A stretch of DNA of 64,000 nt, taken from contig PNMM01000004.1 of the NCBI GenBank assembly GCA_013823625.1, positions 1-64,000 on the forward strand, read 5' to 3'. The position numbers and the translations under genes were made by a program. Below, one piece after another: positions 1-64,000 of the stretch. The notes below the pieces were generated by a model. It was not told the origin of the DNA. It worked only from the letters and a program-made list of their open reading frames with translations, and searched no databases. The stretch is from Microbacterium sp. Its GTDB lineage: Bacteria; Actinomycetota; Actinomycetes; Actinomycetales; Microbacteriaceae. Positions within the stretch are counted from its first letter, which is position 1. Every line of letters begins with the position of its first letter.

Positions 1-87
1 GGCGGGGCTGGGCGAGGTAGCAGCGTGTTCCGGGCAGGGCGTGGCAGGGCTCGGCCGGCATCGCCGGGCAGCCGCGCGCGGCGCCGA

Positions 88-3000
88 CTAGCTCGCGCGC
101 TCGTCGGGGGTTTGCACGCGCTGCCCCACGACCGCACTCACGCCGTCTTGGCGCATCGAGACGCCGTAGAGAGCATCCGCAATCTCCATCGTGCGTTTTT
201 GGTGCGTGATGATGATGAGCTGCGAGTTCTGGCGCAGGTCGCGGAAGATCGTGAGCAGGCGGCCGAGGTTGGCATCGTCGAGTGCAGCCTCAACCTCGTC
301 CATGATGTAGAACGGGCTCGGGCGAGCCTTGAAGATGGCGATGAGCAACGCCACGGCCGCGAGCGAGCGCTCGCCACCACTCAGCAGACTCAAGCGCTCG
401 ATCTTCTTGCCCGCGGGCTTGACCGTCACCTCGATGCCTGTCGTGAGCATGTTGTCGGGGTCGGTGAGCGTGAGGCTGCCGACGCCGCCCGGGAACAAGA
501 TCGGGAAGACGACGTCGAACGCCGCCTGCGTGTCAGCGAACGCCGCGGCGAAGATCGTCTGCATCGTTGCGTCGACCTCGTCGATGATCGTCAGCAAGTC
601 GCGGCGCGTGTTGGCCAGGTCGGTGAGCTGCTCGGTGAGGAACTTGTGGCGCTGCTCGAGCGCCGCGAACTCTTCGAGCGCGAGCGGGTTGACGCGGCCG
701 AGCTGGCTGAGCTTGCGCTCGGCGCGCGCGAGGCGCGCCTGCTGCTCACTGCGGTCGAACGGCTTGCCCGCGGGCACTTCGGTGGGCTGGTTGTCGCTCT
801 CGAGCCCATCGTCGTCGCCAGCGGCCGATTCTGCAGACGTTCGTGCCCGCGACGCGGCCACGATCGCAGCCACACGCTCGGATTCTTCATCGGTCGTCGG
901 GTCGAACGCGGGCGCGTCGGGGTCGGGGTCGACGCGCGCGGCGGCCTCGGCGGCGATCGCGTCGGCGACGGCGCGGGCGGCCTCGGTGAGGGCGTCATCG
1001 TCGGGCACGGGCACGTCAGGCCCATACTCGGCGACGAGCACGTCTTCGACGAGACCGAGCTCGTCACCCGCGCGCTCGAGCAGCTGCGAGAGGTGCAACT
1101 TCTTTTCGTAGATCTGCAGCTCGAGGCCGTGCACGCCCTCGGTAATCGCGGCGAGGCGCTCGCGCAGCGAACCCTCGGTGCGGCGCAGCTCGAGCAGTTC
1201 GTCGTTCTGGGCGGCGCGCTCGCTCTCGCGCTGGGCGAGCACCACGCGCGCTTCGGCAACCGAGCGGTCGATCGCCTCCTGCACGGCAGGCAGGGCAGCA
1301 GCCACCGTGGTGGCCCGCTGAACCTGACGCTGGCGCAGCACGGCCCGGCGCGCCGACTCATCGGCCGCCGCCTTCTCGGCGATGCGACGCTTCTCGAGTT
1401 GCTCGGCGGCATCAACGGCGGCGCGCACGCGCTCGCGCACGGTCTCGAGCTCAATACGGCGCTCGAGCTCGGCCGCCCGAGCGGCCTCGAGGTCGGCGAG
1501 TAGTTCATCGCGCGAGCTCGCGTCGAGCATGGGGCGCGGGCGGCCAGCGAACTCCTCGTGCTCGGCTTGAGCGCGCTCAACGCCTGACTCGGCCTCGCGC
1601 ACCGACTCGTGGGCAGAATCCACGCCGAGCGCGAGGCGCGCGGCTTCGCCCTCCGCGGCCTCGGCCTGGGCACGAGCGCGCGAGACTTGCTCGCTGCGGG
1701 CGGCGCGCTGGGCATCCTGATCACGCACCGCAGCGAGGGCGTCGGTCGCTGCTTGCTTCGCGGTGGCGAGGGCTGCGCGGGTGTCGTCAAGGGTTCCGCG
1801 GGCGCGTTCGATCGCGGTGGCGACGTCGGTGAGGGCGAGGGATGCTGCATCGCGCTCAGCCGTCAGCTCGAGCCTGCTGCGCCCCGCGCCCGATCCCCCG
1901 CGCAAGACCGAGCGGGTAAGCACGTCACCCTGCCGCGTGACAACGCTCACCGAGTCGACCGTGTCGAGTTTCTCAATCGCGGGCCAGGCGGATCGCGCGG
2001 CCGCCAGATCATCGGCGATCAGAGTGCGCGCGAGCAGCGCCCGAACGCCCGCGGGGGCCGTGACGACGTCGACGGCCGGGGTGAGCCCACCGACGCTCGC
2101 GAGCGAGTCGGTCGCCCGCCCGCCGACTTCGGCGAGCACAACGTCGACGCGGCCCGCTTCGGCGGCGTGCGCACGTTCGAGGGCCTTGAGGCCGGCGTCG
2201 AGGTTGTCGGCGAGGGCCGCGTCGGCGAGCGTGCCGAGGGCTGCGGCGATGGCGGCTTCGAATCCGGCGCGCACCTGCAGGTGATCGCTCACGAGGCCGC
2301 GAATGCCCGAGCTACCGACGAGTCCCGTGGCACCGTCGCCCGAGTCGACCGCTTGTGAGAGGGCGCTGACGCGCGCGGCGAGAGCATCGCGTTCGCGCTC
2401 GAGGGCGTGCAGGGCTTCGCGCTCGGTATCGATGCGGCTGCTGAGTTCGGTGACGCGGGCGTCGGCCTCGGCAAGCGCGGCGTCAAGACTGCGGGTGGCT
2501 TCGGATCCATCGCCGTCGTCAAGCGCGGGCAGGGCCGCCAACTCGGCGCGCGTGGCCTCTTGGCGCTGCACGGCGGCCTCGAGCGCGTTCTGTTGGCGCA
2601 GCAGTTCGCCACGCGCGGCCGCGAGGGTCGAGCGCGCGACGTCGACGCGGCTCGCGAGCGCCGCGAGCTGCAGGTCGTGCTGCGAGACGAGCGCACTTTG
2701 CTCGGCGATTTCGTCGTCGAGAGCGTCGAGCGTGGCGCGCGCGGTCGCCGTGCGCGCGGCGACCTCGCCCACGAGTCGCTCGGCAGCGGCAACACCCTCG
2801 CGCAGGGCAACCGCGTCGGCACGAGCCTCGTCAACCTGCGCTTGCGTGATCGACAGCGAGAGTCCGGGCAGTTCAGTCTGCTGGCTCAGCAGCGTGAGCT
2901 TCTGCTGCGTGAGGCTCGAGAGGCTGCGCACGCGCTCTTGTACTTGCTCGAGCTCGAACGCCACGCGGCGAGCGTCGTCGACCGCGTCACCCACTTGCTG

Positions 3001-3822
3001 CGATTCGATGCGCTGCACGCGTAGGCGAGTTTGGTCGAGCTGGCTCTGCACGACGATGCGTTCGCTCGTGCGTTCGCTCTCGGTGCGCGCGTGGTCGGCG
3101 AGAGAGGTGCGCAAGGCGACGACGTCGTCAGCCAAGAGGCGAGCCCGGGCATCCCGAACAATCGCGGCGATCGTCTGCGCCTCACGCGCGATCTCGGCCT
3201 GACGACCCAGCGGCGTCAACTGCCGCCGGATCTCTCCGGCGAGGTCGCTCAAGCGCGTGAGGTTGGCCTGCATGGCCTCGAGCTTGCGAACCGTCTTCTC
3301 TTTGCGGCGGCGGTGCTTCAAGACTCCGGCGGCTTCTTCGATGAAGCCGCGGCGGTCGTCGGGGCTCGCGTGCAACACGGCATCGAGCTGGCCCTGGCCG
3401 ACGATGACGTGCATTTCGCGGCCGAGGCCCGAGTCGCTCAGCAGTTCTTGCACGTCAAGCAAGCGGCACGCCGTGCCGTTGATGGCGTACTCACTGCCAC
3501 CGTTGCGGAAGAGCGTGCGCGAGATCGTCACTTCGCTGTACTCGATCGGTAGCGCGCCGTCAGCGTTGTCGATCGTCAATTGCACTTCGGCCCGGCCGAG
3601 GGGCCCGCGTGTGGTCGTGCCAGCGAAGATGACGTCTTCCATCTTGCCGCCGCGCAGGGTCTTGGCGCCCTGCTCGCCCATGACCCAGGCAAGGGCGTCG
3701 ACGACGTTCGACTTACCCGAGCCGTTGGGCCCGACGATGCACGTGACGCCCGTTTCGAACTGGAACGTGGTCGGCTGCGCGAACGACTTGAAGCCCTTGA
3801 TGGTGAGGCTCTTGAGATGCAC
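88..3822 (-). CDS. smc: Chromosome segregation protein SMC
   Basis: SMC ATPase that organises and helps segregate the chromosome, acting as a homodimer with ScpA/ScpB. The 1,244-residue product has the N-terminal ABC half with Walker A GPNGSGKS at residues 31-38, two long Ala/Glu/Arg-rich coiled coils around a Gly-rich hinge (about residues 500-650), and a C-terminal half with signature LSGGE and Walker B YIMDEVEAAL. Length is normal for the family. I chose the GTG start because it gives the usual N-terminus MHLKSLTIKGFKSF and has a G-rich ribosome site (AAAGGGGGG) about six bases upstream; an in-frame start 18 codons further up lacks family support. It is the last minus-strand gene visible at the left edge; the 87 bases beyond its stop show no gene. 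Confidence 0.97.
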   Translation of the reverse strand: MHLKSLTIKGFKSFAQPTTFQFETGVTCIVGPNGSGKSNVVDALAWVMGEQGAKTLRGGKMEDVIFAGTTTRGPLGRAEVQLTIDNADGALPIEYSEVTISRTLFRNGGSEYAINGTACRLLDVQELLSDSGLGREMHVIVGQGQLDAVLHASPDDRRGFIEEAAGVLKHRRRKEKTVRKLEAMQANLTRLSDLAGEIRRQLTPLGRQAEIAREAQTIAAIVRDARARLLADDVVALRTSLADHARTESERTSERIVVQSQLDQTRLRVQRIESQQVGDAVDDARRVAFELEQVQERVRSLSSLTQQKLTLLSQQTELPGLSLSITQAQVDEARADAVALREGVAAAERLVGEVAARTATARATLDALDDEIAEQSALVSQHDLQLAALASRVDVARSTLAAARGELLRQQNALEAAVQRQEATRAELAALPALDDGDGSEATRSLDAALAEADARVTELSSRIDTEREALHALERERDALAARVSALSQAVDSGDGATGLVGSSGIRGLVSDHLQVRAGFEAAIAAALGTLADAALADNLDAGLKALERAHAAEAGRVDVVLAEVGGRATDSLASVGGLTPAVDVVTAPAGVRALLARTLIADDLAAARSAWPAIEKLDTVDSVSVVTRQGDVLTRSVLRGGSGAGRSRLELTAERDAASLALTDVATAIERARGTLDDTRAALATAKQAATDALAAVRDQDAQRAARSEQVSRARAQAEAAEGEAARLALGVDSAHESVREAESGVERAQAEHEEFAGRPRPMLDASSRDELLADLEAARAAELERRIELETVRERVRAAVDAAEQLEKRRIAEKAAADESARRAVLRQRQVQRATTVAAALPAVQEAIDRSVAEARVVLAQRESERAAQNDELLELRRTEGSLRERLAAITEGVHGLELQIYEKKLHLSQLLERAGDELGLVEDVLVAEYGPDVPVPDDDALTEAARAVADAIAAEAAARVDPDPDAPAFDPTTDEESERVAAIVAASRARTSAESAAGDDDGLESDNQPTEVPAGKPFDRSEQQARLARAERKLSQLGRVNPLALEEFAALEQRHKFLTEQLTDLANTRRDLLTIIDEVDATMQTIFAAAFADTQAAFDVVFPILFPGGVGSLTLTDPDNMLTTGIEVTVKPAGKKIERLSLLSGGERSLAAVALLIAIFKARPSPFYIMDEVEAALDDANLGRLLTIFRDLRQNSQLIIITHQKRTMEIADALYGVSMRQDGVSAVVGQRVQTPDERAS

Positions 3823-3948
3823 GCGCTGCCCCCCTTTGCTGGCTCGGCCGTCAACAGTGACCGGCGCGATGCGCAAACCGGTCAGGGCTACCGTATCGGT
3901 TCGCGCGGGGCTATTCTGGCGGGCTGGCCACCACCAGAAGGAGCCCTC

Positions 3949-5022
3949 ATGTCTGCCATCACGATCACCGAGGTCGTCATCCCCGCGTCACTCGACGCCC
4001 CCGATGCCGACGAGTTTCTCGCGTGCGTCGAGCTGCGCAACATCGTCAACCGCTTCGACTCGGGCACCGACGATAATCTCTTCACCGCGGCCGAACTCTT
4101 GCCGGGCTGGCAGAAAACGTCGTTCGAACCCAAGCGCCTGTTCGCGGCCCGCCTCGACGGCCGCCTGGTCGGGCGCGGCATCTTCGAAACCCGCACCGAC
4201 GAAGCGGCCGACACGGCCTGGATGCACGGTGAAGTGCTTCCGGATGCTCGCGGCCACGGCGTCGGAGAAGCCCTCGCTCGACACCTCGAGGCCGTGGCGC
4301 TCGACGAGGGTCGCACTCGAGCGATCGTCTACGCACCATCATGGAAGACCGGGGGTATTCGCATTCCCGCGCCGACGGGATTCGGCTCCGTACCCGCCGG
4401 CACGCCCGAAGTGCGGCTGTTGCAAAGCATGGGCTACCGGCTTGAGCAAGTGGAGCGCGGCAGCCGCCTGACGCTGCCGTCGCCCGAACTGCCCGAGCTG
4501 CTGCAAGCCGCGCGCGAGGCCGCCGGCCCCGACTACCGCGTTCACACGTGGTCGGGTGCGACCCCGCCCGAGTGGCGAGAAGACATCGCCCACTTGCTTA
4601 CGCGCATGAGCACTGACGCCCCGACCGCGGGCCTCGAAGAACCCGAAGACCCGTGGACGGTCGAGCGCTTGCTCGAAGACGAAGCCCTCGAGGCGTCGAG
4701 CCCGCGCACTCCCGTGATCGCGGCCGTCGAGCATGTTCCTACCGGAAGGCTCGTCGGCTTCACCGAGCTCACGGTGCCCGCCGAGAGCGACCGTCCCGCG
4801 GCTCAAGAAGACACCATCGTGCTGCGCGAGCACCGCGGGCATCGACTCGGCATGCTGCTCAAGGCCGCGAACCTGGAGTGGCTCGAGCAGGTGTCGCCCG
4901 GGCATCCCTCGGTCATCACCTACAACGCCGAAGAAAACCGGCACATGCTCGCGGTCAATGAGGCGCTGGGCTTCGTTCCGTTCGTCTACGAGGGCGCGTG
5001 GCGCAAAGATCTCTCGCGCTGA
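3949..5022 (+). CDS. Tandem GNAT-family acetyltransferase
   Basis: Probable acetyl-CoA-dependent N-acetyltransferase; substrate unknown. The 357-residue protein appears to hold two GNAT units. The first carries an acetyl-CoA loop-like stretch around DARGHGVGEALARH, and the second a stronger match around REHRGHRLGMLLKAANLEWL followed by a family-like NxxxNxxMLxVNExLGF ending. Double-GNAT proteins of this size are common in actinobacteria. The ATG start is preceded by AAGGAG with seven bases between. It is transcribed divergently from smc and convergently to mutM, so it is probably a single-gene unit. The second domain looks the more likely catalytic one; this is inference. Confidence 0.85.
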   Translation: MSAITITEVVIPASLDAPDADEFLACVELRNIVNRFDSGTDDNLFTAAELLPGWQKTSFEPKRLFAARLDGRLVGRGIFETRTDEAADTAWMHGEVLPDARGHGVGEALARHLEAVALDEGRTRAIVYAPSWKTGGIRIPAPTGFGSVPAGTPEVRLLQSMGYRLEQVERGSRLTLPSPELPELLQAAREAAGPDYRVHTWSGATPPEWREDIAHLLTRMSTDAPTAGLEEPEDPWTVERLLEDEALEASSPRTPVIAAVEHVPTGRLVGFTELTVPAESDRPAAQEDTIVLREHRGHRLGMLLKAANLEWLEQVSPGHPSVITYNAEENRHMLAVNEALGFVPFVYEGAWRKDLSR

Positions 5023-5044
5023 CAACCGCGGCAGCGCCGCCTCG

Positions 5045-5971
5045 TCAGCGGATGCGCTGGCAGCGCGGGCAGAAGTGCGAGCCGCGGTTCATGAACTGTT
5101 CGCGCACGATCGGGCGTTCGCAGCGCGGGCACGGCTTGCCCTGCTGGCCGTAGGCGCGCAGCGAGTGGCTGAAGTAGCCCGAGGCTCCGTTGACGTTGAC
5201 GTATTGCGCGTCGAAGCTCGTGCCGCCCTCGTCGAGCGCGCGGCGCAGCACGATGCGCACCTCCTCCAGCAACTCGCGTGCCTTGCGCGCCGAGAGCGTC
5301 TCAGTCGGCTGGTCGTAGTGCACGCGCGCCGCCCACAGCGCTTCGTCGGCATAGATGTTGCCGATGCCGCTCACGAGCGTCTGGTCGAGCAGCGCGCGCT
5401 TGACGGTCGTGCGCTTGCCCTGCAGCCGGCGCAGAAACGCGCGCTCATCGAACGCGGGGTCGAGCGGGTCACGCGCAATGTGAGCAACCTGGCTCGGGAT
5501 GCTCGCAAGCGGCAGCCCGTACCCGGCCGCCGCGCCGTCGCGCGTCGGCAGCAGCGCATCCACGGCCATCGAGCCAAAGATGCGCTGGTCAACAAAGTCG
5601 ACCCGCAGCGCGCCGTGCACCGGATGCGTCAGCGAGAACCTGATGCGCGTGAGCGCCGCGGCTTCGGCTGACGGGTCACGCAACAACACTTGCCCGCTCA
5701 TTCCGAGGTGGGCGACGAGGGCTTCGGCAGGAGCATCCGTCGCCGAATCACGACCCGAGGCAAAGGGCTCAATCGGCACCCACAGAAACTTGCCGCGCCG
5801 AACCGCTCCGCGCAGCCGCGCGCCCGTGAGGCGTTCGATGAAGTCTTCGGCGGGGCCGTCGTGACGCTTGAGCGAGCGTTCGTCGAGCACCTCGACCGCG
5901 TCGATCGTGGCTCCCGAGACAGCAGGGTGCAGGCCGTGGCGCACGACCTCGACTTCAGGCAGCTCGGGCAC
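5045..5971 (-). CDS. mutM: Formamidopyrimidine-DNA glycosylase (Fpg/MutM)
   Basis: Bifunctional DNA glycosylase/AP lyase that excises 8-oxoguanine and other oxidised purines. The 308-residue protein starts MPELPEVEVV, so Pro2 (catalytic after Met removal) and Glu3 are in place. It ends with the family zinc finger, two CPRC pairs separated by about 16 residues near the C-terminus. The start codon is GTG, only seven bases after the rnc stop, so the two genes are almost certainly co-transcribed. The order rpmF, rnc, mutM, smc is the usual actinobacterial arrangement. Confidence 0.96.
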   Translation of the reverse strand: MPELPEVEVVRHGLHPAVSGATIDAVEVLDERSLKRHDGPAEDFIERLTGARLRGAVRRGKFLWVPIEPFASGRDSATDAPAEALVAHLGMSGQVLLRDPSAEAAALTRIRFSLTHPVHGALRVDFVDQRIFGSMAVDALLPTRDGAAAGYGLPLASIPSQVAHIARDPLDPAFDERAFLRRLQGKRTTVKRALLDQTLVSGIGNIYADEALWAARVHYDQPTETLSARKARELLEEVRIVLRRALDEGGTSFDAQYVNVNGASGYFSHSLRAYGQQGKPCPRCERPIVREQFMNRGSHFCPRCQRIR

Positions 5972-5978
5972 GGTGGCG

Positions 5979-6671
5979 TCAGCGCCGCGCTTGCAACACG
6001 GTGCACGCTTCGAGCGCGGCGGCCATTTCGGCGTGCTTCTTGCTCGTGCCTTCGCCCGTGGCGATCGCCTCGGCGGCGATCATGACCGTGGCCGTGAACA
6101 CCTTCGAGTGGTCGGGGCCGTTGTCGGTGATGGCATAGACGGGCGCGGCAATACCAAGTGCCGCGGCGAGCTCTTGCAGGGCCGTCTTCGGGTCCATGGA
6201 CGTGCCAAAGCGATCGGGGTCAGCCATGAGCCCATTGACGAGGCGCAACACGAGGGCAGTCGCCTCGTCGGCGCCGCGGTCGAGATAGGTGGCGCCGATG
6301 AGCGCTTCGACGGTGTCGGCGAGAATCGACGACTTGTCCCGGCCACCCGTGAGCTCTTCGCCCTTGCCGAGCTTGAGGTGCTCGCCGAGGCCGATCGAGC
6401 GCGCCACTTCGGCGAGAGCCGCCGATGAGACGAGCGAGGCCCGACGCTTGGCGAGGTCACCCTCGGGCAGGTCGGGGTAGCTCTCGTAGAGCATGACCGT
6501 CACGGCCTGGCCGAGAATCGAGTCGCCCAGAAACTCGAGGCGCTCGTTCGTGGCTGCGCCGCCGTGCTCGTAGGCCCACGAGCGGTGCGTGAGCGCCAGT
6601 TCGAGCAATCCGGGCGCGATTGTTACCCCGAGCTCGCGCTCGAGGGCAGAACGATCATCTGACGGCGTCAT
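5979..6671 (-). CDS. rnc: Ribonuclease III
   Basis: Double-stranded-RNA endonuclease that processes rRNA precursors and structured mRNAs. The 230-residue product has the catalytic signature NERLEFLGDSILG at residues 42-54, with the metal ligands Glu and Asp in place, and a C-terminal dsRNA-binding domain from about residue 155 (MDPKTALQELAAA to GTSKKHAEMAAA). I use the ATG at 6671, 13 bases after the rpmF stop; a longer reading frame upstream overlaps all of the end of rpmF and has no family similarity. It sits between rpmF and mutM in a compact operon. Confidence 0.96.
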   Translation of the reverse strand: MTPSDDRSALERELGVTIAPGLLELALTHRSWAYEHGGAATNERLEFLGDSILGQAVTVMLYESYPDLPEGDLAKRRASLVSSAALAEVARSIGLGEHLKLGKGEELTGGRDKSSILADTVEALIGATYLDRGADEATALVLRLVNGLMADPDRFGTSMDPKTALQELAAALGIAAPVYAITDNGPDHSKVFTATVMIAAEAIATGEGTSKKHAEMAAALEACTVLQARR

Positions 6672-6684
6672 GCCGACAGCGAGA

Positions 6685-6888
6685 TCAAACGTCGGCGACC
6701 TTACGGCCCTTGTACTCCATGTACAGGGGCGTGCCGGCCGAGTCTTCGACGACCTTGGCGCGGTGCGGAAGGCTGTAAACAACCTTGCCGTTCTCGACGG
6801 TCTTCACGAGGGTCGGCACAGACGCCTTCCACTGCGAGCGGCGCGAGTTCGTGTTCGAACGCGACATCTTCCGCTTGGGAACAGCCAT
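6685..6888 (-). CDS. rpmF: 50S ribosomal protein L32
   Basis: Large-subunit ribosomal protein. The 67-residue basic product begins [18 protein letters not shown], typical of L32. It has no cysteines, so it is the zinc-independent form seen in many actinobacteria rather than the CxxC zinc-ribbon form. It has a good ribosome-binding site (AGAGAGAAG) upstream of the ATG, and rnc follows 13 bases downstream. DUF177/YceD is encoded just upstream, the standard pairing. Confidence 0.97.
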
Positions 6889-6957
6889 GGTGGTTCTTCT
6901 CTCTGTCAGGCCATCACGCGCGCGCGTGCTGGTGAGGTTGTGGGGTGCAGCGCAGCC

Positions 6958-7485
6958 CTAGTTTTCGTCAGCCTCGCGAGCAAGACCTTCGAGCGCCGCC
7001 CAGCGAGGATCGAGCACCTCGCGGGGCTCTCGCGGGCCGGAATCTGCGAGGCGCTCACCGGTCTCAGGGTCGAGACCAGGGCAATCTTCGCGGCACACCG
7101 GCTGAAACGGGAGCGACAGCACGACAGCGTCTCGAACCACCGGTTCACAATCCACGTGATCATCGTGAACCAAGAAGTCGTACGCGTCGTCTTGAGAATA
7201 CGCGAAAACCTCCTGGAATTCGACTTCGACCGCGAGCGTCACGGGGTCAAGGCACCGCACGCACTCGCCCGCTGCCGTCGTGCGCACCGAGCCCGTCACC
7301 AAGATTCCGTCGTGCAAGCCTTCGAGTCGCAGGTCGAGCTCAAGCTCGGACCCTTGCGCAACCACGGCAATTCCGGCACCCAATTGCTCGGGCACCGCAA
7401 ACGTCAGCTGCTTCTCGCGCATCTCGCCGGGGCGGTGCACAAGGTCGCGAACGTTCACGCGGTAGGGGTTGGTCGAAGAAGACAT
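6958..7485 (-). CDS. DUF177 (YceD-like) domain protein
   Basis: Member of the YceD/DUF177 family, which is nearly always encoded beside rpmF and is implicated in large-ribosomal-RNA metabolism; exact activity is not established. The 175-residue protein is acidic and contains the family's central CVRC motif in GECVRCLDP, plus a later CREDCPG. It lies 69 bases upstream of rpmF on the same strand. In most actinobacteria coaD would come next upstream; here an aminotransferase does, and coaD is 32 kb away. Confidence 0.9.
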   Translation of the reverse strand: MSSSTNPYRVNVRDLVHRPGEMREKQLTFAVPEQLGAGIAVVAQGSELELDLRLEGLHDGILVTGSVRTTAAGECVRCLDPVTLAVEVEFQEVFAYSQDDAYDFLVHDDHVDCEPVVRDAVVLSLPFQPVCREDCPGLDPETGERLADSGPREPREVLDPRWAALEGLAREADEN

Positions 7486-7550
7486 AGCCCCCCATCGTAC
7501 CGCCGCGCGGCTGAGCGACGAGCGCCGGGCGGGTGCGGTTGACGTGGAGC

Positions 7551-7594
7551 GGCCGCGAGCATCCCTCGCCCGATCGCAAGGGGTGCCCGCGGCC
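7551..7594. terminator. Imperfect hairpin downstream of the aminotransferase gene
   Basis: Two 16-base arms, GGCCGCGAGCATCCCT and its near complement (14 of 16 positions pair), flank a 12-base loop. It lies just past the minus-strand aminotransferase stop and before the DUF177 gene. There is no U-run, as is common for actinobacterial terminators. It may end the aminotransferase transcript and separate it from the ribosomal-protein operon. Confidence 0.5.
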
Positions 7595-7611
7595 TCAGAA
7601 ACGGTACGTCG

Positions 7612-8979
7612 CTAGTTCTGCGCAACCGCCGTGAAGGCGCCGTCATATGCCTGCAAGGCGACTGCGACTTGCTCGGGAGTCACGATGCACGGCGGCACGA
7701 CGTGAATGCGGTTGTCGGCCGCGAACGGCAACACCTTCTGCGCCATCAGCTCGGCCTTGATGCGGTTGATGACGTCGGCGCCCACGGGCTCGCGCGTCGC
7801 GCGGTCGGTCACGAGGTCGAGAGCCCAGAACACGCCCATGCCGCGCACTTCACCGATCATGGGGTGCTTCTCGGCGAGCGCCCGCAGGCCGGGGCCCAAG
7901 TGCTTCTCGCCGATCATCTTGGCGTTGTCGACCACGCCCTCGTCGGTCATCGCGTCGAGCGCGGCAACGATCGAGGCGGCGGCGAGTGGATGCCCGCTGT
8001 AGGTGAGTCCGCCCGGGAACACCCGCTCGGCAAAGTGCCCCGAGAACCGCGGCGAAAGCACGATGCCACCCACGGGCACGTAGCCCGAGTTGACACCCTT
8101 GGCGAAGGTGATCAAGTCAGGACGAGCCCCCGTGGGGTTGATCTCGGCACCTTGCCACGCGAACCATTCGCCCGTGCGGCCGAAGCCCGACATGACCTCG
8201 TCGGCAATCCAGACGATGTCGTACTTGTCGCACAGCGCCCGCACGCCCTCGAGGTAGCCGGGGGGCGGCGTGAGCACACCGGCGGTGCCGGGCACGGTCT
8301 CGAGCAAGATCGCCGCGATCGTCTGCGGGCCCTGGGCCTGAATCGTGCGCTCGAGGTGGTGCAGCGCGCGCTGCGACTCTTGCTCGGGGCTGTCGCTCCA
8401 GAACTCTGAGCGGTAGGCGAAGGGGCCGAAGACGTGCACGTGTCCGCGCGAGTATTCGTTGGGCATCCGTCGCCAGTCGCCCGTCGACACGATGGCCGCG
8501 CCGGTGTTGCCGTGGTAGCTGCGGTAGGTGCTGATGACCTTGTCGCGGCCGGTCACGAGGCGCGCCATGCGAATGGCGTTTTCGTTGGCGTCGGCGCCAC
8601 CGTTGGTGAAGAAGACCTGCGAGTAGCCGGGACCGGCCTTCTCGACGATGCGCTTGGCGGCCTCGCCGCGAACGAGCGCGGCGTGGGCGGGAGCCACCGT
8701 GGCGAGCTCGGCCGCCTGGCGCTGAATCGCCGCCACAACCTTGGGGTGCGAGTGCCCGATGTTGGTGTTGACGAGCTGGCTCGAGAAATCGAGGTAGGTG
8801 TCGCCGTCGTACGTGTAAACGTCGCAACCCGCGGCGCTCGCGACAACGAAGGGCTTCAGTGCCCCCTGCGCGCTCCACGAGTGAAAGACGAACTCACGGT
8901 CAAGCTCGAAGGCGCGGGCGCCGTCGGCGGGGTCGTGAGCGGGTGCTGCTGAGGTTGACCGGTTCACTGTGTCGGTCAT
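7612..8979 (-). CDS. Class III PLP-dependent aminotransferase
   Basis: Omega-amino-acid:pyruvate type transaminase. The 455-residue protein has the fold-type I layout: NGGADANENAIRMAR for cofactor phosphate binding, Asp260 in WIADEVMSGFGRTGEWF contacting the PLP ring nitrogen, and Lys294 in TFAKGVNSGYVPVGG as the Schiff-base lysine. It resembles taurine/beta-alanine-type transaminases more than the ornithine group. A pyrimidine-degradation operon 3-6 kb away makes beta-alanine, so beta-alanine transamination to malonate semialdehyde is a reasonable guess, but unproven. The ATG at 8979 has AAGGAC nine bases upstream; the reading frame extends 14 codons further up without support. Confidence 0.85.
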   Translation of the reverse strand: MTDTVNRSTSAAPAHDPADGARAFELDREFVFHSWSAQGALKPFVVASAAGCDVYTYDGDTYLDFSSQLVNTNIGHSHPKVVAAIQRQAAELATVAPAHAALVRGEAAKRIVEKAGPGYSQVFFTNGGADANENAIRMARLVTGRDKVISTYRSYHGNTGAAIVSTGDWRRMPNEYSRGHVHVFGPFAYRSEFWSDSPEQESQRALHHLERTIQAQGPQTIAAILLETVPGTAGVLTPPPGYLEGVRALCDKYDIVWIADEVMSGFGRTGEWFAWQGAEINPTGARPDLITFAKGVNSGYVPVGGIVLSPRFSGHFAERVFPGGLTYSGHPLAAASIVAALDAMTDEGVVDNAKMIGEKHLGPGLRALAEKHPMIGEVRGMGVFWALDLVTDRATREPVGADVINRIKAELMAQKVLPFAADNRIHVVPPCIVTPEQVAVALQAYDGAFTAVAQN

Positions 8980-9130
8980 GGCTATCAGTCCTTGAGTCGA
9001 AGGAATGGGGAGTGTGCCCATTATCGCCGGTCAGCCCCGAGTTCTTGCTCGCGCAGAAGTGCATTGCGCGACCTGATGAACTCTCGATGAACACCCCCAA
9101 CTCGCCACAACGTGCGAGTAGCGTGTGGTC

Positions 9131-9340
9131 ATGAGCGTCGTCATCCCTACCGTCGCAATACTCGGGTTCATCGTCTTCGCTGTGGTCTGGGCCACGCTCG
9201 ACCGCGCCAAGAATCGCGAGCAGGTTCACGATGAGATTCTCCGTGTCGGGACGGCCCCGAACGACGAGCCCGGTCGCGCAGCCACGCGCGCTCAAGGGGT
9301 AACGGCGTGGGCACGTATGTCTGACTCGTCGGGTCTCTAG
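9131..9340 (+). CDS. Small single-pass membrane protein, unknown function
   Basis: A 69-residue open frame whose N-terminus (VVIPTVAILGFIVFAVVW) forms one clear transmembrane segment followed by a charged cytosolic tail. I do not recognise the family. The ribosome site is weak. Its stop codon overlaps the stop region of the convergent photolyase-like gene by four bases. Composition fits a real small protein, but this is the only support; treat as tentative. Confidence 0.45.
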   Translation: MSVVIPTVAILGFIVFAVVWATLDRAKNREQVHDEILRVGTAPNDEPGRAATRAQGVTAWARMSDSSGL

Positions 9341-10521
9341 TACTGGAGAAGCGCAGGTATCTGCTCGCGGAACGGAAAGAAGCCGCGCGTGGCGTGCGGC
9401 CACGCGAGGGCATCCCACGGGCGCAGCACGCGCGTGAGCGTCACGCCCTCGGGGGCGAGGGCGCGTTCGAGGGCGTCGAGGCGATCGCGCACGGGGCCGA
9501 CGGGCGCGTAGGGGGTCACGAGTTGCCTGACGTCGTGCGCGTGCATCCAGGGCAGAATCGCGGATGCCGTGAGCCCGTCGAGCACGCTGGCCTCCGCCCC
9601 GTAGTGCGTGCCCGCCCGTTCGCGGCCATCGGCGAGCGCCGCGGCGACAAACTCGGCCACGGGCGCTGCGGAGCCATCGCGCGACGTCGCCGCCGGGCTT
9701 GCGACCGCCACGACCTCGGCGCCGCTCAGGTCGAGGCTCTCGGCGTGCAGGTCGTCGTCGTGCAGCAGCAGGGCGACGCGGCCGGGCGGCACGGCTGCGG
9801 CCTGAGGTGCGGGGCCGGGCACGGGCAGCGGCGCGTCATCGTCAACGGCAGGGGCGACGGTCGCGAGTCCGCGCGGGCTGAAGCGCCCCTCGGTGGCGAA
9901 CTCGATGTTCTGCGTCGTGGCGAGGTAGGTCTTGCCGACCGTCTGCAGGCCCGCGACCCAGCGCCAACTGAGCGTGTTCGAGGCGGGGTCGCCGTCGAGC
10001 AAGTGGCGCAGAAAGAAGTCGGCGCCGAGCTGCCAGGGTAGGCGGAGCGTGAAGATCCAGATGCTCGCGAACCACATGCGCGCGTGATTGTGCAGGTAGC
10101 CGAGCTCGACGAGCTCGCGCGCCCAGTCGTCGAAGCCCTCGATGCCCGTGCGCCCGGCGATCGCGGCCTCGTAGGTGACGCGGTCTTCGCTGGTGAGCGC
10201 CGCGTGCGCGGGCTCGATGGCGGCGGTGTAGTGCGCCCACACGCTCGGCCGCAGTTCGAGCCAGCCCTTCCAGTAGGTGCGCCAATAGACCTCTTGCACG
10301 AACTTGCTCGCGGCGTCGAGCGAATGCCGCTGCAGCACTGCCTCGACGACCTCGCGCTCGGTCACGAGCCGGTTCCGCACCCAGGGCGAGAGGGTTGAGA
10401 CGTTCGAGCGATCCCCCGGGCCACGGTCAGTGTTGCGCTCGGCGGCGTAGGGCCGCCCGGCACGCGGAACAAACTCGGCGAGCCGTGCCAGCCCTGCCGC
10501 ACGCGTGGGTTCGAACGTCAT
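9337..10521 (-). CDS. Photolyase/cryptochrome FAD-domain protein, domains in reversed order
   Basis: Related to DNA photolyases: the first ~230 residues are a clear FAD-binding domain, with WVRNRLVTEREVV, FVQEVYWRTYWKGWLE, GYLHNHARMWFASIW, GADFFLRHLLDGDPASNTLS and WRWVAGLQTVGK in canonical order. In normal photolyases this domain is C-terminal, after an N-terminal alpha/beta antenna domain. Here the flavin domain is N-terminal, and a ~150-residue alpha/beta-like region (GRVALLLHDDDLHAESL onward) follows it. Total 394 residues. The protein could be a circularly permuted photolyase or a photoreceptor. I chose the ATG at 10521, where family-like sequence begins (TFEPTRAAGLARL); a GTG six codons upstream is possible. 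Confidence 0.8.
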   Translation of the reverse strand: MTFEPTRAAGLARLAEFVPRAGRPYAAERNTDRGPGDRSNVSTLSPWVRNRLVTEREVVEAVLQRHSLDAASKFVQEVYWRTYWKGWLELRPSVWAHYTAAIEPAHAALTSEDRVTYEAAIAGRTGIEGFDDWARELVELGYLHNHARMWFASIWIFTLRLPWQLGADFFLRHLLDGDPASNTLSWRWVAGLQTVGKTYLATTQNIEFATEGRFSPRGLATVAPAVDDDAPLPVPGPAPQAAAVPPGRVALLLHDDDLHAESLDLSGAEVVAVASPAATSRDGSAAPVAEFVAAALADGRERAGTHYGAEASVLDGLTASAILPWMHAHDVRQLVTPYAPVGPVRDRLDALERALAPEGVTLTRVLRPWDALAWPHATRGFFPFREQIPALLQY

Positions 10522-10587
10522 GCCCTCATCGTGCGGCACAGTCGCTGGGAGGGGGCGGGAAGCTCGCGGTGGTAAAGGGCCTCTAGT

Positions 10588-11097
10588 TCAGATTCGACGC
10601 TGGTACGCAAGCATTCCAAGGTGCGCGACTGCCCAGACGAGCGGCACCGCAAGAAGGAAAACGCCCAGGGTTCCGGCACGCAGCACGTCCGAGGTGTCGC
10701 ACACTCCCTCAGGCAGGCTCACGGAGACTGTCCCGAGCAGCGACATTGCTCCGAACGACCACCACCACGCAGAGACGGTACCGACGGCAATCAAGACGCC
10801 CCAGGCGTCTGCAAGGGTGACTTCTCGAGCGGGATAGCGGCTCATTCGGAGGGCGACGATCGTCCAGACGACTGTCGGGAGGGCGAACAGCACTCCCAGG
10901 AACCACAGTGCCTCTTCGAAGACCAAGTCCGACGAGTACTCCAGCGGTGGCGTGCAGAGTTCAGGCTCGACAGGTATCTGAGAGACGACGAATGCCTGGA
11001 GCCCGAGAAACGCGACACCCATTGCGCTCGCCGTGATCAGCGTCGCGCGGGCGATCACGATGCCGCGCTTAGGGCTGTCCGAACGCGCAGTGCTCAA
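10588..11097 (-). CDS. Four-helix membrane protein, unknown function
   Basis: About 169 residues with four predicted membrane segments: LITASAMGVAFLGLQAFVV, WFLGVLFALPTVVWTIVAL, WGVLIAVGTVSAWWWSFGAM and LGVFLLAVPLVWAVAHLGML. Two cysteines lie in extracellular loops. Family not recognised. A TTG start at 11097 overlaps the HepT stop (TTGA), suggesting translational coupling; a GTG 13 codons downstream is an alternative. Its position makes it the third gene of the MntA/HepT unit, but whether it has anything to do with the toxin-antitoxin pair is unknown. Confidence 0.65.
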   Translation of the reverse strand: MSTARSDSPKRGIVIARATLITASAMGVAFLGLQAFVVSQIPVEPELCTPPLEYSSDLVFEEALWFLGVLFALPTVVWTIVALRMSRYPAREVTLADAWGVLIAVGTVSAWWWSFGAMSLLGTVSVSLPEGVCDTSDVLRAGTLGVFLLAVPLVWAVAHLGMLAYQRRI

Positions 11098-11435
11098 TGG
11101 TCCGCGACCAACCCGTCGACGATTGCGGCCAAGGTGGGAACATGCGAGTGAGCAGCAGCCCACACAACGCGATCATCCACGACCGCGTAGCCGTGTGCCA
11201 GCACGTTACGGAGACCGACGATGCGTTGGAGATCAGGAATCAGGGCGGCGGTATCTGGATCTACCTTGCGGAGGTTATTGAGCGCTTCCCCCACGATTTC
11301 GAGCTGCCGTTCGACTGCGGACCGACGAAGAGAATCGGCCAGATAGGCGTCCTCGTCGAGACCAGCGATGAACTCGGCGATCTGCTCCGAAGCCCGGCGA
11401 ACATCCCACAGGAACGCTGCCGTTTCAGGCCGCAT
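11094..11435 (-). CDS. hepT: HepT-like ribonuclease toxin (DUF86)
   Basis: HEPN-domain RNase toxin of a MntA/HepT toxin-antitoxin system. The 113-residue protein shows the HEPN catalytic motif RX4HXY as R76-NVLA-H81-G-Y83, and the family-typical SAVERQLEIVGEALNNL helix. In characterised pairs the partner MntA AMPylates the toxin at the tyrosine of this motif and blocks it. The start is ATG at 11435, overlapping the antitoxin gene by 11 bases. Short all-helical protein of normal length for the family. Confidence 0.9.
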   Translation of the reverse strand: MRPETAAFLWDVRRASEQIAEFIAGLDEDAYLADSLRRSAVERQLEIVGEALNNLRKVDPDTAALIPDLQRIVGLRNVLAHGYAVVDDRVVWAAAHSHVPTLAAIVDGLVADH

Positions 11436-11730
11436 AAAGGTCCTCGGCCTCCGCGGTCGCTCGCGCTGCGAAATAAGGGTTCTTGACCGCATCGGCCATG
11501 ACAAGGTCAACAGGTCGACCGAAGATCAGCTCCAGATCTTCCTTCAGACCGAAGTAGGCCTCAAACAGATCGGGCGTCGAGGGCTGGAACTCTACAAGTA
11601 GGTCGACATCACTTTGGTCGACATCGAAGTCTTCTCTCGTCGCCGAACCGAACACCCGCATGCGCCGTACGCCTCGAAGCCGGCACGCGCGCTCAAGCGC
11701 AAGGCGATCGATGCCCAACTGCAGAGTCAT
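11425..11730 (-). CDS. mntA: MntA-like antitoxin, minimal nucleotidyltransferase
   Basis: Minimal nucleotidyltransferase-fold protein, 101 residues, encoded directly upstream of HepT with an 11-base overlap. It has GS at residues 28-29 and the DVD metal-binding pair at 41 and 43, with 11 residues between them (the textbook spacing is 10; 11 also occurs). In studied systems MntA transfers AMP groups from ATP onto HepT. The ribosome site is weak. The pair is a compact two-gene module with the usual antitoxin-first order. Confidence 0.88.
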   Translation of the reverse strand: MTLQLGIDRLALERACRLRGVRRMRVFGSATREDFDVDQSDVDLLVEFQPSTPDLFEAYFGLKEDLELIFGRPVDLVMADAVKNPYFAARATAEAEDLYAA

Positions 11731-11783
11731 GGGCGCAGTCTACCGAGCAGCTCTCAGCGAGCGGCAGAACGGCTGGGCGAAGA

Positions 11784-11808
11784 CGGGATGCTCAATGCGA
11801 GCATCCCG
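11784..11808. terminator. Perfect 10-bp hairpin at the end of the pyrimidine operon
   Basis: CGGGATGCTC and GAGCATCCCG pair perfectly around the five-base loop AATGC. It starts four bases beyond the stop of the minus-strand LLM oxidoreductase gene, the last gene of the pyrimidine-degradation operon, and separates it from the MntA/HepT unit. There is no U-run, but position and stability fit an intrinsic terminator. Confidence 0.7.
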
Positions 11809-11812
11809 AACC

Positions 11813-12829
11813 TCAAACGCGCGCGGCCTTGCTGCCCTTCATCGCGGGGATGACATGCTCGCCGTAGACGCGCAGCGTCTCTTCTTTGTTGTCGTGCTGG
11901 AGGTAGCCGGCGAACTGGTCGACGCCGAGGTCACGCAGGGCCTCGAGCTTTTCGATGTGTTCTTTCGCTGTGCCGAGCACGCAGAAGCGGTCGACGATCT
12001 CGTCGGGCACGAAGTCGACGTGGTCGTTGCCGGCCTTGCCGTGAGTGTTGTAGTCGTAGCCCTGGCGACCCGCGATGTAGTCGGTGAGCGCCTTCGGCAC
12101 ATCCGAGCTCTCGCCGTGCTTCGCAACGATGTCGGCCACGTGGTTGCCGACCATGCCGCCGAACCAGCGGGTCTGGTTGCGCATGTGGTCCCAGTCGGTG
12201 CCGATGTACATGGGCGCCGCGACGCAGAACTTAATCGACATCGGGTCGCGCCCGGCGTTGTCGGCCGCCGTGCGTACGGTCTCGATCATCCACTTCGCGA
12301 TATCAAGGTCGGCCAGCTGCAAGATGAAGCCATCGCCCACCTCGCCCGTGAGCTTGAGGGCGAGCGGGCCATACGCGGCCACCCACACTTCGAGCTCACT
12401 GCCGTGGCTCCACGGAAACTGCAGCGTCGACCCGTTGTGCTCGACCGACCGCGAGTTGCCGAGTTCACGAATGACGTGAATCGACTCGCGAAGCTCGGCG
12501 AGCGTCGTGGGCTTGCCGTTCGTGACGCGCACCGCCGAGTCGCCGCGGCCGATGCCGCAGATCGTGCGGTTGCCGTAGAGCTCGTTGAGGGTCGCGAAGA
12601 CACTCGCCGTGACCGTCCAGTCGCGCGTCGCGGGATTGGTCACGAAGGGCCCGACCGTGATGCGCGTCGTCTCGGCCAAGATCTTCGAGTAGATGACGTA
12701 GGGCTCTTGCCACAGGATGTGGCTGTCGAAGGTCCACACGTGACTGAACCCGTACTGCTCGGCCAGCTTGGCGAGGTGCACCGTGCGGCTGGCGGGCGGG
12801 TTGGTCTGCAGAACAGCGCCGAAATCCAT
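11813..12829 (-). CDS. LLM-class (flavin/F420-type) oxidoreductase of the pyrimidine cluster
   Basis: Luciferase-like monooxygenase-fold enzyme of 338 residues. The (beta/alpha)8 pattern is visible from AKLAEQYGFSHVWTFDSH through ITVGPFVTNPATRDW and ICGIGRGDSAVRV to GEVGDGFILQLADL. It resembles a subfamily described as putative F420-dependent oxidoreductases that is often encoded with dihydropyrimidinase. It follows hydA by 28 bases and is the third gene of the operon. The cofactor could be FMN or F420; complete F420 biosynthesis nearby makes F420 plausible. Its step in pyrimidine catabolism is not known to me. The ATG start has only a weak ribosome site, consistent with translation inside an operon. 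Confidence 0.88.
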   Translation of the reverse strand: MDFGAVLQTNPPASRTVHLAKLAEQYGFSHVWTFDSHILWQEPYVIYSKILAETTRITVGPFVTNPATRDWTVTASVFATLNELYGNRTICGIGRGDSAVRVTNGKPTTLAELRESIHVIRELGNSRSVEHNGSTLQFPWSHGSELEVWVAAYGPLALKLTGEVGDGFILQLADLDIAKWMIETVRTAADNAGRDPMSIKFCVAAPMYIGTDWDHMRNQTRWFGGMVGNHVADIVAKHGESSDVPKALTDYIAGRQGYDYNTHGKAGNDHVDFVPDEIVDRFCVLGTAKEHIEKLEALRDLGVDQFAGYLQHDNKEETLRVYGEHVIPAMKGSKAARV

Positions 12830-12857
12830 GGATGCTCGTCTCTCGTCGTTCGTTCGT

Positions 12858-14321
12858 CTAGACCAGGTACTGGCTCAGGCCGCGGCGCAGGTACTGCCCG
12901 TGCCCGGCCCGCCCGTGGAACTGGTCGTTCTGGATGACCACCGAACCCCGGCTGATGACCGTGTCGACCTTGCCGTCGATCTCGAAGCCCTCCCACGCCG
13001 CGTGGTCCATGTTCATGTGGTGCTTGCGGCCGGTCGGCTTGCCGTTCTCGTCGACGGGCATACCGATCGAGGTGTGGCCGTTCGGGTCGTAGACGACGAC
13101 GTCGGCGTCGGCTCCGGGCGCGATGACGCCCTTCTTGCCGTAGAGGCCGAACATGCGCGCGGGCGTGGTGCTCGTGATCTCGACCCAGCGCTCGAGCGTG
13201 ATCTGGCCGGTAACAACGCCCTGGTACATGAGATCCATGCGGTGCTCGACCGAACCGATGCCGTTGGGAATCTTCGAGAAGTCGCCCAGGCCCAGCTCTT
13301 TCTGGTCCTTCATGCAGAACGGGCAGTGATCGGTCGAGACCATCTGAATGTCGTTCGTGCGCAGGCTCTGCCACATGTGGTCTTGGTGCCCCTCAGCCCG
13401 CGAGCGCAGCGGCGTCGAGCACACCCACTTGGCGCCCTCGAAGGCTCCGTACTTTTCGCTCACCGCACCCAATTGCTCTTCGAGCGACAGATAGAGGTAT
13501 TGCGGGCACGTCTCACCGAACACGTTCTGGCCGATGTCGCGCGCCGCCGCGAGTTGCTCAACGGCTTGCTTGGCACTCACGTGCACGACGTAGAGCGGCG
13601 CCCCCGTGAGGTTCGCGAGCATGATCGCTCGGTGCGTCGCCTCTTCTTCCATCTGCCAGGCGCGCGCGACCCCGTGGTAGTAGGGGTCGGTCTTGCCCTT
13701 GGCGAGCAACTGGGCGACGAGCACGTCGATGGCCGGGCCATTTTCGGCGTGCATCATCGTCATGAGCCCGTGATCGGCAGCCACCTGCATCGCGCGCAGA
13801 ATCTGCGCGTCGTCGGCGTAGAAGACGCCCGGATAGGCCATGAACATCTTGTAGCTCGTGATGCCCTCGTCGATGAGCTTGGGCAGCGCGGCGAGCGAGT
13901 CGTCGTCGACGCCTCCCACGATCTGGTGGAACCCGTAGTCGATCGCGCAATTGCCGCCGGCCTTCTCGTGCCACGCGGCGAGGCCGTCGAACACCTTCTG
14001 GCCCGCCGTCTGCACGGCGAAGTCGATGATGCTCGTAGTGCCGCCCCACGCGGCGGCGATCGTGCCCGTCTCGAAGGTGTCGACTGCAGCCGTGCCACCG
14101 AAGGGTAACTCCATGTGGGTGTGGGCGTCGATGCCGCCCGGAATAACATACTTGCCCGAGGCATCGATGACCGCGTCGACGGATGCGGCCAGATCGTGCC
14201 CGAGCAACGTCGAGCCCGGGGCGAGCACCGCCACAATCGTCTCGCCGTCAATCAACACATCAGCCGCGCCGCGGCCCGTGGCCGACACAACCGTGCCGCC
14301 GGTGATGAGGGTGGTAGCCAT
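12858..14321 (-). CDS. hydA: Dihydropyrimidinase (D-hydantoinase)
   Basis: Hydrolyses dihydrouracil or dihydrothymine to the N-carbamoyl-beta-amino acid, the second step of reductive pyrimidine degradation. The 487-residue protein is an amidohydrolase with binuclear metal ligands HTH at 67-69 (GGIDAHTHMELPFGG), Lys158 in ITSYKMFMAYPG as the carbamylated bridging lysine, later His ligands in MMHAENG and YVVHVSAKQA, and Asp in VSTDHCPF. AAGGAG lies eight bases before the ATG. It starts 12 bases after the beta-ureidopropionase stop, so the two are co-transcribed. Confidence 0.94.
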   Translation of the reverse strand: MATTLITGGTVVSATGRGAADVLIDGETIVAVLAPGSTLLGHDLAASVDAVIDASGKYVIPGGIDAHTHMELPFGGTAAVDTFETGTIAAAWGGTTSIIDFAVQTAGQKVFDGLAAWHEKAGGNCAIDYGFHQIVGGVDDDSLAALPKLIDEGITSYKMFMAYPGVFYADDAQILRAMQVAADHGLMTMMHAENGPAIDVLVAQLLAKGKTDPYYHGVARAWQMEEEATHRAIMLANLTGAPLYVVHVSAKQAVEQLAAARDIGQNVFGETCPQYLYLSLEEQLGAVSEKYGAFEGAKWVCSTPLRSRAEGHQDHMWQSLRTNDIQMVSTDHCPFCMKDQKELGLGDFSKIPNGIGSVEHRMDLMYQGVVTGQITLERWVEITSTTPARMFGLYGKKGVIAPGADADVVVYDPNGHTSIGMPVDENGKPTGRKHHMNMDHAAWEGFEIDGKVDTVISRGSVVIQNDQFHGRAGHGQYLRRGLSQYLV

Positions 14322-14333
14322 TGTCGACTCTCC

Positions 14334-15182
14334 TTAGGGCTTGACCGTTGCGGTGTACGACTCGGGGCGACGGTCGCGGTAGAACTGCCAGTTGTTGCGC
14401 ACCTCGCGAATGACGTCGAAGTCGATGTCGCGCACTACGGTCTCGGTCTGGTCTTGGCTCGCGACATCACCCACGTAGTTGCCGCGCGGGTCAACGAAGT
14501 AGCTCGAGCCGTAGAACGTCACCGCGAGGTCGCCGAACTCGTCGCTCTCGGTGCCGATGCGGTTGTTGGCCGCGATGAAGTACTGGTTGGCGGCGGCCGC
14601 GGCGGGCTGCTCGAGCTCCCAGAGGCGGTTCGAGAGGCCGGGCTTGGTCGCGCTCGGGTTGAACACGAGCTGGGCACCGTTGAGGCCGAGCTCGCGCCAT
14701 CCTTCAGGGAAGTGCCGGTCGTAGCAGATGTACACACCGACCTTGCCCACGGCCGTGTCGAACACGGGGTAGCCGAGGTTTCCGGGGCGGAAATAGAACT
14801 TCTCCCAGAACCGGTCGAGGTTCGGGATGTGGTGCTTGCGGTACTTGCCGAGAATCGTGCCGTCAGCATCCACGACCACCGCGGTGTTGTAGTACACGCC
14901 GGGCATGTCTTCTTCGTAGATCGGGAGCACGATGACGAGCTTCAGTTCTTTCGCGAGCTTCGCGAAGCGCTGCACGATCGGGCCGTCGGCCGGCTCGGCG
15001 TAGTCGTAGTACTTGGCGTCTTCGATGATGCCGAAGTAGGGGCCGTAGAAGAGTTCTTGGAAGCAGATGATCTGCGCACCGTCAGCGGCGGCATCACGCG
15101 CGAACTGCTCGTGCTTGGCGATCATCGACTCTTTGTCGCCCGTCCAGGTGGTCTGGGTGATGGCGGCGCGGATGGTGGTCAT
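14334..15182 (-). CDS. Beta-ureidopropionase (nitrilase superfamily)
   Basis: Carbon-nitrogen hydrolase expected to convert N-carbamoyl-beta-alanine to beta-alanine, CO2 and ammonia, the third step of reductive pyrimidine degradation. The 282-residue protein has the Glu-Lys-Cys triad: Glu43 in CFQELFYGPYF, Lys116 in YRKHHIP and Cys153 in VGVYICYDRHFPEG. This type is close to N-carbamoylputrescine amidase as well, but the adjacent dihydropyrimidinase favours the pyrimidine role. It is the first gene of the three-gene minus-strand operon; the promoter must lie in the 168-base gap shared with the divergent cofD. Confidence 0.9.
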   Translation of the reverse strand: MTTIRAAITQTTWTGDKESMIAKHEQFARDAAADGAQIICFQELFYGPYFGIIEDAKYYDYAEPADGPIVQRFAKLAKELKLVIVLPIYEEDMPGVYYNTAVVVDADGTILGKYRKHHIPNLDRFWEKFYFRPGNLGYPVFDTAVGKVGVYICYDRHFPEGWRELGLNGAQLVFNPSATKPGLSNRLWELEQPAAAAANQYFIAANNRIGTESDEFGDLAVTFYGSSYFVDPRGNYVGDVASQDQTETVVRDIDFDVIREVRNNWQFYRDRRPESYTATVKP

Positions 15183-15350
15183 CGGCGGTGGTTCCCCTCT
15201 GCATCAGTGAACAGGGGCCAGTGTGCGCCCCGGCTGTTACCGGCGCGTTTCGGCCACTGACGTCTCTCGTGACACGCTATGGCGCATCCGCGCAGGTGAA
15301 CAGATGTGCGCGCACATGAGCACGCGGCGAGCGGCGCTAGCGTGGGGCGC

Positions 15351-16352
15351 ATGAGAATCGTCGTGCTCGCGGGTGGAGTCGGAGGAGCGCGCTTCGTGCG
15401 CGGGTTGCGCGAGGCCGTGCGGCGCGCGCCCGTGGGGAGCGACCTCGCTGACGCCTCGATTGACGTCATCGTCAACACGGGCGACGACTGGTGGCTCGCG
15501 GGCCTGCGCATCACGCCCGACCTCGACTCGATGCTCTACACGCTCTCGGGCCAGAACGACGAAGTGCGCGGCTGGGGCCGCGTGGGCGAGAGTGAACGCG
15601 TCTCGGGCGAGCTGCAGGCGTACGGCGTAACTCCCGAGTGGTTCACGCTCGGCGACCTCGACCTCGGCACGCACATTGCGCGGTCGGCGTGGTTGCGCGC
15701 GGGGCTCACCCCTTCGGAGGTCGTCGCGCGACTTCACGACCGGTGGGACCTCGGCGGAGTACGCCTGCACCCCGCGACCGATCAGGAGATCGACACCCAC
15801 GTGTGGGTTGCCTCTGACACGGGCGCCGAAGAAGACATGCACTTTCAAGAGTGGTGGACGCGCTACCGCGCACAAGTGCCCGCCCTGCGATTTGAGCAGC
15901 GCGGCATCGACCTCGCGTCGCCGTCGCCGGGCGCTCGCGCGGCCCTGGATGCGGCCGACGTCGTGCTCATCGCGCCGTCGAACCCCGTGGTCTCGATTGG
16001 CACGATTCTGGGCATTCCGGGCATGCGCGATGCGGTACTGGCGGCGACTGCGCCGATCGTGGGCGTCTCGCCCATCATCGCCGGATCCGCCGTGCGCGGC
16101 ATGGCCGACGCGTGCCTCACGACGATCGGTGTGGCGACGGATGCCGGCGCCGTCGCCCGGCACTACGGCCCCCGGGCTCAGGGCGGGCTGCTCGACGCGT
16201 GGCTCGTGGGCGTTGAAGACGAGTCGCTCGTCGCCGGGTTGCGCGCGGACGGCGTCGCCGCCGCCGCGGTGCCGCTCTGGATGCGCGACCTCGACACCGC
16301 GGCCGCACTGGCCGACGCGGCGGTGGACGCCGCACGAGCCGCGACTCGCTAG
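15351..16352 (+). CDS. cofD: 2-phospho-L-lactate/phosphoenolpyruvate transferase (F420 biosynthesis)
   Basis: Transfers the (dehydro)phospholactyl group from its GDP-activated form to the deazaflavin Fo, making (dehydro)F420-0; called FbiA in mycobacteria. The 333-residue protein opens with the nucleotide-binding sequence MRIVVLAGGVGGARFVRGL, followed by VNTGDDWWLAGLRITPDLD and, later, VVLIAPSNPVVSIGTIL, all characteristic. Start ATG at 15351; a 15-codon upstream extension has no family match. Unlike mycobacteria, it is not next to cofE (fbiB), which is 11 kb away on the other strand. Confidence 0.95.
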   Translation: MRIVVLAGGVGGARFVRGLREAVRRAPVGSDLADASIDVIVNTGDDWWLAGLRITPDLDSMLYTLSGQNDEVRGWGRVGESERVSGELQAYGVTPEWFTLGDLDLGTHIARSAWLRAGLTPSEVVARLHDRWDLGGVRLHPATDQEIDTHVWVASDTGAEEDMHFQEWWTRYRAQVPALRFEQRGIDLASPSPGARAALDAADVVLIAPSNPVVSIGTILGIPGMRDAVLAATAPIVGVSPIIAGSAVRGMADACLTTIGVATDAGAVARHYGPRAQGGLLDAWLVGVEDESLVAGLRADGVAAAAVPLWMRDLDTAAALADAAVDAARAATR

Positions 16353-16511
16353 CCGGTTCGCCTTTCGCGTGCGCTGGCTCGCAGTGGGTCCCCTGGGCAG
16401 AGTGCCCGCCCGCTCATAGAAATCGCATAGAAAGCGCATAGCTTTGAGGTCGACGGTGGGGTCTTGTCACCGCACGCGCTGCATCCGCAGCTCGAACCGA
16501 AGGAGTTCACA

Positions 16512-17069
16512 ATGCGAAAGACGACCCGAACCATCACCACGATCATCGCCGCGGGAACGCTCACGGCGTTCGGCCTCGCGCTCGCCCCGGCCGCCATGGC
16601 CGCGACGACGAGCACCGACTCGTCGGCGTCGAGCTCGACGTCGCCGTCCGAGCGCGGTCGCGAGGGCCACGGCCCCCGCGGCGATCGCCCGGGGCTCGAG
16701 ACGGTCATGTCGGTTCTCGACCTGACCGAAGATGAGCTGAAGGCGGCACGCGAGGCGGGCACGACGCTCGCTGAGCTGGCCGAGCAGCAGGGCGTGGAGG
16801 TCGCTGACCTCATCGACGCGCTCGTTGCCGACGCTGAAGAGCACATTGCCGAGCACGTCGCCGAGGGCGACCTGACGCAAGATGAGGCGGATGCTCGGCT
16901 CGCCGAGATCGAGCAGCGCATCACCGACCGCGTCAACGGCGTCGAGCCGGCCGAGGGCGACCGCCCCGAGCCCGGCGACCGCCCCGACCGCGGTGAGCGT
17001 GGCGAACGCGGCCCCGGCGGCCACGGCCCGCACGGCCCGGCGGACGAGGATGCTGCTGCCGACGAGTAA
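16512..17069 (+). CDS. Secreted helical protein with acidic, Pro/Gly-rich tail
   Basis: A 185-residue exported protein of unknown role. Residues 1-31 form a Sec signal peptide (basic MRKTTRT, hydrophobic stretch, cleavage near APAAMA). Then come a Ser/Thr linker and a helical segment (LDLTEDELKAAREAGTTLAE to ITDRVNGV) of the kind found in many actinobacterial secreted proteins with LxAGxTLAExAxxxGV repeats. The last 45 residues are rich in Gly, Pro, Arg, Asp and His (for example GGHGPHGPADEDAA). AAGGAG lies seven bases before the ATG. It has its own 160-base upstream region and a strong hairpin after its stop, so it is probably monocistronic. Confidence 0.88.
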   Translation: MRKTTRTITTIIAAGTLTAFGLALAPAAMAATTSTDSSASSSTSPSERGREGHGPRGDRPGLETVMSVLDLTEDELKAAREAGTTLAELAEQQGVEVADLIDALVADAEEHIAEHVAEGDLTQDEADARLAEIEQRITDRVNGVEPAEGDRPEPGDRPDRGERGERGPGGHGPHGPADEDAAADE

Positions 17070-17097
17070 CCCCTCGTCGCGGCGCCTCGCCGCCGCA

Positions 17098-17141
17098 CAC
17101 TGATCCCCCGCCGGGCGCATGTCGCCCGCGGGGGATCAGTG
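17098..17141. terminator. Long nested hairpin between convergent genes
   Basis: A perfect 14-bp outer stem (CACTGATCCCCCGC with GCGGGGGATCAGTG) encloses a bulged C and an inner 5-bp stem GGGCG/CGCCC with loop CATGT. It follows the secreted-protein gene by 28 bases and contains the stop codon of the convergent truncated gene in its right arm. It is probably a bidirectional terminator, although no U-run follows on either strand. Confidence 0.75.
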
Positions 17142-17588
17142 CGTTAAGCCCGCTCGGCGCGCGCACGCGCACGCCTGCCGCAGCGCAACAGCCGGCGATA
17201 CCGCCTGCCGCGTGCCCGAATAGCGATCGGCCGTACTCCAGTGCACGACGAGCCCCTCCGGCGCGTCTCGCCCCACACGCCCGCCCGCTGGCAAGCAAAT
17301 GTGCAGCGTCTCCCTCGCCACACCCGCGGCATCCTCGCCCGGCGGCAGTAGGCCATAGCGCCGCAGGGCGCTCACGCACGCGAGTGGTCCGCCCGCGCGC
17401 CACGCCGCACGAGCATCCGTCGGCAGGTCGCTCGCCGCGTACCAGCCTTGACGAATCCTGTCGAGATTGCGGTACCGCAGCGCGAACCAAAACTCCGTGT
17501 CGGTCCAACCCGCGGCGAGAAGTTCTCGGCGCGACGCAATTCCCCCGTAGCGACGCAAGACGCGATCAAAACCCGAGAAGCCCACCAT
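17136..17588 (-). pseudogene. Truncated AbiEi/DUF559-like gene remnant
   Basis: The 150-codon frame matches the N-terminal part of a common actinobacterial family: a wHTH-like start (RYGGIASRRELLAAGW), RIRQGWYAA, GGPLACVSALRRYGLLPPG, LHICLPAG and VVHWSTADR. Members are normally about 280-320 residues, with a C-terminal DUF559 (Vsr-like) nuclease domain. Here the frame stops after SPAVALRQACACARRAGL, inside the right arm of a hairpin, so the nuclease half is gone. It is probably a decayed gene; a short functional DNA-binding protein is possible. The start is uncertain: ATG at 17588 has AGAGG about nine bases upstream, and ATG at 17606 is an alternative. Confidence 0.6.
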
Positions 17589-17915
17589 CGAACGAGCCTC
17601 TGGCATGAGCGAGGCGATCCCGATCGTGCCCCCGTTTCGCTGTGCATGGCGCCATCTGTTCCGACAGCGGGAGGAGCGGTAGACGTGCGGCACGCAGACA
17701 AGGCGACCCATCCTTTCGGTGCCTTCCAGAAGCGCGGAAGTTCTTAAGCATTCCTCCTATTTTTCCGCGGTTTTGGAAGGCCGCACGGTGAGATCGCGCG
17801 ATGGCGAGAGCACACAGTCTTCGGGCTCGCTGGACCAGGCAGCGGTACGACACGGGGGCCCCGGTAATGTGGCGCTCAAGGGTTGCCGTGTAGCCCCGGG
17901 GAGAGCAGAGAGACG
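17589..17915. other. Gene-poor stretch between divergent units
   Basis: No convincing gene. The stretch contains an AT-richer patch at about 17740-17775 (CCTATTTTTCCGCGGTTTTG) that could hold promoters for the leftward remnant and the rightward small membrane-protein gene. Open frames crossing it have arginine-rich, shadow-like translations and start codons badly spaced from their purine-rich sites. Confidence 0.4.
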
Positions 17916-18170
17916 ATGAGCTTGGCAACAGCAATGACTTTCGTCTCTATCGCATTCGGCGCCGTCGTCGTCATCGCCATCATCGTGCGCCTCGTGGTTG
18001 GTCTCGCTCGGCGCCGAGGTCGTGCGGCTTTGCGTGATATCGGGGGCGCCTTGACCGGAGCGGTCAGCGTGCAGTCGTCCGCATACGGCTGGACACCCGG
18101 CTCCCTCGCTCCTGCCGACCCGCCCGCCGCCGAGTGGCACGATTCCGAAGAAACGCGCGACAGCAGATAA
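17916..18170 (+). CDS. Small single-pass membrane protein, unknown function
   Basis: An 84-residue protein with an N-terminal membrane helix (MTFVSIAFGAVVVIAIIV), an Arg-rich positive stop (LARRRGRAALRD), and a hydrophilic C-terminal tail, so it is likely N-out/C-in. Family not recognised. A purine-rich AGAGAG precedes the ATG. It ends 133 bases before fbiC on the same strand; co-transcription with fbiC is possible but the gap also leaves room for a promoter. It is similar in plan, not visibly in sequence, to the small membrane protein at 9131. Confidence 0.6.
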   Translation: MSLATAMTFVSIAFGAVVVIAIIVRLVVGLARRRGRAALRDIGGALTGAVSVQSSAYGWTPGSLAPADPPAAEWHDSEETRDSR

Positions 18171-18303
18171 CGGCGACCGGCGCGAGTAGGGTGGACGCAC
18201 AACGTGTTGCGCCCGGTCTGGGGCGCGGCGTGGCGCCGCTCTTGAGGTGCCCGACCCGGCGGGTTCAGCGTGCCCGCCGTCGCTCGGCTTGCCAGGAGCA
18301 TCC

Positions 18304-21036
18304 ATGACGGAGTCCACACCACAGAACACGCCCGTGCGCGCGACGGGGGCGGGGCGAAAAGCCGCGGCCAACGACGCGGCCAACACCGCCACGACACGCG
18401 TAGTCAGCGCAGCCGCCTCCCCTGCGGGGTTTGTGCCCAGCGCGTCGGCGATCTCGCGCGCGCTCAAGCGGGCCGAGTCGGGCGTCACGCTCGACGCGAC
18501 CGAAGCCGAGACGCTGCTGCACTGCCGGCACGACGACCTCGAGCGGCTGCTGACCGTCGCGAGCCGCGTTCGGGATGCGGGGCTCGAGAAAGCCGGACGC
18601 CCCGGCGTCATCACGTACTCACGCAAAGTGTTCATTCCGCTCACGCACCTGTGCCGCGACCGCTGCCACTACTGCGTGTTCGTACAGACGCCGAACCAGC
18701 TCGCCGCGCACGGCAAAGCACCCTTCCTCTCCCCCGACGAAGTGCTCGAGATCGCGCGCCAAGGCGCCGCGCTCGGGTGCAAAGAAGCCCTCTTCACGCT
18801 CGGCGACCGGCCCGAAGAGCGCTGGCCCGCCGCGCGCGAATGGCTCGACGCCCGCGGCTACGACTCCACGATCGACTACTTGCGCTCGGTCGCGATTCTC
18901 GTGCTCGAAGAGACCGGGCTACTGCCGCACCTCAACCCCGGCGTCATGACCTGGCAAGAACTGCAGCGACTCAAGCCCGTCGCCCCGAGCATGGGCATGA
19001 TGCTCGAGACCACCAGCAAGCGGCTGTTCGAAACGCGCGGGCTCGCCCACTTCGGCTCGCCCGACAAAGACCCCGAGTTGCGCTTGCGCGTGCTCGAAGA
19101 CGCTGGTCGCAGCGCCATCCCATTCACGACGGGCCTGCTGCTGGGAATCGGCGAAACCTATGCCGAACGCGTCGACGGAATGTTCGCGATTCGGGCGACC
19201 TCGCGGCGGCACGGGCACGTGCAAGAGGTCATCATCCAGAACTTCCGGGCCAAGCCGCGCACGGCGATGCGCGCCGCCGACGACCTCGCGCTGCAGGAGT
19301 ACATCGCCGCCGTCGCCGTCAGCCGTCTCGTGCTCGGCCCGAGCGCTCGCGTGCAAGCGCCGCCGAACCTCACCGACGCCGAAGAACTAGGCCTGCTGAT
19401 TCGCGCGGGCATCGACGACTGGGGTGGGGTGAGCCCGCTGACTCCCGACCACGTCAACCCCGAGCGCCCGTGGCCGCAGATCGACGAGCTCGCGCGCTTG
19501 ACCGCCGAGTCGGGGTTCACGCTGCACGAGCGCTTGACCGCGCACCCTCACTACGTGCGTGCCGAAGAGCCGTGGCTCGACCCGCGCATCGTTCCGCACG
19601 TGCGGGCCCTGGCCTCAGGCGATGGGCTCGCGAACGAGGCTGCCGTGCTGCGGGGCATCCCGTGGCAAGAGCCCGACCCCGATTGGGCGAGCCGCGCCGG
19701 CACCGGACGCACCGACCTGCACGTTGAGATCGACACCGAGGGTCGGCGCACCGAAACTCGCAGCGACTTCGAGGACGTCTACGGCGACTGGGCCGAGCTG
19801 CGCGAAGCGACGACCGGAGCTCGTGACCGCACGGTCGCTGTGAGCACGGGCGTTGCGGCGGTGCTGCGTCGGGCTGAGGATGCTCCCGCCGGCTTGACCG
19901 ACGACGACTACCTGACGCTGCTGCAGGCCGACGGCGCCGACCTCGACGCGCTCGCCGACCTCGCCGACCGAGTGCGACGCGACACGGTGGGCGACGTGAT
20001 CGGTTACGTCGTCAACCGCAACATCAACTTCACGAACGTCTGTTACACGGGCTGCCGGTTCTGCGCGTTCGCGCAGCGGCGCACCGATGCTGATGCCTTC
20101 ACGCTCTCGATGCAGCAGGTCGGCGACCGGGTCGATGAGGCGTGGGCGCTCGGGGCGACTGAGATTTGCATGCAAGGCGGAATCCACCCCGACCTGCCCG
20201 GAACGGCCTACTTCGACCTCGCGCGCGAAGTGAAGAAGCGCCAGCCGGGCATTCACCTGCACGCGTTTAGCCCGATGGAGATCGTGAACGGAGCATCCCG
20301 AACCGGGTTGTCGTTCGCCGACTTCTTGACGGCGGCGAAAGAGGCGGGGCTCGACACGATTCCGGGCACGGCGGCCGAGATTCTCGACGATGAGGTGCGC
20401 TGGGTGCTCACGAAGGGCAAGCTGCCCGCCGCCGAGTGGATCGAGATTGTCAGCACCGCGCATCGCCTCGGCATTCGCTCGTCGAGCACGATGATGTACG
20501 GGCACGTGGATGCTCCGCACCACTGGGTCGGCCACTTGCGCACCCTCGCTCGCGTGCAGGACGACACCGGCGGTTTCACCGAGTTCGTGCTGCTGCCGTT
20601 CGTGCACGCGAGTTCGCCCGTCTATCTCGCGGGCGTGGCGCGACCCGGCCCGACGCCGCAAGAGAACCGTGCGGTGCACGCGGTCGCACGCTTGATGCTG
20701 CACTGCCGCATCGATCACGTGCAGACCTCGTGGGTGAAGCTCGGCACCGAAGGCACCCAGCTCATGCTGCGCGGCGGGGCTGATGACGTCGGCGGCACGC
20801 TCATGGAAGAGACGATCAGCCGCATGGCGGGCGCCGACAACGGTTCTGAGAAGACGGTCGCTGAGCTCGAAGAGCTGGCGAGTTCGATCGGACGCGTCGC
20901 GCGCCAGCGCACGACGACCTACGGAACGCCCGACCCGGAACGTGTCGCGGTCGCACAGTCGCACAGAACCGAGGGCTACGCGGCCACGGGCCGGCGGCTC
21001 TCGCTCACGGTCGCCGAGGTGCGCTCGGGCTCGTGA
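18304..21036 (+). CDS. fbiC: Fo synthase (bifunctional FbiC: CofG+CofH fusion)
   Basis: Makes the deazaflavin chromophore Fo from tyrosine and a ribityl-uracil intermediate, using two radical-SAM sites on one chain. The 910-residue protein has a first CX3CX2C cluster at Cys117, Cys121 and Cys124 (CRDRCHYC, CofG half) and a second at Cys580, Cys584 and Cys587 (CYTGCRFC, CofH half). Fusion of the two halves is the actinobacterial form. The CofH half keeps [20 protein letters not shown] and [14 protein letters not shown]. The first ~55 residues are Ala/Thr-rich and probably disordered. Start ATG at 18304; an in-frame start 19 codons upstream has no support. It is convergent with cofC. Confidence 0.97.
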
Positions 21037-21070
21037 CGGAGCTCGGGCCTGCGGACCTGCATGCCGGCCG

Positions 21071-21176
21071 GCCCGCGTCCCTGCCCGCCTGCCGGCCGGC
21101 CCGCGCCCCTGCCGCCTTGCCCTGCCCGCGTCCCTGCCCGCCTGCCGGCCGGCCCGCGCCCCTGCCGCCTTGCCCT
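21071..21176. repeat. Two perfect tandem copies of a 53-bp GC-rich unit
   Basis: Bases 21071-21123 and 21124-21176 are identical, and a degenerate partial third copy follows. Each unit contains the palindrome GCCGGCCGGC and pyrimidine-rich runs; another copy of the palindrome lies at 21063. The plus strand has no A from 21062 to 21223 (162 bases). The junction reads CCC-TG-CCC-GCGT-CCC-TG-CCC at 21120-21139, so the minus strand has a three-tetrad G-quadruplex motif. It lies in the 533-base gap between convergent fbiC and cofC, which contains no gene I can support. Confidence 0.9.
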
Positions 21177-21294
21177 GTCCGCCTGCTTGCCGGCGTGCCC
21201 TCCGCCCTGGGTGCCGCCTGCCGACCCGCTCGCCCTGCTTGCTGCAGGCCTGACTCCCTGCCCGCCTACCGCGCCGACCAATCCTTCCGCACGC

Positions 21295-21352
21295 CTCCCC
21301 AATCGAAGGAACTTTGGGAGCAAAGTCGTTGAAGGTTCCTTCGATTGGGGAG
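21295..21352. other. 18-bp inverted repeat with nested inner stem
   Basis: CTCCCCAATCGAAGGAAC at 21295-21312 is perfectly complementary to 21335-21352. The 22-base interior also contains ACTTTG/CAAAGT (21311-21316 and 21321-21326) around GGAG, so two alternative or stacked stems can form. The element is much less GC-rich than its surroundings. No transposase or target duplication was seen. It may be a terminator for the convergent genes, a small mobile or REP-like element, or a structured RNA. Confidence 0.7.
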
Positions 21353-21448
21353 CGTCACGATAGGGACACTCGACCCGGGATCACGGTCCACTCCGCCGAC
21401 CTATACGCACGGCATCGATCGCCAACCCGAGTACACGATGGAGACCTC

Positions 21449-21577
21449 AGCTGGCGGGCACGTCGCGTTGAGGGCGCCTCGCGGGTGCGTCAGGTCGAGA
21501 GCAGCTGGCGGGCACGGCGGTTGGGGGAAGCTCGCGGCTGCGTCAGGTCGAGGGCGGCTCGCGGGTGCGTCAGGTCA
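21449..21577. repeat. Degenerate ~54-bp direct repeats reaching into the 3' end of cofC
   Basis: The string AGCTGGCGGGCACG occurs at 21449 and 21503. A 19-base core, CTCGCGGGTGCGTCAGGTC (one mismatch in the middle copy), occurs at 21478, 21531 and 21558. The copy at 21558 spans the cofC stop codon; read on the minus strand, all three carry the same CCTGACGCA, including TGA. The repeat therefore looks like repeated duplication of the cofC gene end. Confidence 0.8.
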
Positions 21578-22196
21578 GCAGCAGCGCGCGCGTGCGCGGG
21601 CCTATCAACACGACGCCAGTGTCGGCGAGGGCGGCGAGGGCCGTGAGTTGCTCGAGCGTGTCGACGTCGCGGCGCAGGCCTGAGTGCTCGCGCACGGCGA
21701 GTTCGACGTAGCCCGCGTCGCGGTGCTGCTCGGCCGAGTCGGCGCCGAACCGCAATGAGTGCGGCAACCCCGCGGCGGCGACGATGAGCGTTGTGCCCTC
21801 CCCCTCTGCGTCGGGCACGAAAGCCCAGTGGTGTTCGCTCGCCGCGACGAGGGCGGCATCGAGGTCGGCGGGCTGCAGCGCCGGTAGGTCACCGAGCAAG
21901 ACCGCGGTCGGCGCCGCAGGATCGGCCGCCGCGATTCCCGCGCCGATCGCGACGAGCAAGCCATAGCCTGGATCGTCGACAACACGGACTCCGTCAAGGG
22001 GTTCGGCGAGCGAGCCGACGACGATGAGTTCGCCGACTTCACGGGCAGCGCGGGCGGCGGCAACGGTGTCGAGGGCGATCGCGGCGGCGAGGGATGCCCG
22101 CCGGGCCTGCGCGTCAGCCCCAGCCCCTTCGGCGAGGCGACTCTTCGCGCTCGCGGCATCGCGCACGGGCACGATGAGCGACACGAGTGCAGACAT
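21570..22196 (-). CDS. cofC: 2-phospho-L-lactate/PEP guanylyltransferase (F420 biosynthesis)
   Basis: Activates phosphoenolpyruvate or 2-phospholactate with GTP for the CofD reaction; called FbiD in actinobacteria. The 208-residue protein has the family pattern: an N-terminal LIVPVRDAASAKSRLAEG nucleotide-binding loop, VVDDPGYGLLVAIGAG, VLLGDLPALQPADLDAAL and LPHSLRFGADSAEQH. It ends 10 bases after the transglutaminase gene's stop in reading direction and is the last gene of the moxR, DUF58, transglutaminase run. Its 3' end is part of a direct-repeat array. Substrate choice (PEP or phospholactate) cannot be read from sequence. Confidence 0.93.
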   Translation of the reverse strand: MSALVSLIVPVRDAASAKSRLAEGAGADAQARRASLAAAIALDTVAAARAAREVGELIVVGSLAEPLDGVRVVDDPGYGLLVAIGAGIAAADPAAPTAVLLGDLPALQPADLDAALVAASEHHWAFVPDAEGEGTTLIVAAAGLPHSLRFGADSAEQHRDAGYVELAVREHSGLRRDVDTLEQLTALAALADTGVVLIGPRTRALLLT

Positions 22197-22205
22197 CGGA
22201 TCAGC

Positions 22206-24572
22206 CTAAGCCGAGAGCGCGTCGGCGATCAGCCGCTCATCGGCGGGGGTTCGGTCGAGCAACGACACGGGCGCGATCGTCGCGAGTACGCGACGCCACA
22301 GGGGTTGCGAGCGACGGAGTGATCCCAGCGCGAGGTCGAGGTCGTCGCGCGCGGCGGGATGGTCGGCCGGGTGATCAGCAGGGCGGTCGGCGGTTCCGTA
22401 GGCGCGAGCCTCGAGCGCGAATCGAACGCGGTCGATGGCCGCGGCACCAGCTGCCGCACTACCGCCGTCACCAGCACCAGAGTGCGCCCCAGCAGCGTCG
22501 GGCACGACGCGCGATGCCCACGCGGCCGCGAGCTCGCGGGGCGTGCGGGTGTCATCGGCGGGCAACCCGAGGTCGCGCGCCGTGTCGCGGAGTTCGCGCC
22601 AGTGGTCGAGTGCATCCGGCGACCGGCGGCGGGCAGCGCGGCGACGCAGCCGCCACAGGCCCGGCAGCACGAGCAGCAGCACGAGCAAGGTGAGGGCGAG
22701 AGTGACGAGCGCGCGAGCATCCACGGGCACTCCATTCGACCCCGTGCCGAGGGCGCCGTCGAGCGAACCATCGGCGCCACCGTCAATGAGGTCGCTGGGG
22801 TCGAGGGCTTCGCCGCTGGGGTTCGTGTCGGGGTCGAGTTCGTCGGGGTCGGGTGCGGCGGTCGCGTCGGGCGTAGGGGCAAGAGTTTCACCCGTGACGG
22901 GGTCGACGGCCGGTTCTTCGCCCGGCGCGGGAACGTCGTCGGTCGCGTAGGCGGGCACCGCGCCGCGCGACGGCGTCGGCTCGAAGCGCACCCAGCCGAG
23001 CTCGTCGAAGTGTAGTTCGGGCCACGCGTGTAGGTCGTCGGTCGTGACGACGTACTCGCCGGGAACGTTCGGGCTCGCGGTTCCGGGTACGAAACCGACC
23101 GCGATGCGCGCAGGAATGCCGAGCGTGCGCGCCATGAGCGTCATGGCCGCCGCGTAGTGCACGCAGTAGCCCGCGCGGGCCTCAAGAAAGACGGCGACGA
23201 TCTCGGCTCCCGTGCCGTCGTAACCCTGCTCGACGGGAGCCTCTTCTGAGTAGACAAAGTCTCCGCCCGTGAAGAACCTCTGCAGCGCGAGCGCTTGGTC
23301 GTAGGGCGACGGGCCGTCGGCACTCTCTGCCACTTGCGCTGCCGTGCGCGCGACGATGGGGTCAAGGCCCTCGGGCACCGCTCGGTACCGGTCGAGGCCC
23401 GAGGCATCGACGGTGGCCGTGCGCAACTGCAGGGGCGTCGGCGACGCGACGAGGCTCTCGACTTGGTACGAGCCGTTGCGGAACGTGCCATCGACCGTGC
23501 TCACCGTCACGCCATCAGCATCGACCACCCACTCGCCCGTCAGCCCCGTGATCTCGACGGGCGCTGAGGGCAGCGGCACCCAGCGCGACCGCACATTCTG
23601 CAGACGGATGCTCGTCGCCACTTGCTCCGTCGCCACCTCACTGCCCAGCCACGACGGCGGGCCCACCACGTCGGTCGCCGTCGCGACGCCGCCGATCACG
23701 GGCTGCACGCTTTGCCCCTCGAAGTCGGCGAGGTGCGAGAGAGTCAGGTAGAGCCCACCCTCGGCATCGGTCGAGTAGCGCAGCGCCTCGACGGGAGTGT
23801 TGCGCCGCAAGTCATTGCCGAGGTCGAGCACGGGGTTGACCCCCGCAACGAGTCCGCCCACGCCCGAGCCGGGCAGCGCCTCGCCCGCGATCACGGGAGG
23901 CAGCAGCGGCGGAACGAGCAACGCGGTCACGAGCACCCCCGCCGCCACCCCGAGGGCGCGCGCGGCGGCCGCGGCTCCCCCGCTCGCGGCCGGGCGGTGC
24001 AGCGCGAGCACGAGCAGATAGGCCGCAGCCGTGGCCAGGATCGAGACGATCGGCAACAGCCCCGGCGCAAGCACGACGGGCACGGCCAGAATGCCCAAGA
24101 GCGGAATCGCCGCAAACGCCGGCCGGCGGCCGTGCACCAGCACGGCGTCGGTCAGAATCGCAAGGCCCGCAACCCCCGACGCCATGAGAAAACGGATGCC
24201 GTCATCGGCAACGGCAGGAATCGTCTGCTCGGCAATCGAGAGCTCGCCCGCCCCGATCAGGAGGGCGAATCGCTCGGCCGTGGCCGGGAGCGGCACGATC
24301 CCGAGCAGCGCAGTGTCGGCCGCGAACAGCAGGGTCAGGGCGAGCACCGTGGCGGCGACCGCCGCCACGAGCGCCCACGCGGCCGCCCACCGCCGCACGA
24401 GCAGCCGCACCGCGACCGCCGCCCCTACAGCCGCCGCCGCAACCACGAGCACGGCCGGACCCCAGAGTCCTTCGTCGAGCACCGCCGAAAAGCTCGTCGA
24501 CGCCGCAGCAACCGCGAGAAGCCCTGCCGCGCTCAAGCCCGCCGTGCTGCGGGGCCGCACCGACTCAACCAT
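22206..24572 (-). CDS. Membrane transglutaminase-like protein (DUF3488/TgpA type)
   Basis: A 788-residue membrane protein: five or six N-terminal membrane helices (about residues 10-220), a large extracytoplasmic transglutaminase-fold domain with the catalytic Cys in ARAGYCVHYAAAMTLMAR, the His in DDLHAWPELHFDELGW, an acidic Pro/Asp-rich linker, another helix (VTLALTLLVLLLVLPGLW) and a cytosolic C-terminal region. This is the TgpA plan. The chemical reaction in actinobacteria is unknown. It overlaps the DUF58 gene by eight bases. The MoxR, DUF58, transglutaminase order is widespread and the three probably act together at the membrane. Confidence 0.93.
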   Translation of the reverse strand: MVESVRPRSTAGLSAAGLLAVAAASTSFSAVLDEGLWGPAVLVVAAAAVGAAVAVRLLVRRWAAAWALVAAVAATVLALTLLFAADTALLGIVPLPATAERFALLIGAGELSIAEQTIPAVADDGIRFLMASGVAGLAILTDAVLVHGRRPAFAAIPLLGILAVPVVLAPGLLPIVSILATAAAYLLVLALHRPAASGGAAAAARALGVAAGVLVTALLVPPLLPPVIAGEALPGSGVGGLVAGVNPVLDLGNDLRRNTPVEALRYSTDAEGGLYLTLSHLADFEGQSVQPVIGGVATATDVVGPPSWLGSEVATEQVATSIRLQNVRSRWVPLPSAPVEITGLTGEWVVDADGVTVSTVDGTFRNGSYQVESLVASPTPLQLRTATVDASGLDRYRAVPEGLDPIVARTAAQVAESADGPSPYDQALALQRFFTGGDFVYSEEAPVEQGYDGTGAEIVAVFLEARAGYCVHYAAAMTLMARTLGIPARIAVGFVPGTASPNVPGEYVVTTDDLHAWPELHFDELGWVRFEPTPSRGAVPAYATDDVPAPGEEPAVDPVTGETLAPTPDATAAPDPDELDPDTNPSGEALDPSDLIDGGADGSLDGALGTGSNGVPVDARALVTLALTLLVLLLVLPGLWRLRRRAARRRSPDALDHWRELRDTARDLGLPADDTRTPRELAAAWASRVVPDAAGAHSGAGDGGSAAAGAAAIDRVRFALEARAYGTADRPADHPADHPAARDDLDLALGSLRRSQPLWRRVLATIAPVSLLDRTPADERLIADALSA

Positions 24573-25875
24573 TCACGACCACCGCCGGTACGGCCCATTG
24601 GGCTATCGGCTCGGTATCGCCACCCATCAGAGCAAGCCACGCGTCATCGGGCGATCGCGTGATCGAGACGCGCGCCACGCGCCACCCCGCACGCTCGAAT
24701 GCCGTGCGCACGGGGTCGGGGTCGAGCAGAGTGTCGTCAGGGTTCGCTCCACTCGCGCGCCGCGAGGCGGCACGTGCGGGCTCGGCCGGGCCGGCGAGCA
24801 GAGCGACCGCGGGGGCGCGCGATGAGCGTTGGGCGAGCATCCACCGCAGAGTCCGATCGTCGGGAGCGCCGGCGAGCACCACCACGGGTGTCGAGCCCGA
24901 AAGCGCCCGCTCGTCAAGCTCGGCCGACGCGGTCGCGAGGGTCACGAGGGCAAGCTCGCCGAGCACGTCACCCACCGGGCCGTCGGCAATGGGCGCATCG
25001 GCGACGCGCTCGGTCGGCGTGACGAGTTCGACCGAGTATCCGCGCTCAGCCAAGTGCACCGCCGACGAGGCCGCCATGCGCACGAGCCACTCGAAGGTTG
25101 CGCTCGTGGCAGTTCGCCCTGCCGTCGCCGCAGAATCACGAGCGAGGCGAGCATCGTGATACCCCCGTGACTGCGAGTCAACGATGAGGCGAGCATGCGG
25201 GCCCGCCTGCGGTTCGTCGTTGCGCACCATGAGCTCGCCCTGCCGCGCCGTCACGCGCCAGTGCACGCGCCGCAGTGCGTCGCCATCGCGATACTCGCGC
25301 GTCACCACGTCGTCGTCGGCGCGCTCGCGCGAGCGCGACGTGCGCGGACCGGCTTCGCTCGACGGGTCGGGAACTGGTCCGGGGGTGAGCGGCGTCACCT
25401 GCGGCAGCACGAGTTGAGCGACCATCGCGCGCGTATCGACCACCCGCACGGCGAGGGCGAACGGGTCACGGTCTTCGATCAACAGCGGACCAACCGACAA
25501 CAGCCCGCGGTGGGTCGGCCAATAGCGATAGCCAATGCTCGCGGGGCGCGAGGCCGTGACCTCGCGCAACCGTCCGGGGCCCGCGAAGCCGGGAACCATG
25601 GGTACCCGTTCGATCCACTCGGCCGCGCGAGCGCGCCCACTCACGGTCACGCGCACCTGCACGGGCTCACCCTCGGTCGCCACGACGGGCTCGAGTTGCC
25701 GAGACACGCGAACGCGCGGTCGAGAACTCGCCACCATGCCAAAAGCAATGAGCGGTGCGGCGACGGCGACGGCAGCGATCGTCAGTAGCTCGGGGCGCTC
25801 GAACACATACGCGAGCACTCCGATGCCCACCGCGGCCACGAGGAACGCGATGCCGCGGGCCGTCAGCCGGGGCAC
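24565..25875 (-). CDS. DUF58 domain protein
   Basis: A 436-residue protein with two N-terminal membrane segments (residues ~8-50) and a DUF58 domain containing the diagnostic REYRDGDALRRVHWRVTARQ followed by GELMVRNDE. The C-terminal half resembles a von Willebrand A-type fold. DUF58 proteins are regular partners of MoxR ATPases; function is not defined. It lies nine bases downstream of moxR and overlaps the transglutaminase gene by eight bases, so the three genes are translationally linked. Confidence 0.92.
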   Translation of the reverse strand: MPRLTARGIAFLVAAVGIGVLAYVFERPELLTIAAVAVAAPLIAFGMVASSRPRVRVSRQLEPVVATEGEPVQVRVTVSGRARAAEWIERVPMVPGFAGPGRLREVTASRPASIGYRYWPTHRGLLSVGPLLIEDRDPFALAVRVVDTRAMVAQLVLPQVTPLTPGPVPDPSSEAGPRTSRSRERADDDVVTREYRDGDALRRVHWRVTARQGELMVRNDEPQAGPHARLIVDSQSRGYHDARLARDSAATAGRTATSATFEWLVRMAASSAVHLAERGYSVELVTPTERVADAPIADGPVGDVLGELALVTLATASAELDERALSGSTPVVVLAGAPDDRTLRWMLAQRSSRAPAVALLAGPAEPARAASRRASGANPDDTLLDPDPVRTAFERAGWRVARVSITRSPDDAWLALMGGDTEPIAQWAVPAVVVNG

Positions 25876-25884
25876 GAGCGCCGC

Positions 25885-26889
25885 CTAGTCGCGCGCCATC
25901 GGTACCGGCACGGCGGTGGCCGCCACAATGCGGTCGACCACCTCGTCGACGCTGCGCACCGTGCTGCCATCGGGATGCTGCGCTCGCGGCACCAGCACCA
26001 TGCGGTGCGAGAGCACCGTGGTCGCGAGAGCGTCGATGTCGTCGGGCAGCACGAAGTCGCGACCATCGAGGGCGGCTCGAGCGCGACTCGCGCGCACGAG
26101 CTGCAGCGTCGATCGCGGGCTCGCCCCGAGTCGCAGGGCCGAATCGTCGCGCGTCGCCTGAACGATCGCCACGGCATAGCGCTCGACCGCAGGGCTCACA
26201 TACACCTCACGCACGGTCGCGATCATGCGACGCAAGCCCATGACGTCGACGACGGGTTCGAGGCGTTCGAGCGGGCTGCCGTGTTCGCGATCGCGCACCA
26301 TGAGCGCTTCGCTCTCGGCATCGGGGTAGCCAATCGAGATGCGCGCCATGAACCTGTCGCGTTGCGCTTCGGGCAGGGCGTAGGTGCCCTCCATCTCGAT
26401 GGGGTTCTGCGTCGCGACGACGAGAAACGGGCTGTCGAGGTGGTGCGTGCGACCGTCGACCGTGACCTGCTGTTCTTCCATGCACTCGAGCAGAGCCGAC
26501 TGCGTTTTGGGGCTGGCCCGGTTGATCTCATCGCCGATCACGATGTGCGCAAACACCGGACCCGGTGTGAACTCGAAGGTTCCCAACTGCTGACGAAAAA
26601 CGCTGACGCCCGTGATGTCCGCTGGCAGGAGGTCGGGAGTGAACTGGATGCGATTGACGGTTCCGGCGATGCACTTCGCGAGCGCGCGAGCCAGCATCGT
26701 CTTGCCGACGCCCGGCACGTCTTCGATGAGCAGGTGACCTTCGGCGAGCAGCACCGTGAGTGCGGCATCCACCGCATCGGGCTTGCCGTCGAGCACGCCG
26801 TTCATGGCGCGACGGATGCTCGCCCCGAGTTCTGCGAACTCCTCCGCGCTCAGCGGCGCCGCTTCAGACATCGAGGTCATCATGCTCAT
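25885..26889 (-). CDS. MoxR-family AAA+ ATPase
   Basis: AAA+ ATPase thought to act as a chaperone or maturation factor for partner proteins with vWA or DUF58 domains. The 334-residue protein has Walker A EDVPGVGKTM (Lys63), Walker B VIGDEINRASPKTQ, sensor 1 VVATQNPIEMEG, and an arginine-finger region with LPEAQRDRFMARI. The N-terminus has several closely spaced Met codons, so the exact start is uncertain by up to six residues. It begins 63 bases after cofE on the same strand. Confidence 0.94.
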   Translation of the reverse strand: MSMMTSMSEAAPLSAEEFAELGASIRRAMNGVLDGKPDAVDAALTVLLAEGHLLIEDVPGVGKTMLARALAKCIAGTVNRIQFTPDLLPADITGVSVFRQQLGTFEFTPGPVFAHIVIGDEINRASPKTQSALLECMEEQQVTVDGRTHHLDSPFLVVATQNPIEMEGTYALPEAQRDRFMARISIGYPDAESEALMVRDREHGSPLERLEPVVDVMGLRRMIATVREVYVSPAVERYAVAIVQATRDDSALRLGASPRSTLQLVRASRARAALDGRDFVLPDDIDALATTVLSHRMVLVPRAQHPDGSTVRSVDEVVDRIVAATAVPVPMARD

Positions 26890-26952
26890 TGTTCGACTCT
26901 GCCATGCTCTGGCGCCGAGCGCTCTGAGAGTCTGCCCTACTGTGCCGAAACC

Positions 26953-27753
26953 TCAGTTGTAGTCCATGGTCTGCACGCCGGCGGCGAAGCCGTCGCTCCA
27001 GGCTTCTTTCGTGCCTTGCGCAAACATGTCGTCGGCGGCCGGGCGCACGAGGCTGCGCGCCCCGGGGGCCGCGTCGTCGAGCAGCCGAGCGAGGCCCCGC
27101 ACCGCAGCGACCGGGATGCCGCTCGACTTGCCCTTGACGAGGTCGGCGGCTGCGGCAATCTCGTCGCCGACGGCGGGGGCCGTGACTTCGAGCAGTTTTC
27201 CGGCGGCATCGTGAGTGCCCCGCAGGTCGTCGAGCAGCCGAACGCCGCTCGAGCCGATCGCCATGTCGGTCTGGCCTTCACGCCACGCGCGACCGGCCGT
27301 GTCGGTGATGATGACGCCGATGGGCGAGCCGACGCTCTCTTCGACGGCTGCGCGAATGGATGCGGCGCTCGCGTCGGGGTCGACCGGAAGCAGCAGCACG
27401 GTGCCGTCGGCAGTGTTGCTTGCGTCGACTCCCGCGGCTGCCATGATCAGCCCGAGCCGGTTCTCGACGATGCGCGTCGTGCCGCCATCGGCGCGGGCGC
27501 GCGTGGCAACGACGCGCACGGTCTCATCGGTGATCGCCTGCTCGCGATCGGCCGCCTGAACGATGCGACCCTCGGCCTTGCTCACGATCTTGCTTGTCAC
27601 AGCGAGAATGTCGCCCGGCTCGACGCCGGCTCTGCTGGCGGCATCAGCAATGAGTCGCGGCAGGTCATCCCCCGGCGCAATCTCGGGCATGCCCGGGATG
27701 CCCCACACGCGCAGTTCTGCCGGTGCAGTCTCGGCCCCGCGCGTTTCGGTCAC
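26953..27753 (-). CDS. cofE: Coenzyme F420-0:L-glutamate ligase
   Basis: GTP-dependent ligase that adds the glutamate tail to F420-0. The 266-residue protein matches CofE throughout: [76 protein letters not shown] and [18 protein letters not shown]. It is the stand-alone form; mycobacterial FbiB has an extra C-terminal nitroreductase-like domain that is absent here, so reduction of dehydro-F420-0 must be done by another protein or not be needed. It begins 23 bases after an LLM oxidoreductase gene on the same strand. Confidence 0.95.
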
Positions 27754-27776
27754 GCGCCCATTCTGCCCCGCCGCGC

Positions 27777-28778
27777 TTAGCGCGTCAGCCGCGGCAGCAC
27801 CTCGCGGCCGAAGTGCTCGATGAAGGCATCCTGGTTGCGACCCACGTTGTGCAGGTGGATGCGCGAGAACCCGAGGTCGAGGTAGCGCTGGATGTTCGCG
27901 CGGTGGGCATCCGGGTCACTCGAGATGAGCATCCGCTCGTCGAAGTCGTCGGGGCGCACGAGCTTGGCGATCTGCTCGAGGTCGTACGGCGAGCGGATGT
28001 CGCTCTTCGCGAACCGCATGCCCGCTTGCGGCCACTCGGCGAGCGCGTTGGCCATCGCTTCGTCGTCAGTCGGCGCCCACGACACGTGCAAGCGCAGCGC
28101 GTGCTGCCCGGCCTCGCGGCGGCGGCCGGCCTCGCGCGCCCCGTCGTCGAAGCGTTGCAGCAGCGTGGCGATCTTGTCGATCGGCACCGAGTCGATGAGC
28201 AACCCGTCGGCCACTTGGCCCGCGCGACGCGCGGTGACAGGCCCAGCCGTGGCAATGAGAAGTGGGGGTGGTGACTCGGGACTCGTCCACAGCCGCGTCG
28301 ACTCGAGTTGATACCAGCGACCCTCGTGCTTGACGTCGCGCCCGGCAACCCCCGAGGCGAAGAGCTTCTTGATGATCGTCACGGCCTCGAACATGCGATT
28401 GATGCGCTCGGCCGGCTCGGGCCAATACGAGCCGACAATGTGTTCGCTGATCGCCTCACCACTGCCGAGCGCCAGCCAGTGCCGCCCCGGGTAGAGGCTC
28501 GCGAGCGTTGCCGATGCTTGCGCCACGAGTGCCGGGTGCCACCGGAATGTGGGCGCGAGAGCTCCGACCCCGAGCTCACCCGTCGTCTGCGCACCGAGTG
28601 CCGACATGACGCCATAGACGAATCCCGCCTGGCCCTGCGTCGGCGTGAACGGCTGCGCCGTGTCGCCCGCGAGCGTTCCGCTGAAGCCGTGCTGTTCGGC
28701 GAGCGCCGCGAGCCGCACCGCATCGGCCGGCGTGAGTTGTTCGAGCGCTGCGGCGAAACCGATCGTGGTCGACGTCAT
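27777..28778 (-). CDS. F420-type LLM-class oxidoreductase
   Basis: A 333-residue luciferase-like enzyme related to F420-dependent glucose-6-phosphate dehydrogenase and its relatives. Visible motifs: [55 protein letters not shown] and [18 protein letters not shown]. The substrate is unknown. The ATG at 28778 overlaps the stop of the oxygenase gene upstream (ATGA), so the two are translationally coupled. Being 23 bases upstream of cofE strongly supports F420 as cofactor. A long in-frame extension upstream lies inside the oxygenase gene and is not real. Confidence 0.88.
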
Positions 28779-29761
28779 GCGGGCGGGGCCACGCTCTTCG
28801 TCGTCTTGCCCGCGAGGTGCGGCCCCGCCATGACCGGTTCGTAGCGCGGCGCTTCGCCCTCGGCGAGGCACGAGGGCAAGCACTCGACGATGGTCGAGTA
28901 ATTGGCGTTGTGGAAGAACGGCATGCTTTGGCGGCGCTGGCTCGCGGCGACGGTCGACCCGGCAGCAGCATCCGGATTCACGACACGGTGAAGGGTCGAG
29001 GTCCAGCGGTCGTTCGTCCAGCGGGCCATGAGGTCGCCGATGTTGATAACGAGCGCACCCTCTGCGGGCGGAATTGGCACCCACGAGTCCGTCGCCCCGT
29101 CGTGCACTTCGAGGCCCGCCCGGCCGGCTTCTTGCCGCAAGATCGTGAGCGTGCCGTAGTCGGTGTGAGCGCCCGCGCGCAGTTGCCCGGGCTCGGGCGC
29201 ATGCGTCTGCTCGGGGTAGTTGATGGCGCGCAAGGCGCTCGGGCTCGCGTCGATGTGGCGCGCGAAGAACTCGGCGGGCAAGTCAAGACCGAGCGCGAAC
29301 ATGCTCATGAGCCGGTCGGCCAGTCGACCCATCTCGGCGTAGTACGCGTGCCACGCCTGCTGCAGCTCGGGCAGAGCCGCGGGCCACACGTTGGCCGTGA
29401 ACAGCGCGGCTTCGGTCTCGTCAACAGGCACGTGATGGGGGCGGATGCCCGGCCCCATGTTGAACGACTCCTTCAGGTCGCCCGGCGTGACGTCACCGCG
29501 CGAGGCCGCGAGCGACTCGCTGCGCATCGGAAAGTACCCGTAGAGCCCACCCGGCGCGCGCTCGACCGCGAGCTTGTCGGCGAGCGGCAGATCGAAGAAT
29601 GCACGCGCGAGATTCCACGCGGCGTCGGCCACCGCAGCGTCGACCCCGTGGTCGACGACCTGAAAGAACCCGACCGTGCGCAGGGTCTCATCGAACTCGC
29701 GCCCGACCACCGCCGGGTCGCGGTCAAGACTGATGGTCGGAACAGCAATCGACGGCGTCAT
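28775..29761 (-). CDS. Isopenicillin-N-synthase-like 2-oxoglutarate/Fe(II) oxygenase
   Basis: Non-haem iron oxygenase of 328 residues. Iron ligands are His199 and Asp201 (GAHTDYGTLTIL) and His258 (TSTLHRVVN); Arg277 and Ser279 (RQS) would bind the 2-oxoglutarate carboxylate. The N-terminal half has the family's RTVGFFQVVDHGVD and FFDLPLADKLAV. The substrate is not evident. Start ATG at 29761; a GTG two codons upstream is possible. It is coupled by a 4-base overlap to the F420-type oxidoreductase and is the first gene of a long minus-strand run. Confidence 0.92.
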   Translation of the reverse strand: MTPSIAVPTISLDRDPAVVGREFDETLRTVGFFQVVDHGVDAAVADAAWNLARAFFDLPLADKLAVERAPGGLYGYFPMRSESLAASRGDVTPGDLKESFNMGPGIRPHHVPVDETEAALFTANVWPAALPELQQAWHAYYAEMGRLADRLMSMFALGLDLPAEFFARHIDASPSALRAINYPEQTHAPEPGQLRAGAHTDYGTLTILRQEAGRAGLEVHDGATDSWVPIPPAEGALVINIGDLMARWTNDRWTSTLHRVVNPDAAAGSTVAASQRRQSMPFFHNANYSTIVECLPSCLAEGEAPRYEPVMAGPHLAGKTTKSVAPPA

Positions 29762-29860
29762 GGCCACACGCTACCCCTTGATCAGCCCCTGCACACCGTG
29801 CGAGCACCGCGCATCCAGGTGGCTCGCTTAGCGTCGAAGTACCGACCGAAGAGAGACGCC

Positions 29861-30361
29861 ATGACGACGATTGCTGCCTTGCTCGACAAGTTCGACCGCC
29901 TCGTCGTGTGGACCATGGATGCCTTCGGCATCAAGTTCGCGCGCCTCGCTCTGGGCATCGTTTTCATCTGGTTCGGGGCACTCAAAATGATCGGCGACCT
30001 CAGCCCGGCCTACGACCTCGTGGCGGCAACGGTCTACTGGCTCACGCCCGAGATCATCATTCCTCTCATCGGCCTGTGGGAGGTGGCGATCGGCGTCGCC
30101 TTCCTCTTCCCGCCGCTCACGCGCCTCGCGCTGCTGTTGCTGATCCCGCAGATGCCCGCAACGTTCTTGCCGCTCGTACTGCTTCCGGCCGTGACCTTCA
30201 CGGTCGTGCCGTGGGGGCTCACTCTCGAGGGCCAATACATCGTCAAGAACCTCGTCATCATCGCGTGCGCGCTCATCATCGGCGGCACGGCTCTGCGCAA
30301 GGACCGCAGCGACCGCGAGGCGCGCACGGGCGCCATCGAGGTGCCGGTACATACGAGCTAG
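29861..30361 (+). CDS. DoxX-like integral membrane protein
   Basis: A 166-residue protein with four predicted membrane helices: FARLALGIVFIWFGALKMI, IIIPLIGLWEVAIGVAFLF, RLALLLLIPQMPATFLPLVL and VIIACALIIGGTAL. The first helix pattern (LRxALGxVFxWFGxLK) is typical of the DoxX/YkgB membrane group. Function unknown. A GAGAGA ribosome site precedes the ATG. It starts 99 bases from the divergent oxygenase gene and overlaps the stop of the convergent YdeI-family gene by four bases. Confidence 0.85.
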   Translation: MTTIAALLDKFDRLVVWTMDAFGIKFARLALGIVFIWFGALKMIGDLSPAYDLVAATVYWLTPEIIIPLIGLWEVAIGVAFLFPPLTRLALLLLIPQMPATFLPLVLLPAVTFTVVPWGLTLEGQYIVKNLVIIACALIIGGTALRKDRSDREARTGAIEVPVHTS

Positions 30362-30930
30362 ATGGGCGACTCGCCCCGTTCGAGCTGCGCAATGTAGCCC
30401 GCGAGCTTTCGCGTGCGCGTCTCGGCGCGCACGACGCCATCGAGTCGAAAGACGATCGCAAACCGCGCGGTGGAGCTGATCGAGGCGAACGTGGCCGCGG
30501 CTGCGGGCGAGGCATCCAGAGCGGCCTGCAGGTCTGCGGGAACCACCATGCTTTTCTGACTGTAGGCGGCATCCCATCGACCGTCGGCTTTGGCGCGCTC
30601 GACCTGAGCGATGCCCGGCGGGCGCATGCGACCCGCCTCGGTCAAGCGCTCGATGATGCCGACGTTGCGTTGCGACCACACCGAGCGAGGCCGCCGCGGA
30701 GTGAAGACCTGCAGAGAATAATCGTCGTCGAGGCCGTAGATCTGGCCGTCGATCCAGCCGAAACACAGCGCCGACTCGAGCGCTTCGTCATACGTGATGC
30801 CCGGCGCCGACGAGCGCTTCTTGCGCATCTTGAGTCGAACCCCGGGGTGCTCGGGATGCGCCTCGAGCCACTCTTCCCACAGCTCAACGCGCTCGAAGAG
30901 CATCACGGGCTTCTCGGAGTTCGCGACCAC
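30358..30930 (-). CDS. YdeI/OmpD-associated family protein
   Basis: A 190-residue cytosolic protein of the YdeI family, linked in some bacteria to peptide resistance but biochemically undefined. Typical features: ELWEEWLEAHPEHPGVRLKM, a YDEALESALCFGWIDGQ motif, RRPRSVWSQRNV and, near the C-terminus, RLDGVVRAETRTRKLAGYI. The start is GTG at 30930. It overlaps the convergent DoxX-like gene by four bases. Confidence 0.88.
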   Translation of the reverse strand: MVANSEKPVMLFERVELWEEWLEAHPEHPGVRLKMRKKRSSAPGITYDEALESALCFGWIDGQIYGLDDDYSLQVFTPRRPRSVWSQRNVGIIERLTEAGRMRPPGIAQVERAKADGRWDAAYSQKSMVVPADLQAALDASPAAAATFASISSTARFAIVFRLDGVVRAETRTRKLAGYIAQLERGESPI

Positions 30931-30954
30931 AATCTCAGCCTAAATGGCGACGAT

Positions 30955-31001
30955 TACGGCGTGTTTACGGCTTTGTTGACGGCTGTGTTTACGGCTTTGT
31001 T
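30955..31001. repeat. 12-bp tandem repeat spanning the DUF4287 stop codon
   Basis: On the minus strand the units read AACAAAGCCGTA, AACACAGCCGTC, AACAAAGCCGTA and a final AACACGCCGTA. The DUF4287 gene ends in the first unit (AAG CCG TAA), and the third unit carries an exact copy of that ending 24 bases downstream. It looks like slippage-type expansion of the gene's 3' end. Confidence 0.85.
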
Positions 31002-31276
31002 GCCACGCCGTCGAGCCAGAGAACATTGCTGGGGTCGCTGTGGGTTCCGCCCGAGTTCACGTGCTTGGGGTCGATCACGGGGCCCTTCTTGATGACGTGC
31101 ACGATCGCCATGGCGTGGCCCCGCCCCAGCCCGTAGTCGTCGGCGAGCCACTGCACGATGACCCCGGCCTTGACGCTCGCATCGTCGTAGCCGCGCGCAA
31201 TGGCCTCGTCAACGATCGCTCGCGGGGTCTTGCCCGTCTTCGCCTCGACGGCGTCGAGATAAGCCTGAAACGACAT
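30989..31276 (-). CDS. DUF4287 domain protein
   Basis: A 95-residue protein starting MSFQAYLDAVEAKTGKTP, the hallmark of DUF4287, followed by VQWLADDYGLGRGHAMAIVH. Function unknown; related small proteins are often found with other stress or uncharacterised genes. GGGAG lies seven bases before the ATG. The last codons form part of a 12-bp tandem repeat. Confidence 0.88.
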   Translation of the reverse strand: MSFQAYLDAVEAKTGKTPRAIVDEAIARGYDDASVKAGVIVQWLADDYGLGRGHAMAIVHVIKKGPVIDPKHVNSGGTHSDPSNVLWLDGVATKP

Positions 31277-31328
31277 GAGTGCTCCCTACAGTGACGACGA
31301 CGGGCCTCAGCCTAGAACTCAGCAGGGG

Positions 31329-32333
31329 TCAGAGCGTAACGATGACCTTGCCGCGCGCGTGGCCCGCTTCGCCGTGAGCGAGGGCCTCGGCGATTCGGTC
31401 AGCGGGGTACACCTCGTCAACAACCACGCGCAGCGCGCCCGACGCCAACCAGTCGGCGAGCGACTGCAGATCGGCGGTGTCGCGCTTCGCGAGAAACGAG
31501 GCGTACGTGCGCCGCGAAAAGAGCGATGCGACAGCGAGCTTCGCGGGCGCGACGAGCGGCGCGAGCCACTCCCCCTTCGGAGCCCCGCACGCCACGAGCG
31601 AGCCCGTTGGAGTCAGGATGCGCGCCAGGTCGCGCAACCGCCGGTTGCCGGCGAGCTCAAAGATCAGGTCGAACCGGGCGATGCCCCGCGTGACTTCGGT
31701 CGTCGTGTAGTCGATGACGTCGTCGGCGCCGAGTCGGGCGACGAGCTCAAGGTTGCGCGTGCTCGTGACGGCCGTCACGTGCGCGCCCAGCAGCTTGGCG
31801 ATCTGCACGGCGAAAGTGCCGACGCCACCCGAGGCGCCAATGATGAGCACGCGAGGGCGCATGGGCTCAACCTCGCCCGGGGCCCACGTGAGCGGGGCAA
31901 CGAGGCCGCCGCGGCGCAGACCCTGCAGGGCCGTGATGGCCGCGACGCCCACCCCACCGGCATCGGTCTTCGACACACCCGCCGGCTTCGGCACGAGGCC
32001 CGACTCGCCCACGACCATGAGCTCGCTCCAGGCGCCCGACCCGAAGCCGAAGACCTCGTCGCCCACCGCGAGCCGCGTGACGCCCGCACCCACCGACTCG
32101 ACGACACCCGCGACGTCAGACCCCATGGCCTGGCCGCTCGGCTTGGGGGCACGTAGGCCTCGCATCATCCGCACGACATAGGGCGTGCCGCGCAGCTCGT
32201 GCCAGTCGAGCGGGTTGATCGAGCTCGCGGCGACGCGCACGAGCACCTGGTTGTCGGCGGCGACGGGCGGCGGAGCATCCACGACCCGCAGCACCTCAGG
32301 GCCGCCATAGGTCGTTGCGACAACGGACTTCAT
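31329..32333 (-). CDS. Zinc-free MDR-type NAD(P)-dependent dehydrogenase/quinone oxidoreductase
   Basis: A 334-residue medium-chain dehydrogenase/reductase. The N-terminal GroES-like part has VATTYGGPEVLRVVDAPPP and MGSDVAGVVESVGAGV, and the Rossmann part has VLIIGASGGVGTFAVQIAKL and YTTTEVTRGIARFDLIFELA. The zinc-ligand Cys pattern is missing, so it belongs with the quinone-oxidoreductase-like members. Start ATG at 32333 with GAAGGG seven bases upstream. It is divergent from a TetR gene with a palindrome between them, so TetR is the likely repressor. Confidence 0.92.
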   Translation of the reverse strand: MKSVVATTYGGPEVLRVVDAPPPVAADNQVLVRVAASSINPLDWHELRGTPYVVRMMRGLRAPKPSGQAMGSDVAGVVESVGAGVTRLAVGDEVFGFGSGAWSELMVVGESGLVPKPAGVSKTDAGGVGVAAITALQGLRRGGLVAPLTWAPGEVEPMRPRVLIIGASGGVGTFAVQIAKLLGAHVTAVTSTRNLELVARLGADDVIDYTTTEVTRGIARFDLIFELAGNRRLRDLARILTPTGSLVACGAPKGEWLAPLVAPAKLAVASLFSRRTYASFLAKRDTADLQSLADWLASGALRVVVDEVYPADRIAEALAHGEAGHARGKVIVTL

Positions 32334-32351
32334 CACGTGCCCTTCGATTGC

Positions 32352-32375
32352 TTACGGTGTATGCTTACGCCGTAA
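32352..32375. promoter_or_regulatory. Probable TetR operator in the divergent promoter region
   Basis: Two 10-base arms, TTACGGTGTA and TACGCCGTAA (9 of 10 symmetric), are separated by TGCT. The site overlaps a rightward promoter candidate (TTGCTT, 18 bases, TAAACT at 32373-32378). It lies 18 bases from the dehydrogenase start and 36 bases from the TetR start, where one repressor could control both. Confidence 0.75.
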
Positions 32376-32411
32376 ACTATGCCACCGCGGCGACACTGTC
32401 AAGGAGACACC

Positions 32412-33098
32412 ATGGCGCGATCACGGGATGCCCTCACGCACGACCGCGTACTGCAGGCTGCCCTCGCCCTCGCCGACTCCGAGGGTCTCGAGGCGCTCAG
32501 CATGCGGCGACTCGGCACCGAGTTGGGGGTGGAAGCGATGTCGCTGTACCGCCACGTGCCCAACAAAGAAGCCCTGCTCGACGCCATGGTTGACGCGATC
32601 GTGCACGACTGGATCGACGACGAGGCCGTCCCCGCAGCCGACTGGCGCGGGCGCATCGCGGCGATCATGCACCGCGCGCACGCCACACTGCTCGCCCGCC
32701 CCTGGGCAATCGAACTCGTGACCGTTCGCCCTCGCGTGGGCGACGGTCGCTTGCGCTACGCCGAGGCGATTACGACGGCTCTGCTCGAGGCGGGCTTCAC
32801 CCCGCAGCTCGCGCACCACGGCCTGCACATCGTCGACGGAACCGTCATGGGCTTCACCGCGCAACAAGCCCGACGCCCCAGCGCCGCGGCACTCGGCGAC
32901 CGCGTGCACGCGCTGTACAACGGCGACCTCACGGCCGACTACCCGGGCATCAGCGTCACGATTCGCGAGCACCACGACCACGCCGAGGAGTACTCACTCA
33001 TGGTCGATCTCGTCATCGACGGGCTGGCTCGCTTGCGCGACGGCCTGCTCCCCCCGCGCACCGGTTCCGGGGCAAGCTACGTGCTCTCGCTCGCCTGA
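32412..33098 (+). CDS. TetR-family transcriptional regulator
   Basis: A 228-residue repressor-type protein. The N-terminal helix-turn-helix (ALALADSEGLEALSMRRLGT then SLYRHVPNKEALLDAMVDAI) is typical of TetR, and the C-terminal half resembles the TetR_C tetracycline-type ligand domain (ARPWAIELVT, HHGLHIVDGTVMGFTAQQA). AAGGAG lies six bases before the ATG. It probably represses the divergent dehydrogenase gene and itself through the palindrome between them. Effector unknown. Confidence 0.93.
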   Translation: MARSRDALTHDRVLQAALALADSEGLEALSMRRLGTELGVEAMSLYRHVPNKEALLDAMVDAIVHDWIDDEAVPAADWRGRIAAIMHRAHATLLARPWAIELVTVRPRVGDGRLRYAEAITTALLEAGFTPQLAHHGLHIVDGTVMGFTAQQARRPSAAALGDRVHALYNGDLTADYPGISVTIREHHDHAEEYSLMVDLVIDGLARLRDGLLPPRTGSGASYVLSLA

Positions 33099-33105
33099 AC
33101 CCGCG

Positions 33106-33264
33106 CTACGCGCGAGAGAACAACCGCGCGAAGAATCCAGGCTCGTTCTCGTGACCCTGGCAGCGATCCCGCTGCGGGATGCCGCGCATGACTTGCGCAA
33201 CGTGCTGACCGCACCCGCTCCAGCTGGCTTTGCCGCACTTACGACAGGTGGTTTGGTGACACAT
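33106..33264 (-). CDS. 52-residue Cys-rich zinc-ribbon-like protein under a CsoR-type operator
   Basis: Short gene with strong signals: GAAGGAG five bases before the ATG, and a coherent 52-residue product. The protein begins MCHQTTCRKCGKASWSGCGQ and continues with HVAQVMRGIPQRDRCQGHEN, giving five cysteines (2, 7, 10, 18 and 35) plus His3, His21 and His38 as possible metal ligands. Similar small 'CxxCGKxxWxGCGxHV' proteins occur widely in bacteria without a defined role. A perfect CsoR-type palindrome lies 38-53 bases upstream, so expression is probably metal- or sulfur-responsive. Zinc, copper or iron binding are all possible. Confidence 0.85.
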   Translation of the reverse strand: MCHQTTCRKCGKASWSGCGQHVAQVMRGIPQRDRCQGHENEPGFFARLFSRA

Positions 33265-33301
33265 CGTGGCTCCTTCAAGAGTGGTGCCACGATGCTATCA
33301 G

Positions 33302-33317
33302 ATACCCCCGGGGGTAT
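33302..33317. promoter_or_regulatory. CsoR-type operator
   Basis: The 16-base perfect palindrome ATACCCCCGGGGGTAT matches the A/T-flanked, C-run/G-run operators bound by CsoR-family repressors. On the minus strand it is followed by TATCTG as a candidate -10, and the small Cys-rich gene starts 38 bases on. A near-identical site lies at 59224-59240 in front of the CsoR-family gene of this window. Confidence 0.85.
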
Positions 33318-33318
33318 T

Positions 33319-33747
33319 TTAACGCTGCGTGCCGCTCCCTGAAAAGAATGCGTTGGCGCGCGGAGTCCACAGCCAGCTGAGCACGATCGCTGAAATCAGC
33401 ACGCTGATGATGCCGACGAAGAGGCCGACGCCGCCCGTCGTGATGGCGAGAATCTGCGACACGATCGAGATGCCTCGAACGATCGTGAAGATGAGGCGTG
33501 ACACGCGGCTGCCGCGAAGCAGGCCTCCCGCCACGATCAGCACGATGACGCCGGACACGATGATGGTGATCGCCGTCAGCAATCCACCCGGCAGGGGATT
33601 CGACACGAGGGCTGCCCCAGTGGCGATCACGAGCAGCATCGAGCCGCCGATGATGTCAAAGATGCCGCCGATGTAGGCGAGCACTCCGATGAACGTCACC
33701 CCAGCGGGGCGGCGAGGGTCAGTTGAAGACTGAGCGGGCTGCGTCAT
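33319..33747 (-). CDS. Four-helix membrane protein, unknown function
   Basis: A 142-residue protein with four hydrophobic segments: VTFIGVLAYIGGIFDIIGGS, LLTAITIIVSGVIVLIVAG, LIFTIVRGISIVSQILAI and GLFVGIISVLISAIVLSWLW. It looks like the small DUF-type membrane proteins common in actinobacteria; no function known. I chose the ATG at 33747 (MTQPAQSS) because residues further upstream lack membrane or family character. It is upstream of the CsoR box and the Cys-rich gene on the same strand, but the operator lies between them. Confidence 0.75.
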   Translation of the reverse strand: MTQPAQSSTDPRRPAGVTFIGVLAYIGGIFDIIGGSMLLVIATGAALVSNPLPGGLLTAITIIVSGVIVLIVAGGLLRGSRVSRLIFTIVRGISIVSQILAITTGGVGLFVGIISVLISAIVLSWLWTPRANAFFSGSGTQR

Positions 33748-33861
33748 GGGGCCACTGTAACGAAAAGGTGACAAACGCGACACGCCCGGGATTTCGGCTT
33801 GCACCTCGTGTCGCGCCGCCACTAGGTTCATCGAGCGCCACATGACGAAAGGAGGCCGACC

Positions 33862-33930
33862 GTGATGATTCGCTTTGCTCTGGGAATGATTCCCACCACC
33901 GCCGGCTTCGTCGGCGATCTCACCGCCTGA
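33862..33930 (+). CDS. Tiny ORF with a consensus Shine-Dalgarno; possible leader peptide
   Basis: AAAGGAGG at 33848-33855 precedes GTG-ATG codons with ideal spacing (six bases to GTG, nine to ATG). The frame codes for 21-22 residues, MMIRFALGMIPTTAGFVGDL-TA, then TGA. A run of six T follows at 33935-33940. No similar gene is known to me. The 237 bases from here to 34168 contain short CGCACACCGTG repeats and a TGACCGTC/GACGGTCA hairpin, but no other credible gene. It could be a leader peptide, a short membrane-active peptide, or the start of a decayed gene. Confidence 0.35.
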   Translation: MMIRFALGMIPTTAGFVGDLTA

Positions 33931-34167
33931 TCAGTTTTTTGCGCTTCACGTAGTTCGCTGATCCCTCCGGCGGCCGCGGCCGGCACGCCGTGCACGGTGC
34001 ACATCGCGCCTCGCACGACGTTCCCGCACACCGTGCTTTCGCACACCGTGTGCACCCGCGCGCCCGCTGCTCTCTCTGCCGCCACGAGCGGCACCACCCG
34101 TTACGGCTGACCGTCCACGCAACCGCGCGACGGTCACGCGTGACACCCGCAGTGAGGAACCATTGTC

Positions 34168-34329
34168 ATGACCACCATCACGGCCCCCGTGGCCCTGATC
34201 ACGCCCGACCACCCGCCACAACCCGCGCGCTCTGACGACGACGAGCGTCGGGTTCGCGCGGCGCTCGAGACCGAGCGTCGCGAACGCGCGATGCAGCGCT
34301 CAGCCCTGCTGATGCTGCCACCGCGATGA
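34168..34329 (+). CDS. Short hypothetical ORF (53 residues)
   Basis: ATG preceded by GAGGAA nine bases upstream; codes for a hydrophilic 53-residue peptide beginning MTTITAPVALITPDHPPQ and ending in an Arg/Glu-rich helix-like stretch (RRVRAALETERRERAMQR). No family recognised. It is collinear with the tiny ORF upstream and convergent with the secreted-protein gene. Codon use is GC3-rich like its neighbours, which is the main support. Confidence 0.35.
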   Translation: MTTITAPVALITPDHPPQPARSDDDERRVRAALETERRERAMQRSALLMLPPR

Positions 34330-34369
34330 CGATCGAACGGATGCCCCGCTCACGCCGGGCGTCTGGGAG

Positions 34370-35041
34370 CTACCGCCCCCAGGCGCTCGGCGGTGCCGTC
34401 ACTACGGGCACGGGGTCGTACGCCCAGTGCGCCCCTTGGTTGTACATGCCCGTCGCCCAGCCGGAGAACCAAATCGCGCGCTCGACTTCTTCGGTCGGCG
34501 CCGACGCCCGGAGCGTCGCCACGATTTCGCTGTAGCGCGGCAGGGTGTGGAGGGCTTCGGCGGCGTTGGCCGCGGCATCCACCAGATCGACGTAGCGACC
34601 GGTGCCGCCTCCCCCACCCGAGCCCCAGCCATTGTTGAGGGGGTTGTTGCGCAAGTACCAGGTGTCGACGAAGTTCTCTTGGCGCATCCACCGCGTCACG
34701 ACCGTGACATTGCTCTCGGTGATCGGAAACTCGCCCCAGAGCAGCACGAGCTTGGCCCAGTCGTAGTTGGTGCCGCTCGTGATGAGCGTCTCGGGCGACG
34801 GGGTGGCACTGAAGTTGTGGCGTTCGGCGGGAGGCACCACCGCGAGCGGCGAGACGGCCGCGAGCGATTGAGCGTTCTCATCGATGTAGGCGGCGAAGAC
34901 ATCGGTCTGCGTCGGCGTCGAGAACCCGAGCGTTGCCATGATCACGAGCCCCGCGATCATGGAGACGAAAACGGTGCGAACGGTCGACCACGCGTGCCGG
35001 CGGAAGGCCGGGCGCGTGGAGACATGGAGATGCTTGGGCAT
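34370..35041 (-). CDS. Secreted or membrane-anchored protein, possible cell-wall role
   Basis: A 223-residue protein with an N-terminal basic stretch and hydrophobic signal/anchor (VRTVFVSMIAGLVIMATLGF). The extracellular part has a distinctive segment VVTRWMRQENFVDTWYLRNN then PLNNGWGSGGGG, reminiscent of muramidase/glucosaminidase-like secreted proteins that share W-x-x-x-E and NNPLN motifs; I cannot assign it firmly. The DAAANAAEALHTLPRYSEIV helix pattern also fits that group. The start codon follows a large nested hairpin by six bases; the only purine-rich ribosome site (AGGGGG) is inside the hairpin's last arm. Confidence 0.75.
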   Translation of the reverse strand: MPKHLHVSTRPAFRRHAWSTVRTVFVSMIAGLVIMATLGFSTPTQTDVFAAYIDENAQSLAAVSPLAVVPPAERHNFSATPSPETLITSGTNYDWAKLVLLWGEFPITESNVTVVTRWMRQENFVDTWYLRNNPLNNGWGSGGGGGTGRYVDLVDAAANAAEALHTLPRYSEIVATLRASAPTEEVERAIWFSGWATGMYNQGAHWAYDPVPVVTAPPSAWGR

Positions 35042-35047
35042 GAGTGT

Positions 35048-35117
35048 GAGACCCCCTGGTACGTCTCGGCAACCGTTGTGCGGGCCGAGACCGTCTTCCA
35101 GGATACCAGGGGGTCTC
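35048..35117 (-). promoter_or_regulatory. Nested hairpin in the 5' leader of the secreted-protein gene
   Basis: The outer stem is 14 perfect base pairs (35048-35061 with 35104-35117; GAGACCCCCTGGTA and complement). Inside it is an 8-bp stem GTCTCGGC/GCCGAGAC (35063-35070, 35084-35091) capped by CCG/CGG around TTGTG. The structure fills almost all of the 81-base gap between two minus-strand genes and ends six bases before the ATG, burying the likely ribosome site. No U-run follows. It may be a translational regulator (riboswitch or protein-binding leader) or a terminator of the gene upstream. Confidence 0.7.
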
Positions 35118-35122
35118 TCTGA

Positions 35123-35530
35123 TCAGCCGATGCCCTCGGCTCTGCGCCGGTCGACGATGAAATCGCGGGCGCCCTCGATGCGGCTGGCGATCGTGCTATT
35201 CGGCTCGACCACGCGCCAGAACGGCGTGATTTCGTCGATCGACGCGCCCTCTTCCAGATCGAGCAAGGCCACGTCGGCGACAATGCGCACGTACATCGAG
35301 GTCGTCACCGGGCAGGTTGCGTCGGCGTCGTTCACCTCGGCGAACTCGCGACGCAGGTCGACCAGACTGAGGGTCTGGCCTGACGGAATAGCCCTGATGC
35401 GGGCATCCAATGCAGCGGGCGTCGAAATGTGGAGCAGAGCGCCCGCCGGAACTCCGGCAAAGCCCTTTTCGAGTTTGGTCGTCGTCGGCTCGGTGTAGCG
35501 AGCGAACTTCTGTCGCGGGGTCATAGCCAT
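35123..35530 (-). CDS. MGMT/alkyltransferase-like small protein
   Basis: A 135-residue protein resembling a small family with a methyltransferase (MGMT)-like wing: KLEKGFAGVPAGALLHISTP, IRAIPSGQTLSLVDLRREFA, a CPVTTSMYVRIVADVALLD core and ITPFWRVVEPNSTIASRI. The single conserved Cys sits in CPVTT rather than the PCHR motif of true O6-methylguanine methyltransferases, so repair activity is doubtful. AGGAGG lies seven bases before the ATG at 35530. It starts 11 bases after the MerR gene, so the two form one unit. Confidence 0.65.
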   Translation of the reverse strand: MAMTPRQKFARYTEPTTTKLEKGFAGVPAGALLHISTPAALDARIRAIPSGQTLSLVDLRREFAEVNDADATCPVTTSMYVRIVADVALLDLEEGASIDEITPFWRVVEPNSTIASRIEGARDFIVDRRRAEGIG

Positions 35531-35541
35531 CGGTGTGCCTC

Positions 35542-36369
35542 CTAGGATGCGATCGCGAGCTGAAGCTCGGTGACGTTGGCGGTCGGGTTGTCGGGCTGCC
35601 AGACGAGCGAGATTTCGGCCGAGCCTCCCGCGGGTGCGAGCCCATTTGCCTCGAGCCACTCCATGAGAGCTGCGTAGGCCGCGCCCATCTGTGCGACATC
35701 GCCCAGGTGAACGGTCGAGACGACATCGGTGTCGGGTCGGTCGACGATCTCGACAACGCCGTCAGAGACGGTCGCGCCCGGCGCGACAGGCAGCGCCGCG
35801 TGGATGGTGATACCCGAGTCGTCAGAGCGCTCGTAGAGGCTCCACGCGGGGCCGATGGGCGTGACGCCGGCGATCGCGAGGCGCTCCGCCAGCTCGCCGA
35901 AGAGCTCACCGAACGCCATGAACAAGCGATCGGGCTCATCATCGTTGGCGTCGAGATGGCGCGCAATCGCCGCGAGGTGCACGGCGGGTGCCGTCGTGCG
36001 AGTGATGTCGCACGAGGGTGACATGGGATCGAACCTTTCGAGAATGCGGAGCCTCGCCTCGATCGCCGCCAAACGCCGCGCGGTGCGCTCTTGCTCGGCC
36101 ATCGCTTCAGCGCGTCGCAGGGCGAGCATTCCCGCCAATTGGTCAGCAGAAGGAGGGTCGAGCATCAAGCCGCCCACTTGCGTCAGCGTGAAGCCCAATT
36201 GCTTGTAGGCCTCAATGCGCTGCACGGCGGTCACCTGCTCTGCGCGGTAGTAGCGGTAGCCCGTGCGCTCGTCGACGTGCGCGGGCCGCAAGAGTCCGCG
36301 CGCATCCCAGAGGCGCAAAGCCGCGACCGACACGTGCGTGAAGGTGGCGAAGTCTCCGATAGTGAACAT
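35542..36369 (-). CDS. MerR-family regulator with effector-binding domain
   Basis: A 275-residue activator/repressor of the BmrR/TipA-like type. The N-terminal winged helix (FTIGDFATFTHVSVAALRLW, DERTGYRYYRAEQV) binds DNA, a dimerising coiled coil follows (about residues 80-115), and the C-terminal ~150 residues resemble a GyrI-like small-molecule domain. The ligand is unknown. The gene is preceded by a promoter with the 19-base spacer and dyad typical of MerR autoregulation, and is followed by the MGMT-like gene. Confidence 0.93.
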   Translation of the reverse strand: MFTIGDFATFTHVSVAALRLWDARGLLRPAHVDERTGYRYYRAEQVTAVQRIEAYKQLGFTLTQVGGLMLDPPSADQLAGMLALRRAEAMAEQERTARRLAAIEARLRILERFDPMSPSCDITRTTAPAVHLAAIARHLDANDDEPDRLFMAFGELFGELAERLAIAGVTPIGPAWSLYERSDDSGITIHAALPVAPGATVSDGVVEIVDRPDTDVVSTVHLGDVAQMGAAYAALMEWLEANGLAPAGGSAEISLVWQPDNPTANVTELQLAIAS

Positions 36370-36379
36370 GACTCTCCCA

Positions 36380-36410
36380 GTGTCAAACTCTCAACCAGGG
36401 AGAGAGTCAA
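36380..36410 (-). promoter_or_regulatory. MerR-type promoter with dyad in a 19-bp spacer
   Basis: On the minus strand, TTGACT (36405-36410) is followed after 19 bases by the weak -10 GTGTCA-complement TGACAC (36380-36385). Between them ACTCTC and GAGAGT form an inverted repeat. Overlong spacers with a central dyad are the classical MerR arrangement. It would drive the MerR gene and the MGMT-like gene. Confidence 0.65.
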
Positions 36411-36431
36411 GCTCACATGCTTCAGAATTTG

Positions 36432-37091
36432 CTAGAAAGTGCCGAGAGGTCTTGAGGGTGGCGGCGGGGCCTCCGGTGCCGCGTCGGCCGCCGCGTGACG
36501 GCGCAACAAACCCATGAGGCTCAGGGCGTTGATCACCCGCTGAGCGGTGCCCACGTCGACCTTTGCTTTGGCCGCGAGTTTGTCGATAACCATGAAGGCC
36601 GCCGCGCTCGTCTTGACCACCCGTCGTTCGTCGTCAGACATCGGCAGCATCGAGAAGTCGGGCCAGCGGTAAAGGCGGTAACGGTCGCCCGAGCGGAGCC
36701 ACGAGGCCCGGCCGCCCTCGAACGCGCGCGTGCCGATGAGCCACAGCAAGGGCTCAAGCGCCGCGCCGGCAAACGCCGGAGGGTGGTCGACGAAGTCGTC
36801 ACCGGCGAACGCGGGCTCAGCATCCCGAATCGCGCGTGTGCCAATGAGCACGGTCTCGGGGTGGTCAGGAAACTCGGTGAGCGGCGCACTCCACTGGTAG
36901 ACGTAGCCGCGCATGTCGATGAGCATGGGGTCGAAACCCGTCGGCTGCAGCGACACGATCATGGGCGTGGGCATGCGTCGCACGGCGTGCACGGCCATCG
37001 CGGCGCCCGTCCACCCCGGCGGTGCCGGAGGCGGAGCTGACGGTGGCGGCGTTGCCAAGACGGTTGTGTCGAGTTCTTGCTGGTCGGCCAT
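36432..37091 (-). CDS. Uncharacterised protein with C-terminal wHTH-like segment
   Basis: A 219-residue protein I cannot name. The N-terminus is Pro/Ala-rich (TPPPSAPPPAPPGWTG). The middle has a conserved-looking stretch with IDMRGYVYQWSAPLTEFPDH, PLLWLIGTRAFEGG and RYRLYRWPDFSMLPM. The last 60 residues (KLAAKAKVDVGTAQRVINAL then SLMGLLRR) resemble a winged helix. No membrane segments. It stands alone between the MerR and fgd genes, all on the minus strand; gaps of 62 and 81 bases leave room for its own promoter. Confidence 0.75.
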   Translation of the reverse strand: MADQQELDTTVLATPPPSAPPPAPPGWTGAAMAVHAVRRMPTPMIVSLQPTGFDPMLIDMRGYVYQWSAPLTEFPDHPETVLIGTRAIRDAEPAFAGDDFVDHPPAFAGAALEPLLWLIGTRAFEGGRASWLRSGDRYRLYRWPDFSMLPMSDDERRVVKTSAAAFMVIDKLAAKAKVDVGTAQRVINALSLMGLLRRHAAADAAPEAPPPPSRPLGTF

Positions 37092-37172
37092 GGGCCACCA
37101 CCCCCGTTGACTGAGGGCTCTGACACTACGGGCGGCACGTTCCGGTGCCGTTGCCCCTGTGTTCCGCTCGTG

Positions 37173-38198
37173 TTACGCGAGTGCCCGCAATCGCGGCGCC
37201 AAGTCGCGCTCGAAGAGCTCGAGAAAGCGACGCTGGTCGTGGCCGGGTGCGTGGAAGACGAGGTGGTTCATGCCGTAGCCGACGTACTTCGCGATCTCGG
37301 CCACGACAGCGTCGGGGTCGTTGCCCACGATCCAGCGCTTCGCGATCTGTTCGATGGGGAGCGCATCCGCTGCCTTCTCCATCTCGATGGGGTCGGTGAT
37401 GTCGTGCTTTTGCTCTTTGCTGAGCGAGAGCGGCGACCAGAATCGCGTGTTGTCGAGAGCGACATCGAGGTCGGTGTCGTACGAGATCTTGATCTCGATC
37501 ATGCGGTCGATGTCATCGAACGAGCGCTCGGCCTTCTCAGCGCCCTCCTTGACCGCGGGGATCAGCTCGTCGACATAGAGTTCGACGCCCTTGCCCGAGG
37601 TGCAAATGAAACCGTCACCGGCGCGGCCCGCGTAGCGCGCCACAAATGGACCACCGGCGGCGATGTAGATGGGAATCGGCGTCTCGGGGCGGTCATAGAT
37701 CGAGGCGTCGTGCGTCGAGTAGTACTCGCCGCGAAAGTTCACGCGGTCTTCAGTCCACAGCTGTCGCATGAGATCGACGCTCTCGCGAAAGCGCGCGAAG
37801 CGCTCTTTGAACTCTGGCCACTCTTGCTCACCCGCGCCCGCGAAGCCCGTGGCGATCTCGTTGAGCGCCTCGCCCGTGCCCACGCCGAGAAAGATGCGGC
37901 CCGGATACATGACGCCCATGCTCGCGAAAGCCTGGGCGAGGACCGCCGGGTTGTAGCGGAACGTCGGCGTCATGACCGAGGTGCCAATACGGATGCTCGA
38001 CGTGCGCTCGCCGACCGCGGCCATCCACGTCAACGAGAACGGAGCATGCCCACCGGTGTGTCGCCACGGCTGAAAGTGGTCGCTCACAGCGACGGACTCC
38101 ATACCGTGCGCCTCAGCCGCAACGGCGATCTCGACGAGCTCACGCGGGTCGAATTGTTCGGCCGAAGCCTTGTAGCCGAGGGTGAGGGGTCGCGTCAT
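37173..38198 (-). CDS. fgd: F420-dependent glucose-6-phosphate dehydrogenase
   Basis: Oxidises glucose 6-phosphate to 6-phosphogluconolactone while reducing F420, the main source of F420H2 in actinobacteria. The 341-residue protein is very close to mycobacterial FGD1: [39 protein letters not shown] and [19 protein letters not shown]. His41 and Trp45, and Glu110 (equivalents of FGD1 His40, Trp44 and Glu109), plus the phosphate-binding Lys and Arg in [14 protein letters not shown] and IAKRWIV, are all present. Start ATG at 38198 with GGAG eight bases upstream. Confidence 0.96.
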
Positions 38199-38235
38199 GG
38201 GAATACTCCAGTTCGTATGAAGAGAGTCGGTGCGG

Positions 38236-38643
38236 TCAGTCGGCGATCGCCGCGCGCAGCTGCTCGATCGAGGCAACCGAGGCGTTGCGCCACTCGGCCA
38301 GTTCGTCGTCGCCCGCTTCTTCCCACAGCTCGTAGAGCTCAGAAGCGTCGGGGCGCACGACGCGCTCGGCCGTGGTGAGAATCAGCTCGTAGGCAGCGTC
38401 GTCAAGCTGCGTCGCCAGCAAGCGCACGTCAACCTCGTCGAGCGCGGCGTCGGGGTCAACGATGCCGAGAGTGGCGAGGGCGACCTCGACGAGAGCGAGA
38501 GCAACCGCGCCCTCGGGCGCTTCCAGGTAGTCAGCCGCGACGGCCGCGCGCAGGTCATCCAACTCAAATGAACCCTCGACCAGTTCGGCGACCGCATCGA
38601 GTGCGTCGTCGTTCTCGAACGCTCCACTGCCCCATGCACCCAT
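38236..38643 (-). CDS. DUF4259 domain protein
   Basis: A 135-residue acidic helical protein beginning [16 protein letters not shown], the hallmark of DUF4259. It ends with the usual [20 protein letters not shown]. Function unknown. It lies just upstream of fgd (37 bases) on the same strand and could be co-transcribed with it, although families of this type turn up in many contexts. Confidence 0.9.
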
Positions 38644-38742
38644 GCGGTCAGCCTAACCATTGGCATCTGCGCCCAGTCGGGTGTTCACTGTGGAGTGCCT
38701 GCGCATCGGCGCACGCACCGCCCCTGACAGAGACAAGGCCTC

Positions 38743-39414
38743 ATGCTCGACGCTCTCGCAGAATCGCTGCCGCTCGCGGTTGCGCTCGCCCTCAGCCCGC
38801 TCGCCATCGCCTCGGTGGTGCTCATGTTGCTCTCGGCCCGCCCCCGCGCGGCGAGCGTGGCGTTCTTCGTGGGCTTCGTGATCGCGATCATCGTGGTCAC
38901 GACGGTGGGCTACCTGCTCGCGACGGTACTGCCACACCGAGGAGAAACCTCGATCTCGGCGCCCTACCTGCTCGGCGCACTGGGCATCGTTGCTGTCGTG
39001 CTCGCGGTGCGTCAGTGGCGAGCACGCCCCCAGCCCGGCGACGAACTCGAACTGCCCGGGTGGATGGCCAAAGTCGAGGGCATCACGACGTCATCGGCGT
39101 TCGTCATGGGCGCGTTCTTCGGCGGCATCAAGCCCAAGAACCTGCTGCTGAGCATCGGGCTCGGCGTGAGCCTTGAAGCGCTCACCCTCTCGAACGGTGA
39201 GGCCGCGATCGTCATTGTCATCGTGGCGTTCGTCGCGGCGATTCCGATTCTCGTGCCCGTCATCATCTCGCTTGTGGCGCTAGACCGACTCGCGGGCACG
39301 CTCGACCGCTTGCGCGCCTGGATGGTGCAGCACAATGCCGCGATGGTCGGCACGATTCTGCTCATCGTGGGCGTGCTGCTCATCAGCCAGTCGGTGAGCA
39401 CGCTTTTCGGCTAG
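38743..39414 (+). CDS. GAP/LysE-like family membrane transporter
   Basis: A 223-residue integral membrane protein with six predicted helices. The pattern (ALSPLAIASVVLMLLSARPR at the first loop, FFGGIKPKNLLLSIGLG before helix 4) is that of the 'GAP' family in the LysE exporter superfamily. In mycobacteria related proteins have been linked to glycopeptidolipid export, but the substrate here cannot be inferred. It is a single gene, divergent from DUF4259 and convergent with coaD, with a terminator hairpin immediately after its stop. Confidence 0.88.
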   Translation: MLDALAESLPLAVALALSPLAIASVVLMLLSARPRAASVAFFVGFVIAIIVVTTVGYLLATVLPHRGETSISAPYLLGALGIVAVVLAVRQWRARPQPGDELELPGWMAKVEGITTSSAFVMGAFFGGIKPKNLLLSIGLGVSLEALTLSNGEAAIVIVIVAFVAAIPILVPVIISLVALDRLAGTLDRLRAWMVQHNAAMVGTILLIVGVLLISQSVSTLFG

Positions 39415-39435
39415 GGATGCCCGCGGAGGGCATCC
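39415..39435. terminator. Bidirectional hairpin between GAP-family gene and coaD
   Basis: GGATGCCC and GGGCATCC pair perfectly around the loop GCGGA. The stem starts one base after the plus-strand gene's stop and ends four bases before the convergent coaD stop, as expected for a shared terminator. Confidence 0.75.
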
Positions 39436-39439
39436 GTCG

Positions 39440-39931
39440 TCAGTCGGTCTTTTGGCTCAGCAAGAACTCGGCGACGACGCGCGGCACGTAGGGGGCGACG
39501 TCTCCGCCGAGCGCTGAGACCTGCCGCACGAGCGAGCTCGACACGTGAGCGTGCGCCGGGTCAGGAAGCATGAAGATGGTCTCGACACCGGCGAGGTTGC
39601 GGTTGACGATGGCCATGGGTGTTTCGTAGGCAACATCAACCTGGCTGCGCACGCCCTTGACGAGCACGCTCGCGCCCACGTCGGTGCAGTAGTCGACGAG
39701 CAGACCAACGCTCCAGCTGGTGACGATGATGCTCGAGGGCAGAGCTCGGTCGGCTACCGCTTGCTCGATGAGCGTGACGCGCTGAGCAATGGGGAGCAGT
39801 GCTTGCTTCGCCGGGTTGTGCACGACGACCACGTGCACCTCGTCAAAAATGCCCGAGGCGCGCTCGATGACGTCGAGGTGACCCAGCGTGACGGGGTCGA
39901 ACGACCCCGGAACAACAGCGATGGTGCTCAT
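39440..39931 (-). CDS. coaD: Phosphopantetheine adenylyltransferase
   Basis: Converts 4'-phosphopantetheine and ATP to dephospho-CoA in coenzyme A synthesis. The 163-residue protein has the nucleotidyltransferase motif [32 protein letters not shown] and the C-terminal [20 protein letters not shown]. In most actinobacteria coaD is adjacent to rsmD on one side and DUF177/rpmF on the other; here the rsmD/recG side is kept within 3 kb but DUF177 is 32 kb away. Confidence 0.97.
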
Positions 39932-39954
39932 GGGGCCAGCCTAGCGAGCGCCGG

Positions 39955-40653
39955 TTACAGCGACGTTTCTGCGGGCTCGAGAGCCTTGGCGTACTTGGCG
40001 GTCACGAGAATAGGCAGGTGGTCAGATTGCCCTTGCGGCAAAGTGGTGACCTTCGTGATCGTGAGGCCGATCGAGGTGGCGAAATCGAAGTGCCCGCGAA
40101 AGAACTTGTAGCGCGTGTAGGTGCGCGCATCGCTCAGCGAGACTTCATGGCCGGTCTCTTGCACGCTCGTTGAGAGGTGGTCTTTGAACACCGGGTAGTT
40201 GAAGTCGCCCACCATGAGCGTCGGCAGGGTCGACCCGAAGCTGTCGAGGGCTTCGTGGGCCGCCCGAATCTGGGTGCGCCGCAGTGAGTTCAGCGCCGTC
40301 AACGGGGCAGCGTGAAAGCAGCCAATGACGAGCTCTCGCTCGTGCTCGCGGTCGATGAGGTGCGTGCCCAGCAGCCGTTCGAGCGCGGGCTTGGCGATGA
40401 TGTCGTGCAGCGAGCGCTTGAGCGCGAAGGCCTTGGTGCTGAGTGCTTCGAAGCGATCGTGGTTGTAGTAGATCGCGAGGCCGAGCCGGTTGAGCTTCGT
40501 TGCGTCGGCGAGAGTCAAGGCTCCGAGCTCGTGCGGCAGGTCGTCGGTGTCGACCTCTTGCAGGCACAGCAGGTTGGGCGTGTGGGTGTCGACCAGTTGT
40601 TCAAGCTCACCGCGTGCCGCGTGCTTGCGCAGGTTGTACGAGATGACTCTCAT
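39955..40653 (-). CDS. Endonuclease/exonuclease/phosphatase-family protein
   Basis: A 232-residue enzyme of the EEP (DNase I/ExoIII-like) superfamily. Key motifs: MRVISYNLRKHAARGELEQL, LLCLQEVDTDDLP with the metal-binding Glu, VIGCFHAAPLT, TLMVGDFNYPVF with the Asp/Asn pair, and the C-terminal QGQSDHLPILV with the catalytic Asp-His. The substrate could be DNA, a nucleotide or a phospholipid. The ATG at 40653 begins the conserved MRVISYN. It lies between recG and coaD on the same strand. Confidence 0.9.
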   Translation of the reverse strand: MRVISYNLRKHAARGELEQLVDTHTPNLLCLQEVDTDDLPHELGALTLADATKLNRLGLAIYYNHDRFEALSTKAFALKRSLHDIIAKPALERLLGTHLIDREHERELVIGCFHAAPLTALNSLRRTQIRAAHEALDSFGSTLPTLMVGDFNYPVFKDHLSTSVQETGHEVSLSDARTYTRYKFFRGHFDFATSIGLTITKVTTLPQGQSDHLPILVTAKYAKALEPAETSL

Positions 40654-40699
40654 GACCCCATCCTCCCCCGGCGCGGGTGTCACCGACGAATCGGGCGCG

Positions 40700-42883
40700 C
40701 TAGTTCTTGGCCAAGAAGTCGCGCTCGGTCTCATCGAGTCGGCGATCGAGAGCCGCCTTGAGCGCCGGATGCTCGCTCAACGCCGCATCCCCCTCGAGCA
40801 CCCCGGCCGCGGCCTCGCGTGCCTCGAGGATGAGGTCGCCGTCGGTGGCGACTCTCAGCAGCCGCAAGCTCGACCGCCCACCGCTCTGGTTGGCGCCGAG
40901 CACGTCGCCCTCGCGCCGCAGTTCGAGGTCAACCTGCGCGAGCTCGAAGCCGTCAAGCGTTGCCGCCACGGCCTCGACGCGCTCGCGCGCGAGGCTGCCC
41001 TGCTGCGCGGCGGTCACGAACAGGCACAGCCCCGGCACGCCTCCGCGACCCACGCGGCCGCGCAGCTGGTGCAACTGGCTCACGCCAAAGCGGTCGGCGT
41101 CGGCCACGACCATGGTTGAGGCGTTGGGCACGTCGACGCCCACCTCGATGACGGTCGTCGCAACGAGCACGTCGATCTCGCCGCGCGCAAAGGCCTGCAT
41201 CGTGGCGTCTTTTTCGTCGGTCGACATGCGGCCGTGCAGCGGCTCGACTCGGCGACCGGCGAGAGCGGGATGCGATCGCAGCAGGGGCGTCAACTCGGCG
41301 ACGGTCGCGGGCGGGCGAGCCACCGCATCCGTGTCGTCAGCAGAACCGTCGGCCGGATCATCGGCAAGCGCGTCGGGGTCGTCTTCGGGGGTGGCCGCGT
41401 CAATCGCCGGGACGACCACGAAACCCTGCCGGCCCTGCTCTAGCTCTTCGCCCAGGCGCGCCCAGACGCGGTTCCACCAGCCCGGCTTGTCGGCGAGCGG
41501 TACGACGTGACTCACGATCGGAATGCGCCCCGCCGGCAGCGTCGTGATCGTCGACACATCCAGGTCACCGAACACCGTCATGGCCACCGTGCGCGGAATC
41601 GGCGTGGCCGTGAGCACAAGCACGTGCGGTGGCAGAGCACCTTTGCGGCGCAGGCTTTCGCGCTGCTCGACCCCGAAGCGGTGCTGCTCGTCGACGACGA
41701 CGAGTCCCAGGTCGGCAAACTGCACCTGGTCGCCCAAGAGCGCGTGCGTGCCAATGACGATGCGGGATGCTCCACTCGCGATCGCCAACAGCGCCTTGCG
41801 CCGCTCGGGCATCGACAGTTGCCCGGTGAGCAGCACCGGTCGCAGTCGTGCCGCGCGGTCTGGGCCCAGCGTCTGCACGATCGAGCGCAGATGCTGCGCG
41901 GCGAGCACCTCGGTGGGAGCGAGCAAGGCGCTCTGCCCGCCACTCTCGGCCACCGTCAGCATCGCGCGCACGGCGACGAGGGTCTTGCCTGACCCCACCT
42001 CGCCCTGCACGAGTCGGTTCATCGGCACGGTGGCCGCGAGGTCGCGCGTGATCTCGTCACCCACGAGGCGCTGGTCGTCGGTGAGGCTAAAGGGCAGTGC
42101 GGCGTCGAAGCCCGCGAGCTCAGCGCCAGGGGTGCGCGCGGTGGCGGGCTGCTCGCGCAGCGCGGCACGGCGCTGCAGCAGTGCCGCCTGCAGCAGGAAG
42201 GCCTCGTGAAAACGCAGGGTGTCGCGCGCCCGCCGCCACTGCCCGTCGTTCTCGGGGCGATGGATGAGCTGATACGCCTGGCCGAGGTCGAGCAACTCAC
42301 GGTCGACGCGCACCGCGGGCGGCACGGGGTCGTCAACGGGAGGCAACGTGTCGAGCACGACGCTCAGGGCCTTCGCGATCTGCCAACTCGCCACCGTCGA
42401 GGTCGCCGGGTAAATCGGAATGGGCATCATCGCCCACTTCTTCGCCTCGGGCCCGGCATCGCGCTCGTCGCCCGCCTCGAAGAGCTCATAGTCAGGGTGA
42501 GCGAGTTGCCGCGTGCCGCGATAGTCGCCCACCTTGCCCGCAAAGATGCCGCGCACGCCGGGCTTCAAGTCGTTCTTGCGCCACGCCTGGTTGAAGAACG
42601 TGAGCACCAAGATGCCCTTGCCGTCGGTGATGCGCACCTCGAGAATCGAGCCCTTGCGCTGCCGCATCGTGCGCTCGACGACCTCGATGACTTCGGCCAC
42701 GATCGTCACGTTCTCGTCGATCGCCAGATCACTCAGGGCGGTGAGCTCGCCACGGCGGGCGTAGCGCCGGGGATAGTGGGTGAGCAGGTCACCGACGGTG
42801 AGCATCCCGAACGCCTTCTTGAGCGAGTTCGCGCTGCGATCGCCCAGCGCGCTGCTGAGCTTGGCATCGAGCGGGCTGGTCAC
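40700..42883 (-). CDS. recG: ATP-dependent DNA helicase RecG
   Basis: Branch-migrating helicase that rescues stalled forks and processes recombination intermediates. The 727-residue protein has an N-terminal wedge/OB region (RRGELTALSDLAIDENVTIV), Walker A VQGEVGSGKTLVAVRAM, the DEQH box VVDEQHRFGV, motif III LTATPIPRT, and late motifs ATTVIEVGVDVPNA and QLHQLRGRVGRGG. There is an acidic insertion (AATPEDDPDALADDPADGSA) before motif IV that looks species-specific. The start codon is GTG. It is divergent from rsmD with 54 bases between. Confidence 0.97.
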   Translation of the reverse strand: MTSPLDAKLSSALGDRSANSLKKAFGMLTVGDLLTHYPRRYARRGELTALSDLAIDENVTIVAEVIEVVERTMRQRKGSILEVRITDGKGILVLTFFNQAWRKNDLKPGVRGIFAGKVGDYRGTRQLAHPDYELFEAGDERDAGPEAKKWAMMPIPIYPATSTVASWQIAKALSVVLDTLPPVDDPVPPAVRVDRELLDLGQAYQLIHRPENDGQWRRARDTLRFHEAFLLQAALLQRRAALREQPATARTPGAELAGFDAALPFSLTDDQRLVGDEITRDLAATVPMNRLVQGEVGSGKTLVAVRAMLTVAESGGQSALLAPTEVLAAQHLRSIVQTLGPDRAARLRPVLLTGQLSMPERRKALLAIASGASRIVIGTHALLGDQVQFADLGLVVVDEQHRFGVEQRESLRRKGALPPHVLVLTATPIPRTVAMTVFGDLDVSTITTLPAGRIPIVSHVVPLADKPGWWNRVWARLGEELEQGRQGFVVVPAIDAATPEDDPDALADDPADGSADDTDAVARPPATVAELTPLLRSHPALAGRRVEPLHGRMSTDEKDATMQAFARGEIDVLVATTVIEVGVDVPNASTMVVADADRFGVSQLHQLRGRVGRGGVPGLCLFVTAAQQGSLARERVEAVAATLDGFELAQVDLELRREGDVLGANQSGGRSSLRLLRVATDGDLILEAREAAAGVLEGDAALSEHPALKAALDRRLDETERDFLAKN

Positions 42884-42937
42884 AAGTTCAACGCTACTCG
42901 CGGTGTGTGACCGTCACGCGCGACTAGCGTTAGTGCC

Positions 42938-43510
42938 GTGACACGCATCATCTCTGGGTTCGCGGGCTCGCTGACGCTCAAGGTTCCGAGCGCCGGCACC
43001 CGGCCCACGAGCGACCGCGTACGCGAGGCGATGTTCAGCGCGCTCGAGGCCCGTGACGCGATCGCGGGCGCACGCGTGCTCGACCTCTACGCCGGCTCCG
43101 GCGCCCTCGCGCTCGAAGCCATCAGTCGCGGCGCCGCCTCGGCTGTGCTCGTCGAGAAGTCGTACGCGGCCGTTCAGGTGTGCAAGGCCAACGCTGCGCT
43201 CGTGACGGGTCGGGCGGGTCGCGCCGAGCGGCCGAGCATCCAGATCATCGGAAAGCCCGCGACGTCGTACCTCTCATCGGCGCTCAACCAGTTCGACCTC
43301 GTCTTCATCGACCCGCCGTACGAGGTGGGAGGGCTCGAGCTCGACCACGTGCTCGAGGGTCTCGTGCCGCGATTGGCTCCGGATGCTGTCATCGCGCTCG
43401 AGCGCTCGTCACGCACCCCTGCTCCGGCGTGGCCTGCGGGGCTCGAGCTCGACAAGGTTTCGCGCTATGGCGAGACCGCGGTCTACTGGCTGGAGCGCAC
43501 CGCGAGCTGA
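42938..43510 (+). CDS. rsmD: 16S rRNA (guanine966-N2)-methyltransferase
   Basis: Methylates G966 of 16S rRNA in the small subunit. The 190-residue protein has the SAM-binding ARVLDLYAGSGALALEAISR and the catalytic DPPY in FDLVFIDPPYEVGG. The N-terminus MTRIISGFAGSLTLKVPSAG is typical; start GTG. It pairs with recG, as commonly seen, but is divergent from it here rather than co-directional. Confidence 0.95.
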   Translation: MTRIISGFAGSLTLKVPSAGTRPTSDRVREAMFSALEARDAIAGARVLDLYAGSGALALEAISRGAASAVLVEKSYAAVQVCKANAALVTGRAGRAERPSIQIIGKPATSYLSSALNQFDLVFIDPPYEVGGLELDHVLEGLVPRLAPDAVIALERSSRTPAPAWPAGLELDKVSRYGETAVYWLERTAS

Positions 43511-43663
43511 CCGGGCTCAGCGTTCGCCGACCTCACGGCCTCGGAGCTCGCCCCCTAGCCGGCTCGATCACCGTCAGGCCTCTCGACTTATTGTGGGAGT
43601 GTCACGTTTCGGGTGTTCACGGTCATGAATAGACAGAAGCCCGAACTGAAGGAGTGTTCACTC

Positions 43664-44359
43664 ATGGTCTCCGAACAAGAATTGGACGATCGCTTGGCCA
43701 GCGCCAAGCCAGTCGATCTGTCGGCGCCCGACGCGTTTTTCGACGCGGTGCTCGCTGAGGCTGCGCAGGACCGACCGTCGTCTCGCGCTCCTCGAAAGGC
43801 AGTCGTCGTCGCGGTCGTCGGCGCTCTCGTGGTCGGGGGTGCTGCTCTTCCGTCAGCGGCCGACGAGCTGGAAACCTTCTTGGCTCAAACGGGCTGGGAC
43901 CCCCCAGCGTCAAGCGAGATCATTGCCGGCTCTGAGTGGGTCGATACCTCCGCCCCCGATTTCCCCGAGTATCTGCGAGCCACATTCTGGACCGATGCCA
44001 CCTTGCCGCCGGGAATGGATCACGACGCGTTGATCGAGCGGATCATCCAGCAGCACCGAGCGAATCCCTCGACCACGCAAGAAGTAGGGTTCCGGAGGTT
44101 CTACGAGCTTGTGGCCCAGTGCGGATGGATGTCCGAGTGGAACCAGGCAATGCGGCGCGGCGACGACAATGCGGCGAGGATCGCCGCGGCGCAGCTTGAG
44201 GCAGCCACCACCTGGCGCGGGCTCGTCACGACAGACGGCGGCGGCATCATGGAACGCTACCGAGACGTAGCGGACGCAGCCGCGGCAGGCAACACTCGCG
44301 CATTCGCCGCCAGCCCCCTCCACCGTGAGTGCCAGATGACTGGCGTGGAGTCACGGTGA
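43664..44359 (+). CDS. Single-pass membrane protein, possible anti-sigma factor
   Basis: A 231-residue protein: about 50 cytosolic residues (MVSEQELDDRLASAKPVDLS), one membrane helix (AVVVAVVGALVVGGAALPSA) and ~160 extracytoplasmic residues with no recognised domain (SEWVDTSAPDFPEYLRATFW, FYELVAQCGWMSEWNQAM). Layout and operon position suggest a membrane regulator of the sigma factor downstream, but the usual zinc HxxxCxxC motif of anti-sigma factors is absent. AAGGAG lies ten bases before the ATG at 43664; an upstream ATG at 43625 is possible. Its stop overlaps the sigma-factor start. Confidence 0.65.
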   Translation: MVSEQELDDRLASAKPVDLSAPDAFFDAVLAEAAQDRPSSRAPRKAVVVAVVGALVVGGAALPSAADELETFLAQTGWDPPASSEIIAGSEWVDTSAPDFPEYLRATFWTDATLPPGMDHDALIERIIQQHRANPSTTQEVGFRRFYELVAQCGWMSEWNQAMRRGDDNAARIAAAQLEAATTWRGLVTTDGGGIMERYRDVADAAAAGNTRAFAASPLHRECQMTGVESR

Positions 44360-44904
44360 CGTCGCCCGTGACGGAGGAGTCGCACCGAGACAACCCGCCT
44401 CCGACGATGGATAACCCAGACTTCAGTCCCCTGCTGCGCGAACTCATGCCGGAGTTGCTTCGCTACTTCGGGCGCCGCGTGCCCAGTGCGGAAGACGCTG
44501 CCGATTGCCTCGGCGAAACCATGATCGTTCTGTGGCGGCGACGTGAAGCGGTTCCGCTCGAACGAGAGCCAGCCCGGCGGTATGCCTACGGTGTTGCCGC
44601 GAACGTGCTTCGTGAATCACAACGGGGCCGAGCGCGGCGATTTGCTCTCGCTGAGCGCCTTGTCGCCGAATACGACATCACTCGGGACGGTGTCGTCGAA
44701 GGTGATGAAGACAGCGACCTGACTCGTGCACTGGGCGCTTTGCGGCCGCTCGATCGTGAGCTCGTGCTCCTCGTCGCATGGGAAGGGTTCGGCGTGGGCG
44801 AAGCCGGAGCGATTCTGGGGCTCAGCGATCAGGCATCCCGAGCGCGGTACTCACGCGCGCGCGCACGCCTTCGTCGCGCGTTGGCGAGCCCCGGCGACGA
44901 CTGA
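44356..44904 (+). CDS. ECF-type RNA polymerase sigma factor
   Basis: A 182-residue sigma-70 family protein. Region 2 is visible as LRELMPELLRYFGRRVPSAE and DAADCLGETMIVLWRRR with the ARRYAYGVAANVLRESQRG that follows; region 4 as ALGALRPLDRELVLLVAWEG then GVGEAGAILGLSDQASRARY. The GTG start (GGAG five bases upstream) overlaps the stop of the membrane protein gene by four bases (GTGA). Regulator-first order is the reverse of the common sigma/anti-sigma order. Target promoters are unknown. Confidence 0.9.
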   Translation: MTSPVTEESHRDNPPPTMDNPDFSPLLRELMPELLRYFGRRVPSAEDAADCLGETMIVLWRRREAVPLEREPARRYAYGVAANVLRESQRGRARRFALAERLVAEYDITRDGVVEGDEDSDLTRALGALRPLDRELVLLVAWEGFGVGEAGAILGLSDQASRARYSRARARLRRALASPGDD

Positions 44905-44910
44905 CGCGGT

Positions 44911-45966
44911 TTAGCCGGCCTGCCCGCTCCACTCGGCGAACGGATCCCAGCCCCCGCGCTCGTCGAAGACACGCCCGTCGACGAGCAACGCGGGCCCGTG
45001 GCGATCGGCCGCAACGACCCGGCCGATGACGCGAAAGCCGCCGGGAAGAGCATCCAGCGGCGGCGCCACATCGGGCGGGAAGGTTGCCAGCAGCGAGTGG
45101 TCTTCTCCCCCGGTGAGCGCGAGCGACGCGGGCGCAGCCGGGTCGAGCCCGTGCGCGAGCGCGACCTCGCGCACCTGCTCGCTCGAGAGGTCGAGCGAGA
45201 CACGGCTCGCGCGGGCGATGCGGCGCGCGTCGAGCGCGAGTCCGTCGCTGAGGTCGAGCATGGCGGAGGCTCCGCCGAGGGCGGCGGCAACGCCGTCCGC
45301 GATCGGCGGGTGCGGCGTGAGCTGGGCGGCGAGGGGCACGGGATGCTCGGCGCGCAGTCGGCCGGCGGCACCAGCATCCGGAGCCCCCGTCGCATCGACC
45401 GCACGCTCGAAGAGAATGCGCAGCCCCTCGGCCGCGAGCCCCAACGAGCCGGAGACCGCGACCCAGTCGCCCGGCCGCGCGCCGGAGCGCGTCACGGGCT
45501 CGCGGTCCTCGAGGTCACCGAACGCCGTGACGGCAATGGTCAGCACGCTCGACACGCTCAAGTCGCCGCCCACGACCCCGCAGCCGGGCGCGAGGGCCTC
45601 GCACGCATCGCGCAGCCCTTCCGCCAGGGCTTCGAGCTCGGCGACCGGCGTCTCGGCGGGTGCAGCGAGCGCCACAACCAGGGCCGTCGGCCGCGCGCCC
45701 ATCGCCGCAACGTCGCTGAGGTTCGTGGCCGCGGCCTTGAACCCGAGGTCGTGCATGGTCGACCACGCGGTGCGAAAGTCGGGGCCGTGAATCATCATGT
45801 CGGTCGTGATCACGACGCGACCGTCGGCGGCGGCGAGCACGGCGGCGTCGTCGCCCGGGCCGAGCACCGTCGCGTCGCTTTCGGGCAACAGCGGAATGAT
45901 GCGCGCGAGCGCGGCGAGCTCACCGACCGACCCGAGGGTGTCGACATGGTGCGCGGCGCTGGTCAC
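44911..45966 (-). CDS. thiL: Thiamine-monophosphate kinase
   Basis: Phosphorylates thiamine monophosphate to the active cofactor thiamine diphosphate. The 351-residue protein has the AIR-synthase-like fold with LGPGDDAAVLAAADGRVVIT, VITTDMMIHGPDF, ATNLSDVAAMGARPTALVVA, GCGVVGGDLSVSSVLTIAVT and SDGLALDARRIARASRVSLD. No thiamine riboswitch is visible upstream. It is convergent with the sigma-factor gene and divergent from a small membrane protein. Confidence 0.95.
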   Translation of the reverse strand: MTSAAHHVDTLGSVGELAALARIIPLLPESDATVLGPGDDAAVLAAADGRVVITTDMMIHGPDFRTAWSTMHDLGFKAAATNLSDVAAMGARPTALVVALAAPAETPVAELEALAEGLRDACEALAPGCGVVGGDLSVSSVLTIAVTAFGDLEDREPVTRSGARPGDWVAVSGSLGLAAEGLRILFERAVDATGAPDAGAAGRLRAEHPVPLAAQLTPHPPIADGVAAALGGASAMLDLSDGLALDARRIARASRVSLDLSSEQVREVALAHGLDPAAPASLALTGGEDHSLLATFPPDVAPPLDALPGGFRVIGRVVAADRHGPALLVDGRVFDERGGWDPFAEWSGQAG

Positions 45967-46024
45967 GCGTCAACGCTAGTCGGCCCCACGCGCGCGAGCA
46001 CTCTCACGCCAGTACTCTCGACCC

Positions 46025-46543
46025 ATGGCCAACTCACCCGAGCCCACCGCGCCCGACTCATCCGCCTCGCCCTACGGCCCCGCTGACGGAGTCGAGCAGC
46101 TGTTCGGCGCAACAGCCGAGGCGCCCGCCGCGCCCGCCGAAACCGTCACGCCCGAGGCGACTGCGGCGTGGGTCCACCGCGGCCGACGCATCTTGACCAT
46201 CGCTACGTGGATCACCGCGGGCCTCTCGATCGCGCTCACGATCGGCATCGTCATTCTCGGTGTGCTCAACGTGGGCGCCGCCGATCTCGTGGCCGGAGAA
46301 CTCACCGACACGCTCGTGTGGTCATCAATCTTCGCCGCCCCCATCTCGTTCACGATCGCGATGAACCTGCTGGTGTGGCGCGCGATGCTGCGGGCGTTGA
46401 GCCGGCGCACGCGCGGGCAGGCCGTGGCGATCGTCATCGTCGTGTCGATCGCCCTCGCCTTCGCGAGCGTGTTGCTCGTGACGGGCTTGCTGTTCGCGGG
46501 CTTCCTCGTCGGCGTCGGCGTCGGCGCCAGCATGGGGTTCTAG
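46025..46543 (+). CDS. Membrane protein with Ala/Pro-rich N-terminus
   Basis: A 172-residue protein with ~45 disordered N-terminal residues (ANSPEPTAPDSSASPYGPAD), then three or four membrane helices: ILTIATWITAGLSIALTIGI, LVWSSIFAAPISFTIAMNLL and AVAIVIVVSIALAFASVLLV followed by TGLLFAGFLVG. Similar 'DUF-like' proteins sit upstream of DUF3515 in related genomes as far as I recall, but I cannot name the family. It begins 58 bases from divergent thiL and 62 bases before the DUF3515 gene. Confidence 0.75.
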   Translation: MANSPEPTAPDSSASPYGPADGVEQLFGATAEAPAAPAETVTPEATAAWVHRGRRILTIATWITAGLSIALTIGIVILGVLNVGAADLVAGELTDTLVWSSIFAAPISFTIAMNLLVWRAMLRALSRRTRGQAVAIVIVVSIALAFASVLLVTGLLFAGFLVGVGVGASMGF

Positions 46544-46605
46544 GCGCGCGGCCAGCCGAGACGCTCGAAGCCGACGCCAACCTGTGCCGCGATAGCGTGG
46601 TGACG

Positions 46606-47142
46606 ATGTCGACACGCACCCTTCCCTCTCGCCCCCGCTGGGCATCCGTTGCCCTCATGGCGACGGCGGCCCTCGTGCTGAGCGGATGCGCCGGCACAGT
46701 GCCGCTCGAGCCCGGCACCGACGCCAACAACCCCGAGTGCGCGGCGATCTCGGTGCGCGTGCCCGACACCATCAACGACCTCAACCGCCGCACGACGAAC
46801 GCGCAAGCCACGGCCGCGTGGGGTGACCCTGCTGCGGTCATCTATCGCTGCGGGCTGCCCGAGCAGGGCCCGAGCGACCTGCCGTGCTTCGACGTCGACG
46901 GTGTCGACTGGTTGCTCGACGAGTCGAACGCTCCCCGCTACGTTTTCACCACCTACGGCCGCACCCCGGTCACCGAGGTCATCGTCGACATCACCTACGT
47001 CGCGGGAGCCGACGCCGTGCGCGCCATCAGCCCCGCTGTGTCGTTCGTGGATGCTGATGCCCGGTGCCTCGCGGCCACCGACGTGTTCGGCGGCGGGTCA
47101 GTGAGCCCCACAGCCGAGCCCACCCCGACGCCGACGCCGTAG
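46606..47142 (+). CDS. DUF3515 lipoprotein
   Basis: A 178-residue exported lipoprotein. The signal peptide ends in the lipobox LVLSGCAG, and the mature part has four cysteines and the DUF3515 pattern AISVRVPDTINDL, TAAWGDPAAVIYRCGLP, FDVDGVDWLLDES and YGRTPVTEVIVD. It ends in a Thr/Pro repeat (TAEPTPTPTP). DUF3515 genes conventionally sit between thiL and ddl/gpsA, as here. Start ATG at 46606; in-frame GTG codons just upstream are possible. Confidence 0.9.
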   Translation: MSTRTLPSRPRWASVALMATAALVLSGCAGTVPLEPGTDANNPECAAISVRVPDTINDLNRRTTNAQATAAWGDPAAVIYRCGLPEQGPSDLPCFDVDGVDWLLDESNAPRYVFTTYGRTPVTEVIVDITYVAGADAVRAISPAVSFVDADARCLAATDVFGGGSVSPTAEPTPTPTP

Positions 47143-47148
47143 GCAGAC

Positions 47149-48297
47149 CTACGCGCGCGGCCCGTCGAGCCCGACGAGCTTGCCCGCGATGCCGCCCGCT
47201 GCCCGCAGTGCGGCGCCGCCGCCGAACCCAGCCTGCGGAAACACGACGCGGCGGTCGCGCGCCTCGGTGAGAGCGTCGAGCAGCACGGTCGCGGCGGGCT
47301 GCAGCGGCGCCCAGAGGTAGAGCGAAAGGGCTCCGGGGATCGAGTTGACCTCGTTGACGAAGAGCTCGCCGGTCTTCTCGTCAAGCAGCAGGTCGACGCG
47401 CACAATGCTCGTGAGTCGCGTGACCTCGGCAACACGTTCGGCCAGCTCGCGAGCCTTCGCGTGAACCGCGTCGGGCACGGTGGCCGGAAACTCGCGCGGG
47501 GCGCTCATGAAGCCCGCCTCGGCTCCGGCACCACCCGCGAGGTACTTCTCGGCATACGAGTAGAGCGCGCTGCCCGCGTCGCCGCGCAGCGGCTTTTCGA
47601 GCGGCGTGATCTCCAGCGAGGGGTAGGTGCGAAAGGCAATGTTGAGGTCGACGAGCTCGGGACGGTAGGGCTCGACGACCGCGCCCGTACGAAGGTGAAC
47701 GCTCGTGGCGGCGAGCGCGCGCGCCGCATCCACATCGTCCGCAATCTCAATGCCGATTGACGAGCCACCGAAGCGCGGCTTGACGATGTAGGGACCCGCG
47801 AAGCTCGGCTCGACGATCGTCGACACGGCTTCACGCGGTAGTGAGGGGATGCCCGCGGCGTGCATGAGGCCCCCGAACGCGAGCTTGTCCATACCGACGG
47901 CGCCCGCGAACAGCGTCGAGCCGGTGGAGGGGATGCCCATGAGCGAGAACACCGCAGCGGCGCCGCCACCCTCGCCAACGCCGCCGTGCAGGCACAGCAG
48001 AGCCGCCTCGACCTCGAGGCGTTCGGCGCCAAACTTCTTGCGGCGGTACAGGCCCGGCTCGCCCGAGACGCGCGCTTCGAGAACGACCGAGTCGCGCGGA
48101 GCACCCTCGAGGTAATCTTTCGCCTCGGTCGCATCGGGAACGCGGTACCACTCCCCCGTCGGCGACCAGTAGATCGGCACGACGCTGTGGCCCGCGGCGG
48201 TCAGCACGCGCTCGGCCTGCAGGCCCGTCAGAATCGAGATCTCGTGCTCGGGGCTCGGCCCGCCGAAGACGACGGCCCAGGGGGCAGTACCAGCCAT
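47149..48297 (-). CDS. D-alanine--D-alanine ligase-like ATP-grasp enzyme
   Basis: A 382-residue ATP-grasp ligase. Ddl-type motifs: VVFGGPSPEHEISILTGLQA (N-terminal substrate loop), CLHGGVGEGGGAAAVFSLMG, IVKPRFGGSSIGIEIADDVD and VRVDLLLDEKTGELFVNEVN with SIPGALSLYLW. Details differ from the common actinobacterial Ddl (for example PSPEHEIS rather than RSSEHSIS), so it may join D-amino acids other than two D-alanines. It lies 69 bases downstream of a membrane Mur ligase gene. It could be the cell's only Ddl or a specialised paralogue; I cannot tell from this window. Confidence 0.85.
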   Translation of the reverse strand: MAGTAPWAVVFGGPSPEHEISILTGLQAERVLTAAGHSVVPIYWSPTGEWYRVPDATEAKDYLEGAPRDSVVLEARVSGEPGLYRRKKFGAERLEVEAALLCLHGGVGEGGGAAAVFSLMGIPSTGSTLFAGAVGMDKLAFGGLMHAAGIPSLPREAVSTIVEPSFAGPYIVKPRFGGSSIGIEIADDVDAARALAATSVHLRTGAVVEPYRPELVDLNIAFRTYPSLEITPLEKPLRGDAGSALYSYAEKYLAGGAGAEAGFMSAPREFPATVPDAVHAKARELAERVAEVTRLTSIVRVDLLLDEKTGELFVNEVNSIPGALSLYLWAPLQPAATVLLDALTEARDRRVVFPQAGFGGGAALRAAGGIAGKLVGLDGPRA

Positions 48298-48366
48298 GAT
48301 TCCCTCACGTGATCGAATGCCGCGGCGGTCAGCCCTGAACGGTTCAGCTCTGCCCGGGGCGGCCGA

Positions 48367-49983
48367 TCAGGGGTAATGGTCGGGCAGATCGTTCTCGTAG
48401 AGGATAACGCCCCGGTCACCCGCGGCTTCGACCGCGTGCGCCACGGCAGCGTCGCGCAGGTCGACGGGGATCGCGCCGGGGGCACCCGCAGCGCCCGCAC
48501 TGGCATAGCCCGCGAGCAACGCCGAGCGGTTCGTGCGCGCGACCGCGAAGAGCAATCCGCCCGCCGCGGCAATGGCCGCACCGAAGGCATGGTTGCGCTC
48601 TGCTTGTACGGGCCCCAACTCAACCATGCCGGGCGTGACGACGACGAGCGGCCCACCGCGTTCGGCGGCGAGGGATGCCGCGCCCTCGAGGGCGCGGAGC
48701 GCGCCCACCGGATTCGAGTTGTAGGTGTCGTCGATCACGAGCGCACCACTCGGAGCTTGCTGCACTTCAGCGCGATGTTGCGAGCCCGGTAGGTCGGCAA
48801 GGCGGGCCGCGATCGTGGCGACGGGAACATCCGCCGCCAGAGCGATCGCCGCCGCAACCGCCACGTTGACCGCGTGGCCCGTGTTCGAGACCGTAACGAG
48901 TACCGGCTCGGCGCCACGGCCGATGACGAGGCTGCTCGGCTCGCCCTTGTCGCCCGGACTGAGCACGACATCGGCCACGCCCCCCGCCACACAACTGACC
49001 GTGACGACGCGCTTACCCTGCGCCGCACACTGCTCGGCGAGAGCCTCGAGGCGTGGGTCGTCGATCGGCAGCACGACCGTGCCGGCGCGCTCGGTGATCT
49101 CGGCCTTGGCGGTGAAAATGACGTCGGTCGAGCCCATGCGCTGCAAGTGCGCTTCACCGATGACCGTGATGGCCGCGATGTCGGGCGGAAAGTAGGTCGA
49201 CAGTTCGCGAATCTCGCCGGGGCCGAAGATGCCCATCTCGGCGACGAAAACCTCGGTGCCCGGAACGAGCTTGTCATTGACCGCTCGCGAGAGCCCGAGG
49301 CGGTTATTGAAGGATGCGGGGCTCGCGACCGTCGTAAACGTCGCGCTCAGCAAGTGAGCCACGTAGTTCTTCGTGCTCGTCTTGCCATACGAACCGGTGA
49401 TGGCGATGACGCGCGGGCGCACCTGAGCGAGTCGCTTCTGCGCCGCCACAACGAACTTCTTCGAGCCCGCCTTTTCGATGGGCGCCGTGATCGCCAGCGC
49501 CAGATCGCTCAGCGGTGCGCTGAGCAGCAGCGTGAGGGCAACGCCGGCGGGGCCGATGAGAGCCAACAGCCCCAGGCCGATCACGAGGTGCAGCGCAATC
49601 CAGACCACGAGCAGTCGCTTGACCCGGCTCGTCATCGCGAGCTTCGCCGAGCGACCGCGCATCGGCAGGCCCACGGGGAAGAAGGCAAGCAACACGACCG
49701 TGAAGGCCGTCAGCGATGCGCACAGCAAGTGCCCTGACGTCGCGTCGTCTTCCGGCACCACAATGGGCACCAAGAGGGCAGCCGCCGTGCTGGCCGCCGC
49801 CGTCAGAAACACCACGAGCGAGATCGCCTCGGTCTGCACCCACAGTTGCGCCATGCGCGAGACCGAGCCCGGCACGTAGTGCTCGCGTTGTGCGACACGT
49901 ACCCACCGCGCCGCAATCGGCACAGCCGCTGCCGCGCCCAACAGCGCGATGGCGATGAGCACGGGAAGGGGATCGATCGTCAT
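48367..49983 (-). CDS. Membrane-anchored Mur ligase family protein (MurF-like)
   Basis: A 538-residue protein combining five N-terminal membrane helices (about residues 5-28, 53-76, 85-108, 122-142 and 144-165) with a Mur-ligase catalytic core. The ATP loop is ITGSYGKTSTKN (Lys201), followed by SFNNRLGLSRAVND, VAEMGIFGPGEIRELS, and the C-terminal domain VIDDTYNSNPVGALRALEG. MurF itself is soluble and begins with a UDP-substrate-binding domain, which is missing here; membrane helices replace it. It may act on a lipid-linked or membrane-proximal substrate. It overlaps the hydrolase gene by four bases. Confidence 0.88.
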   Translation of the reverse strand: MTIDPLPVLIAIALLGAAAAVPIAARWVRVAQREHYVPGSVSRMAQLWVQTEAISLVVFLTAAASTAAALLVPIVVPEDDATSGHLLCASLTAFTVVLLAFFPVGLPMRGRSAKLAMTSRVKRLLVVWIALHLVIGLGLLALIGPAGVALTLLLSAPLSDLALAITAPIEKAGSKKFVVAAQKRLAQVRPRVIAITGSYGKTSTKNYVAHLLSATFTTVASPASFNNRLGLSRAVNDKLVPGTEVFVAEMGIFGPGEIRELSTYFPPDIAAITVIGEAHLQRMGSTDVIFTAKAEITERAGTVVLPIDDPRLEALAEQCAAQGKRVVTVSCVAGGVADVVLSPGDKGEPSSLVIGRGAEPVLVTVSNTGHAVNVAVAAAIALAADVPVATIAARLADLPGSQHRAEVQQAPSGALVIDDTYNSNPVGALRALEGAASLAAERGGPLVVVTPGMVELGPVQAERNHAFGAAIAAAGGLLFAVARTNRSALLAGYASAGAAGAPGAIPVDLRDAAVAHAVEAAGDRGVILYENDLPDHYP

Positions 49984-50735
49984 GCGGGGCCCTCCTGCCC
50001 GTGCGCGGCCAGCATGCCGAGCAGCTCTTCGCGCACCGCGAGCTCGAGGTCGCCCGCGAGCAAGTGGGCGGTGCCGGGCACCACACGGAAGGGTGATCCG
50101 GCGCGCTCGGCCGCGACCCGACCAGCATCGGTCGGCGCTGCCGTGTCGTGCTCACCCCACACAAACTGCAGAGGCACTGTGCCCTCGGCGAGCGCCGCGA
50201 GGTCGTCGTCGTATGACTCGTTGACGACGCGCACCAAGATGCTGCGCAACACTCCCTGGGCGGCGCGATAGTCGGCCGATCCGCGCTGGTTGCGCAGGTA
50301 ATCCATGCGCGCGTCGCTCAGAAGGCCGCGGCGGTTGGCCCAGCGCGCCAGCCGATAGCTGAGGGGTGGGGCCGCGGGAGCCTGCAGCTTGACGAGAGGG
50401 ACCCCAGTGAGCACGAGCCCCGCCACGAGCTCTGGGCGGCGGGCAGCCAGGCGCACGGCAACGCGCCCACCGAAGGAGTGACCCACGATGATGACGGGTG
50501 CGAACGCGGCAATCGCCTCGGCCACAAGGTCGGCATAATCATCGGTGCCCCACGCCGTCTCGGGCGCGGGCGCCGGGCCAAACCCGGGCAAGTGGATGCT
50601 CACGGCATCGAGCCCCGACAGAATCGTCGCGAAGTCGGTGCCGTCGCGCCCCCAGCCGTGCAGAGCGACAACCCGCGGTGGGGTCGACCCGTGCTTCTCA
50701 GCCAGAACGCGGCCGCCGGCAAGGGAGGTGATCAC
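49980..50735 (-). CDS. Alpha/beta-hydrolase fold protein of the Mur/Ddl-like operon
   Basis: A 251-residue serine hydrolase. The oxyanion region is VVALHGWGRDGTDF; the nucleophile Ser87 is in IIVGHSFGGRVAVRLA; Asp in FVWGEHDTAAP and His in VPGTAHLLAGDLE complete the triad. No signal peptide or membrane helix, so it is cytosolic. Its stop overlaps the start of the membrane Mur ligase (ATGA), implying coupled translation and joint function. Substrate unknown: an ester, thioester or amide on the Mur ligase/Ddl product is the natural guess. Confidence 0.88.
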   Translation of the reverse strand: MITSLAGGRVLAEKHGSTPPRVVALHGWGRDGTDFATILSGLDAVSIHLPGFGPAPAPETAWGTDDYADLVAEAIAAFAPVIIVGHSFGGRVAVRLAARRPELVAGLVLTGVPLVKLQAPAAPPLSYRLARWANRRGLLSDARMDYLRNQRGSADYRAAQGVLRSILVRVVNESYDDDLAALAEGTVPLQFVWGEHDTAAPTDAGRVAAERAGSPFRVVPGTAHLLAGDLELAVREELLGMLAAHGQEGPA

Positions 50736-50763
50736 GAGAGCCAGCCTACCGAGCAGGTGGGCG

Positions 50764-50811
50764 CTACTCGGCCTGCGGCTCGGCAGTGCCGACTACTCCG
50801 CCTGCGGCTCG
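50764..50811. repeat. Direct duplication of the gpsA 3' end
   Basis: CTACTCSGCCTGCGGCTCG (18 of 19 identical) occurs at 50764-50782 and 50793-50811, 29 bases apart. The second copy is the end of gpsA including its stop (GAG CCG CAG GCG GAG TAG on the minus strand); the first is a copy just downstream. Confidence 0.85.
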
Positions 50812-51857
50812 TCCGAGTCCGTCGCCAGGTGCGGAGCGAGCTCGCGCGGGTCGAGCGTGCCCTCGAGCACCCGGGCCACTTGCGCCACGATCGGCATCGA
50901 CACGCCTCGCGTCTCGGCGAGCTCGAGAATCGGGCCGACCGACGCCAAACCCTCGGCCGTCTGGTTCATCTGTGCGATGACCTGCTCGAAGCCGTAACCC
51001 TGACCCAAGAGGCGGCCGGCGGTGTTGTTGCGTGAGAGCGGTGACTCACACGTGGCGATGAGGTCGCCGAGGCCCGCGAGGCCAATCATGGTTTCGGGTC
51101 GCGCGCCGAACGCCACGGCAAACGCGCTGAGCTCAACGAGGCCGCGCGTGATGATCGAGGCCTTCGTGTTTTCGCCGTAGCCCACGCCGTCGGCGATGCC
51201 CACGGCCACCGCGATGAGGTTCTTGAGCACGCCGCCGAACTCGGTGCCAATGACATCGGTGTTGACGAACGAGCGAAAGTAATCGTTCGACGACACGGTC
51301 GCGACCGCCACCGCCGTGTCGTGGTTCCCGCTCGCCACGACCGCCGCGGTCGGCTCGCGCTTGGCAATCTCGAGCGCGAGGTTGGGGCCACTCACCACCG
51401 CAATCCGCTGGCGATCGATGCCCAACTCTTGCTCGATGACCTCACTCATGCGCAAGCCAGTTCCGCGCTCGACGCCCTTCATGAGGCTCACGACGGGAAC
51501 CTCGGGGGGCAAGATGTCGCGAATCGACGCGAGGTTGCTGCGTAGGGTTTGGCTCGGTACCGAGAGGTAGACCTGCTCGGCACCCGCGAGCACATGCTCG
51601 AGCGAATCGTGGCCGCGCAGATTGCGCGGCAGGTTGATACCCGGCAGGTAGCCCGAGTTGCGGTGCGTCTCGGTGATCTCTTGAGCCACCTCACGGCGCC
51701 GCGCCCAAATGAGCACGTCAGCGCCACCATCGGCGAGCACCTTGGCGAACGTCGTGCCCCACGACCCGGCGCCGAGCACGGCGACGCGCTTGGCCATGAG
51801 GTCAGCATCGGGTGACGGCAAACGCACCGCCTCGGTGAGCGAGGGATGCTCGGTCAC
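50793..51857 (-). CDS. gpsA: Glycerol-3-phosphate dehydrogenase [NAD(P)+]
   Basis: Reduces dihydroxyacetone phosphate to sn-glycerol 3-phosphate for phospholipid synthesis. The 354-residue protein has the Rossmann motif RVAVLGAGSWGTTFAKVLAD, VSLMKGVERGTGLRMSEVIE, AVVSGPNLALEIAKREPTAA, and the catalytic-lysine region EFGGVLKNLIAVAVGIADG with NTKASIITRGLVE. I chose the GTG at 51857 because it overlaps the plsC stop by four bases; the ATG at 51797 (MAKRVAVLG) is an alternative giving 334 residues. plsC and gpsA adjacent is logical, as both serve phosphatidic-acid synthesis. Confidence 0.94.
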   Translation of the reverse strand: MTEHPSLTEAVRLPSPDADLMAKRVAVLGAGSWGTTFAKVLADGGADVLIWARRREVAQEITETHRNSGYLPGINLPRNLRGHDSLEHVLAGAEQVYLSVPSQTLRSNLASIRDILPPEVPVVSLMKGVERGTGLRMSEVIEQELGIDRQRIAVVSGPNLALEIAKREPTAAVVASGNHDTAVAVATVSSNDYFRSFVNTDVIGTEFGGVLKNLIAVAVGIADGVGYGENTKASIITRGLVELSAFAVAFGARPETMIGLAGLGDLIATCESPLSRNNTAGRLLGQGYGFEQVIAQMNQTAEGLASVGPILELAETRGVSMPIVAQVARVLEGTLDPRELAPHLATDSDEPQAE

Positions 51858-52609
51858 AGTCGACCCGTCTCGCTCTGGCCGTGGTCGGCCGGGTTCCATC
51901 GCTCGGCCGGCGGTGTTTCGCCCCGCAAGTCGCCCAGCAACGCGGCGATGGCGGCCATGACGCGATCAGTGCCCTCGGCGAGAGTCGCTTGGTCGAGCGG
52001 CCGACCGACGAGGTCGCTCAAGTCAACCGGGTCACCGATCTTGCACGTCACGGTCTTGCGCGGAAAGAAGCTGATCTTCTTCGAGTATCGCGCCATGATG
52101 TGCTGCGTTCCCCAGTGGGCGGCGGGAATGATGGGCACTCCGACTTGCAGAGCCATGCGCACGGCACCGGTCTTGCCCCGCATGGGCCACAGGTCGGGGT
52201 CGCGCGTGAGGCTGCCCTCGGGGTAGATGATGACCGCGAGCTCGTTATCGACAAGCTGTTGAGCGGCCTTGAGCGGGGCATCCAATCGACCACGCCCCTC
52301 GCGCTCGACGGGAATCTGTCCTGACCAGCGCAACACGGCACCCAGCACGGGGTTCTTGAAGACGCTCGCCTTGGCCAAGAACCGCGGCACGCGCCCGAGC
52401 TTCCACATGAAGCGCCCCATGATGACGGGGTCGATCTCACTGAAGTGGTTCGGCGCCAGAATGAACGCACCGGTCTTGGGCAACTTCGCGCCGTCGATCA
52501 CGGGGTAGCGGGCCATGAGCGTCAAGATCGGCAACAGAGTGGCCGCGATCAGATGCCAGCCCAACGTCTTCTCGGATCGGCGCTTGGGCGTCTTCGCAGT
52601 TTCAGGCAC
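51854..52609 (-). CDS. plsC: 1-acyl-sn-glycerol-3-phosphate acyltransferase
   Basis: Membrane-associated acyltransferase that makes phosphatidic acid. The 251-residue protein has the NHFSEIDPVIMGRFMWKL block with HX4D, RWSGQIPVEREGRGRLDAPL, and VIIYPEGSLTRDPDLWPMRG. One N-terminal hydrophobic segment (WHLIAATLLPILTLMARYPV) anchors it. It is 26 bases downstream of murA and overlaps gpsA, so murA, plsC and gpsA form one transcript. Confidence 0.94.
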   Translation of the reverse strand: MPETAKTPKRRSEKTLGWHLIAATLLPILTLMARYPVIDGAKLPKTGAFILAPNHFSEIDPVIMGRFMWKLGRVPRFLAKASVFKNPVLGAVLRWSGQIPVEREGRGRLDAPLKAAQQLVDNELAVIIYPEGSLTRDPDLWPMRGKTGAVRMALQVGVPIIPAAHWGTQHIMARYSKKISFFPRKTVTCKIGDPVDLSDLVGRPLDQATLAEGTDRVMAAIAALLGDLRGETPPAERWNPADHGQSETGRL

Positions 52610-52635
52610 GGCTAAAGGGTAGTGCGTGAGGCGCC

Positions 52636-54000
52636 TCAGACCAGTTCAAAATCGGCGCCGAGTGCCGTGAGCTTGTCGATGAAGAGCTCGTAGCCACGGC
52701 TGATGATGCCCACGTTGCTGATCGTTGAGGTGCCGGTGGCGGCGAGGCCCGCGATGAGGTGGCTGAAGCCACCGCGCAAGTCGGGCACGCGAACGGATGC
52801 GCCGTGCAACGGCGTCGGCCCCGTCACGACAGCGGCTTGCTCGAGCGGGCGGCGCGGCACGCGGCGCGTGATCGACGCGAGGCCCGACTGGTGCACCACG
52901 ATGTGGGCGCCCATCTCGTTGAGCGCCTCGGTGAACCCGAAGCGGTTTTCGTAGACGGTCTCGTGCACGACCGACTCGCCCTCGGCCTGCGTGAGCGCAA
53001 CGATGAGCGGCTGCTGCCAGTCGGTCATGAAGCCCGGGTGCACGTCGGTCTCGATCATGACGGGCTTGAGCGGGGTGCCGGGGTGCCAAAAGCGAATGCC
53101 GTCTTCGAGCACCTCGAACTCGCCACCGACCTTGCGGTAGACGTTGAGGAAGGTCATGAGCTCTTGCTGCTTCGCCCCGCCGACGGTGATGTCACCCTTC
53201 GTGGCGAGCGCCGCGGCGGCCCAGCTGGCCACCTCGTTGCGGTCGAAGATCGCCGTGTGCTGGTAGCCGTGCAGTTTCTCGACACCCTCGATGACGATGA
53301 CGCGGTTGGGCTCGACCGAGATGATCGCGCCCATCTTCTGCAGAATCGCGATGAGATCCATGATCTCGGGCTCGATCGCGGCGTTCTTGAGCTCGGTCGT
53401 GCCTTCGGCACGCACGGCCGTCAGAAGCACCTGCTCGGTCGCGCCCACGCTCGGGAAGGGCAGCTCGATGAGAGCGCCCTTGAGCTTCTGGGGCGCCGTG
53501 AGGTGGATGCCCTCGTGCTTCTTGTCGACGATGGCCCCGAAAGCGCGCAAAGCGTTGAGGTGGAAGTCGATCGGCCGGTCGCCGATGCGGCAGCCGCCAA
53601 GGTCGGGAATGAACGCCTCGCCCAGCTGGTGCAGCAGTGGCCCGCAAAACAGAATCGGGATGCGGCTTGACCCGGCGTGGGCGTCGATCTCAGCGAAGTG
53701 CGCACTCACGACATTGCTGGGGTCAAGGCGCAACACGCCCTCACCCTCGCTCGTGATCTCGACACCGTGGGCGCGCAGCAATCCCGTGACGACGTGCACG
53801 TCGCTAATCTCAGGCACGCCCTTGAGCACGCTCGGGTCATCGGCGAGCAGCGCCGCCACCATGGCCTTCGTCACGAGGTTTTTGGCCCCGCGAACCTCAA
53901 CGCGACCGTGCAGCGGCTTGCCGCCGTGGATGACGATCGTGTCAGAAGCGAGGCCGACGCGCGCGGCGGCCTTTTGCGAGTCTTTCGAGAGCGAATTCAT
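52636..54000 (-). CDS. murA: UDP-N-acetylglucosamine 1-carboxyvinyltransferase
   Basis: First committed step of peptidoglycan precursor synthesis: transfers enolpyruvate from PEP to UDP-GlcNAc. The 454-residue protein has RVEVRGAKNLVTKAMVAALL, PILFCGPLLHQLGEAFIPDL and the catalytic loop with Cys137 in LGGCRIGDRPIDFH. Having Cys (not the Asp seen in mycobacteria) means the fosfomycin target residue is present. Clear start ATG; it is the first gene of murA, plsC and gpsA and follows leuD by 30 bases. Confidence 0.97.
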   Translation of the reverse strand: MNSLSKDSQKAAARVGLASDTIVIHGGKPLHGRVEVRGAKNLVTKAMVAALLADDPSVLKGVPEISDVHVVTGLLRAHGVEITSEGEGVLRLDPSNVVSAHFAEIDAHAGSSRIPILFCGPLLHQLGEAFIPDLGGCRIGDRPIDFHLNALRAFGAIVDKKHEGIHLTAPQKLKGALIELPFPSVGATEQVLLTAVRAEGTTELKNAAIEPEIMDLIAILQKMGAIISVEPNRVIVIEGVEKLHGYQHTAIFDRNEVASWAAAALATKGDITVGGAKQQELMTFLNVYRKVGGEFEVLEDGIRFWHPGTPLKPVMIETDVHPGFMTDWQQPLIVALTQAEGESVVHETVYENRFGFTEALNEMGAHIVVHQSGLASITRRVPRRPLEQAAVVTGPTPLHGASVRVPDLRGGFSHLIAGLAATGTSTISNVGIISRGYELFIDKLTALGADFELV

Positions 54001-54030
54001 GTGACCTCAGGTGGTGGTATCAGTCGACCC

Positions 54031-54627
54031 TCAGCGGGCGGGAAGGGTCGTGGGGCGCCAGCTTTCACGGCGCGCTTCAAAGTCGGTGATTGCCTGCTCA
54101 TCGCGCAAGGTCAGGCCGATGTCGTCGAGGCCTTCGAGCAAGCGCCAGCGCGTGTAGTCGTCAATCTCGAACGGCACGGTGATATTCCCCACCGACACGG
54201 TGCGCTCGACGAGGTCGACCGTGGCCTCCATGCCCGGGTTGGCTTCGAGCTCGGCCCAGAGAGTCTCGACTGTCGCTTCGTCAACGACTCCCACAAGCAA
54301 CCCTTGCTTGCCGGCGTTGCCGCGGAAGATGTCGGCGAACTTGGGGCTGATGACCGCGGCGAAGCCGAAGTCGCGCAGGGCCCACACCGCGTGCTCACGG
54401 CTCGATCCGGTGCCGAAGTCGGGGCCGGCGATGAGGATGCGCGGGTTCGCGTATTCGGGTCGGTTGAGAATGAACTCGGGGTCTTGACGCCACGCCGAGA
54501 AGAGCGCGTCGTCGTAGCCGGTCTTCGTCACTCGCTTGAGAAACACCGCGGGGATGATCTGGTCGGTGTCGACGTTGCTGCGGCGAAACGGAACCGCGAC
54601 GCCCGTGATCGTGCTGACCTTTTCCAT
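54031..54627 (-). CDS. leuD: 3-isopropylmalate dehydratase, small subunit
   Basis: Swivel-domain subunit that, with LeuC, isomerises 2-isopropylmalate to 3-isopropylmalate in leucine synthesis. The 198-residue protein has [40 protein letters not shown] and [17 protein letters not shown]. It starts three bases after the leuC stop, so it is in the same transcript and controlled by the leader upstream of leuC. Confidence 0.97.
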
Positions 54628-54630
54628 GAT

Positions 54631-56109
54631 CTAGACCGTCGCCCCTTCGATCGTGGAGAACCGAGGATCGACCTCGATACCGTCGGCCATGAGGTCGCTC
54701 ACGCTCGAGAGCGTGCCGCGAATCGCCGTCGATGCGGCGACGAGCGGCGACACCAGGTGCGTGCGCCCGCCCTTGCCCTGCCGGCCTTCAAAGTTGCGGT
54801 TGCTCGTCGACGCGCAGCGCTGACCGGGCTGCAACTGGTCGGGGTTCATGCCCAAGCACATTGAGCAACCGGCGAAGCGCCACTCAGCCCCGAAGGCTTC
54901 CACGATCTTGTCGATGCCCTCCGCCTCGGCCTCAAGCCGCACGCGTGCCGAGCCGGGCACGACGATGACGTCAACACCCTCGGCCTTCTTCTGCCCCTTG
55001 ATGATCGAGGCGAAGGCGCGCAAGTCGTCGAGTCGGCTGTTGGTGCACGAGCCCATGAAGACCACGTCGACGGGAATCTGCTTCATGGGCGTGCCGGGCT
55101 GCAGGTCCATGTATTCGAGCGCGCGCTCGGCGGCGGCGCGCTCGTTCGCGTCGATGATCGTCGAAGGGTCGGGTACCGACTGGCTGAGCGAAATGCCCTG
55201 GCCGGGGTTCGTACCCCACGTGACGAAAGGCTCGAGCTCGTTGGCATCGAGGAAGACTTCGGCGTCGAAGACGGCGTCGTCGTCAGTAGCGAGAGTGTTC
55301 CAGTAGGCCACAGCCGCATCCCAGTCGGCGCCCTCGGGAGCGTGGGCTCGGCCCTTCAGGTAGGTGTAGGTCGTCTCGTCGGGGGCGACCATTCCGGCGC
55401 GCGCACCCGCCTCGATCGACATGTTGCAGATCGTCATGCGGCCATCCATCGACAGCGAACGGATGGCCGAGCCACGGTACTCGAGCACATAGCCCTGGCC
55501 GCCGCCCGTGCCGATCTTGGCGATGACGGCGAGAATGATGTCTTTCGCGGTGACGCCCGGCTTGAGCTCGCCCTCGACGGTGATGGCCATGGTCTTGAAC
55601 TGCTGAAGCGGTAGCGTCTGCGTCGCGAGCACGTGCTCGACCTCGCTCGTGCCGATGCCGAACGCCATCGCGCCGAACGCGCCGTGCGTGCTCGTGTGCG
55701 AGTCGCCGCACACGACCGTGATGCCCGGCTGGGTCAGCCCGAGCTGGGGGCCGACGACGTGCACGATGCCCTGCTCGATGTCGCCGAGCGAGTGCAGGCG
55801 AACGCCAAACTCGGCGCAGTTGGCGCGAAGCGTCTCGATCTGAATCCGGCTCGTCGGTTCGGCGATGGGCTTGTCGATCGCGAGCGTCGGGGTGTTGTGG
55901 TCTTCGGTAGCGATGGTGAGGTCGGGGCGGCGAACCGGGCGGCCCGCCATCCGCAGCCCATCGAAGGCTTGCGGGCTCGTCACCTCGTGCACCAAGTGCA
56001 GGTCGATGTAGAGCAGATCAGGTTCGCCGTTGGCGCCCTTGGCGACCAGGTGGGCATCCCAGACCTTTTCAGCCAGGGTGCGGGGGCGGTGTTCTGACGT
56101 CTCGTTCAT
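54631..56109 (-). CDS. leuC: 3-isopropylmalate dehydratase, large subunit
   Basis: Catalytic aconitase-type subunit binding a [4Fe-4S] cluster. The 492-residue protein has [20 protein letters not shown] at the N-terminus, [20 protein letters not shown], and the cluster cysteines in [18 protein letters not shown] and [20 protein letters not shown]. Its start follows a structured leader with a small leucine-rich peptide gene; the ribosome site GAAGGGTGAT lies 9-13 bases upstream of the ATG and can be sequestered. Confidence 0.97.
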
Positions 56110-56118
56110 GTTGGGGAA

Positions 56119-56204
56119 ATCACCCTTCTAACAAGGAATGCGAAGCGGCCGCGCCAGAACTCCGCGACGAGGATGCGACCTGGGGTGATCAGGACTCGTC
56201 GCGG
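56119..56204 (-). promoter_or_regulatory. Probable leucine attenuator in the leuCD leader
   Basis: The minus-strand RNA can form a 10-bp stem between CCGCGACGAG (end of the leader-peptide gene, 56195-56204) and CTCGTCGCGG (56162-56171). Separately, ATCACCC right after the leader stop (56183-56189) is complementary to GGGTGAT (56119-56125), which is part of the leuC ribosome-binding site. Ribosome stalling at the Leu codons would change which pairings form, giving leucine-dependent control of leuC translation. No clear U-run terminator was found, so control is more likely at translation than at termination. Confidence 0.65.
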
Positions 56205-56236
56205 CGACGAAGAAGAAGCCGCGTCTTGTGCCGCAT
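56189..56236 (-). CDS. leuL: Leucine-rich leader peptide of leuCD
   Basis: A 15-residue ORF, MRHKTRLLLRRRDES, ends 79 bases before the leuC start. Three consecutive Leu codons are all CTT, a rare codon in this GC-rich genome, the pattern expected of an amino-acid attenuation leader. The end of the frame forms the first arm of a strong hairpin. Confidence 0.75.
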   Translation of the reverse strand: MRHKTRLLLRRRDES

Positions 56237-56249
56237 AGCGTTCAGGCTA

Positions 56250-57302
56250 TCACTGGGCGGCAGGCGGCCCTGAAGGCACCTGCTCGTCGTCGTCGGCCGG
56301 CACCGCGAGCGCCGTCGGCAGATAGCGCTGCTGGATGCGCAGCTTAATGAGGCTCGCGCCGACCGCGATGGCCATCGCGCCGATGATGACGCCGAGTGAG
56401 GTCCACGTGTCGATGTCGGGCACCCACTCGATGTGCTGGCCGCCGTTGATGAACGGCAGCTCGTTCTCGTGCATCGCGTGAAAGACCAGCTTGACGCCGA
56501 TGAAGGCGAGGATGAACGCGATGCCGTACTTGAGGTACTCGAGCTTGTCGACGAGGTGACCCAGCAAGAAGTAGAGCTGGCGCAATCCCATGAGCGCGAA
56601 CACGTTGGCGGTGAAGACGATGAACGGGCTCTGCGTGATGCCAAAGATGGCGGGAATCGAGTCGAGCGCGAAGATCAGGTCGGTCGTCCCGATGGCGATG
56701 AGCACGATCAGGAGGGGCGTGAACACCCGCTTGCCGTCAACGACCGTGCGAATCTTCATGCCGTGGTAGTCGTCGGTGATCGCGATGCGCTTGCGCAAGA
56801 ACCGGATGAGCGCATTCTCGCGCGCCTCGTCGTCTTCGCGGCCCGAGAACGCCTGCTGAGCGGCGGTGATGAGCAAGAAGAGACCGAAGATGTAGAAGAT
56901 CCAGCTGAAGTTCTCGATGAGCGTGGCGCCGAGCAAGATGAAAACGCCGCGGAACAGCAACGCCAAGATGATGCCGATCATGAGTACCTCTTGCTGCATC
57001 TTCTTGGGCACCGCGAACTGGGCCATGATGATGACGAAAACGAAGAGGTTGTCGATCGACAGGCTGTATTCGGTCAACCAGCCCGCGATGAACTCGCCGC
57101 CCGCATTCGGGCCTGCGACCGCGAACATGAGGCCCGCAAAGACGAGCGCGAGCGCGACGTAGAAGCCCACCCACAGCGCCGACTCGCGCGGGCTCGGAAT
57201 GTGCGGGCGCCGCACGACGAGTAGTAGGTCAGCGATGAGGATGAGGCTGAGCACAATGAGCGAGGTGATTTCGAACCACGCGGGAATGACGAAGTCGCTC
57301 AC
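56250..57302 (-). CDS. TerC/Alx-family integral membrane protein
   Basis: A 350-residue membrane protein of the TerC family, linked to manganese/metal-ion export and tellurite resistance. Nine or so helices; signature features are EYSLSIDNLFVFVIIMAQF and GTTDLIFALDSIPAIFGITQ, each with the conserved acidic Asp in a membrane helix (S-x-D-N and F-A-L-D-S). The hydrophilic tail is short. The start is GTG with GAAAGG upstream. It sits 66 bases downstream of a lipoprotein gene; no Mn riboswitch is apparent. Confidence 0.92.
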   Translation of the reverse strand: MSDFVIPAWFEITSLIVLSLILIADLLLVVRRPHIPSPRESALWVGFYVALALVFAGLMFAVAGPNAGGEFIAGWLTEYSLSIDNLFVFVIIMAQFAVPKKMQQEVLMIGIILALLFRGVFILLGATLIENFSWIFYIFGLFLLITAAQQAFSGREDDEARENALIRFLRKRIAITDDYHGMKIRTVVDGKRVFTPLLIVLIAIGTTDLIFALDSIPAIFGITQSPFIVFTANVFALMGLRQLYFLLGHLVDKLEYLKYGIAFILAFIGVKLVFHAMHENELPFINGGQHIEWVPDIDTWTSLGVIIGAMAIAVGASLIKLRIQQRYLPTALAVPADDDEQVPSGPPAAQ

Positions 57303-57368
57303 AGCGGCCTTTCGGTGAAGGGGTCAGCGGGCCAGCCTACTCCCCGCCACGGCCGTGCCCGTTCGGCG

Positions 57369-57755
57369 TCAGTCTTTTTCGATGGTGAGAGTCCAGGTCG
57401 CGTCGCCTTGTTCACCCTCGAGATCGATCGTCGTCGTGTCACGCGTATAGGGCCCGGTGAGAGAAGCGGGCCCGCTTTCGAAAGCGATCGCAATCGCGAT
57501 CTGGCCGTTTTCCACGGTCCAACGGTCAGAGTCGTCGTCGTAGACACCGTCGTTGTACGTCAGGCCTATCCCGCCGCCCTGCTGAAACTCGAAGCCCCAG
57601 ACGTCACCATCAGAGTCGGTGCCCGACCACGTGGTGCCGACCAACTCTTCGCCCGTTGAGGGATTGAGAACCTCAGAGATCTGCGCGCACCCCGCGGTGC
57701 CCACGACGAGAGCAAGAGCGAGCGAGACAGTAGCGAGAGCGCGCAGTCGAGTCAT
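57369..57755 (-). CDS. Small lipoprotein, unknown function
   Basis: A 128-residue exported protein with an N-terminal signal and lipobox LVVGTAGCAQ. The mature domain (GTTWSGTDSDGDVWGFEFQQ and WTVENGQIAIAIAFESG) looks like a small beta-sandwich, rich in Asp, Gly and Thr. No family recognised. It begins close to the tRNA-Glu gene's terminator and precedes TerC on the same strand. Confidence 0.8.
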   Translation of the reverse strand: MTRLRALATVSLALALVVGTAGCAQISEVLNPSTGEELVGTTWSGTDSDGDVWGFEFQQGGGIGLTYNDGVYDDDSDRWTVENGQIAIAIAFESGPASLTGPYTRDTTTIDLEGEQGDATWTLTIEKD

Positions 57756-57816
57756 GCCTCAAGCGTAGTGACTTGATGGTGGAGGCGACGAAGCGCCGCT
57801 TCGCGCGTTAACCAAC

Positions 57817-57846
57817 GAAACCGCCCAGATAATTCTGGGCGGTTTC
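57817..57846. terminator. Terminator downstream of tRNA-Glu
   Basis: A perfect 13-bp stem (GAAACCGCCCAGA with TCTGGGCGGTTTC) closes the four-base loop TAAT. It lies just after the 3' end of the minus-strand tRNA gene, and the minus strand after it reads TTTCGTTGGTT, a partial T-run. A small CGAAGC-GCC-GCTTCG hairpin lies at 57789-57803. Confidence 0.85.
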
Positions 57847-57851
57847 GGTTG

Positions 57852-57924
57852 TGACCCCAGCGGGATTCGAACCCGCGTTACCGCCGTGAGAGGGCGGCGT
57901 ACTAGGCCGCTATACGATGGGGCC
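57852..57924 (-). tRNA. tRNA-Glu (CTC)
   Basis: 73-base cloverleaf: acceptor GGCCCCA paired with TGGGGTC, D-stem around TAGCGGCC, anticodon stem CCGCC/GGCGG with loop CTCTCAC (anticodon CTC, reads GAG), and T-arm GCGGG-TTCGAAT-CCCGC. CCA is not encoded. It is followed by a strong terminator. Confidence 0.95.
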
Positions 57925-58009
57925 GTGTTCGCAACCACACGAGTATGCCACAGCGCGCACACCCCGGCAAAACGAGGGCCGGGGCACGCGGGCAGGCTTC
58001 GGCCGGGGG

Positions 58010-58912
58010 TTAGGCGAGCACGCGCAGAGCGCCCGCATCCATCGCGATATCGACCGGCAGCGGCGCGATGCGCTCGCCATCGGCGTAGGCCACGACCCCG
58101 GCGGCCTCGATGCGCACCGATGACGCTCGGTGCACGACGACGCGCGGGTCGGTGATGTGGGTGCCGGCGAACACGCGCGGGTAGATGCGCAGGAACGCGA
58201 GGCGGCCGAGCGGGCGCACGAGCACGACATCAAAGAGTCCGTCGTCGAGCTGGGCGTCGGGGGCGACCTTCATTCCACCGCCGAACGAGAGGTTGTTGGC
58301 GACCGCGACGAGCAAGGCACGCTCGCGATGCACGACGCCATCAAGCGTGAGCGTGTACTCGATCGGGCGCAGCTTGGCCAGTTCGACGAGCAAGGCGATC
58401 GTGTAGCGGCTGCGGCCGCGCGGGCGCGTCATGCGGTTGGCCCGCTCATTGACAAGAGCATCGAAACCCGCCGACAGGATGCACGCGAATCGAGCACGCC
58501 CCTCAGCAAACCCAATCGCGCCCGCGTCAATGACTCGAGGCGGCCGCTGCAGGGCGTCAACGAGCGACTCGATCGCGGCTTCGGTATCGCCGATAGGAAT
58601 ACCCAGGCCGCGAGCCATGTCATTGCCCGTGCCGCTCGGCACGAGGCCTAGTGGAACGCGCGAACCCTCGAGCGCGAGCACACCGAGGTTGATCATGCCG
58701 TCGCCGCCCACGACGACGAGGGCGTCGGGCTTTGACCGCACGGCCTCGCGCGTGGCGTCGAGCAGTTGGGCAAAGTCAGGCTCGATAAGGCTCGTGACGT
58801 CGTGGCCCAGCCCGCGAAGAGTGGTGACCACGGCGGGGCCGACTTCGCGGCCCCGGCCGAACGAGGCGTTGGGGTTGATGGCGACGACGATGCGCTTCGA
58901 CGACGATGTCAT
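58010..58912 (-). CDS. Diacylglycerol kinase-family lipid kinase
   Basis: A 300-residue enzyme of the DAGK/YegS family, phosphorylating a lipid alcohol. The nucleotide-binding motifs are VVVGGDGMINLGVLALEGSR and LGLVPSGTGNDMARGLGIPI, with SAGFDALVNERANRM later. In actinobacteria such enzymes act on diacylglycerol or related polyprenol/lipid intermediates. It starts 20 bases after the CsoR-family gene and is probably co-transcribed with it, an unexpected pairing. Confidence 0.92.
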   Translation of the reverse strand: MTSSSKRIVVAINPNASFGRGREVGPAVVTTLRGLGHDVTSLIEPDFAQLLDATREAVRSKPDALVVVGGDGMINLGVLALEGSRVPLGLVPSGTGNDMARGLGIPIGDTEAAIESLVDALQRPPRVIDAGAIGFAEGRARFACILSAGFDALVNERANRMTRPRGRSRYTIALLVELAKLRPIEYTLTLDGVVHRERALLVAVANNLSFGGGMKVAPDAQLDDGLFDVVLVRPLGRLAFLRIYPRVFAGTHITDPRVVVHRASSVRIEAAGVVAYADGERIAPLPVDIAMDAGALRVLA

Positions 58913-58932
58913 GGGCTGATTATGACCGGGTT

Positions 58933-59214
58933 TCAGGTGCCGCGGTTCTGCTGCAGCTCATAGACCGCGATGAGCTCGGCCATCGCCTTCTCGCGCTCGT
59001 CACCGCCCGCCTCGAACATGTCGGTGACGTGGGTGCGCAAGTGGTTCTCGACGAGCAGCTTGTTGAGGCTGCGCAGGCTCTTCTGTACCGCGAGCGACTG
59101 CGTGATGATGTCGACGCAGTACTCGTCGGCCTCGATCATCTTCTCGATGCCGCGCAGTTGACCCTGCAAAATGCGAGAGCGATGCAAGGCCCGTTTCTTG
59201 ATGTCGTCGATCAT
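58933..59214 (-). CDS. CsoR-family transcriptional regulator (Cys-His-His variant)
   Basis: A 93-residue all-helical repressor of the CsoR/RcnR/CstR family, which releases DNA on binding a metal or persulfide. The core helix is RSRILQGQLRGIEKMIEADE followed by YCVDIITQSLAVQKSLRSLN. The copper ligands of canonical CsoR are Cys-His-Cys; here the positions are Cys33, His58 and His62 (VENHLRTHVTD), so the second Cys is replaced by His. The effector may therefore be copper, another metal, or something else. Its own operator lies in its promoter, and the transcript is probably leaderless. Confidence 0.93.
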   Translation of the reverse strand: MIDDIKKRALHRSRILQGQLRGIEKMIEADEYCVDIITQSLAVQKSLRSLNKLLVENHLRTHVTDMFEAGGDEREKAMAELIAVYELQQNRGT

Positions 59215-59220
59215 GCAGCA

Positions 59221-59249
59221 AAAATACCCCCCGGGGGTATTTTGGTCAA
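59221..59249 (-). promoter_or_regulatory. CsoR operator inside a leaderless promoter
   Basis: On the minus strand: TTGACC (-35), a 17-base spacer, then TATTTT (-10). The spacer and -10 contain the palindrome ATACCCCC-G-GGGGGTAT type site (59224-59240), so repressor and polymerase would compete. The ATG of the regulator gene starts seven bases after the -10, which places transcription start at or next to the A of the ATG. Confidence 0.8.
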
Positions 59250-59284
59250 GGCCGTCGCGCGTGGTCGCTGACTACAGTGTGCCC

Positions 59285-59923
59285 ATGATCATCACGAAGC
59301 GCGAGCACGCCTGCCTGATCGTTGACCACGCGGGCTCGACGCTCGTGATCGACCCCGGCAGCTTCACAGCCCCATTCTCGGTCAACGCACTCGCCGCGAT
59401 CGTTGTGACCCACGAGCACGGCGACCACGTCACGCGCGAGCACCTCGATCGACTGCTCGCTACCGCGCCCGGCGCCGTTGAGCTTTTCGCCCCCGCCGGA
59501 GTCGCCGCCGCGCATCCTGACTACCACTGGCAGATCGTGGGCGACGGCGACTCGCGGGCCGCGGGGCCGTTCTCGCTCACGTTCTCGGGCGCACAGCACG
59601 CCGAGATTCACCGCTCGATCCCGCTCGTCGACAACGTGGGTGTCTTCATCAACGAGACGCTCTACTACCCCGGCGATTCCTACACGGTGCCGGCACAGGC
59701 GGTACCGGTGCTCGCGGTTCCGGCGAGCGCGCCGTGGCTCAAGATCGGTGAGGTCATGGACTACCTCGATGCCGTACGACCCGCACGAGCCTTTCCGACG
59801 CACGAGCGCGCGAACTCTGATGCGGGCAACGCCATGGCGAATGCCCGCATCACCGCGGTCGTCGAGTCGCACGGCGGCAGCGTGACGGTGCTGCAGCCGG
59901 GCGACTCGATCGACCTGGGCTGA
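59285..59923 (+). CDS. Metallo-beta-lactamase-fold hydrolase (UlaG-like)
   Basis: A 212-residue metal-dependent hydrolase. The HxHxDH motif is at residues 43-48 (VVTHEHGDHV), with another His in FSGAQHAEIHRSI and Asp in YYPGDSYTVP; the compact size without extra domains is the UlaG/YycJ-like type. Substrate unknown. It is divergent from the CsoR-family gene, 70 bases apart, so the operator between them could also affect it. Start ATG; no obvious strong ribosome site. Confidence 0.88.
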   Translation: MIITKREHACLIVDHAGSTLVIDPGSFTAPFSVNALAAIVVTHEHGDHVTREHLDRLLATAPGAVELFAPAGVAAAHPDYHWQIVGDGDSRAAGPFSLTFSGAQHAEIHRSIPLVDNVGVFINETLYYPGDSYTVPAQAVPVLAVPASAPWLKIGEVMDYLDAVRPARAFPTHERANSDAGNAMANARITAVVESHGGSVTVLQPGDSIDLG

Positions 59924-59930
59924 GGCTCGC

Positions 59931-60932
59931 CTAGCTGCTCGACCCGCCGCCGGAGGCGGCGACCGGCGTGCGACCGCGCCGCGATCCCGCGGCGAGCACC
60001 GCGAGCGCTGCGGCGAGGGATGCCGCGGCGATGGTGGCACCGATGATCAGCGTGAGGGCATCCGGAGCCACGATCGACTGGCCGCGCAGGGCCTGCATCG
60101 TCACGAGCCCCACGACCGCGAGGTAGGCACCCGCACCCGTGAGCACGAGCCCGCGGCGCACGAGAGCGTCGCGCAGCACCGGCACGCGACGCGCACCGAG
60201 TTCGAGCAGCAGGGCGAGCAACGGCAGAGCCTGCAGGGCGTGCATGCCGATGAAGTGCGGAATGCGCAGGTCGCCCGCAATGGTGCTCCAGCCCAGCAGG
60301 GGGAGGCCGGGACCACCATCGGCGACGCCCACTGTGTGGGCGCCAGCGATGCCCTGGAAGTCAGCGAGCTGCGCCGCATTGGGGCTCGTCATGAGGAAGG
60401 CGAGGCCCATGCCGAGCAGTGAGATCGCGACGCCCGTACGAATGGCCGCCTGCCGCGCCGGGTCGGCGCCGGGGTTACGCCACAGCGCGATTCCCGCCAC
60501 AAAGGTTGCAATCCACAGCGTCGTGATCGCCACGGCCATGATCGACCACAGGGTCGTGGCGAGCGGGGTCGAGACATTGAAGTGGCTCGTGATGCCCGCG
60601 ATAGCCGCGCCCGTGATGACCACGAGCTCGATCGCGAGCGTCACCGTAATGACCGTGCCCGCCCACCACGCGGCGCGCTGCCAGCGCGTGAAGTGGCCGA
60701 TGATCCACGACCACGTGAGGGCGTAGATCGTGCCGGAAATGGCGAACTTGAGGGGCTTCTCCCACAGGTTGACCCCGAGCACCTCGCGGTCGTCAACGAG
60801 CCACCCGATGAGCGTCACGACGGTGAGCACCGCGAGCATCGCTCCGAGGACGAGCAGAGGTCGGTGCCACCGACTCGGCGGCAGGTCGAGTCGCCAGTCG
60901 GAGGCGGCAGGGGCCGGGGTCGTCGTGGTCAT
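59931..60932 (-). CDS. Eight-helix membrane protein controlled with a MerR gene
   Basis: A 333-residue integral membrane protein with about eight helices (VLGAMLAVLTVVTLIGWLVD, AISGTIYALTWSWIIGHFTR, VITVTLAIELVVITGAAIAG, LWSIMAVAITTLWIATFVAG, and others). A distinctive luminal segment reads LRIPHFIGMHALQALPLLAL. Function not recognised. Its ATG overlaps the last base of the MerR stop codon (TGATG), so the two genes are coupled, and the MerR regulator presumably controls it. Confidence 0.85.
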   Translation of the reverse strand: MTTTTPAPAASDWRLDLPPSRWHRPLLVLGAMLAVLTVVTLIGWLVDDREVLGVNLWEKPLKFAISGTIYALTWSWIIGHFTRWQRAAWWAGTVITVTLAIELVVITGAAIAGITSHFNVSTPLATTLWSIMAVAITTLWIATFVAGIALWRNPGADPARQAAIRTGVAISLLGMGLAFLMTSPNAAQLADFQGIAGAHTVGVADGGPGLPLLGWSTIAGDLRIPHFIGMHALQALPLLALLLELGARRVPVLRDALVRRGLVLTGAGAYLAVVGLVTMQALRGQSIVAPDALTLIIGATIAAASLAAALAVLAAGSRRGRTPVAASGGGSSS

Positions 60933-61603
60933 CAGCAATCCTTGTGGTCGGTGAGGTCACCAGGGGCGGGAGTGCCCTCTGGCAGGGGGAACCGGCGGAA
61001 CGATTCCGCCTCTTGAGCGATGCGACGCAACCCCGCAAAGAGCGCGTCGCCGAGAACGGTGCCGACGACGACCACGTTGGTCATCTGGGCTTCGTCATGG
61101 GCGGATGCCACGGCCTCGAGATCGGCCGCGGCGACGAGGTCGGCGGCCTGCGCGTAGCGCTCAAGTGCCGCCTCGGTGATCACATCGACGCCGAGCGCCG
61201 AGTAGGTGTCGATGACGCGAGCCGCCATCGTGAGACCGGGATTGTTCGGGTACACCGCCCAGTCGCGGCTGGCGCACAGTTCGGCGATACGTGCCGCTCC
61301 GTTTGCCTCAGAGGTGGCAGGCGGCGCCGGTTGCGTGACGGCGCGCTGCGCGATGCCAAAGGTCGTGCTGAGAGGAACCGAGTCGTCGTCGAGCGCGCTG
61401 ACGACCGCAGAGGCTTGCGCCACGGTCAATCCCCCGACGTCGAGCAAAGCGCGCACGAGGCGCACGCGGGCAACGTGGGTCTCGTCGTACTGCGACTGGT
61501 TGGGGCTCGTGCGCTCACCGGCGGGCAACAGGCCTTCGCGCAAGTAGAACTTGAGCGTCGGCACGGGTGTGCCGGTCGTGGCGCTGAGTTCGGACATCCT
61601 CAT
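60932..61603 (-). CDS. MerR-family transcriptional regulator
   Basis: A 223-residue regulator. The N-terminal winged helix-turn-helix has MRMSELSATTGTPVPTLKFY then LREGLLPAGERTSPNQSQYD; a helical linker follows, and the C-terminal ~120 residues (AARIAELCASRDWAVYPNNP onward) form a ligand-type domain without known effector. The ATG at 61603 starts directly at the predicted transcription start of a 19-base-spacer promoter. It is coupled to the membrane protein gene downstream and divergent from glycerate kinase. Confidence 0.93.
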   Translation of the reverse strand: MRMSELSATTGTPVPTLKFYLREGLLPAGERTSPNQSQYDETHVARVRLVRALLDVGGLTVAQASAVVSALDDDSVPLSTTFGIAQRAVTQPAPPATSEANGAARIAELCASRDWAVYPNNPGLTMAARVIDTYSALGVDVITEAALERYAQAADLVAAADLEAVASAHDEAQMTNVVVVGTVLGDALFAGLRRIAQEAESFRRFPLPEGTPAPGDLTDHKDC

Positions 61604-61610
61604 GTCATGG

Positions 61611-61641
61611 ATACTAACACTATCGATAGTGCTGGTGTCTA
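61611..61641 (-). promoter_or_regulatory. MerR-type promoter with perfect 14-bp palindrome
   Basis: On the minus strand TAGACA (61636-61641) and TAGTAT (61611-61616) are 19 bases apart. The spacer holds the perfect palindrome CACTATCGATAGTG (61618-61631). This is the MerR architecture, where the activator bends an overlong spacer. The -10 ends seven bases before the ATG at 61603, so the message is probably leaderless. Confidence 0.75.
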
Positions 61642-61689
61642 TATTTTCTGGCTTTCCCGTCCGTGCCGCTCGCCTGACATCATCGACCC

Positions 61690-62829
61690 ATGCGCCGCCG
61701 CATCGTCATTGCGCCCGACTCGTTCAAGGGCACGCTGTCGGCGACGGATGCTGCGCTCGCGCTCGCCCGCGGCTGGCAGGCCGAGCACCCCGACGATGAG
61801 GTGCTGCTCGTGCCCCAGGCCGACGGCGGCGAGGGCACGCTCGACGCCATCGCGCAGGCGTCACCCGGGGCGCAGTGGCGCACCGCCCGCGTCGCCGGAC
61901 CCACCGGCGAGCCGCACGACGCCCGCTGGCTGCTGCTGCCGGGCCACCACGCCGTGATCGAACTCGCCGAGTGTTGCGGCATCACGCTGCTGCCACGCGG
62001 TATCGATGGCCTGCCCGCCTTTGCGCCGCTCACCGCGACAACGCGCGGGCTCGGCGAGGCCATCGCGGCGGCACTCGATGCCGGCGCAGGCCGCGTTACC
62101 CTCGCCCTCGGCGGCTCGGCCTCGACCGATGGCGGGCTCGGGGCATTGAGCGCGCTCGGGCTTCGCGTTCTCGACCGCTCGGGCGAAACGCTGCCCGACG
62201 GGGGCGGAGCGCTCTCGCGGGTGGGCGCTCTCGACACCGCGGCGCTTCGCCCCGCGCCGGCAGGCGGCATGACCCTGCTGACCGACACCACCGCCGTGCT
62301 CACGGGCCCGACCGGCGCAGCCGCGATGTTTGGGCCTCAGAAGGGCGCGAGTGCCGATCTGGTCGTCACGCTCGACTCCGCCCTCGCGCACGCGGCCGCG
62401 GTCGCGGGCGCCGACGAACACCTCCTCTCCGGCGCGGGCGCCGCGGGTGGCACTGCCTGGGGCTTTGCGCGCTACTGGGGCGCACGCGTTCAGTCGGGAG
62501 CCGACACCATCGCGCTGCTCACGGGGCTCGACTCGGCACTCGAGGGGGCAGACCTCGTCATCACGGGCGAAGGCCGCTTCGACGCCACGAGCCGCGCGGG
62601 CAAGGTCGTGGGCGGCGTGCTCGAGCGAGCATCCGTCGACGGAGTCTCCGTCGTGATCGTGGCGGGTCAGGCCGACGCCGCTGCGGCACAGGATGCCGAG
62701 GCCCACGGCCTCGGTCGCGTGCTCACGCTCACCGAGCTCGCCGGGTCACCCGGCGCCGCGGTCAACGAGCCGGAGCGCTGGTTGCAGGCCGCAGCAGCCG
62801 TGATCGCACGCCATCAGAAGCACAGATAA
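61690..62829 (+). CDS. Glycerate kinase (GK-II type)
   Basis: Phosphorylates D-glycerate, feeding glycerate from glyoxylate or serine metabolism into glycolysis. The 379-residue protein has the family motifs IVIAPDSFKGTLSATDAALA, VPQADGGEGTLDAIAQ, ALGGSASTDGGLGALSALGL and LVITGEGRFDATSRAGKVVG. Whether it yields 2- or 3-phosphoglycerate cannot be told from sequence. It is divergent from the MerR gene with 86 bases between and ends two bases before the convergent tRNA-Gln gene. Confidence 0.94.
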   Translation: MRRRIVIAPDSFKGTLSATDAALALARGWQAEHPDDEVLLVPQADGGEGTLDAIAQASPGAQWRTARVAGPTGEPHDARWLLLPGHHAVIELAECCGITLLPRGIDGLPAFAPLTATTRGLGEAIAAALDAGAGRVTLALGGSASTDGGLGALSALGLRVLDRSGETLPDGGGALSRVGALDTAALRPAPAGGMTLLTDTTAVLTGPTGAAAMFGPQKGASADLVVTLDSALAHAAAVAGADEHLLSGAGAAGGTAWGFARYWGARVQSGADTIALLTGLDSALEGADLVITGEGRFDATSRAGKVVGGVLERASVDGVSVVIVAGQADAAAAQDAEAHGLGRVLTLTELAGSPGAAVNEPERWLQAAAAVIARHQKHR

Positions 62830-62831
62830 AG

Positions 62832-62903
62832 CTGGGGTGCCTGGACTCGAACCAAGAACAACTGAACCAGAATCAGCCGTGTTGCCAATTACACCACACC
62901 CCA
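62832..62903 (-). tRNA. tRNA-Gln (CTG)
   Basis: 72-base cloverleaf: acceptor TGGGGTG paired with CACCCCA and discriminator G, D-arm GTGTAATTGGCAACAC, anticodon loop TTCTGGT (anticodon CTG, reads CAG) and T-arm CTTGG-TTCGAGT-CCAGG with a G-T pair. CCA is not encoded. Its 3' end lies only two bases from the stop codon of the convergent glycerate kinase gene. Confidence 0.93.
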
Positions 62904-62956
62904 TCAGCGCGGCCGAGGCCGGGCTGGGTGACCCGCGAGCGGGCCGAGTAGCGAGT

Positions 62957-63628
62957 TTACCCTACGGGCACGACCACGACGTACGAGACAGTGCAGAACC
63001 CAGCGCCGAAGCACATCGCTTCGGCCGTGATGGGCATGCCCGTCGTGAGGCCGCGATTTGACCGCACCGTGACCGGCTCGCCGCTGTCGCGCGCTTCACT
63101 AATCGCTGCGGCGAGGCTGCCCGAGCTCGGCGCCCTGAAGCCGTAGTCAACCGAGCGTTCGGCAAGAAAAAGGTAGGTCTCGCGAAAGTCGCGGGCGCCA
63201 CGTTCGTCAATGCGCACCGACTGCAGCTGGTCGCCTCCCGTGGTCACCGTGAACAGCGGGGTCGTGAAGAGCGCGCCATTCGGCTCGTCGTCCGATGCAA
63301 TGAGCACGAGCCGATAGTCGAGATCAGTGACGTGTGGGCCGACGGTGAGCGAGCCATCGGCGGGCAGGCCCAGCGAGGTGGCGTTGATGGGCGGTGAACT
63401 GAGATCGATGCGCGGCGTGCGCGCGGCCTCGATGTAGGCCAGACCTTCTTCGGTGAAGATCGACCAGTTGAGGTCGTTGACTTGCTCCGTTGAACCCGGT
63501 CCAGGAACCTCGGTGAGCTTCGGTACGGCGAAAATGCCGAAGATCGCGACGCCGATCATGATGGCGCTCAGCAGCATGGCGGGCAACCACTTCACCCACG
63601 GGGGTCGTCGCGTGAACTCTTCCATCAT
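62957..63628 (-). CDS. Single-pass membrane protein, unknown function
   Basis: A 223-residue protein with one N-terminal membrane helix (KWLPAMLLSAIMIGVAIFGI) and ~185 extracytoplasmic residues, with two cysteines near the C-terminus (MCFGAGFCTVSYVVVVPVG). The family is not recognised. The start is uncertain between two adjacent ATG codons. It lies between tRNA-Gln and the divergent cytochrome-b-like gene. Confidence 0.8.
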   Translation of the reverse strand: MMEEFTRRPPWVKWLPAMLLSAIMIGVAIFGIFAVPKLTEVPGPGSTEQVNDLNWSIFTEEGLAYIEAARTPRIDLSSPPINATSLGLPADGSLTVGPHVTDLDYRLVLIASDDEPNGALFTTPLFTVTTGGDQLQSVRIDERGARDFRETYLFLAERSVDYGFRAPSSGSLAAAISEARDSGEPVTVRSNRGLTTGMPITAEAMCFGAGFCTVSYVVVVPVG

Positions 63629-63645
63629 GGGTCTAGCGTAGGAGC

Positions 63646-64000
63646 GTGCACGACGCGAGCCCCCGCCGACGACGACGCACCCTCGTGGTTGCCGTCGTCG
63701 CAGCCCTCGTGCTGCTTGCTGTGGCGATCGCGGTGGCGCGGTGGTGGCGCGAAACGGGCGCCGGCACGCAGTTCATCGAGGCCTACCCCGGGTCGGCGGC
63801 TCCCCCGCCCGGCACGCCGACCGGATTTCCGGCGTGGCTGAGCTGGGCCCACGCGCTCAACGCCTTTTTCTTGCTCTTCATCGTGAGTTCGGCCCTGCAC
63901 CTGCGCGCCGGCACGCGCCCGCCCGCGTTCGTCACGCGCCGCAACCGCTGGCTGCGCACGCGCACCGCCCCGAAGCGCCTGGGTCTGCACACCTGGTGGC
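63646..64000 (+). CDS. Cytochrome-b-like membrane protein (partial, runs off window)
   Basis: An open frame of 118 codons continues past the window edge. A GTG at 63646 is the likely start: an Arg-rich N-terminus (HDASPRRRRTLVVAVVAALV) leads into a membrane helix, then a conserved-looking stretch WLSWAHALNAFFLLFIVSSA and, later, TRRNRWLRTRTAPKRLGLHT followed by WW. The His residues before the second helix and the PKRxGLHxWW ending fit a b-type cytochrome domain. AGGAG lies only one base before the GTG, which is unusually close, so a downstream start is possible. Confidence 0.65.
   Translation, partial: MHDASPRRRRRTLVVAVVAALVLLAVAIAVARWWRETGAGTQFIEAYPGSAAPPPGTPTGFPAWLSWAHALNAFFLLFIVSSALHLRAGTRPPAFVTRRNRWLRTRTAPKRLGLHTWW

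What the first reader, a model, noticed from the sequence alone, without database searches (positions are those of the whole stretch)
33106..33317. Tiny Cys-rich gene with its own CsoR-type operator, 26 kb from the CsoR gene
The window holds only two copies of the ATACCCCC(G)GGGGTAT palindrome: one at 33302 in front of a 52-residue, five-cysteine protein, the other at 59224 in the promoter of a CsoR-family gene. On the minus strand the sites even share flanks (AAAATA before, TAT after). This ties an uncharacterised zinc-ribbon-like micro-protein to a CsoR-family regulon and suggests it handles copper, another metal or reactive sulfur. The palindromes are seen directly; CsoR operator shape is established; the regulon and function are inference.
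Basis: partly seen in the sequence, partly recalled or inferred. Interest (0 to 1): 0.7.

Follow-up and report, generated by a model that had tools for sequence, protein, structure and literature searches.

The report
Tiny zinc-like protein in persulfide regulon

Summary
In detail: two palindromes, one 37 bp before a real, strongly conserved 52-aa gene. The attribution is corrected. The microgene's site is 16 bp (ATACCCC-N2-GGGGTAT); the site at the 59-kb CsoR gene is 17 bp (N3). In 40 genomes I found 131 such sites and classified 130: all 74 with a recognised sulfur or microgene target are N2, all 38 with a recognised copper-type target are N3, 18 are unassigned. A second CsoR-family protein outside the window has the two-cysteine CstR (persulfide-sensor) pattern and lies in an N2-controlled rhodanese operon. 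Published Streptomyces operators split the same way. In the 18 other genomes of the genus, 25 of 26 microgene homologues have an upstream N2 site, none an N3 site. Beyond the genus the operator is often missing, and the gene then usually follows rhodanese or CstR genes. The protein matches no Pfam or NCBIfam family and has an invariant Cys/His set suggesting zinc. Most likely it is a persulfide-induced zinc-thiolate microprotein that accepts or relays sulfane sulfur. Regulon membership is well supported; the biochemical role is inference.

The parts
33106..33264 (-). 52-aa cysteine-rich microprotein gene (stop codon included); M1 C2 C7 C10 G17 C18 G19 H21 C35 invariant in 47 aligned sequences (window plus 46 of the 80 loci)
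   Evidence: purifying selection
33270..33275 (-). ribosome-binding site AAGGAG, 5 nt before the ATG
   Evidence: sequence; AGGAG present in 9 of the 10 relatives printed
33292..33297 (-). candidate -10 box TAGCAT just downstream of the operator (inferred by eye; not returned by the consensus scan)
   Evidence: sequence, similar in L001-L004; one search did not list it
33302..33317 (.). 16-bp (N2 class) operator ATACCCCCGGGGGTAT, 37-bp gap before the microgene ATG
58933..59214 (-). CsoR-family regulator, ligand pattern C-H-H; probably the metal (copper-type) regulator, not the regulator of the microgene
59224..59240 (.). 17-bp (N3 class) operator ATACCCCCCGGGGGTAT between the CsoR gene and a divergent metallo-beta-lactamase-fold gene
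59285..59923 (+). metallo-beta-lactamase-fold hydrolase divergent from CsoR, sharing the N3 operator
   Evidence: PF13483; the same gene class at 11 N3 sites

Best explanation
The microgene is a member of a reactive-sulfur (persulfide) regulon controlled by a CstR-type, two-cysteine CsoR-family repressor encoded outside the window (G000:C1:576177-576401). Without sulfur stress, CstR sits on the 16-bp palindrome next to the candidate -10 box and shuts the promoter. Persulfide modifies its two cysteines, it leaves the DNA, and the microprotein is made together with a CoA-disulfide-reductase/rhodanese fusion, rhodaneses and a thioredoxin. The protein probably folds around zinc through C7-x2-C10 and C35 plus C37 or H38, with C2, C18 and H21 also invariant, and serves as a small thiol/zinc-thiolate acceptor or relay of sulfane sulfur for the rhodanese and thioredoxin systems. 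Shown by computation: operator class, its conservation, neighbours, regulator type. Inferred: actual CstR binding (about 0.9), metal binding (about 0.75), sulfur acceptor or relay role (about 0.4).
For: Own genome: the four N2 sites lie before the microgene, a rhodanese lipoprotein, the CoADR-rhodanese / rhodanese / CstR operon, and a thioredoxin; the two N3 sites lie before an HMA-domain P-type ATPase and the window CsoR. In 40 genomes 130 of 131 sites were classified: 74 sulfur/micro all N2, 38 copper-type all N3, 18 unassigned, no exception, Fisher 9e-31, related genomes not independent. Leaving out the microgene and CsoR-gene classes: 51 sulfur all N2, 25 copper-type all N3. In the 18 other same-genus genomes 25 of 26 homologues have an N2 site upstream, 24 of them at a 28-51 bp gap, none an N3 site. 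Phylum sample of 197 genomes, own included: CstR profile x N2 26 of 56 vs 4 of 141, p 4e-13; CstR x N3 p 0.50; micro x CstR 14 of 20, p 5.5e-5; micro x N2 11 of 20, p 1e-5; micro x N3 8 of 20, p 0.45; own dropped, the three micro values are 1.4e-4, 4e-5 and 0.61. Of 80 homologous loci 28 have a palindrome within 120 bp, of which 24 are 16 bp, 4 shorter, none 17 bp; 47 upstream genes of the other 52 gave Rhodanese 29, PF02583 6, PF03601 2, TauE 1. Literature: S. coelicolor ScCsoR, two Cys, sulfane-sulfur sensor, 16-bp ATACCn6GGTAT; S. lividans copper CsoR, TAC-X9-GTA, i.e. 17 bp; changing the spacing by one nucleotide weakened binding of a Thermus CsoR-family protein about 10- or 15-fold, and it and its CsoR paralogue hardly bound each other's sites. 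Ligand swap: of 157 unique microproteins each has C-x-C (66), a His within four residues of C35 (84) or both (7), none neither.
Against: No binding or expression data. In the phylum sample 6 of 20 genomes with the microgene gave no CstR-profile match and 9 of 20 no strict N2 site. The CstR profile's 56 matches go up to E 4.6e-4, so some may not be CstR. G006 of the same genus has CstR and an N2 site but no microgene match. One same-genus homologue (G001:C60) has no strict palindrome; 52 of 80 loci lack one within 120 bp, and 4 of the 28 found are 14-15 bp, not 16. Of the 47 upstream genes scanned several matched families unrelated to sulfur (UxuA, MMPL, MscL, HSP20, one each). The target classes were regular expressions written after I had seen the targets; seven non-microgene examples were confirmed by Pfam, as were the own-genome members. 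The AlphaFold model (mean pLDDT 79, pTM 0.52) had no PDB match at E<=0.001, so the fold and metal site rest on sequence.
Confidence: 0.75

Rival explanations
1. One reading: the window CsoR (58933-59214) represses the microgene, which handles copper or another metal.
For: Same half-sites and similar flanks; the two palindromes differ by a single base pair. RicR-controlled MymT is a known copper thiol microprotein (recalled, from no call).
Against: The microgene site is N2; no microgene site of 27 is N3 and no recognised copper-type target of 38 is N2. Three genomes with N2 sites and the microgene have a single PF02583 protein each, of the CstR type (G026, G033, G034). Micro does not associate with N3 across the phylum sample (p 0.45).
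Confidence: 0.05
2. The microprotein is in the CstR regulon but acts as a zinc buffer or metallothionein-like protein that catches zinc released when persulfide attacks zinc-thiolate sites, rather than as a sulfur carrier.
For: Cys/His ligand swap at the fourth ligand position; invariant C2, C7, C10, C18, H21, C35.
Against: Microgenes follow rhodanese or CoADR-rhodanese genes (ORF end within 200 bp) at 29 of 47 scanned loci, closer to sulfur transfer than to metal transport. I noticed no zinc transporter by eye among the N2 targets, but scored no class for it.
Confidence: 0.2
3. The microprotein is a regulatory partner, for example an adaptor that binds CstR, rhodanese or thioredoxin, or docks to the membrane through its C-terminal FFxRLF-like tail.
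For: PF02583 genes are the upstream neighbours at 6 of 47 scanned loci, and a CstR-profile match lies within about 420 bp in 7 of the 20 phylum-sample genomes with the microgene (G076, G077, G136, G170, G191, G220, G225). A hydrophobic-basic tail is present in 87 of 123 long forms.
Against: 34 of 157 unique forms are 42 aa or shorter and lack the tail, yet short-form matches in the genus also have N2 sites.
Confidence: 0.15
4. The palindrome is a terminator or structural element, not an operator.
For: It is a perfect palindrome immediately after the stop codon of the upstream gene on the same strand (ORF ending at 33319).
Against: The terminator scan found none; the element keeps a 28-51 bp gap to the start of 24 of 26 same-genus homologues, with different upstream genes in several relatives, and the same element precedes other genes.
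Confidence: 0.02

Closest known systems
ScCsoR (SCO0620) sulfane-sulfur circuit of Streptomyces coelicolor (PMC7533328, passages read)
   Same: Two-cysteine CsoR-family repressor; 16-bp ATACC-N6-GGTAT operators; rhodanese among the targets; actinobacterium.
   Different: The published targets are a persulfide dioxygenase, rhodanese, sulfite transporter and itself; no cysteine-rich microprotein appears in the passages read. Here the core operon is CoADR-rhodanese, rhodanese, CstR, with dispersed rhodanese, thioredoxin and microprotein genes.
Copper CsoR regulon of Streptomyces lividans (PMC3902906, passages read)
   Same: G-tract palindrome with TAC/GTA ends, CsoR family.
   Different: 17-bp spacing (TAC-X9-GTA) and copZA targets: matches the window CsoR site, not the microgene site.
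CstR of Staphylococcus aureus (recalled; named in the abstract and passages of PMC5016687 seen)
   Same: Family PF02583, two Cys 29 residues apart and no metal-binding His between: C-A-C in the C1 protein; rhodanese and CoA-disulfide-reductase-type targets (recalled).
   Different: Firmicute; no microprotein known to me in that regulon (recalled).
MymT, RicR-controlled copper thiol microprotein of Mycobacterium tuberculosis (recalled, from no call)
   Same: Tiny Cys-rich protein under a CsoR-family repressor.
   Different: The copper regulon and regulator type differ; sequences were not compared here.
Zinc-ribbon microproteins in general (recalled)
   Same: C-x2-C knuckle followed by C-x-C or C-x2-H.
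   Different: No Pfam or NCBIfam match for the window protein and only scattered weak ones, best E 0.0072, among 47 aligned sequences; no PDB sequence or fold match of note.

Membership tests
CstR/ScCsoR-type persulfide regulon (for the microgene) | 16-bp ATACC-N6-GGTAT operator at the promoter | tested here: met
   33302-33317; 25 of 26 same-genus homologues
CstR/ScCsoR-type persulfide regulon (for the microgene) | same operator class shared with sulfur genes and with the regulator's own operon in the same genome | tested here: met
   rhodanese, CoADR-rhodanese-rhodanese-CstR, thioredoxin
CstR/ScCsoR-type persulfide regulon (for the microgene) | direct binding by the regulator, relieved by persulfide | not testable with these tools
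   needs EMSA and expression data
CstR type (for the regulator G000:C1:576177-576401) | PF02583 fold with two Cys 29 residues apart and no His at the CsoR metal position | tested here: met
   PF02583 E 6.1e-22; C-A-C
CstR type (for the regulator G000:C1:576177-576401) | senses persulfide or polysulfide | not testable with these tools
   biochemistry needed
Copper CsoR regulon (for the microgene) | 17-bp TAC-X9-GTA operator | tested here: not met
   microgene sites are N2 in 27 of 27
Copper CsoR (for the window CsoR) | Cu(I) ligand set C-H-C (recalled) | tested here: not met
   C-H-H in the window and in one PF02583 protein of each of the 18 other same-genus genomes
Copper CsoR (for the window CsoR) | 17-bp operator shared with copper-type ATPase genes | tested here: met
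   59224-59240 and the HMA/E1-E2 ATPase site on C2
Zinc ribbon (for the microprotein) | four-ligand Cys/His site with Cys/His interchange | tested here: inconclusive
   pattern present in all 157 unique sequences; no family hit for the window protein, metal not measured

The most novel reading that the evidence does not exclude
An undescribed family of actinobacterial zinc-thiolate microproteins is a dedicated, persulfide-induced sulfane-sulfur acceptor or carrier that works with rhodaneses and thioredoxin, the reactive-sulfur counterpart of copper metallothioneins. Actinobacteria keep their copper and persulfide regulons apart by a one-base-pair difference in operator spacing (TAC-X9-GTA versus TAC-X8-GTA).
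Probability: 0.35. Interest if true: 0.7.

Novelty: new member of a known kind. Interest (0 to 1): 0.55.

Why it matters
Tiny cysteine-rich proteins are usually left without a function. Here comparative genomics gives one a regulator, an inducer class and partner genes, all testable with a few assays. It also corrects the inference from 'two similar palindromes in one window' to one regulon: one base pair of spacing separates copper-type from persulfide-type targets in the genomes read here, and that distinction could be used to annotate CsoR-family sites in Actinomycetota.

Tried and rejected
Tried without gain: Pfam and NCBIfam gave no family for the window protein and only scattered weak matches, best E 0.0072, for 47 aligned sequences; a PDB profile search gave one weak match, a cerato-platanin-like protein, E 0.29; AlphaFold followed by Foldseek against PDB gave nothing at E<=0.001; Rfam gave nothing in 32900-33900; the terminator scan gave none, and the promoter scan returned one site that is not the -10 I propose. 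Literature listings (titles and abstract starts) showed no paper that describes this microprotein; I read passages of four papers only, none whole.

Rejected: copper link through the window CsoR; terminator reading; spurious ORF (Ka/Ks 0.02-0.19).

Rows dropped or limits: the count covers 130 of 131 sites (the G024 site was fetched but not classified); 18 sites (8 N2, 10 N3) had no scored class and stand outside the 74/38 count, one of the N3 sites having only the hydrolase class, which I did not score. The class patterns were written after I saw; 'copper-type' rests on HMA/ATPase/DUF305 motifs and on CsoR itself, not on measured copper response. The first CsoR-type script failed to recognise most sequences because its pattern was too strict and was replaced. 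In one search G030 was counted as lacking CstR; its sequence, printed in the same call, is of the two-Cys type, so the true table is 24 of 27 rather than 24 of 26 CstR genomes with a strict N2 site, against 0 of 13. The CstR of G013 was inferred from position, not read. For Pfam 47 of the 52 loci without a palindrome were given; L014, L020, L052, L063 and L070 were left out because no whole upstream gene had been listed (by eye: L014 a CoADR-rhodanese end, L020 a rhodanese end, L052 a CstR). In one search the microgene of G195 (L319) was not recovered by expression.

Full report
Observation. The window holds exactly two copies of the palindrome, at 33302-33317 and 59224-59240, with none in 100 shuffles. 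The gene at 33106-33264 is real: it has a ribosome-binding site, homologues in actinobacteria (one search found 135 relatives and kept the best 80) and rough Ka/Ks of 0.02-0.19 against eight relatives. The first site is 16 bp (two bases between CCCC and GGGG, 'N2') and the second is 17 bp ('N3').

Own genome. Six such sites exist in 2.45 Mb, with none of the reversed control. N2 sites precede the microgene, a rhodanese lipoprotein, an operon of CoA-disulfide-reductase/rhodanese fusion, rhodanese and CsoR-family regulator, and a thioredoxin. N3 sites precede an HMA-domain P-type ATPase and the window CsoR (Pfam). The genome has two PF02583 proteins. The window one has the ligand pattern C-H-H and the other C-A-C, two cysteines 29 residues apart without the metal-binding histidine, which is the CstR pattern (recalled). 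ScCsoR of S. coelicolor, whose cysteines are Cys37 and Cys66, is described as 46% homologous to S. aureus CstR in PMC7533328.

Operator class and target. In 40 genomes (19 of the genus including our own, 21 others) I found 131 sites and none of the reversed control, and read 130 with flanks (loci, stretches; classes). Only N2 (82) and N3 (48) occur among the 130. Classes by expression: N2 micro 27, CoADR 18, rhodanese 14, thioredoxin 10, DUF4395 5, persulfide-dioxygenase-like 2, SQR-like 2, CstR 2, glutaredoxin 1; N3 copper ATPase/HMA 23, C-H-H CsoR 10, C-H-C CsoR 4, DUF305 4, with an MBL hydrolase at 11. A site can have more than one class. In sum 74 sulfur/micro sites are N2 and 38 copper-type sites N3, with no exception and 18 sites unassigned (8 N2, 10 N3). 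With the microgene and CsoR-gene classes left out the split is 51 to 25, again without exception. One example each of DUF4395, the SQR-like oxidoreductase, the MBL-plus-rhodanese protein, DUF305, glutaredoxin, the ATPase and the MBL hydrolase was checked by Pfam: DUF4395, DUF305 and glutaredoxin are confirmed by name; the SQR-like one matches only Pyr_redox_2/DAO; the dioxygenase-like one matches Lactamase_B plus Rhodanese; the ATPase matches E1-E2_ATPase; the hydrolase matches Lactamase_B_3. The genomes are related, so the p-value of 9e-31 overstates the evidence; the patterns were also written after seeing the data. Within the genus, 25 of 26 microgene homologues in the 18 other genomes have an N2 site upstream and none an N3 site.

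Phylum sample. In 197 genomes, own included, the microgene profile matched 20, N2 30, a CstR C-terminal profile 56 (E up to 4.6e-4) and N3 62. CstR goes with N2 (26 of 56 against 4 of 141, p 4e-13) and not with N3 (p 0.50). The microgene goes with CstR (14 of 20 against 42 of 177, p 5.5e-5) and N2 (11 of 20 against 19 of 177, p 1e-5), not with N3 (8 of 20, p 0.45); with the own genome dropped the three values are 1.4e-4, 4e-5 and 0.61. In 7 of the 20 genomes a microgene lies within about 420 bp of a CstR match, and in several of the 20 stretches fetched it sits near CoADR, rhodanese, thioredoxin or MBL-like frames (by expression).

Neighbours. Of the 80 loci, 28 have a palindrome within 120 bp (relaxed pattern): 24 are 16 bp, 4 are 14-15 bp (L042, L053, L059, L067), none 17 bp. 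Of the other 52, 47 upstream genes were scanned: 29 matched Rhodanese, 15 Pyr_redox_2 (the CoADR part), 6 PF02583, 3 DUF2202, 2 PF03601, 1 TauE, the rest matched unrelated families or none. Thus where the operator is absent the gene is more often than not carried behind a sulfur gene or CstR.

Literature. S. coelicolor ScCsoR binds 16-bp ATACCn6GGTAT sites and is released by sulfane sulfur (PMC7533328, passages). S. lividans copper CsoR uses ATATACCCCTNAGGGGTATAT, TAC-X9-GTA (PMC3902906, passages). In Thermus, adding or removing one nucleotide between the repeats weakened TTHA1953 binding about 10- or 15-fold, and TTHA1953 and its CsoR paralogue hardly bound each other's sites (PMC10318464, passages). 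The genome pattern therefore matches measured preferences.

Protein. Invariant in 47 aligned sequences: M1 C2 C7 C10 G17 C18 G19 H21 C35. Among 157 unique sequences collected by a pattern that itself required C2, C7, C10 and C18, all have H21, and each has Cys at +2 (66), His within four residues (84) or both (7) after C35, none neither. Cys/His interchange is typical of zinc ligands (established knowledge). The AlphaFold model is moderately confident (mean pLDDT 79, pTM 0.52) and matches no PDB fold. Forms of 42 aa or fewer (34 of 157) lack the tail, and short-form matches in the genus also carry N2 sites.

Mechanism. CstR-type repression at the N2 operator, relieved by persulfide, is the best-supported reading. 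The role of the protein as sulfur acceptor or relay is inferred from cysteine content and partners; zinc buffering or a regulatory partner role remain open.

Noticed in passing
window 58933-59923: The CsoR-family gene has a C-H-H ligand pattern rather than the C-H-C recalled for copper sensors, yet its N3 operator class is shared with the HMA-type ATPase; a metallo-beta-lactamase-fold gene is divergent from it. Each of the 18 other same-genus genomes also has a C-H-H protein.
   Followed up: partly
L209 (G007:C1:1859490-1859806): Two microgenes, one long and one short form, stand in tandem behind one N2 site, divergent from a second CstR-type gene.
   Followed up: partly
L195, L219, L228, L237, L250 and L010, L039, L045, L061, L069: DUF4395-class genes behind N2 sites (Pfam checked for L195), and DUF2202 (3) and PF03601 (2) genes upstream of microgenes: candidate further members of the persulfide regulon.
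   Followed up: partly
G113 (phylum sample): 22 N2 palindromes in a 2.9-Mb genome; the next highest of the 197 sampled has 9.
   Followed up: no
plasmid records, e.g. NZ_CP088077.1:62953-63117: Relatives of the microprotein match 68 of 72,556 plasmid records, mostly Rhodococcus (33) and Clavibacter (16); no annotated feature lies under the 20 listed matches.
   Followed up: no
G005, G010, G011: These same-genus genomes have a C-H-H CsoR gene but no strict N3 site.
   Followed up: no
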